Shown here: positions 1 through 25,099 of the stretch, piece after piece
Position numbering within the stretch: position 1 is the stretch's first letter
How the letters are laid out: each line of letters opens with the position of its first letter
IMG/VR virus record: IMGVR_UViG_3300024999_000370
Location: 1-25,099 of that record
Length of the DNA stretch: 25,099 bases
DNA from: a virus
Strand: one strand, 5' to 3'
Notes under the pieces: generated by a model
Told to the model about the DNA's origin: nothing
Database searches by the model: none
The model's input: only the letters and a program-made list of their open reading frames with translations
Made by a program: the position numbers and the translations under genes

Positions 1-21
1 GAAATTTTAAAAGAAATGTAG

Positions 22-729
22 GTGCTGACTACGTCTTTTGTTGATAAAATTAACTATAACTCTTTAATATTATCTGGATTTGAATATGTTGAAAGAATGC
101 CAATAGGGTTCTTTGAGTTTTCTAATTCAGGGGACAAAGAATTAGCATTAAATTATGCGAATACGTCTTCTTTTTGTGGTACTTTACAGATAAAGAATGA
201 TGGATTTAAACCTATTGAAGACGGAAAAGGATATTTAAAATCACCAGAAGTTTGTATTGTCTCTAGAGCAAAAGCAAGACCAGTTTTAATTTTTCAGGAT
301 ATGGATTTTAATGAAAAATATCACGAAAATGTTTTTGTAATTCCTATCCAAACATTGTATAGACCAAGGGAAGAATCATATCAAGATATTAATAAATACG
401 AAAGTGATTTACAATTTTATGAAGATGTAGTTAATAAGAGCAAAAAAGTTTATGATCAGTATTATTTCCCAAAGACTTTAGGCAATGGTGAAATATATGA
501 GCGAAGTTTGATATTAAGTGATGCAAGATTTATTCACAAATCTTTTTTAATTAAACCTTTGCCAGAAAATGGTTTAAATGGAGAGGATCTTAAAGAAATT
601 AATATAAGACTAAGCAAAATGCTTAATATTAAAAACATAGAACAATGTTCGAAGTGTGAATATTATTATGCAATTGATAACATAAAAAAGATATTAACCA
701 GAATAGAGCGATTAGGAAAGAACGCTTAA
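22..729 (+). CDS. PemK/MazF-like domain protein, upstream of tape measure
   Basis: A 235-residue protein of uncertain function. Residues about 82-112 carry ARPVLIFQ followed after about 15 residues by NVFVIPIQTL. Later, around residues 165-178, comes LSDARFIHKSFL. This order resembles the PemK/MazF fold (R-P-V-L-I strand, V-I-P-T strand, then an R-T-I-x-K-x-R-L-like segment), whose members are usually mRNA interferases. The protein is about twice the length of MazF and has extra N-terminal and C-terminal parts, including a CSKC pair near the end. No antitoxin gene is visible beside it. Its place just before the tape-measure gene is where tail assembly chaperones usually lie, so a structural role is an alternative. 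The start is uncertain: GTG at 22 directly follows an in-frame TAG (19-21), and the six codons before that TAG are open, so an upstream gene may end there or the true N-terminus may lie outside the window. Confidence 0.55.
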   Translation: MLTTSFVDKINYNSLILSGFEYVERMPIGFFEFSNSGDKELALNYANTSSFCGTLQIKNDGFKPIEDGKGYLKSPEVCIVSRAKARPVLIFQDMDFNEKYHENVFVIPIQTLYRPREESYQDINKYESDLQFYEDVVNKSKKVYDQYYFPKTLGNGEIYERSLILSDARFIHKSFLIKPLPENGLNGEDLKEINIRLSKMLNIKNIEQCSKCEYYYAIDNIKKILTRIERLGKNA

Positions 730-753
730 CCTCCCTTTGGAGGTTTTTATTTT
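728..753 (+). terminator. Rho-independent terminator after the PemK-like gene
   Basis: A perfect 7-bp stem AACCTCC/GGAGGTT (728-734 with 739-745) with a CTTT loop is followed by TTTATTTT. It overlaps the stop codon of the preceding gene. Confidence 0.85.
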
Positions 754-787
754 GTGATGTGATGAATAGTAGAATAAATAAATAACT

Positions 788-815
788 CCCTACTCTTTGA
801 AGTGTAGGGTATTTT
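788..815 (+). terminator. Second hairpin/terminator before the tape-measure gene
   Basis: CCCTAC (788-793) pairs with GTAGGG (804-809), with weak pairing inside, and is followed by TATTTTTC. It is the second terminator-like hairpin in 80 bp. Unless antitermination operates, the tape-measure gene would need its own transcription start between the hairpins and 851, and no convincing -35/-10 pair is visible there. Confidence 0.6.
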
Positions 816-850
816 TCATGCCCTAAATTATAAAAGAGAGGTGGATTAAT

Positions 851-2259
851 TTGGATGATTTAAACATATTAATTAGAGCGAAAATTGATGCGGCATCTAC
901 GGATATCAATAAACAAATAAAAGCTTTACAAAAAGAAGTAACAACTGCAATTTCAGTAAAATTAAAAGTAGATGCTAAAGATTTAACTTTGATTAATGAT
1001 ACAATAGAAAAAATAAAAAAAGCAACGTCACAATCAGGTAATTCAAAAATAAAAATATTTAATGAACAAGATTTAAAAGAACAAGGAATTAAGTACAAAC
1101 AAGGCGTAATAAGAACAATTGAAGATGTCGAAAAATATCTTAAGGGTGCTTTTAATGGTAAAAAATTTGATTTAGGTTCTATAATAACAAATTCAAGTGG
1201 CAATATAAAATCGTTTGAAGCAAGTATTAAGTCAGCAAATGGGCAATTGGAAAAGGTTAAGTTTAGTTTAGCAGAAATATCAAAACTAAATGCTAAGGGA
1301 TTAGCAAGTACGGTATCGGGATACGTTTCAAGTGGCTCTCAACTTTCAAGAATACCAATTAAACAAGAAACAATTTTTGATAGAACAAAATTAGAGGCAG
1401 ATGGTAGACAATTTTTTATTTCTTCATCTAATATTATTGAACGGGTTAAAAGAGAATTTAAGACTCTTGGAGATGTAGACGTTAATTTTCTGAAAAACTC
1501 TAAACAGGAAATAACTGGGTTTATAGCAAATGTAACCAGAGCCAGTGGTGTAATTGAAAAATTAAAATTTGATATGGCAAGAATACAGTCTGGCAACAGT
1601 ATACAAAGAGGATATGTTTTTAGTAGTGAAAATTTAATTGATAGAAATGCCGGAACAAATATTCAATCTGCTTTAAATAAGTTACAATTATATGAAAATA
1701 AAATAGCAAAACTAAGAGCTGGATTTATTTCTCCTACTTCTGGTATAAAAGATGCAGATAATTTGGCAACATTAACTGCTCAATATGATAGAATTAAATC
1801 AGTTATAGATCAAGTAAGAGCAAGTAATACCAATCTATCTAACGAACAAAGAAGGGGAATAATCCAAAATATAAGTAATTTAGAGCTTGAAATTTCTAGA
1901 TACAGAGATTTACAACGTATAATGGCGACTACAACAACAAATACCAGAAGTTTAAGTGCTAATGACATTGCGTTATTTCAAGGCAATATGGCAAATAGAT
2001 TGGCAAGTTTGCAAGTTGGTAAAGACACTGTTTTTGCAAGACCAGAAATTCAAGCACAGGTTACTCGTTTAACAGCAGAGGTGGCAAGATTTGGGACGGT
2101 AGGTGGTAGGTCTGCCAGAGAGTTAAATTTGCAATTTGCTCAACTAACCACATCTGTAAGAAGTGCTACAAATGAAATTACAAGAATAAATGGTGCTGCC
2201 GATAGTTTTTTAACGACACTTTCAAAAAATTTCGTGAAGATGATGGCGTGGGGAATGGT
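851..2259 (+). CDS. Tail tape-measure protein, exon 1
   Basis: First exon of the tape-measure protein, which sets tail length and is threaded through the tail tube. It begins at TTG (851), 7-8 bases after an AGAGAGGTGG ribosome-binding site. It encodes residues 1-469 plus two bases of codon 470 (GT). The protein is rich in K, S, N and I with coiled-coil stretches. It ends in KMMAWGMV, which in tape-measure proteins leads directly into the YAP-type start of the conserved phage-tail core domain. In the unspliced frame the sequence runs on for 13 unrelated codons to a TAA at 2297-2299, so an ORF caller would report 851-2299. I place the 5' splice site after T2259. The six bases before it (2254-2259, AATGGT) pair with GCCGTT at 2272-2277, with a U-G pair at the splice site. 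Joining to 2577 gives WGMVATALYAP, as expected for the family. Confidence 0.85.
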
Positions 2260-2576
2260 GGAATACAAACTGCCGTTTGTAGTGAAAGTGATAATGTAAC
2301 TACAAATTATGAGAGGGGAAATTCGAAAGAGGGTCACTGACCTAGTATCGAGAGGGTTATAATCAAATAACCTTTGTAACGCATAGGGATTGAGCGATAT
2401 GATAGCAAAAATATCCCCAAGAGTCTCCTCCTTCTTATCACCTTTGTTTTAAAAACAATGTGAAGAAAATATATGCTGAACTAGTCTGAATTAACAGACG
2501 TATCGTTTTGAAAATATAAACGTATGAAGGTAACTTCTAGATCATAGGGATAAAAAGCTCTATGGATAACAAATTG
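2260..2576 (+). ncRNA. Intron 1 in the tape-measure gene, probable group I type, no ORF
   Basis: A 317-base insertion that breaks the tape-measure frame. Evidence for an intron: the flanking frames rejoin exactly, restoring a family-like sequence; the upstream exon ends in U and pairs (AATGGT with GCCGTT at 2272-2277) through a terminal U-G, the P1 rule for group I introns; the last intron base is G (2576). The interior is packed with hairpins: TTTGTAGT/ACTACAAA (2276-2306), GGTTAT/ATAACC near 2355, GGGAT/ATCCC near 2386-2416, CACCTTTGTTTT/AAAACAATGTG around 2441-2462, GTCTG/CAGAC near 2485, CGTTT/AAACG, and GAAG-GTAA-CTTC with a GNRA loop (2526-2537). I could not find the usual P7 GACTA/TAGTC pair or a CAGCCAAG-type P4 segment, nor a group II domain V. 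The subgroup is therefore open and the ribozyme could be divergent or degenerate. Confidence 0.6.
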
Positions 2577-3401
2577 AGCAACCGCGCTATACGCACCACT
2601 TCGATCTTTACAGACTGGCCTTGCCACATTAAAGGAACTAGATGGATTAATGGTAAATATTGCCAAAGTTACTAATCTTAGTGCTGAAGCAATGGAAAAT
2701 TTAAAAAATAGTTCGTTTGAAGCCGCTAATGCCTTTGGACGTACTGCACAAGACTATTTAAAATCAATTGGAGAATTTAGTCGAGCAGGATATGAAGATA
2801 AATCAGCAGATTTAGCAAAAATTTCTCTATTATCACAAAACGTTGGTGAATTAACAGCAGAACAAGCAAATAGTTTTTTGCTTGCTACTGATGCAGCATA
2901 TAAATATAAAGGCAGTCAAGAAGCATTAATGGGAGTTCTTGATGGCGTAAATATCATTGACAACAAGTTCGCGACTAGCATCCAAAAAGTAAGTGAGGGA
3001 ATAACAGTTGCCGGATCTATTGCCTCAAACGCCTCAGTTGGAATAAATGAACTTTCTGCCGCCGTTGGAACTATGACTGCAATCACACAACGTTCCGGAA
3101 ATGAGGCGGGACGAGCTTTTCGTGGAATTTTGATGAACATCAGACAGGTCAAGGGGGAAACAGAAGATGGAGAAATAATTGATGATGAAGCATTATCTAA
3201 ATCTGCTAAAGCTTTAGAAGATGTAGGAATTAAAGTTCATGAAATGCGTAATGGTATTGAAGAGTTAAAAAACCCTATGGATGTGCTCAAAAATCTCTCT
3301 GAGGTTTGGGGGTCGCTCAGCACTATGAAAACCGCCCCAATTATTGAGGCGTTAGGTGGAAAATATAGAGGTAACGAACAAATGTTGACAGCCTCCTATG
3401 T
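2577..3401 (+). CDS. Tail tape-measure protein, exon 2 (conserved core domain)
   Basis: Middle exon, residues 470-745 of the spliced protein. It holds the conserved phage-tail (TP901/PhageMin-type) core: TALYAPLRSLQTGL, then KELDGLMVNIAKVTNLS, followed by SAAVGTMTAITQRSGNEAGR and ALGGKYRGN. The first 24 codons (2578-2649) lie upstream of the first ATG (2650), so an ORF caller starting at that ATG loses real coding sequence. The reading frame continues to a TAG at 3415-3417 inside intron 2. I end the exon at T3401: CTATGT (3396-3401) pairs with GCATAG at 3412-3417 with a U-G at the junction, and a strong hairpin (GATAGAT/ATCTATC, 3421-3441) follows at once, the normal P1-P2 order. Exon length is 1 + 274 codons + 2 bases, so both junctions split codons after GT of a valine. 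Confidence 0.85.
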
Positions 3402-4665
3402 ACAGAAATGTGCATAGAGCGATAGATAATTTACATCTATCCAAAATCTCTTTAATTGCTGGAAACCCATAAAGCTGATTAAACCACAACGTAATAATCA
3501 ATAGTTTTTGTATAAAAACATTTAAGGAAGTGATTTTTATACAAAGCTGGACTGAGAAAGATATTGAGATACTAAAAAATAATTATACATTTGGTAATGT
3601 AAATAATATTTGTGATTTATTAGATAATAAATTTTCTTATAGTGCAATTGTGTCGAAAGCTAGTAAATTAAAAATATCAAGTAGGGATTACTGGTCTGAA
3701 GATGATGTTGATATAATGAGAAAATATTATCCTATTAAAGCTCCCAACGAAATGTTAGAATTACTTCCAAACAGAAATATAAAAACTATTACTATGAAAG
3801 CTTGTGAGCTAAATATAAAAAATATAGTATCACTTAATTTATGGTTCACAAGCGAAGGTGTAGAATTTATAAAAAATAATTGGAAAGTGATGACGGATGA
3901 AGAAATTGGGAAGATTTTAAATAAAAAGTCTCATGCTATACAAGACAAACGAATTCAGTTCGGATTATTAAGGGTCGCAGAAGAAAGTTCATATGAAAAT
4001 CTTTCAGAATTTGTAAGACGCAATAATGGGATATGGAAAAAAGAATCAATGCAGAATTGCAATTATAAATGCATAATAACAGGAGAAAGATTTGATGATA
4101 TTCATCATATGTATGGACTAAATTTAATCCTTAATAGAGTATTATTGCATTTAAATATTGAAATTAAAGGAAAAATAGACGATTATTCCAATGATGAATT
4201 ATCGTCTATTTTATATACTTTTAGAATGTTTCAAAGTGAATATCCTTTGGGTGTTTGCTTAAAGAAGTAAATACATAATAAATTTCATTCTTTGTATGGA
4301 TTTGGCGATAATACAATAGAGCAATGGCATGAGTTTAAAATAAATTATAAACATAATGATAAATTTACAAAAACTATTGATTATAAGCGTGAGGGTTACG
4401 AAAGTGGAAAAAATTAATCAGATGGCATATGGTTAAATCCTAAGTGCTGTAATAATTGGCAATCAGCAGCCAAGACCGCAAGGTAAGGTTCAACGACTAT
4501 TGCGAAAGCAAGTACACTCAAGTGGGTGGAAATGGGAGACATCCTTATAGGATGGTGATATAGTCTATTCTTATATGAAAGTATAAGAAGTTCATATTAG
4601 ACAGCAATATTTATTTTGTTTAATTGAGAACTGGCAAGGACTAACGACCCTTGTTGAATAAAAAG
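3402..4665 (+). mobile_element. Group I intron (IA-like) with HNH endonuclease gene, intron 2
   Basis: A 1264-base group I intron in the tape-measure gene. Core signatures lie downstream of the endonuclease gene: GGCAATCAGCAGCCAAG (4458-4474, P4/P5), GTTCAACGACTA (4488-4499, 5' side of P7), GATATAGTCT (4557-4566, 3' side of P7; GACTA 4495-4499 pairs with TAGTC 4561-4565), P9 hairpin CTTATA/TATAAG near 4571-4588, and a final G at 4665. Upstream are P1 (3396-3401 with 3412-3417), P2 (3421-3441) and a GCTG segment near 3457 that can pair with CAGC near 4464 as P4. GATTAAACCA (about 3478-3487) pairs, with one mismatch, to TGGTTAAATC (about 4429-4438), so the endonuclease gene sits in an extended P5 loop. 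The layout resembles the IA introns of T4 td and phage Twort (from memory). The 3' junction AAAAAG|CAATCA keeps frame. Confidence 0.9.
3530..4417 (+). pseudogene. Intron-encoded SANT/Myb-HNH homing endonuclease, interrupted by an in-frame stop
   Basis: The intron's homing endonuclease, which would cut intronless tape-measure alleles to spread the intron. The open part (246 codons to TAA 4268-4270) has three tryptophan-led SANT/Myb-like DNA-binding repeats (WTEKDIEILKNNY at residue 7, WSEDDVDIMRKYY, WFTSEGVEFIKNNW), then an HNH start, YKCIITGERFDDIHHMYGLN. The same frame continues after the TAA for 48 codons (4271-4417), beginning IHNKFHSLYGFGDNTIEQW. That is the conserved second half of the HNH domain in phage endonucleases, normally preceded by KE or KD. 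The TAA therefore looks like a GAA-to-TAA nonsense change that removes the second catalytic His/Asn segment. Loss of function is likely unless readthrough occurs. The start is uncertain: GTG (3530) overlaps the AAGGAAG site, while ATA at 3539 has better spacing. The gene lies in a loop of the ribozyme. Confidence 0.8.
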
Positions 4666-7600
4666 CAATCAATTAGTTGCATTAGTAGAAAACTTTGACA
4701 TGTATGAAAAAATGCTTACTGAATATTCTAATGCTAGTGGATCTGCTATGACTGAGAATGAAGTGAGAATGGGCAGTTGGGAAACCAAGATTAATCAGCT
4801 CAGAAATTCAATAAATAACTTCTGGAATAATACTATAGATACTAGTTTAGTTAAAAGTATGATTGGCGGTATAACTCTATTAATTAATAATTTTGGTAAT
4901 CTTAAAACTATCTTAGGTATAATATTTACTTTGCTTGCAGTAAATAAAGGTACTGCATTCTTAACATTTTTAAAGAATTTTTCATTGTCTACTGTGTTAT
5001 TAAACTCAAGTTTAGTTCAAACACAAGCAAGATTAGCAGGAGTAGAATTTGCTCAAATGAGATTAATGGCTATTACTCAAATGTTAACTTTCGCTACTAA
5101 GGGTTTGTGGGCAGCTATGCTTGCTAATCCAATTGGGTTAGTTGTAGGTGCTGTTACTGCTGTCATAATGGCATTTGATTTTATGGGAGCAAGAGCTGAA
5201 AGATCGGCTCAAAAACAAAAAGAAGTATTTGATGAACTAAACAGAAGCATTAATTCACTCAAACAGCAAACAGCAGAAGCAAAAAATCTAGCAAGTGAAT
5301 ATGAATCTCTATCAGCAATATCATCTCGCACAACTGAAGAAGAAACTAAATTAGCAGATATCAGATCTCGTCTATTAACACAATTTCCAGATTTGATCGA
5401 TGGTTATGATGCAGAGGGTAAAGCAATCATTGGTTCTTCCGAATCAATTCAACAAGCAATTAAAGACAACGAAGAATTGCTAAAAGTTAAACAAGAACAA
5501 ATGGCTATAACTTTCACTACTGATGGAAAAACTAATTTTTCTCAATTACAAAAAGACCAAGAGAGATTAGATTTATTAACAAAACATAAAGATGAGTATT
5601 TAAAAACTATTGAAGATATAAATAATGGAAGTCAAAATCAAACTGATGAATACGGTAATGATTCACTAGCAATTGCTAAAAATAATTTAAAAGGTATTAA
5701 AGATGAATTGTCTACACTTAGTACTAAAGTTCTTGAAAGCAGAAAAGATTTATCTGTTTTAGCTGAAGCTTTTCTACAGAGTAGTAATTCTGCAAAATCA
5801 CTAGGTAAAGATGCCGTAACTAAATTAATCTATGATTTGAGTAAACTTAAAGACGAAAGTAAAATTACAGGCGAAGAGTTTACTCAAATATTTGATGGAT
5901 TGAAAAACTCTGATTTTTCTTCTGAATTAAGCAAAGCAAAAACAGAATTGGAAAAATTAGCAAAAAGTGGGGTAAGTAAAGATGTAATTGGTGTAGCTTA
6001 CGAAAATGCAATTTCTAATCTATCTTCATATTTAAAAGCGTTAGGAGTTAGTGGAGAAGAAGCAGGTAAAATATTAAAAGATATGCTCAATCTACCCGAT
6101 GCTCAAAAAGCTCAAGATAATATTAATGATGTCACAACCTCTCTTACTACTCTCCAAAAAACTCTCTCCGATTCCGCATCGGCCATATCAGAAATTCAAT
6201 CAGTCATGGATTCTTATAATGAATCAGGATCTTTTAACTTAGATAATATCATAAAATTATCTGCCACATATCCTCAACTTCTTGGAATGTTGGGTGACGA
6301 AAAAGCTATTCGAACAGAACTCACAAATCTTATCCAACAAGAACAAGAGAAATCTGAACAAGCTTATCTACAAATGATAGAAACTGATAAAGATTATTAT
6401 CAAAATAAAATCTTATTAAATGAATCTTATAAATCCAGTATGGAAAGTTCAATTCAAAGTCTTGTTGATTCTTATGGTATTAATTATAAAGTAGATTTAG
6501 ACAACTTCAAATCTCTTGCTGAAGCAAAAATGGAAGTAGAAAGACAGTTACTCAAAACACTATCTGCCAATTGGTCTCAATATTATGATATTGAAAGAAA
6601 CTCTTTAACAACTGATTATACAGAACTTTCAAGAGTAGACCCTGAAGCAGCAAAAAAAGTGCATGATGCTGTAGTAAAAGCTAGTCAACTTGCTAAAGGC
6701 TTTGATAATATTGCTTTAAAAAGTTCCGGTGTTGATTTTTCAAGCATTGGTATGTCAGGGAATAAGGACAAAAAAGAAAAAGCATCCCCTACAGAATCAG
6801 TTTCCGATACTCTCAGTGTAGAAGAGTCATTAATTCGTTCATTCAACACAGAGGCAAAAATAACTGCTGAAAAGAATAAAATTCTTCAAAAACAACTTGA
6901 ACTAGCCAAGTCTCAAAAAGATTATAATACCATTCTTGAGAAAACGAATGAATTAACAAACGGACAACAACTTGAAATCGTTCAACTTGGTCAGGCAAAG
7001 TCTAAGATAGAAGCAGAATTTGCTTTACAATCCTCAAAGAGTGGATTCTCTAATACATCTACTTGGTTTGACGCTGAAGGAGAAGCTACTCTTGATTATG
7101 TAAATACTTATAATTCTGCATCTGTAGAGCAAAAGAAGGTGCTCAAAGATGTTTTTGATACTCTTCAAAAATTAGAAAAAGCATGGAAATCAAATTCTGA
7201 TGCAATTGCTACAGCTACAGAAACTTCTAAGACTTTTACACAACAATCCAAAGAAGACCTAATAAAATCATTAGAAGAACAATCAGATGCCTTATCCTCA
7301 TCTGAAACATCTACTCTAGAATCCTCTTTCAAAAACCTAGACATCGAACAATGGATAAAAGACAATATCACAGCAACATCAGAATGGTCAGATGTAACAA
7401 GAGAACTTCAAATTGAATTATCCAAACTTGGCAATCCTACAACATTTGAAGGTCAACAAAAATATAACGAATATCTAAAATCCTCTGCAAAATTAGCATC
7501 TGAAGCATTAAAAGCACAAAAAGATTATCAAAAAGAAGTAGAAAAAGCAAAGCAAAATGCTCTCTTCGAATCTACAGATGCAAACCTTCAAGAAATCATG

Positions 7601-10600
7601 TCAAAAATTGATGCTGTAGAACAACAACAACAATTATCAAAAGGTGGAATATCCTCTGCTGTCCCTAAAATTGATATGGAAATTGTCCCTCGCATAGACT
7701 ATAAATCAGTTCAAGATGCAATCGACGAGATTCCTAAACCAAATGTTGATGAATATGAATTTACTCCCCCTCTATCTTTTGTTGAATTCATAAATAATGA
7801 ATTTACAAATGCTGTATCACTCGCAAATACCACCATCTCTGACCTGAAATCCAAAATCACAGCATTAGGTGAAGTCACTCCTGAAAATAAAGACCAAATA
7901 CTATCCTATTACAAACAAATCCAAGATCAAGTTCAAGCTTTATCTGATGTTGCAAAAAATGCTCAAGATTCTCTCCAGTTAAAACTCTCCACTGGTGAAA
8001 TATCTCAAGAAGATTTTAATAATAAGATGCAAGCAATTCAAACAGCTTCCATTGAAGTTTTAGCAATTCCTAAAATTGAAATTACAGCAGAAGCAACTCA
8101 AGGTATTCAAACTCTTCAAGATCAAATGAAGGATATTGTTGTAGATGCTGATACAAAATTAGCAGATGATAAATTATTAGCATTAATTAGTAAACAATAT
8201 GAAACAATTATTACAGCAAATTTAGATGATATTGCTGCACAACAAGCAATATTAATGTTACAACAACCAACTTCTTCAATTCATACTATTTATGTTCAAA
8301 CTGTAGAAGGAGAAAAACCAGAAGGTTTTGCTAAAGGAACAAATTCCCACAAAGGTGGCCTCGCAATTGTCGATGATGAGGCAACTGGTAAAAGAGAATT
8401 AATTATTCTTCCTAATGGAAGTATTATGTTAGGAGATAATTCTGGGCCAAAACTAGTAAATCTTCCAAAGGGTACACAAGTAATTCCTAATGATGAAACT
8501 GAAAGAATATTAAAATCCAACAACGGTAAAATCCCTGCCTATGCTGAAGGCACTGGTTCTCATATCACTGATATTGATTTCCTCAATGATAGTCTAGATG
8601 AATTTGCTCAATCCATATCTGATATAACAAAAGAAATTGCTAAAACAACAAAAATTGTTGCAAAAGATAATACTGCTGTAGAAAAATCAGATAAAAAAAT
8701 TGCAGGATATGAAAAAACTCTATCAAAATATTTGAATGAAGATGGCACTTATAAAGATAAATATGCTGGCTCAAGAAATGCTGAAAGAACAGTTGCTAGA
8801 ACACAAAAAAATATTGAGAAAGAAACCTCAAAAAATAAGGAACTGGTCACAAAAACTGAATCAGATCAAGCAATTCTTGACTCTCAAAAAGCTTCAAAAA
8901 CTGACTTTACTCAAAAACTTGTTGCAACACAAAAAGCATTAGCTAATTTAAATTCTGCACAATATATTGAACAGAAAATAAATCTTTATCAAGAAGCCAT
9001 AACTGTTGCATCTGCTAATATTGATGAATTATATGATTCTATTGCTAAATATAAAAATGATGATGGAACATATGAAGACAATGAAACAACCAGAGATGTT
9101 TTAGGAAAGATTAAATCCAACTTTGAAGCTCAAAAATCTAGTCAATTATCAATAAAACAATTAGTTAAAGAGAGGTTTGAAGCTGAATATGAAGGATTTG
9201 ATAAAGCTCAGGCAAAAGCTGAAGCTCAAGTTTCATATTTACAAAAAACCTTAGAATATCAAAAACTAATTGGAGCAAGTATCGAAGATCAATTAGCAAC
9301 TGAGCAAGCAATTCAAGAAGAAAATCAAACCAAAGTAGATTCGCTTCAAGCTGAAAAAACTCAATTAGAAACAGCTAAAGCAGAGGCAGAGGCACAAGTA
9401 AAAGCAGATTTGGCAAAAGTTGATCCTAATTATACTGATGCTGACTTGGCAAATGCATTAGCAAATTCTCAGGAATTTCAACAAGCATCTGATAAATTAG
9501 GTGAAGTTAATACAAAAATTATTGATGCTAATATTGCAATTAAACAAACTGCTCAAGAAATTGCCAATATTAAATTTGATAATCTAGTGAAACCATTTAA
9601 AGATGCAATAGCTGATTTGCAAGTTTTGTTACAATTACTTGATGATACTGATTTTGCTGGAAGTATTGCAAATATAGAAGCACAAATGACACAAGAAGCA
9701 TCTATAATTGCATCTATTAAACAGCAAATTGCCGAGACTCTTGCAGACACATCTTTAACAGCAGGGGAAAAAGCAACAAAAGTCTCAGAATTAACAACTC
9801 AGCTCAATGAAGCAGAACTTGCAATGAAAGGTTTAATAGATACTGAGAAGGATTTCCAAAATAAACAACTTGCTAAAACTTTTGAAGATCAATATGAGGC
9901 AATAGAGAAAACTCTTTTTAATGGTTCAACTGAGCAAGAGGCGCAGGACGCATTAAATCAAAGAATCGCATTGCAGGAAAAATATCTTTCAGGTGCAGAA
10001 AAAGACTTAGAAATAAGTAAAATTAGAACTCAAATTCAATCAGAAGGATTAACTCTAACTGCTGAGCAAACTGCTTTATTGAATTCACAAGGAGATATTG
10101 AAAAATCTTCGATAGAACGATTGCAAAAACAACTTGATATTCAGCAATTGCAATTAAAAGTAAAGAATCTCATGGATCAAAAAACTATTCAACAAATGAC
10201 AAAGAATGCAGATGGTACATGGGATTTTACTTATGTTGCAGATCAAGAAGTGATTGCATCAGCGCAAGAAGAATTAGCAAACAGTCAAGTTGATTTGATT
10301 AATTGGGAAAAAGATGAAATCAATGAGGCAGATCAAGAAAAACTTGATGAAAAGTCTAAGTATTTAGCAAGAGTTAAAACCATAATGGATAATGCTCTAA
10401 ATGGCGAATACGATAGCATGGAAGAATTTAATAGAGCCATGACTAACCTGAACAAAGAATATATGGGCGACATGAATCTAATAAATTCTACTGAATGGAA
10501 TAATATTTTTACTTCTACTCAGAGTAATTTAACTAATATAGAATCTGCTTATTCTACTTATGTAGCTAACATGGAATCATTATCAGTTAGAGCAAAACAA

Positions 10601-11239
10601 GCACAGCAAGATATTATCAATGCTCAAGCAGCCGAGGCAAAAGCTAAAACTGATGCATCTAATACTTCATGGAAACCAGAAGATTGGGAGTCTAAGACTT
10701 TAGTTCAAAAAGCATTGTGGTTGAATAATAATAAAACAGATGATGAAATAAAAAGTAATTCTGAAATGCTTCAATTTGTTGTTGGCTCCACAACTTCTAC
10801 AATGGATGGTATGAAAGCAGATGGTGTGTCTGCTAGTGAGCAAGCATTTGTTGATGAAATTAATAGAAGATTTGGATTGGCATTAAAGTTTGATACAGGT
10901 GGATATACAGGTAGCGGTCAGGGTTTTGCTATGCTTCATGAGAAAGAATTAGTATTAAATCAATCCGATACATCAAATTTTTTGAAGTCTATTGAAATTA
11001 GTAAAAGTATATTAGATTCTTTGAAAGGATTTGATTTAAGTAAGATTCAGATGGTAAATATGTTAAGTAATTTTAAACCGATTGATGTAATGAGTAATTT
11101 GATTAGTAAGACTAGTCAGACAATAGAAAATCATTTTCATATCAACAAACTTGAATTGCCTAATGTTAATAATCAAAACGGAATAGATGGGTTGATTCAG
11201 GGCCTCAACAGTTATGCGATTCAGTATTCAAAGAAATAA
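4666..11239 (+). CDS. Tail tape-measure protein, exon 3 (main body and C-terminus)
   Basis: Third exon, residues 745-2935 of the spliced tape-measure protein. It begins with NQLVALVENFDMYEKML, the conserved end of the core domain (family pattern N-x-L-x-A-L-x-x-N-F/Y-D). The first ATG, at 4700, is internal: eleven codons before it belong to the protein. Two hydrophobic segments follow (residues about 810-848 and 890-916, the latter WAAMLANPIGLVVGAVTAV), typical of tape measures. A very long Gln/Ala/Lys-rich coiled-coil region comes next. Around residue 1965 is GFAKGTNSHKGGLAIV with LIILPNG and LPKGTQVIPN, and near 2820 is FDTGGYTG with MLHEKELVLN; both are recurrent tape-measure motifs. I see no clear lytic domain. 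At roughly 0.15 nm per residue (general rule) a 2935-residue protein would suggest a tail of about 440 nm, so a long-tailed siphovirus or myovirus. Confidence 0.93.
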
Positions 11240-11278
11240 AAGTACAATTTCAAAGGAATTTATGGTTTGTGTTTTAAA

Positions 11279-11312
11279 GAGTTAGAGGATTAATTTCTTC
11301 TAACTTCTTTTT
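11279..11312 (+). terminator. Terminator after the tape-measure gene
   Basis: GAGTTAGAGGA (11279-11289) pairs with TCTTCTAACTT (11296-11306), including G-U pairs, with a TTAATT loop, and is followed by CTTTTTGG. Confidence 0.7.
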
Positions 11313-11402
11313 GGCAAATATAGTATTTGGTGAAAGGTGGTGATTATTTTTATTAAGAGATTATAAATTATTAAATGTAATAATAGTTTAAGGAGGATTA
11401 AA

Positions 11403-11609
11403 ATGGGACGTATTTCTTCAGAAGAATTAAATGATTCAGTAAATTCTAAGCTTAATAAAACTTCTGACATAGGAGATAAAACACAATTACAAACTACAAA
11501 TAAGACAGATTTAGTTAGTGCGACAAATGAAGTCGTAGCAACGCTTACGGGACATCAGGCGGATTTAGCGTCATACCAAAGAAAAATTAGATGTGGAGGT
11601 GTAGCATGA
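11403..11609 (+). CDS. Small phage structural protein, fibre-like linker
   Basis: A 68-residue protein with a strong AAGGAGG site seven bases before its ATG. The segment TTNKTDLVSATNEVV resembles the coiled linker found in Bacillota phage fibre proteins (KTDLVxAxNEV type), so a role in a tail-fibre or baseplate assembly is likely but unproven. The last residues (RKIRCGGVA) look wrong. In the next frame the DNA from 11581 reads EKLDVEV and then TAG (11602-11604), a more natural ending that would leave the next gene's ribosome-binding site outside the reading frame. One extra A in the AAAGAAAAA tract near 11578-11586 would explain this. As written, the stop overlaps the next start (ATGA at 11606). 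Confidence 0.6.
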   Translation: MGRISSEELNDSVNSKLNKTSDIGDKTQLQTTNKTDLVSATNEVVATLTGHQADLASYQRKIRCGGVA

Positions 11610-11947
11610 CAGTAACAGCAAAAAAATTAGGTCAAACATCCTTAAATGTAACAGCAAACGTTGTAACGCTTACCACTGGGAGAAGTGGGGGGCATAGTGA
11701 AGTATCCTCTATTTACCTCACAAATACGAATGCAACAACTCAACGTACAGTTACTCTCCTAGCACATGGAGCAGGAACAGCCGTAGTGAATGAATTATTT
11801 CACGCAATTGATATTCCGGCAAAAGGGACAAAGCTACTTCAACTTAGTAACTCTCCGATTATCCTTCCCGATGGTGAAACTTTACGAGCATATCAAGATA
11901 TAGGAACAGATGTTACAGCTACTATATACGGAATTGAGGAGGATTAA
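11606..11947 (+). CDS. Conserved phage structural protein, beta-rich
   Basis: A 113-residue protein starting at ATG 11606, five bases after GGAGGTG. An upstream in-frame ATG (11591) lies before that site and is less likely. The sequence is rich in alternating hydrophobic and Thr/Val residues (SLNVTANVVTLTTG, VSSIYLTNTN, QRTVTLLAHG) and looks like a single beta-sandwich. No catalytic motif is visible. Similar-looking small beta proteins accompany tail fibres in Bacillota phages, which suggests a minor tail or fibre component; this is inference from position. The gene is less AT-rich than the tape-measure gene just upstream, hinting that the 11.5-12.9 kb block is a mosaic module. It ends two bases before the next ATG. 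Confidence 0.7.
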   Translation: MTVTAKKLGQTSLNVTANVVTLTTGRSGGHSEVSSIYLTNTNATTQRTVTLLAHGAGTAVVNELFHAIDIPAKGTKLLQLSNSPIILPDGETLRAYQDIGTDVTATIYGIEED

Positions 11948-11949
11948 AC

Positions 11950-12438
11950 ATGGGAATCATAAGTGTCCCCGAAGATAATGGCGGTATAGTTGACCAGTCG
12001 AAGTATATTCCATTTTTTGGCGAAGCTTCGAACTTTCATCCTGACGTTATTAATACTTATAAGCAGATAGTTTTAGTCACTGGTAAGGGATATATTCATG
12101 GGTTTTATGTTTATGGCTCTGGTATCATAAAAGCTGTTATCGACGGTGTTGATTATTTTGTTGGTAAAGCGGCATCAACTGCTTCAGGTATCTATACGCC
12201 AACATATGTTTATCCTCTCTCATCGGCGGGTAGTATCGGCCCACGCTCAAGCGCGAGTAGTGTCACTTCAGCTTCTAGCGCTTCTGTAATTGGGTTAACT
12301 CTTCCAACGCTAACAGAAGTTATAAAAGCGTTTTTTCTACCACAACCAATTTATTTTAACACGTCGTTTGAACTTCTGATAAAACATTCTAATTTGACTG
12401 ATAATATTATGTATAATTATCAAGGAGGGGTGCAATAA
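11950..12438 (+). CDS. Hypothetical tail-associated protein
   Basis: A 162-residue protein with a GAGGAGGATTAA ribosome-binding region just before its ATG. The N-terminus (MGIISVPEDNGGIV) is followed by a Tyr/Gly-rich beta region (GKGYIHGFYVYGSG, DGVDYFVG). A Ser/Ala-rich stretch around residues 100-117 (SSASSVTSASSASV) resembles a flexible linker. I do not recognise a named family. The position between two other small structural genes, with 2-base and 1-base spacing, suggests a co-translated virion or fibre-accessory protein. Base composition is again less AT-rich than the flanking tail genes. Confidence 0.65.
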   Translation: MGIISVPEDNGGIVDQSKYIPFFGEASNFHPDVINTYKQIVLVTGKGYIHGFYVYGSGIIKAVIDGVDYFVGKAASTASGIYTPTYVYPLSSAGSIGPRSSASSVTSASSASVIGLTLPTLTEVIKAFFLPQPIYFNTSFELLIKHSNLTDNIMYNYQGGVQ

Positions 12439-12653
12439 TGAGGCAATATATCGAGGGAGATTATAATGTTGCAGAGCATGATGGAGGGGTTATTATCAGA
12501 AGTTTAATTGTCCCTGAAGGAATTGCTGCTATTCCAACCACACAAGGCCCAACCATCGAAGAACAACTTGCTCAAATAAAGGCAGATAACCTAATACTAA
12601 TGGATGTCTTAGCCACGATGTATGAGGATATGCTTGCGAAAGGAACGGTGTAA
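12438..12653 (+). CDS. Small phage protein with C-terminal helix
   Basis: A 71-residue protein whose ATG shares a base with the stop of the previous gene (TAATG), so translation is probably coupled; AAGGAGG lies just upstream. The N-terminal half (EGDYNVAEHDGGVIIRSLIVP) is probably beta, and the C-terminal half (IEEQLAQIKADNLILMDVL) is an amphipathic helix ending TMYEDMLAKGTV. Small proteins with such an E-Q-L-x-x-I-K-A-D helix often sit after phage fibre genes and before CD1375-like genes. Their role is not established. Confidence 0.7.
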   Translation: MRQYIEGDYNVAEHDGGVIIRSLIVPEGIAAIPTTQGPTIEEQLAQIKADNLILMDVLATMYEDMLAKGTV

Positions 12654-12655
12654 CG

Positions 12656-12757
12656 ATGGTTGAAATGTATTATCGTTTGGTAGTCGAAGGAAGAAGGATA
12701 ATCGAGCAAGTCCCCGAAAAGTATCGTGCTGAAGTGCAAGCGATGCTGGATGCTTAG
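12656..12757 (+). CDS. CD1375-family small protein, copy 1
   Basis: A 33-residue ORF, MVEMYYRLVVEGRRIIEQVP then KYRAEVQAMLDA, starting two bases after the previous stop. The pattern M-V-x-M-Y-x-x-L-V-x-x-G-R-R-x-x-x-Q-V-P-x-K-Y matches the CD1375-like family of tiny phage proteins encoded after tail-fibre genes. Their function is unknown. A clear paralogue follows at 12795. Confidence 0.75.
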   Translation: MVEMYYRLVVEGRRIIEQVPEKYRAEVQAMLDA

Positions 12758-12794
12758 TTGGTTAATAAATAAAATAATTTTAGGAGGAATTAAA

Positions 12795-12935
12795 ATGGTT
12801 GATATGTATGTTGCTTTAGTTATTGCCGGACGCAGGACGTTTGCTCAGGTTCCGATCAAGTATCAGGAAGCAGTAAAAGAGGATCTCTTAGCCTTGGGTT
12901 TGGACGAAAACGGCAATCAAATCGTAACGCCTTAG
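12795..12935 (+). CDS. CD1375-family small protein, copy 2
   Basis: A 46-residue protein, MVDMYVALVIAGRRTFAQVP then IKYQEAVKEDLLALGLDENG. It is a paralogue of the 12656 gene with the same M-V-x-M-Y / A/E-G-R-R / Q-V-P-x-K-Y skeleton and a longer C-terminus. The start at 12795 is fixed by the TAGGAGGAATTAAA site. The open frame extends upstream to 12726, but that part runs through the end of copy 1 and is not coding. The terminator at 12992 closes this block. Confidence 0.8.
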   Translation: MVDMYVALVIAGRRTFAQVPIKYQEAVKEDLLALGLDENGNQIVTP

Positions 12936-12991
12936 TTCACATTAGACGAATTATGTCTTGTAACACAATTTAAAAATCAAATATAAAAAAT

Positions 12992-13021
12992 AGAAGATAA
13001 TTATGAGTTATCTTCTCTTTT
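12992..13021 (+). terminator. Rho-independent terminator
   Basis: A perfect 9-bp stem AGAAGATAA/TTATCTTCT (12992-13000 with 13008-13016), loop TTATGAG, followed by CTTTT. The A-run just before it could make it work on the opposite strand too. Confidence 0.75.
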
Positions 13022-13064
13022 ACCACAAATATAAAATCACAAAAATAAAGGACTGATAAAAACA

Positions 13065-13325
13065 ATGTCAAATAAAAAAGAAATTTTAATGGAATCTATT
13101 GATATATTGATTGCTGAAAGATTAAAACAATTGAAATTTAATCGCACATTAGATGGACAAATAGCAGACGTTATTGATGCAATTAACTATAGTGTCTTAA
13201 TAGATGATTCAGAAACAAGTGCTAAAGCTACAAATGGTCTTACATATATAGTTGGTGATCTTGTAGAAATTTTAGTAGAGAACAATAATCTGACTAATAA
13301 AAGAATTTTATGGAAAAGACCTTAA
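13065..13325 (+). CDS. Conserved small phage protein, unknown function
   Basis: An 86-residue protein starting at ATG 13065 after AAAGGA. The N-terminal half is helical (KKEILMESIDILIAERLKQL). The second half reads IADVIDAINYSVLIDD, then a short acidic turn, KATNGLTYIVGDLVEILV and finally KRILWKRP, which looks like a small OB-like or SH3-like beta barrel. This arrangement is familiar from Clostridia tail regions, but no function is known to me. It stands alone between the terminator at 12992 and the branched hairpin at 13372. Confidence 0.75.
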   Translation: MSNKKEILMESIDILIAERLKQLKFNRTLDGQIADVIDAINYSVLIDDSETSAKATNGLTYIVGDLVEILVENNNLTNKRILWKRP

Positions 13326-13371
13326 ACTAATTATTAAATACCTTAATTAATAAACTAAATATAATAATTTT

Positions 13372-13437
13372 AGCAAGCAGATGGAGATTGCAACTCCACT
13401 TTCCTCATTCACTCCGAGGAATTCTGCTTGCTTTTTA
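13372..13437 (+). terminator. Branched hairpin with U-tract, terminator or cis-regulatory RNA
   Basis: AGCAAGCAGA (13372-13381) pairs perfectly with TCTGCTTGCT (13423-13432) and is followed by TTTTAT. Inside are two more hairpins, TGGAG/CTCCA (13382-13386 with 13394-13398) and TTCCTC/GAGGAA (13401-13406 with 13416-13421), giving a three-way junction. It ends transcription of the 13065 gene or acts on the endonuclease gene downstream. The loop of the second arm contains TCACTCC, complementary to the GGAGTGA ribosome-binding site at 13465-13471. Confidence 0.7.
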
Positions 13438-13477
13438 TATTGCCAAAATGGAGTGAGGTATGAAGGAGTGATAGATT

Positions 13478-14827
13478 ATGTTATTAACAAAAGAAGTTGA
13501 AGTTGAATTATCTTCAAATACTATATTTTATTATGAAACTTTAGGTTATAAAATACCTAGAATATATAATAAATATTGGGGAAGTAGAGTAAAAAGAGGA
13601 ACAAAAATATTAGTTAAAGTAGAAGACTTACATGACGTATCAAGAGCATTAGTTGATGTTAAATGTGATGGTAATAATTGTGAAGAAATATTAAATAACT
13701 TGTATTGGTATAATTATAAAAAGTGTGTGCATAAAGATGGTAAATATTATTGTCGAAAATGTGCTATGGAATTATATGGTAGTAAAAATAGAGTAACATC
13801 ACAACTAAAAAATGGTAAATCATTTTATCATTGGTGCTATGATAATTTATCCAAAATTGATGCAGATAAAATAATATTTAGGTGGAACAATGAACTAAAT
13901 ATTGATAAAGAAGGTAATATATTAACCCCAAAAGATGTAAGCTATGGTTCTTTAGGTTTTAATAGAAAAGGATATTGGTTTAATTGTTTAGACCACCCTG
14001 AACATAAACCTGAATTAAAAAGCATTAATAAATTTACAAGTGGTCAAAAAGGAAGTATTACTTGCAATCAATGTAATACAATATCTATTACACATCCTTA
14101 TTTAATTAAATATTTAGTTAATAAAGAAGATGCTAATAGATATTCTTTCGGGACACATAATAAAATCCCAATGAGATGCCCCAATTGTGGATGTGAAAGA
14201 CATATGAGTATTAATCAATTAGTAAGTTCTGGATTTAGTTGTTCAAAATGCTCATCTGGCTATTATCCTGAAAAATTTATTTTTAATGTTTTAGATCAAT
14301 TATTAGATAATGATTTTTCATCACAGCTATCAAAAACAATTTTTAAATGGTGCGATAATTATAGATATGATTTCTATTTAGATAAATATAATTGTATTAT
14401 TGAAGCTCATGGATTACAACATTATGAAGAATCAGGAATAAGATGGAAAAAATCATCAGATGAAACACAAAACAATGATTTCGATAAGGAGTGGTTAGCA
14501 AGAAAAAATAAAATTAAAAATTACATAATATTAGACTGTAGAAAATCAGAATTAGAATGGATTAAAAATAGTATAATGAATTCTAGATTGCCTAAATTAT
14601 TAAACTTCAAAGAATCAGATATTGATTGGCTGAAATGTCATGAGTACGCTTGTTCAAGTAGAGTTAAAGAAATATGTGATTTATGGAATAGTGGAATAAA
14701 AAATGTAATGATGTTATCAAAAAAATTGAAATTAGATCAAGGAACAATTAGAACATATTTAAAACAGGGAACAAAACTTCAATGGTGTGATTATGATTCT
14801 AAGTCTAAAAAGGTGGTGAATATATAG
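13478..14827 (+). CDS. Freestanding homing endonuclease, EDxHD (Vsr-like) type with zinc ribbons
   Basis: A 449-residue protein starting at ATG 13478, six bases after GGAGTGA. The first half has several cysteine pairs typical of zinc ribbons: CDGNNC with YYCRKC, CLDHPEH with CNQC, and CPNC with CSKC. The nuclease core follows: YYPEKFIFNVLDQL with Glu265, YRYDFYL with Asp298, IEAHGLQHY with Glu309, His311 and His315, and a D-x-x-W-x-x-R-K helix leading to YIILDCRKSE. This order matches the EDxHD homing endonucleases related to Vsr repair nucleases (I-Bth0305I is the known example). The C-terminus looks like a helix-turn-helix (VMMLSKKLKLDQGTIRTYL). It is inserted among tail genes with no intron visible around it. 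Its last codons supply the AAGGTGG ribosome-binding site of the next gene, whose ATG is two bases after its stop. Confidence 0.85.
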   Translation: MLLTKEVEVELSSNTIFYYETLGYKIPRIYNKYWGSRVKRGTKILVKVEDLHDVSRALVDVKCDGNNCEEILNNLYWYNYKKCVHKDGKYYCRKCAMELYGSKNRVTSQLKNGKSFYHWCYDNLSKIDADKIIFRWNNELNIDKEGNILTPKDVSYGSLGFNRKGYWFNCLDHPEHKPELKSINKFTSGQKGSITCNQCNTISITHPYLIKYLVNKEDANRYSFGTHNKIPMRCPNCGCERHMSINQLVSSGFSCSKCSSGYYPEKFIFNVLDQLLDNDFSSQLSKTIFKWCDNYRYDFYLDKYNCIIEAHGLQHYEESGIRWKKSSDETQNNDFDKEWLARKNKIKNYIILDCRKSELEWIKNSIMNSRLPKLLNFKESDIDWLKCHEYACSSRVKEICDLWNSGIKNVMMLSKKLKLDQGTIRTYLKQGTKLQWCDYDSKSKKVVNI

Positions 14828-14828
14828 G

Positions 14829-15869
14829 ATGTCACTTATAACTCCAATTTTAATATCTACTCCTCCTTTCCCTTCAACATCTTCACATGATTTCACATTT
14901 TCGGTTTCAAGTGGAGATCAAGTGGTGCGTTCAAATTTAGTAATCCAAAATAATAATACAAACGTAGAAATATATAATGGAACAATTGAATCATTTCAAT
15001 TAAAACATACTGTTAGCTCAAGCGTTTTTACAAATGGCGTTGAATATAAATGTAAAATTAGAACAGGAAATTTAAGTAGTCAGTGGTCAAATTATTCTGA
15101 TTGGATTGTATTTTGGGTATTGGCAGAACCAACAATTACTTTGTCAATTACTGAAGGTGAAGTGGTTTATAATTCAACAGAGACATTTACAGCAATATAT
15201 TCACAATCTGACGGAGAATTACTTGAAAGCTATCGGTTCAAATTATATGACAAAAATGAATATTTAATAAATACATTTTCTGAACAATTTGGCGATGGTT
15301 CTGTTCCACTAGAACAGGAAATTACGGGACTAGAAAACAATGTCCTTTATCATGCCGAAGTTAAAACATTATCAATTCATGGACAAATAGGCTCTACAGG
15401 TTTAATTTCCTTCAAGCCTGTATATATTGCTCCTTATTTATCTAGTGCATTGACAGTAACAAATGAAGCAAATCAAGGAGCTATAAAAATTTCTGCTACA
15501 TTGGTTCAAATAATTGGTCAAATTGATTCAGGAACAATAAATTATATTAATAGTGATTGGATTGATTTGACTTCAGGACAAATTAGTTTTCAAGAAGGAT
15601 TTAATATTCATTCTGATTTTGTATTAAAATTATGGTGTAAAAATATTCCAGAAGATGTTGTATTTTTAAGGTTGTATTCTGATTATGGGAAAATTGAATT
15701 GCAAAAATATAGTAACAGAATTCATGCGTTTAAATTTCTTAATAATTCCAGTATTACTCCCCATTTTGCCAGTAATTTATTAGTAATTGGAACAGATCAA
15801 GAATATATGATTTATATGAGATTGTTAAATGATGCTATAGATTTAAGTGTTCAATTAATAATTACATAA
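14829..15869 (+). CDS. Phage tail protein with fibronectin-III-like domains
   Basis: A 346-residue protein in the tail block. Residues about 15-100 (FTFSVSSGDQVVRSNLVI, LKHTVSSSVFTNGVEYKCKI, WSNYSDWIVFW) and about 105-200 (FTAIYSQSDGE, LENNVLYHAEVKTLS) look like two fibronectin-III-like beta-sandwiches. The C-terminal part (WIDLTSGQISFQEGFNIHSD, FVLKLWCKNIPED) resembles a concanavalin/laminin-G-like beta sandwich. The protein is probably a minor tail or baseplate component involved in host contact; the exact role is inferred. Its ribosome-binding site lies inside the 3' end of the upstream endonuclease gene. The next gene follows at once. Confidence 0.75.
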   Translation: MSLITPILISTPPFPSTSSHDFTFSVSSGDQVVRSNLVIQNNNTNVEIYNGTIESFQLKHTVSSSVFTNGVEYKCKIRTGNLSSQWSNYSDWIVFWVLAEPTITLSITEGEVVYNSTETFTAIYSQSDGELLESYRFKLYDKNEYLINTFSEQFGDGSVPLEQEITGLENNVLYHAEVKTLSIHGQIGSTGLISFKPVYIAPYLSSALTVTNEANQGAIKISATLVQIIGQIDSGTINYINSDWIDLTSGQISFQEGFNIHSDFVLKLWCKNIPEDVVFLRLYSDYGKIELQKYSNRIHAFKFLNNSSITPHFASNLLVIGTDQEYMIYMRLLNDAIDLSVQLIIT

Positions 15870-15871
15870 AT

Positions 15872-16801
15872 ATGGAGGTGATTATAATTTTAATTAATTT
15901 TGATATACTAGGGTTTGGAAATGGCGCGGTATTTTCTGACGCTGTTTACCATTCTACTTATTATCGCACAGAATTGATTCAAGGAATAATAGACGATATT
16001 TACATAGAGGAAAATACAAATTTAACTGATGTGTCGTTAGTCAAACCAACAACATGGTCTAGTGCTACTGTACTTAGTTGTGATTTTAAAGACAGTATGG
16101 AAGCTGGATCTTTGGTTGCAGGGGAAGTTCAAATTGACAAAGTTAGATTTCAAAAAAGATTATCAGATGAGTTAGAATGGTCAACTGTTGCTGAAGTTGA
16201 TTATATTCAAGGGGATCATATACTTTATGAAGCAATTGATAAATTTATATCTAATGATTTTGTTTATCAATATTGTATGAGACCTATCACTTCAACAACT
16301 CCTGGTGATAGAGTAGTGTCTGAGGAAATTACAGCGAGTTTTGAAGGAATTTTTCTGAGCGATTCAAATAGTAATTATAGATTATTTTACGATTTAGAAC
16401 CAAGTGAAATAACTCATAATGGAAGTCCTTCTATTATGGAACCTTTAAATTCACAATATCCAATAGTAATGTATTCAACTCAAGATTATCGCACATTAAG
16501 TGTTAAATCTACTATAATTTCGGATGCAACTACAGAGGCAGGAGGACAAGTAAATATAAAACAAGAAAAATTAACAAGACAACAGTTATTGTCTTTCCTA
16601 AAGAATAAAAGACCGAAAATATATAGAAGTTCAAATGCAGATACAATTCTTGTAAACGTAACTGATAATCCTAAAGAAGAGCCATTACAGGGCGTAACAG
16701 GAATTGCAAAAGTATCATTCTCTCTTACAGAAATAGGAAATACTTCAACTGAAAATTTAAGCAGATTAGGTTTAATTTTAAATTTAACTGAGGTGTTTTA
16801 A
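15872..16801 (+). CDS. Putative tail/baseplate structural protein
   Basis: About 309 residues if translated from ATG 15872, but that ATG lies inside the ribosome-binding site (ATGGAGGTG). The frame after the site reads ATT ATA ATT TTA ATT AAT TTT GAT, with no ATG, GTG or TTG at the usual spacing. The true protein may begin at an ATT near 15887 or elsewhere. Mature sequence begins about INFDILGFGNGAVFSDAVYH. It is beta-rich throughout, including a segment KLTRQQLLSFLKNKRPKIYR near residue 240. I recognise no named family. The position between the fibronectin-like protein and the DUF5048-like hub, and 0-base spacing to the latter, argue for a baseplate or tail-tip part. Confidence 0.7.
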   Translation: MEVIIILINFDILGFGNGAVFSDAVYHSTYYRTELIQGIIDDIYIEENTNLTDVSLVKPTTWSSATVLSCDFKDSMEAGSLVAGEVQIDKVRFQKRLSDELEWSTVAEVDYIQGDHILYEAIDKFISNDFVYQYCMRPITSTTPGDRVVSEEITASFEGIFLSDSNSNYRLFYDLEPSEITHNGSPSIMEPLNSQYPIVMYSTQDYRTLSVKSTIISDATTEAGGQVNIKQEKLTRQQLLSFLKNKRPKIYRSSNADTILVNVTDNPKEEPLQGVTGIAKVSFSLTEIGNTSTENLSRLGLILNLTEVF

Positions 16802-17902
16802 ATGGGTTTTACACAAGCGCAATATGACGTACATTTACTGCCTTCTAGAATTCATTATATAAAAATTGAGTTGCTTAATGCAAATGGAGTTGTTGTAGAT
16901 AGGTTAGAAGGAATAAGTTTATCAGGAAGTTCAAATGTTTCAGCGGATTCACTAATAAGAAGAAGTGCTAATATTACATTTGCTTTATCATTTAATTTAC
17001 TCCCTTCTGAAGAATCTAAATTATGGGTTACAAATCGAATCAGACTTTTTGTTGGATTAGAAGATTATTCAGGAGTAATAAATTATTTTAATCAAGGAAC
17101 TTACATGATAAAAAATCCATCTATTAATATTTCAAAAGAGAAAACAATAAGTATAGAATTATTGGATAAAATGTATTTATTTGAAGGTATTCCTTTAGAG
17201 AATATCACAAAAATTAGTGCAGGTACTCCTATTTCGGATGCTATGAAGACAGTAGTACAAATTTTAGGTGGAGAAAATTTATTATTAATTGATTCTCACC
17301 CTTATAATTTACCCTATGATATGGAATTTGATGGTTCGCAAAATATATTAGATATAATAACAGAGTTAAGAGATTTGTACAAAAATTGGGAATGTTACTA
17401 TAATCTTGATGGATATTTTGTATTTAGAGAAATTACTAATAGATTAAATGACTCAATAGCTTGGGATTTTGGAATTGATGAAATAGATTTTAGAATTACA
17501 AGTAAAATAGATATTGCCTATGACAACGTAAAAAATTATGTAAAAATAAATGGTAAGATGGATAATAATGGTTTAATACCAAATGCAATAGCGCAAAATA
17601 ATAATTTATCTTCACAATTTGCCATTGATAAAATTGGCAAGAGAGCATTAGTGATTAGTGATGAAAAATATTTTAATAACACTCAATGTCAATCTCTAGC
17701 AGATTATGAATTATTCCGACATTCTAATTTTAATGAACAAGTATCAATATCTTGCATTCCTATATATTTTTTAGATGTAAATAATTTAGTTAATTTTAAC
17801 AGTGAGGATGAGGGGTTGGTTGGTAAATATTGTATATCTAGTTTAAGTATCCCTATGGATAAAGGGGAAATGAATTTTAGTGGATATCGCGTTTATGAAT
17901 AG
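16802..17902 (+). CDS. DUF5048-like tail hub/baseplate protein
   Basis: A 366-residue protein beginning immediately after the previous stop (TAA then ATG), with GAGGTG upstream. The N-terminal part, GISLSGSSNVSADSLIRRSA then ITFALSF, WVTNRIRLFVGLED and FNQGTYMIKNPSIN, matches the start of DUF5048-type phage proteins. The rest (LDIITELRDLYKNWECYYNL, DGYFVFREI, YDNVKNYVKINGK, LADYELFRHSNFNEQVSIS) resembles gp27/XkdQ-like hub proteins, in which hub domains unfold sequentially. It most likely forms the hub at the tail tip that connects tube to fibre. Family assignment is from memory of these motifs; the hub role is inference supported by gene order. Confidence 0.75.
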   Translation: MGFTQAQYDVHLLPSRIHYIKIELLNANGVVVDRLEGISLSGSSNVSADSLIRRSANITFALSFNLLPSEESKLWVTNRIRLFVGLEDYSGVINYFNQGTYMIKNPSINISKEKTISIELLDKMYLFEGIPLENITKISAGTPISDAMKTVVQILGGENLLLIDSHPYNLPYDMEFDGSQNILDIITELRDLYKNWECYYNLDGYFVFREITNRLNDSIAWDFGIDEIDFRITSKIDIAYDNVKNYVKINGKMDNNGLIPNAIAQNNNLSSQFAIDKIGKRALVISDEKYFNNTQCQSLADYELFRHSNFNEQVSISCIPIYFLDVNNLVNFNSEDEGLVGKYCISSLSIPMDKGEMNFSGYRVYE

Positions 17903-17938
17903 TTTTAAAATAATAATAATTAATAAGGAGGTTAGTTA

Positions 17939-19747
17939 ATGGCTTATAATAGAAGTGTTTTTCCAGAGGGTGGAATTGACACATTACAGGAGTTTTTCGA
18001 TGTTCCTCCTGCTCAGAAAACCAATGTTTTACGTTATCAAGAATTAAAAATGATGTCTTCATTAACATCTGAACAACAAATTGAGTTAAATAATTTAACA
18101 ACAACTTTGCAAGATTATCTTATTACTCCTGAACATATAAATAAATTTTCTGATATTTGCATTGGATTAGAAACATTTTTTAGTTCTGAAGTACAAGGAT
18201 ATATAGATACTAAACAACAAGAAATGCAAACAGAAATAGATAAATTTTCAGACAAAGGTACTTTTAATCCTGACATTCTATATTACAAAAATAATTATGT
18301 TTTTTACAATGATGGAACTGGAATTAAAACATATTTAGCAATTCAAAATCCACCTTTAGGCACATTACCTACTAATTCTACATACTTTAGGATTTTAACA
18401 ATCACTGGTGCAAAAGGCGAAGACGGAATCGGGATTGGACTCATATTTAAAGGAACATGGAGTAATAGCGGATTATACGCAATTAATGAGGCAGTTCAAT
18501 TTGGAGGATTGCTATTTGCATCATTAATTAATGATAATATTGGTAATCAACCAGATTTAACACAAGATACTTCTGCGTGGGGAATTGCTCTAGATGTGGC
18601 AATTACAACTACAAAATTAAGAGGACAAAGAACAATTGCTTCAGAATCTAATACAGTTAATTTTATTACTGGTGAAATTATTGCATTTAATCCTTCTGTT
18701 GATGATTTAGAAGTAATTGTAAATACGACAAGTCCAGAGGAAGGAATAGACTATACAATCAATATTGATAATCAAAGTATAACAAAGATAAGTGGTACTT
18801 GGAAAGTAGGTACTACTTTTTATTTTAGAGTTATACGAAATATGATTAATGGGTTAGTGTTTTCGGATGGTCAAAGTATTGCTTTAGGAACTATTGATAA
18901 AACAAGATTGAGTACAGATGTTCAAACTACGTTAGACAACGTAGTGACAAATACCCAGGAAATCTCTGTTTTAAATGGTGCAGGAGAACTAGTCGAGAAA
19001 GCAAATAAAAGTGATTTAGATACTACAAATACTAATCTTGCTAACCATATTGTAGATTATACGCTACAAGTACCTTTTGGTGGAACAGTAACAAACGTAG
19101 GTAATGCTTACTCAATCGCAACCCCTGCTATATCTACCTTAACTACTGGCATGGCTGTATGCTTGAAGATAAATGCCGACAGTTCAGGTGCATCCACGCT
19201 CAATTGGGATACGAAGGGTGCAAAAGGAATCAAGAAGGCCAATGGAGCAGACGTTACTAACCTAAAAGCAAACGGCATTTACACTTTGAGGTATGATGGC
19301 GCAAATTTTATATTACAGGGTGAAGGGGCAAGTGGAAACGCTATCGCATCCGACCTTCTCTCTGGCAAAACAGCGGAGGTGGATGCAGGGGATATTGTAG
19401 GGACTATGATTGATAGAGGAGTTTTTAATCTGGGATTAAATACACCTGTGCCTGCTGGATATTACAGCGGAGGAACAACGGCCAATGGGAAAGCGTATGC
19501 ATCAGGTTCAGCCACAAGTGATTCAAACCAAATACTTACTGTTGCGGGTCTTGCGTTTATTCCAAGGGTTGTATTTATTAATTATTTAACCGATGTTTAC
19601 TACGTATTATATAGAGATAAATCCACAAGTCTTATTCAGCAGTTAGGAACAGGAACTTACAATACTCAATCAACAATGTCGTCGTCTGGATTTAGTGCAA
19701 ATGTATATTCTGCTAGTCTGGCATTTACTTGGATTGCTTATGAGTAG
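17939..19747 (+). CDS. Tail fibre / receptor-binding protein
   Basis: A 602-residue protein with an AAGGAGGTTAGTTA site before its ATG. The N-terminal 80 residues are helical and probably attach to the baseplate. Residues about 85-215 include FSDKGTFNPDILYYKNNYVF and FKGTWSNSGLYAINEAVQFG with GNQPDL, which resemble short carbohydrate-binding (CBM5/12-like) repeats. Around 335-380 is a coiled segment (STDVQTTLDNVVTNTQEISV). Residues about 380-465 contain STLTTGMAVCLKINADSSGA and TLNWDTKGAKGIKKANGADV, and residues about 466-492 contain SDLLSGKTAEVDAGDIVGTM; both are modules widely shuffled among Bacillota phage fibres. The C-terminal part is a likely receptor-binding tip. The DNA from about 19,070 on is visibly less AT-rich than the 5' half, consistent with recombinational exchange of the tip. 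Confidence 0.85.
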   Translation: MAYNRSVFPEGGIDTLQEFFDVPPAQKTNVLRYQELKMMSSLTSEQQIELNNLTTTLQDYLITPEHINKFSDICIGLETFFSSEVQGYIDTKQQEMQTEIDKFSDKGTFNPDILYYKNNYVFYNDGTGIKTYLAIQNPPLGTLPTNSTYFRILTITGAKGEDGIGIGLIFKGTWSNSGLYAINEAVQFGGLLFASLINDNIGNQPDLTQDTSAWGIALDVAITTTKLRGQRTIASESNTVNFITGEIIAFNPSVDDLEVIVNTTSPEEGIDYTINIDNQSITKISGTWKVGTTFYFRVIRNMINGLVFSDGQSIALGTIDKTRLSTDVQTTLDNVVTNTQEISVLNGAGELVEKANKSDLDTTNTNLANHIVDYTLQVPFGGTVTNVGNAYSIATPAISTLTTGMAVCLKINADSSGASTLNWDTKGAKGIKKANGADVTNLKANGIYTLRYDGANFILQGEGASGNAIASDLLSGKTAEVDAGDIVGTMIDRGVFNLGLNTPVPAGYYSGGTTANGKAYASGSATSDSNQILTVAGLAFIPRVVFINYLTDVYYVLYRDKSTSLIQQLGTGTYNTQSTMSSSGFSANVYSASLAFTWIAYE

Positions 19748-19766
19748 GAATTAGAAGGAGGTTAAT

Positions 19767-20162
19767 ATGCAAATAGGCCGAAAAATATATTACGATAAAT
19801 TAACTGGAAATGTATTGGTCGATACTGGTGAACGTTTAGGTAGTGTAAGAGAAACTACTACGGAGGAAGATTATCAAACATTTATTGTCCTTTCTGAGAG
19901 AGTTTCAGAAACAGTTGGCGTTGCTCAACTTGAATATGGACAATATAGCCAAGATTTTAGAGAGTGTAATGGATATCGAGTTAATCCTGATTCCTTAACA
20001 CTGGAGTTTAGTTATCCAAATCCAAATGATCCACAACCTGAACTTGTTTATCAGAAACCTTTGAGTGAGGAATTTGAACAGCAAAAATCAGAAATAGAAC
20101 TATTGCAAGAAAAATACAATACACTTCAAGGTGCAATAGATTTTATTATAATGAACTTTTAG
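19767..20162 (+). CDS. Fibre-accessory phage protein
   Basis: A 131-residue protein with a GAAGGAGGTTAAT site at its ATG. The start IGRKIYYDKLTGNVLVDTGE followed by VRETTTEEDYQTF is a common pattern in Bacillota phages directly after fibre genes. The C-terminus is a coiled coil (FEQQKSEIELLQEKYNTLQG) ending AIDFIIMNF. It could be a fibre chaperone or a small virion protein; no function is established to my knowledge. Confidence 0.75.
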   Translation: MQIGRKIYYDKLTGNVLVDTGERLGSVRETTTEEDYQTFIVLSERVSETVGVAQLEYGQYSQDFRECNGYRVNPDSLTLEFSYPNPNDPQPELVYQKPLSEEFEQQKSEIELLQEKYNTLQGAIDFIIMNF

Positions 20163-20188
20163 AAAGGAGTTGAAGGGAGGTGAAAAAC

Positions 20189-20338
20189 ATGGCTTTATAT
20201 TTAGCACAAGGAATTGAAGAAGGAAGATTAGATTATTTGGCAGTATTCTCAATTGGAAGATACTTACCATTAAAGGACACAGTTGATGCAATTCTTATCG
20301 CAGACGGATTTCAAGACAAAATTGTACCAATAGTTTAA
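20189..20338 (+). CDS. Small phage protein, 49 residues
   Basis: MALYLAQGIEEGRLDYLAVF continuing to GRYLPLKDTVDAILIADGF. A strong GGGAGGTGAAAAAC site precedes the ATG. It is the last gene of the fibre block and is closed by the long hairpin at 20347. Helical, with no recognised family. It takes the place where XkdX/CD1375-like small proteins lie in related phages, but the sequence does not match them. Confidence 0.7.
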   Translation: MALYLAQGIEEGRLDYLAVFSIGRYLPLKDTVDAILIADGFQDKIVPIV

Positions 20339-20346
20339 TTCTAAGG

Positions 20347-20405
20347 AAAGTAGGGTAAAAACGATGGACTAGAAATAGTCTGTTTTTATTTACCCTACTT
20401 TTAGA
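20347..20405 (+). terminator. Long GAAA-capped hairpin terminator closing the tail operon
   Basis: AAAGTAGGGTAAA (20347-20359) pairs perfectly over 13 bp with TTTACCCTACTTT (20389-20401), followed by TTAG. The top of the same stem holds GACTA-GAAA-TAGTC (20367-20380), a GNRA tetraloop hairpin, and AAC/GTT pairs lie between. It is unusually long for a simple terminator. Confidence 0.8.
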
Positions 20406-20725
20406 AATCAATTGATATTTATAGAGAGTATAAAAGCTTAATACTTTTTATAAAATAAATAATAGATACCAAAAGTATGGTTTGTTTGGGGGGGTTGTCT
20501 GAGTTCTAAATTAACAATAGACTGGAAGCTGTTGCCACAACTCCCAGTCAGACCGTAGTACACAGCACATCCTATAATTGTGCTTCGATTATTATTACGA
20601 ATGAAGATTGGGATATCAGGGGGTTAAGTTAGGATTAAATAAATTTGGTTATAATTTAATATTTTATTTTTTTATTTATATAACGAAGGACTAAGGAATT
20701 CTATTTTTGTTAGGAGTGTGAAATA
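20402..20725 (+). other. Structured noncoding region before the endolysin gene
   Basis: No credible gene. It contains TATAAAAG/CTTTTTATA (near 20429-20454), ACCA/TGGT near 20468, a run of seven G at about 20488-20494 (striking in this AT-rich genome), a hairpin GACTGG/CCAGTC (20520-20525 with 20544-20549) with inner GTTG/CAAC, a CGTAG element (20554-20558), a TATAAT (20573-20578) inside a hairpin AGCACA/TGTGCT (20564-20569 with 20579-20584), then TTCG/CGAA. It probably holds the promoter and long leader of the amidase gene. Confidence 0.5.
20552..20578 (+). promoter_or_regulatory. Possible promoter for the endolysin gene
   Basis: TATAAT at 20573-20578 lies 14 bases after CGTAG (20554-20558). 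The -35 region has no TTGACA match. The same arrangement (hairpin, CGTAG, TATAAT) occurs at 21671-21744, upstream of the XhlA-like gene, which is the main reason for this call. Confidence 0.35.
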
Positions 20726-21580
20726 GTGAAAATTTTTATCAATGCAGGTCATGGTAATAAAGGAGTCAATAATTCAGATTCAAATGGATTAGATCCAGGT
20801 GCAATTGGAGCAACAGGATATAAAGAATATATTGAAACAAAAGAGATAGCTGATTTAGTTTCTAATAAACTCAAACTTAATGGGATAGAAACATTGGTAT
20901 ATCAAGATGGAGATTTATATGATGTGACGAACAAATCAAATTCATGGAAGAGTGACTATTTTATAAGTATCCACTGCAATAGTTTTTCTTCTGATTCTCA
21001 TGGTGTAGAAACTTTTTCATTAGCATCTACAGGTAAAGGTAGAGAATTAGCACAATATGTTCATAAAGAACTCATTCCTGCTACTGGCTTATATGATAGA
21101 TCATTAAAGACTGCAAATTACCATGTACTTAGGGAAACTGATTGTCCTGCTATACTAACAGAAATTGGGTTTATTTCTAATCCTAAAGAAGAAGCATTAA
21201 TGAAAAATTCTGCATGGGATGATAAGGTTTCGAGTGCTATAGCAAGGGGAATTTGTAATTTCATTGGTGTAACTTATAAAGAACAAATTACTCAAACTAT
21301 CCAATCAACAATAAATAATAACCAAGGAGATGATAATGTGTTAGACGTTGCTGTACTTTTATTTTCAAAGGATGACTATTGGAGTGGATATGATGTTTGT
21401 GTGAAAAATGGTAATTGTGCTTTATTTACTAGACTCAATGGGACTATTCCAAAAGAAGCTATGAGTGCTAAGAAATTGATCGTTGTCGGAGGTGGTTCTG
21501 TAAATCATCAGAATGAGATTTTATTGAGTGGAAATACAAAATATGATACTGCTCAAGCTGTTGGAAAGTATCTAGGATAA
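20726..21580 (+). CDS. N-acetylmuramoyl-L-alanine amidase endolysin (Amidase_3 + wall-binding domain)
   Basis: A 284-residue endolysin that cleaves the amide bond between N-acetylmuramic acid and the peptide stem at the end of infection. It starts at GTG 20726 after TTAGGAG. The N-terminal Amidase_3 (zinc amidase) domain spans about 1-178, with ligands and catalytic residues His9 (NAGHG), Glu34, His83 (ISIHCNS) and Glu146 (ILTEIGFISN). A linker of about 25 residues follows, rich in Q, N and T. The C-terminal domain from about 205 (FSKDDYWSGYDVCVKNGNCA, KLIVVGGGSVN, LSGNTKYDTAQAV) resembles part of cell-wall-binding repeat 2. There is no signal peptide, so export depends on the downstream holin genes. 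At the domain boundary AAGGAGA (21324-21330) stands eight bases before an in-frame GTG (21338), a probable second start producing the binding domain alone. Confidence 0.93.
   Translation: MKIFINAGHGNKGVNNSDSNGLDPGAIGATGYKEYIETKEIADLVSNKLKLNGIETLVYQDGDLYDVTNKSNSWKSDYFISIHCNSFSSDSHGVETFSLASTGKGRELAQYVHKELIPATGLYDRSLKTANYHVLRETDCPAILTEIGFISNPKEEALMKNSAWDDKVSSAIARGICNFIGVTYKEQITQTIQSTINNNQGDDNVLDVAVLLFSKDDYWSGYDVCVKNGNCALFTRLNGTIPKEAMSAKKLIVVGGGSVNHQNEILLSGNTKYDTAQAVGKYLG
21338..21580 (+). CDS. Possible internally initiated wall-binding fragment of the endolysin
   Basis: In frame with the endolysin; begins at GTG 21338 (codon 205) with AAGGAG eight bases upstream, exactly at the linker/binding-domain boundary. 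It would give an 80-residue product containing only the wall-binding domain. Comparable internal starts are known in some clostridial phage endolysins, where the short form assembles with the full-length enzyme. Here it is inferred from the ribosome-binding site alone. Confidence 0.45.
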   Translation: MLDVAVLLFSKDDYWSGYDVCVKNGNCALFTRLNGTIPKEAMSAKKLIVVGGGSVNHQNEILLSGNTKYDTAQAVGKYLG

Positions 21581-21602
21581 TTTAATTAAACAAATGCCAA
21601 CT

Positions 21603-21634
21603 AGAGGTGTAAATCTATAATTACACCTCTTTAG
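21603..21634 (+). terminator. Hairpin terminator after the endolysin gene
   Basis: A perfect 10-bp stem AGAGGTGTAA/TTACACCTCT (21603-21612 with 21621-21630) with an 8-base loop; the T-tract after it is short (TTAGTC), so termination may be partial. Confidence 0.65.
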
Positions 21635-21670
21635 TCTAATTAATTTTATTTATTCAATTATTATATGTAT

Positions 21671-21744
21671 GACAGCCAGACTTGCCCATCTGGACTGTCG
21701 AATCTTGATTGTAATGTTCGTAGCACTACAACCATTAGTATAAT
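21671..21744 (+). promoter_or_regulatory. Hairpin plus possible promoter for the holin genes
   Basis: GACAGCCAGA (21671-21680) pairs with TCTGG-A-CTGTC (21689-21699, one bulged A) around an 8-base loop CTTGCCCA. Then come CGTAG (21719-21723) and, 15 bases on, TATAAT (21739-21744); TTCGTA (21717-21722) could be a weak -35 at 16-bp spacing. Transcription would start about 35 bases before the XhlA-like gene. Confidence 0.45.
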
Positions 21745-21789
21745 TATATCACACAAAATAAATTTAGTAAAGGGAGGGCAAGTATTATT

Positions 21790-22251
21790 ATGGATAATAT
21801 AATTATGGAAGAGGTGTTGGAAGTGGGAATTGAAGAAGATGTCCTTTGTAAATTAGACGATCACGAGAAAAAATTATCTGATCATGATACAAGATTAAAT
21901 CAACATGGTGAAAAACTTCATGAACTTGAAATTAAAAACGCTGGCTATGACGCACGATTTGATTTCATAGATAGCGAATTTAATACTATTAAGATTAGTT
22001 TAGCAAGAATAGAAAACAATAGTTTACAATCCTCTAATATATTATTATCTACTTTATCTCAAATTGCAATCAATACATCTTCTACTAAAAATGAAATAGA
22101 AAAGGAAGATAATAAGAGTGAAAATGATATTATTAAAGGGAAAATGGACAATAATACGAAAGTCGTATTGAAGGTACTTGGTATTGTAGCAATTATGATA
22201 ACAGGATTTTTTGCGGCAAAATACGGGGTAAGTATTCCAGCTATTATGTAA
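21790..22251 (+). CDS. XhlA-like lysis-associated protein
   Basis: A 153-residue protein with the layout of XhlA/haemolysin-like phage proteins. A long coiled coil (LDDHEKKLSDHDTRLNQHGE, KLHELEIKNAGY, about residues 20-85) is followed by a charged linker (EIEKEDNKSEND) and one C-terminal transmembrane segment (VVLKVLGIVAIMITGFFAA). In related phages XhlA works with a holin and endolysin in lysis. The ATG at 21790 is 13 bases from GGGAGG, which is rather far; ATG 21805 or GTG 21823 (after GAAGAGG) are alternative starts. The gene is longer than the typical XhlA of about 90 residues. Confidence 0.7.
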   Translation: MDNIIMEEVLEVGIEEDVLCKLDDHEKKLSDHDTRLNQHGEKLHELEIKNAGYDARFDFIDSEFNTIKISLARIENNSLQSSNILLSTLSQIAINTSSTKNEIEKEDNKSENDIIKGKMDNNTKVVLKVLGIVAIMITGFFAAKYGVSIPAIM

Positions 22252-22277
22252 AAATAATTAAAAAGGAGGTTTTTATT

Positions 22278-22544
22278 ATGAAAGGGTTTTTCAACGATTA
22301 TGACGGGTTTTCGATTCAGGATCTTGAAAAGGTAACTTTAAATTTATTGTTCTCATTAAGTGTATTAGCAATCTTGTATAAATTTATAACAAAGGATTTA
22401 TCTGATGTTGTGATGGTTCAATTTTCTATTTCTATAGGAGGACTATTAGTTGCTAGAAAATTTGGTTCATATTTCTTAAAAAGTAAAAAAGTAATTAATG
22501 ATGATATATCGGAAGAAACAACAGAAACAATAAATAATAAATAA
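22278..22544 (+). CDS. Small membrane protein, holin-like
   Basis: An 88-residue protein with an AAAAGGAGGTTTTT site before its ATG. Two hydrophobic segments, LNLLFSLSVLAILYKFI (about 24-40) and VVMVQFSISIGGLLVA (about 45-60), are followed by a basic stretch and an acidic tail (KKVINDDISEETTETINN). Size, topology and position between the XhlA-like gene and another membrane protein suit a holin that permeabilises the membrane for the endolysin. I do not recognise a named holin family in it. Confidence 0.65.
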   Translation: MKGFFNDYDGFSIQDLEKVTLNLLFSLSVLAILYKFITKDLSDVVMVQFSISIGGLLVARKFGSYFLKSKKVINDDISEETTETINNK

Positions 22545-22570
22545 ATAATAGAAGGAGAGTTTAATGAATT

Positions 22571-22972
22571 ATGGATTATACAATTCTATATATTTTAGGT
22601 TTTATTTTTATCGCAATTTTTCTTATTATCGGCATTACTTATCTTAAAAAAAATAATAAGATTGACGATAATACCTTGTCCACAGTAGCCAGTGTTTTAG
22701 GATTAAGTGTATCGGTGATTTCAGAATTGAATTTAAATAACGAAGAAAAAATACTTGTAATTGGTAATATTGTAGTTGATTCAGTAAATTATGCTAGAGA
22801 TATTTTAAAAGTAGATAACAATGAAGATTTGGCTAATATTGCTATAGCTTATGCTTGCAAATTGTGTGAAGATCAAGGAATAGAATTAAATGATAGTAGA
22901 GTTATAATCATTGAGAATTTAGTAAAATTGAGTGTTGTGAATGTTAGTAATGTTAGTAATTTAACAAATTAG
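22571..22972 (+). CDS. Membrane-anchored phage protein, LLH-holin-like
   Basis: A 133-residue protein. One N-terminal transmembrane helix (ILYILGFIFIAIFLIIGITY) is followed by KKNNKID and a cytoplasmic helical domain (VASVLGLSVSVISELNLNNE, VVDSVNYARDILKVDNNEDL, IAIAYACKLCEDQGIEL). This plan, one N-terminal helix plus an alpha-helical domain, resembles the LL-H type holins. Start: an ATG at 22564 is nearer the GGAGAG site but in another frame with an early stop, so ATG 22571 is used. The region close to the stop has short TTAGTAATG repeats. Confidence 0.65.
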   Translation: MDYTILYILGFIFIAIFLIIGITYLKKNNKIDDNTLSTVASVLGLSVSVISELNLNNEEKILVIGNIVVDSVNYARDILKVDNNEDLANIAIAYACKLCEDQGIELNDSRVIIIENLVKLSVVNVSNVSNLTN

Positions 22973-23031
22973 AGGTCATTTAAGCGTTCATATTTATCGA
23001 GTGGCACAATTATGTCAGAAGATAATTCTGA

Positions 23032-23157
23032 TTGATCCTAGACCTAATTCTGTGTGTATCAATTTATTGTGGGCCTGAAAGTGTTGCTAGAGTAAGGTTT
23101 GAAAATGGCAAATTAAAAAGAATTTTTAATATTGGAGATAGGACAAAAATAATATGA
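23032..23157 (+). CDS. Possible 41-residue small protein
   Basis: A TTG-started frame with an N-terminal hydrophobic part (ILDLILCVSIYCGPE) and then SVARVRFENGKLKRIFNIGD, which reads like a short beta protein (VARVRFENG motif) rather than noise. No good ribosome-binding site is visible. Its TGA overlaps the ATG of the next small ORF as ATGA, a typical coupling signal. It may be a remnant of a longer gene. Confidence 0.35.
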   Translation: MILDLILCVSIYCGPESVARVRFENGKLKRIFNIGDRTKII

Positions 23158-23314
23158 TGATATATTCTATAATTATAGGTGTTGTGATTTGGAGTGTTTA
23201 TATTATTAAATTGACCTTGAGCGAGAAATAGTTAAATTTACATTATATACCATTTAAAATTCCAGTTTGATGGGAAATCAAGAAAAGTGAAACTGTTGCT
23301 ACAGTAGGGTTTGA
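23082..23314 (+). repeat. 21-base near-repeat, two copies
   Basis: 23082-23102 and 23294-23314 match at 19 of 21 positions (TGTTGCTA, AGTA and GGTTTGA are shared), 212 bases apart in direct orientation. The first copy lies in the 41-residue ORF; the second lies just before a terminator. Both can be read as V-A-x-V-x-F-E, so they may be remnants of duplicated small genes. Confidence 0.55.
23154..23231 (+). CDS. Possible 25-residue single-pass membrane peptide
   Basis: MMIYSIIIGVVIWSVYIIK then LTLSEK: one hydrophobic helix with a charged C-terminus. It starts by ATGA overlap with the preceding ORF, with an AGG about 11 bases upstream. Without homologues this is tentative. Confidence 0.35.
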   Translation: MMIYSIIIGVVIWSVYIIKLTLSEK

Positions 23315-23345
23315 GAGATCGTCTTTTTTGATAATCTCTCTTTTA
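23313..23345 (+). terminator. Rho-independent terminator
   Basis: GAGAGAT (23313-23319) pairs with ATCTCTC (23334-23340), followed by TTTTATT. Confidence 0.65.
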
Positions 23346-23399
23346 TTATGTCTAATTTTAGAGAAATAACGAAAATTATTATAAAAGGAGGTTAAATTT

Positions 23400-23602
23400 A
23401 TGACTATTTTATTTAAAAATGAACAAATCTTACTTTAGAAGAAACAAGTAACATTATATCAAAATTATATAAAACAAATCCTAAAATGTTTTTTAAATTA
23501 CCAAAATTTAATTTAAATAAACATGTAGACGAAATAAAAGAGCAAAATTTAAAAATGATTTCTAAAATGACCAATGGATTTGGATTAAATGCATACAATT
23601 AA
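23400..23602 (+). pseudogene. Small phage gene with apparent one-base frameshift
   Basis: An AAAGGAGG site and ATG (23400) open a frame reading MTILFKNEQILL and then TAG (23436). From 23423 the -1 frame reads TNLTLEETSNIISKLYKTNP and continues to NGFGLNAYN with TAA at 23600-23602. No start codon or ribosome-binding site exists for that second frame alone. Adding one A to the AA at 23422-23423 would join them as FKNETNLTLEE, a protein of about 67 residues. No slippery heptamer is present in the right frame, so a deletion or sequencing error is more likely than programmed shifting. Function unknown; it is mostly helical and basic. Confidence 0.6.
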
Positions 23603-23611
23603 TAATTTTTA

Positions 23612-23650
23612 GAGAGAGTTTTATTTAATTTAAGATTCTCTCGTTTTATT
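23612..23650 (+). terminator. Possible terminator
   Basis: GAGAGA (23612-23617) pairs with TCTCTC (23637-23642) across an AT-rich loop, followed by GTTTTATT. Weak but well placed between two small genes. Confidence 0.45.
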
Positions 23651-23690
23651 ATATTCAAATTTAAAAATAAATTTAAAGGAATGATTTTTA

Positions 23691-23870
23691 ATGAAAACTT
23701 ATGAAGTAAGAAAGAAATATCTGGCAGATGCTCTTAGTTACTTAGGTTTTAGATATTACAAAAATGGGTTTGGTGAAGACACAATCTACAGTTTTGAGAA
23801 CACAGAAAAATTCAATAAAGCAATGCATGAATTAAACCAATTAAAAGAGAAAATAAGAAAGGGGAAATGA
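23691..23870 (+). CDS. DUF5659-like small protein, copy 1
   Basis: A 59-residue protein starting at ATG 23691 after AAAGGA. KYLADALSYLGFRYYKNGFG then IYSFENTEKFNKAMHEL follows the DUF5659 plan: a helix ending in Y-L-x-x-x-G-F, a beta strand, I-Y-x-F-x-x-T/S-x-x-x, and a helix with A-M. Its stop is four bases before the TTG start of the GIY-YIG gene. A diverged relative lies at 24754. Function of the family is unknown; members are common near phage replication or regulatory genes. Confidence 0.65.
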   Translation: MKTYEVRKKYLADALSYLGFRYYKNGFGEDTIYSFENTEKFNKAMHELNQLKEKIRKGK

Positions 23871-23874
23871 AAAA

Positions 23875-24714
23875 TTGAAAGAAGTTGAAGAGGTAGTAAT
23901 TTTAGATCCATATGGGTTTATCTATATTACAACCAATATAATAAATGGTAAAAAATACATAGGACAAAAGATATTTGATAATAAATTTAATAATTATTTA
24001 GGAAGTGGAAAGTTATTAAAGCAAGCAATCAAAAAATATGGGAAGAAAAATTTTTATAGAGAAATAATCGCTATTACCTATAATAAAAACGAACTTAATG
24101 AATTAGAAATAGAATATATATGCTTACATAATGCGGTTAATAGTAAAGATTATTATAATATTTCTCATGGTGGTGATTCACCTATGGCAGGTCTTTATTG
24201 GTCGGAAGAACAAAAACAAGGGCTTAGTGAAGCAATGAAAGGACATGAAGTATCAGAAGAAACAAAAGCGAAAATTAGCGAATCACTAAAAGGAGAAAAG
24301 CATCATAATTATGGTAAAATAATGTCCGAGGAACAGAAACTTAAACTTAGCGAGGTTAGAATGGGAGTTCTCCATTCTAAAGAAACAAGAGAAAAAATAA
24401 GTCAGTCTCACATTGGGATAACTCATTCTGAAGAAAGTAAACAAAAAATGAGTATATCACGAAAAGGTGTAAAAATGTCAGAAGAACGTAAAATAAAAAT
24501 GGGCGAACAACGAAAAGGCAAGAAACATTCTGAAGAAAGTAAATTAAAAATAAGCATGAGTAAGATGATATTAAATTTAGAACAAATTTCAGAAATTAGA
24601 GAAAAGTACGCTACTGGTAATTATAAAAAATATGAATTAGCTGAAGAGTATCCAGTGTCATCGACAGTTATTGGTAAAATTGTTACTTATAAAGGAATAT
24701 ATAAAACAATATAA
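23875..24714 (+). CDS. GIY-YIG homing endonuclease with seven NUMOD3 repeats
   Basis: A 279-residue DNA endonuclease. The N-terminal GIY-YIG domain has GFIYITTN (residues 14-21; the usual GIY reads FIY), KKYIGQK (26-32; YIG at 28-30), an FYREI segment and a glutamate-rich helix (NELEIEYI, near 80). Seven tandem repeats of about 17 residues follow, from about 109 to 225, each of the form S-E-E-x-K-x-K-x-S-x-x-x-x-G (for example HSEESKQKMSISRKG). These are NUMOD3 motifs that contact DNA. The C-terminus (LNLEQISEIREKYATG, YELAEEYPVSSTVIGKIV) looks like a helix-turn-helix. It starts at TTG 23875 after AAGGGG. No intron surrounds it, so it is freestanding, placed between two DUF5659-like genes. 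Confidence 0.92.
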   Translation: MKEVEEVVILDPYGFIYITTNIINGKKYIGQKIFDNKFNNYLGSGKLLKQAIKKYGKKNFYREIIAITYNKNELNELEIEYICLHNAVNSKDYYNISHGGDSPMAGLYWSEEQKQGLSEAMKGHEVSEETKAKISESLKGEKHHNYGKIMSEEQKLKLSEVRMGVLHSKETREKISQSHIGITHSEESKQKMSISRKGVKMSEERKIKMGEQRKGKKHSEESKLKISMSKMILNLEQISEIREKYATGNYKKYELAEEYPVSSTVIGKIVTYKGIYKTI

Positions 24715-24753
24715 GACTAAAACAAAATAAATAAAAAGAAGGAATGATTATTA

Positions 24754-24975
24754 ATGACAGAGCAAAAAATTCCAGTGGTAACAATTCATTCTCAGGCTAT
24801 GGCTGGGTATCTCATGCTGAGAAAATTTATTCTAATCGACAAACGTGAAGATTTAAAGAATACAAATAAAAATGTATTCATATTTAAAGAATCACAAGAA
24901 ATTAGGAATGCTATGCAAAAATATTCAAATGATAAAGATGCTATAAACAAAATTATATTCAATTCAAATATCTAG
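24754..24975 (+). CDS. DUF5659-like small protein, copy 2
   Basis: A 73-residue protein with an AGAAGGAATG site upstream. VVTIHSQAMAGYLMLRKFIL then NTNKNVFIFKESQEIRNAMQ fits DUF5659 well (S-x-x-x-A-G-Y-L-M-x-x-x-F, N-x-N-K-N-V-F-x-F). It is more canonical than the 23691 copy. It lies just before the ATPase gene at the window edge, suggesting the start of an early/replication or regulatory block. Function unknown. Confidence 0.8.
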   Translation: MTEQKIPVVTIHSQAMAGYLMLRKFILIDKREDLKNTNKNVFIFKESQEIRNAMQKYSNDKDAINKIIFNSNI

Positions 24976-24999
24976 ATCAAGAGGAGGAATTCAAATATT

Positions 25000-25099
25000 A
25001 TGTGCAAAGAACAAGAAAAAGAATATATTAGTGATATTATTAAAAATGAGGATATTGATAACTGGAATTCAAAAACAATTGTATTCATAGAAGGGCCAA
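25000..25099 (+). CDS. P-loop ATPase/helicase, 5' end only
   Basis: Starts at ATG 25000, about 12 bases after GAGGAGG, and runs off the window. The 33 visible codons read MCKEQEKEYISDIIKNEDID then NWNSKTIVFIEGP. The ending TIVFIEGP is the strand leading into a Walker A motif, as in DEAD/DEAH-type phage helicases encoded near DUF5659 genes. The GKT/S part lies beyond the window, so the call rests on the strand and context only. Confidence 0.55.
   Translation, partial: MCKEQEKEYISDIIKNEDIDNWNSKTIVFIEGP

Follow-up and report, generated by a model that had tools for sequence, protein, structure and literature searches.

Two different mobile group I introns probably interrupt one phage tape-measure gene

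Main finding

The window, by which we mean the whole stretch of DNA analysed (25,099 bp), is a virus-record fragment carrying a tail-lysis region, and the nearest cellular relatives of the phage are in Clostridia genomes. Comparison with related sequences argues, with a probability that we put at about 95%, for a single late tape-measure protein (TMP) gene into which two different mobile group I introns have inserted, its predicted joined frame being 8,778 nt. Both insertions occupy exact sites, are present or absent independently of each other and have the anatomy of ribozymes, and the joined frame is intact.

The tape-measure gene and its exons

The open reading frames listed in this region lie at 851-2299, 2650-3417, 3530-4270 and 4700-11239. 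A preliminary description of this DNA had taken the first, second and fourth of these open segments, which the list confirms, as exons of a single tape-measure gene, and that reading is borne out by empty and singly occupied sites in relatives, by a continuous match to the tape-measure profile phrog_4211 and by group I anatomy in both introns. All features lie on the plus strand. Exon 1 (851-2259) is open, starts at a TTG preceded by a purine-rich ribosome-binding site, AGAGAGGTGG, and is collinear with the uninterrupted TMP of locus L011. Exon 2 (2577-3372, the end being 3371 or 3372), delimited by the empty site of L011, encodes the PhageMin_Tail domain, PF10145, which Pfam places in the middle segment with an E value of 3.7e-19. 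Exon 3 (4667-11239, the start being 4666 or 4667) runs to the end of the gene. The two latter exons match adjacent parts of phrog_4211, exon 2 covering positions 597-844 and exon 3 resuming at 855, and a joined piece of 620 residues across both joins matches the profile in a single stretch (525-1073, E 1.7e-94).

The corrected coding sequence (851-2259, 2577-3372 and 4667-11239) amounts to 8,778 nt, that is 2,925 amino acids and a stop. Skipping from exon 1 to exon 3 was rejected, as the frame would shift.

Natural variation at the two insertion sites

Seven close relatives came from IMG/VR when it was scanned with the protein encoded by exon 2. Two of them (L011 and L012) have neither intron and are uninterrupted over TMP residues 1-1265, with 81% amino acid identity; four (L007-L010) have intron 1, in a copy 92% identical, and lack intron 2; L006 has intron 2, in a copy 90% identical, and lacks intron 1. 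Identity to these copies is thus higher for the two introns (90-92%) than for the exon stretches beside them (about 77-88%). From this presence and absence, and from the higher intron identity, it follows that each insertion is an independent, precise and naturally variable element inside one gene. Across site 2 we could align about 40 uninterrupted homologue loci, taken from IMG/VR, a phage collection and Clostridia genomes; many of these also align across site 1.

Among the sequences compared, this natural variation is the strongest evidence for the predicted exon/intron structure. It forms a clean series in one phage gene (no intron, each intron alone, both introns), from which both the joined coding sequence and the history of homing can be deduced without recourse to RNA data. 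In the N-terminal part of the TMP in L006 (5918-6401), the match of exon 1 covers residues 1-59 and resumes only at 269, which suggests a large replacement or deletion.

Splice junctions

Since intron-free relatives show the empty sites, the splice junctions are fixed by comparison. At join 1, L006 and L011, both free of intron 1, have AWAAVATALYAP and AWGLVATALYAP at the corresponding place, no base being gained or lost, and the predicted spliced DNA is GGGGAATGGT followed by AGCAACCGC. At join 2 the empty L011 allele reads AGAGGT followed by AATCAATTAG, and the predicted spliced DNA is TATAGAGG(T/C) followed by AATCAATTAG. The peptide stretches that would span the joins in the spliced TMP are AWGMVATALYAP and GGKYRGNQLVAL.

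The ends of intron 2 can slide by one base. The frame permits only 3372/4667 or 3371/4666, and as the codon is Gly either way the protein is unchanged. The canonical U.G pair of P1 would place the 5' site after U3372, with C4666 as the intron end, whereas a canonical terminal G would make G4665 the last nucleotide of the intron and G3371 the last one of exon 2. The empty site of L011 fits both. A comparison with the tail-tube intron of L018 was meant to resolve these ends, but the same one-base slide occurs there.

The preliminary description had proposed 2259/2577 and 3401/4666 as splice sites and alignment to uninterrupted homologues as a check. This alignment shows the first pair to be exact; of the second, the 3' side holds within one base (4665/4666), while the 5' side is about 30 nt off. 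It had also proposed that each 5' exon end pairs with a guide through a terminal U-G and that each intron ends in G. Both statements are right for intron 1; intron 2 ends in G4665 or C4666, and the pairing claimed at 3401 is its P2 hairpin.

Intron 1

Intron 1 (2260-2576) is a 317-nt group I intron without an ORF, delimited by the exact empty sites of L006 and L011. Its helices were placed as P1 2253-2259/2272-2278, P2 2276-2283/2299-2306, P3 2313-2319/2424-2430, P4 2322-2326/2348-2352, P5 2332-2335/2339-2342, P6 2355-2360/2367-2372, P7 2381-2385/2472-2476, P7.1 2386-2390/2413-2417, P8 2431-2434/2462-2465, P9.1 2526-2529/2534-2537 and P9.2 2543-2547/2560-2564. The U at the exon end is paired to a guide G (GAAUGGU/GCCGUUU), and the intron ends in AUUG, its last nucleotide being G2576.

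DNA searches for relatives of this intron led to Clostridioides phages, a faecal phage and Acinetobacter phage ME3; many further members of the family came from pattern scans of IMG/VR. RNAalifold cannot represent a pseudoknot, so pairs were assigned by hand in an alignment of 26 sequences and then counted. The alignment supports P3, P4, the base of P5, P7, P7.1, P8 and P9.2: 85% of pair cells are standard, versus 66% when shuffled and 32-45% when slid, and double-change cells number 195, versus 63 in shuffles. P3 is 95% paired, and each of its seven pairs shows two-sided changes; such changes also occur at five of five pairs in P7.1 and at three of four in P8. P7 has the form GCRUA/UAYGC and is 100% paired, with an A-U to G-C exchange, although most rows of the alignment came from a pattern that includes the 5' strand of P7, the G-C variants being supplied by rows from a 3'-end pattern. 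P6 aligns poorly across the family and is compensatory between the window and L007. The covarying core is a P3/P7 pseudoknot enclosing P4-P6 and P8, and its P7 is unlike that of intron 2 (GACUA/UAGUC).

Judged from these sequences, the family appears widespread in phages and is missed by the standard Rfam group I covariance model. We suggest, tentatively and at a little less than even odds, that it could represent a widespread, uncatalogued phage group I subgroup, marked by P7 GCRUA/UAYGC and invisible to Rfam, that has repeatedly invaded tape-measure and other phage genes.

Intron 2 and its endonuclease

Intron 2 (3373-4666) is a group I intron of about 1,294 nt with DNA similarity to stretches of 570 phage records. 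When its 3' part was submitted alone, RF00028 matched 4371-4587 with 50.3 bits (E 4.1e-12), above the gathering score of 50; the L006 copy, with 46.6 bits, is just under the threshold, and relatives without the long ORF, in Alicyclobacillus and Enterocloster phages, score 70 and 96 bits. No group I match was returned for the whole window or for 2200-4750, probably because an ORF of about 800 nt interrupts intron 2 and intron 1 is outside the model.

The helices are P1 3368-3372/3391-3395 (GAGGU/GCCUC), P2 3396-3401/3412-3417, P2.1 3421-3427/3435-3441, P3 3447-3452/4534-4539, P4 3456-3461/4464-4469, a P5 extension 3475-3482/4414-4421, P7 4495-4499/4561-4565, P8 4541-4544/4550-4553, P9 4568-4575/4582-4589, P9.2 4635-4639/4649-4653 and P10 3384-3388/4669-4673 (UCAAU/GUUGA), which is in register with P1. 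P1, pairing the exon-end U to a guide G, is conserved in L006, and the frame also permits the cut one base earlier.

The putative homing-endonuclease ORF (3530-4270, GTG start) is located in the P5 extension, within the loop of an 11-bp stem (3494-3504/4374-4384). It matches phage D5-like and HNH profiles (phrog_323 and phrog_1891 only), while Pfam HNH was not matched and a PDB search was without match. A premature TAA (4268-4270) lies within the HNH-like region, so that the HNH domain of the window copy is not intact; the copy in L006 (7959-8783) is intact with 274 amino acids and has GAA at that codon. The dN/dS between the two copies is about 0.22, suggesting that the protein was under selection until recently.

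Proposed mechanism

Splicing in the cell, homing and a loss of endonuclease activity are what we infer from these comparisons. In the transcript each intron would fold into a ribozyme, with the exon end paired to the internal guide (P1), and would most probably splice itself out by the two-step group I reaction: attack of a guanosine on the 5' splice site would release the exon, which would in turn attack the 3' site. The three exons would thereby be joined into one frame of 8,778 nt, encoding a tail-length ruler of 2,925 amino acids. Intron 2 may have spread, at least until recently, by means of its HNH-like homing endonuclease cutting intron-less TMP alleles, and such homing would explain its patchy distribution. 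Intron 1 does not encode an endonuclease here; its movement may depend on recombination of the flanking DNA or on an endonuclease from elsewhere.

Alternative readings

The version of the preliminary description, in which intron 2 starts after U3401 and the TMP has 2,935 amino acids, is in frame (its joins sum to 8,808 nt with one terminal stop) and has a 6-bp pairing, CTATGT/GCATAG, with a terminal U-G. We regard it as the least probable of all the readings considered. Its 5' site adds ten codons, and the residues that these encode, EQMLTASYVN, are absent from all of the roughly 40 intron-free homologue loci aligned at site 2, which run through a GGKYxxNxL-type motif without an insert. In L006, moreover, the pairing at 3401 drops from six to three pairs, while P1 at 3372 stays at five, and P1 and P10 at 3372/4667 agree with the empty site of L011. 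The gene is therefore taken to have 2,925 codons before the stop.

It could also be asked whether intron 1 is a mobile element of another kind, or an intron of another type. The Rfam group I model does not match it in the whole window or in 2200-4750, even at E 10 in 2.5 kb, and none of 16 loci holding introns of this family matches RF00028 at E 1. The missing match is a matter of model score and not a structural criterion; it lowers confidence in the subgroup placement of the intron, and because of it the group I assignment rests on covariation and topology. These argue for group I: the elements follow the order P3-P4-P5-P6-P7-P7.1-P3'-P8-P7'-P9, with P3 strongly covarying and P7 covarying, a J8/7-like A-rich stretch precedes P7', a U stands before the intron and a G at its end, so that a non-group-I element is very improbable. 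We give an equally small chance to insertions that are real but remain unspliced, the TMP being made as three assembling proteins, as in some endonuclease-split phage genes. An ATG does stand near the start of each later segment (2650 and 4700), and Cluster O mycobacteriophages have an HNH gene beside tmp with no detectable splicing (PMC4351075), which is why an endonuclease next to a TMP gene does not by itself prove an intron. However, neither ATG has a clear ribosome-binding site, starts at these positions would drop conserved residues encoded upstream, both insertions are complete group I ribozymes whose P1 is formed by the exon end, and the joins restore the uninterrupted homologue exactly.

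Other elements

In a search of the window for further introns, no additional copies of either core motif set were found. Two other endonuclease-like genes look free-standing: a homing-endonuclease-like gene between virion genes (13478-14827; phrog_4538, phrog_559 and phrog_9084), and a GIY-YIG endonuclease with four NUMOD3 motifs downstream of the lysis genes (23875-24714). In Acinetobacter phage ME3 (L014, about 2256-2629) a core of the intron-1 family lies between a Vsr-like endonuclease gene and the annotated start of recA; because of this adjacency the ME3 recA is probably split and mis-annotated. In Alicyclobacillus phage KKP_3916 (L018, 2960-3320) a group I intron lies in the tail-tube gene, annotated as separate hypothetical proteins. 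A phage fragment bearing another intron of the intron-1 family (L035) also carries a ROOL RNA (272.8 bits) and a tRNA at 172-761.

Comparison with known systems

The preliminary description had considered introns in such a late virion gene uncommon. This view is contradicted by Barth et al. 2023 (PMC10448857), who call the TMP a "frequently interrupted gene": in phage ICP1 it consists of four exons and three introns, with splicing shown by RNA-seq and RT-PCR. The window resembles this Vibrio phage in a TMP split by several introns, and the HNH endonuclease content of ICP1 varies between isolates; it differs in the number of exons, ICP1 being a phage of a Gram-negative host, and the likeness is drawn from the published description, not from sequence. 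In Cluster J mycobacteriophages, group I introns in the LittleE capsid gene and the BAKA minor tail gene were confirmed by RT-PCR (PMC3706429). These too are late virion genes, with one intron having and one lacking an endonuclease, and with U before the intron and G at its end, but they are not TMP genes and have one intron per gene. The group I introns of Bastillevirinae, in DNA polymerase, terminase, thymidylate synthase and ribonucleotide reductase genes (PMC11878797), are sometimes several per gene and many have an endonuclease in a loop, again in host genes other than the TMP.

By sequence, the Clostridioides phages pCD1602_4 (L013) and ES-S-0173-01 (L015) have copies of the intron-1 family within the TMP gene, as the window does. 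In pCD1602_4 (1858-2658) two such introns interrupt one TMP gene and the joined frame is open. The positions differ from those of the window; one of the pCD1602_4 introns stands before GKYHIN, upstream of site 2 by a few codons. KKP_3916 and Enterocloster phage CB457P2 (L019) carry near relatives of intron 2 by sequence and RF00028, although in other host genes (a tail-tube homologue in KKP_3916) and with a different endonuclease or none. These observations are further evidence of a hot spot for group I introns in the TMP gene, with different families a few codons apart at the conserved GGKYxxN motif. Because a common family of phage introns escapes the standard covariance model, too few split late genes are probably annotated as such. 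An intron-split TMP is already a known kind, as in ICP1; this case adds to it the presence/absence series, together with a family of introns that goes unrecognised by Rfam.
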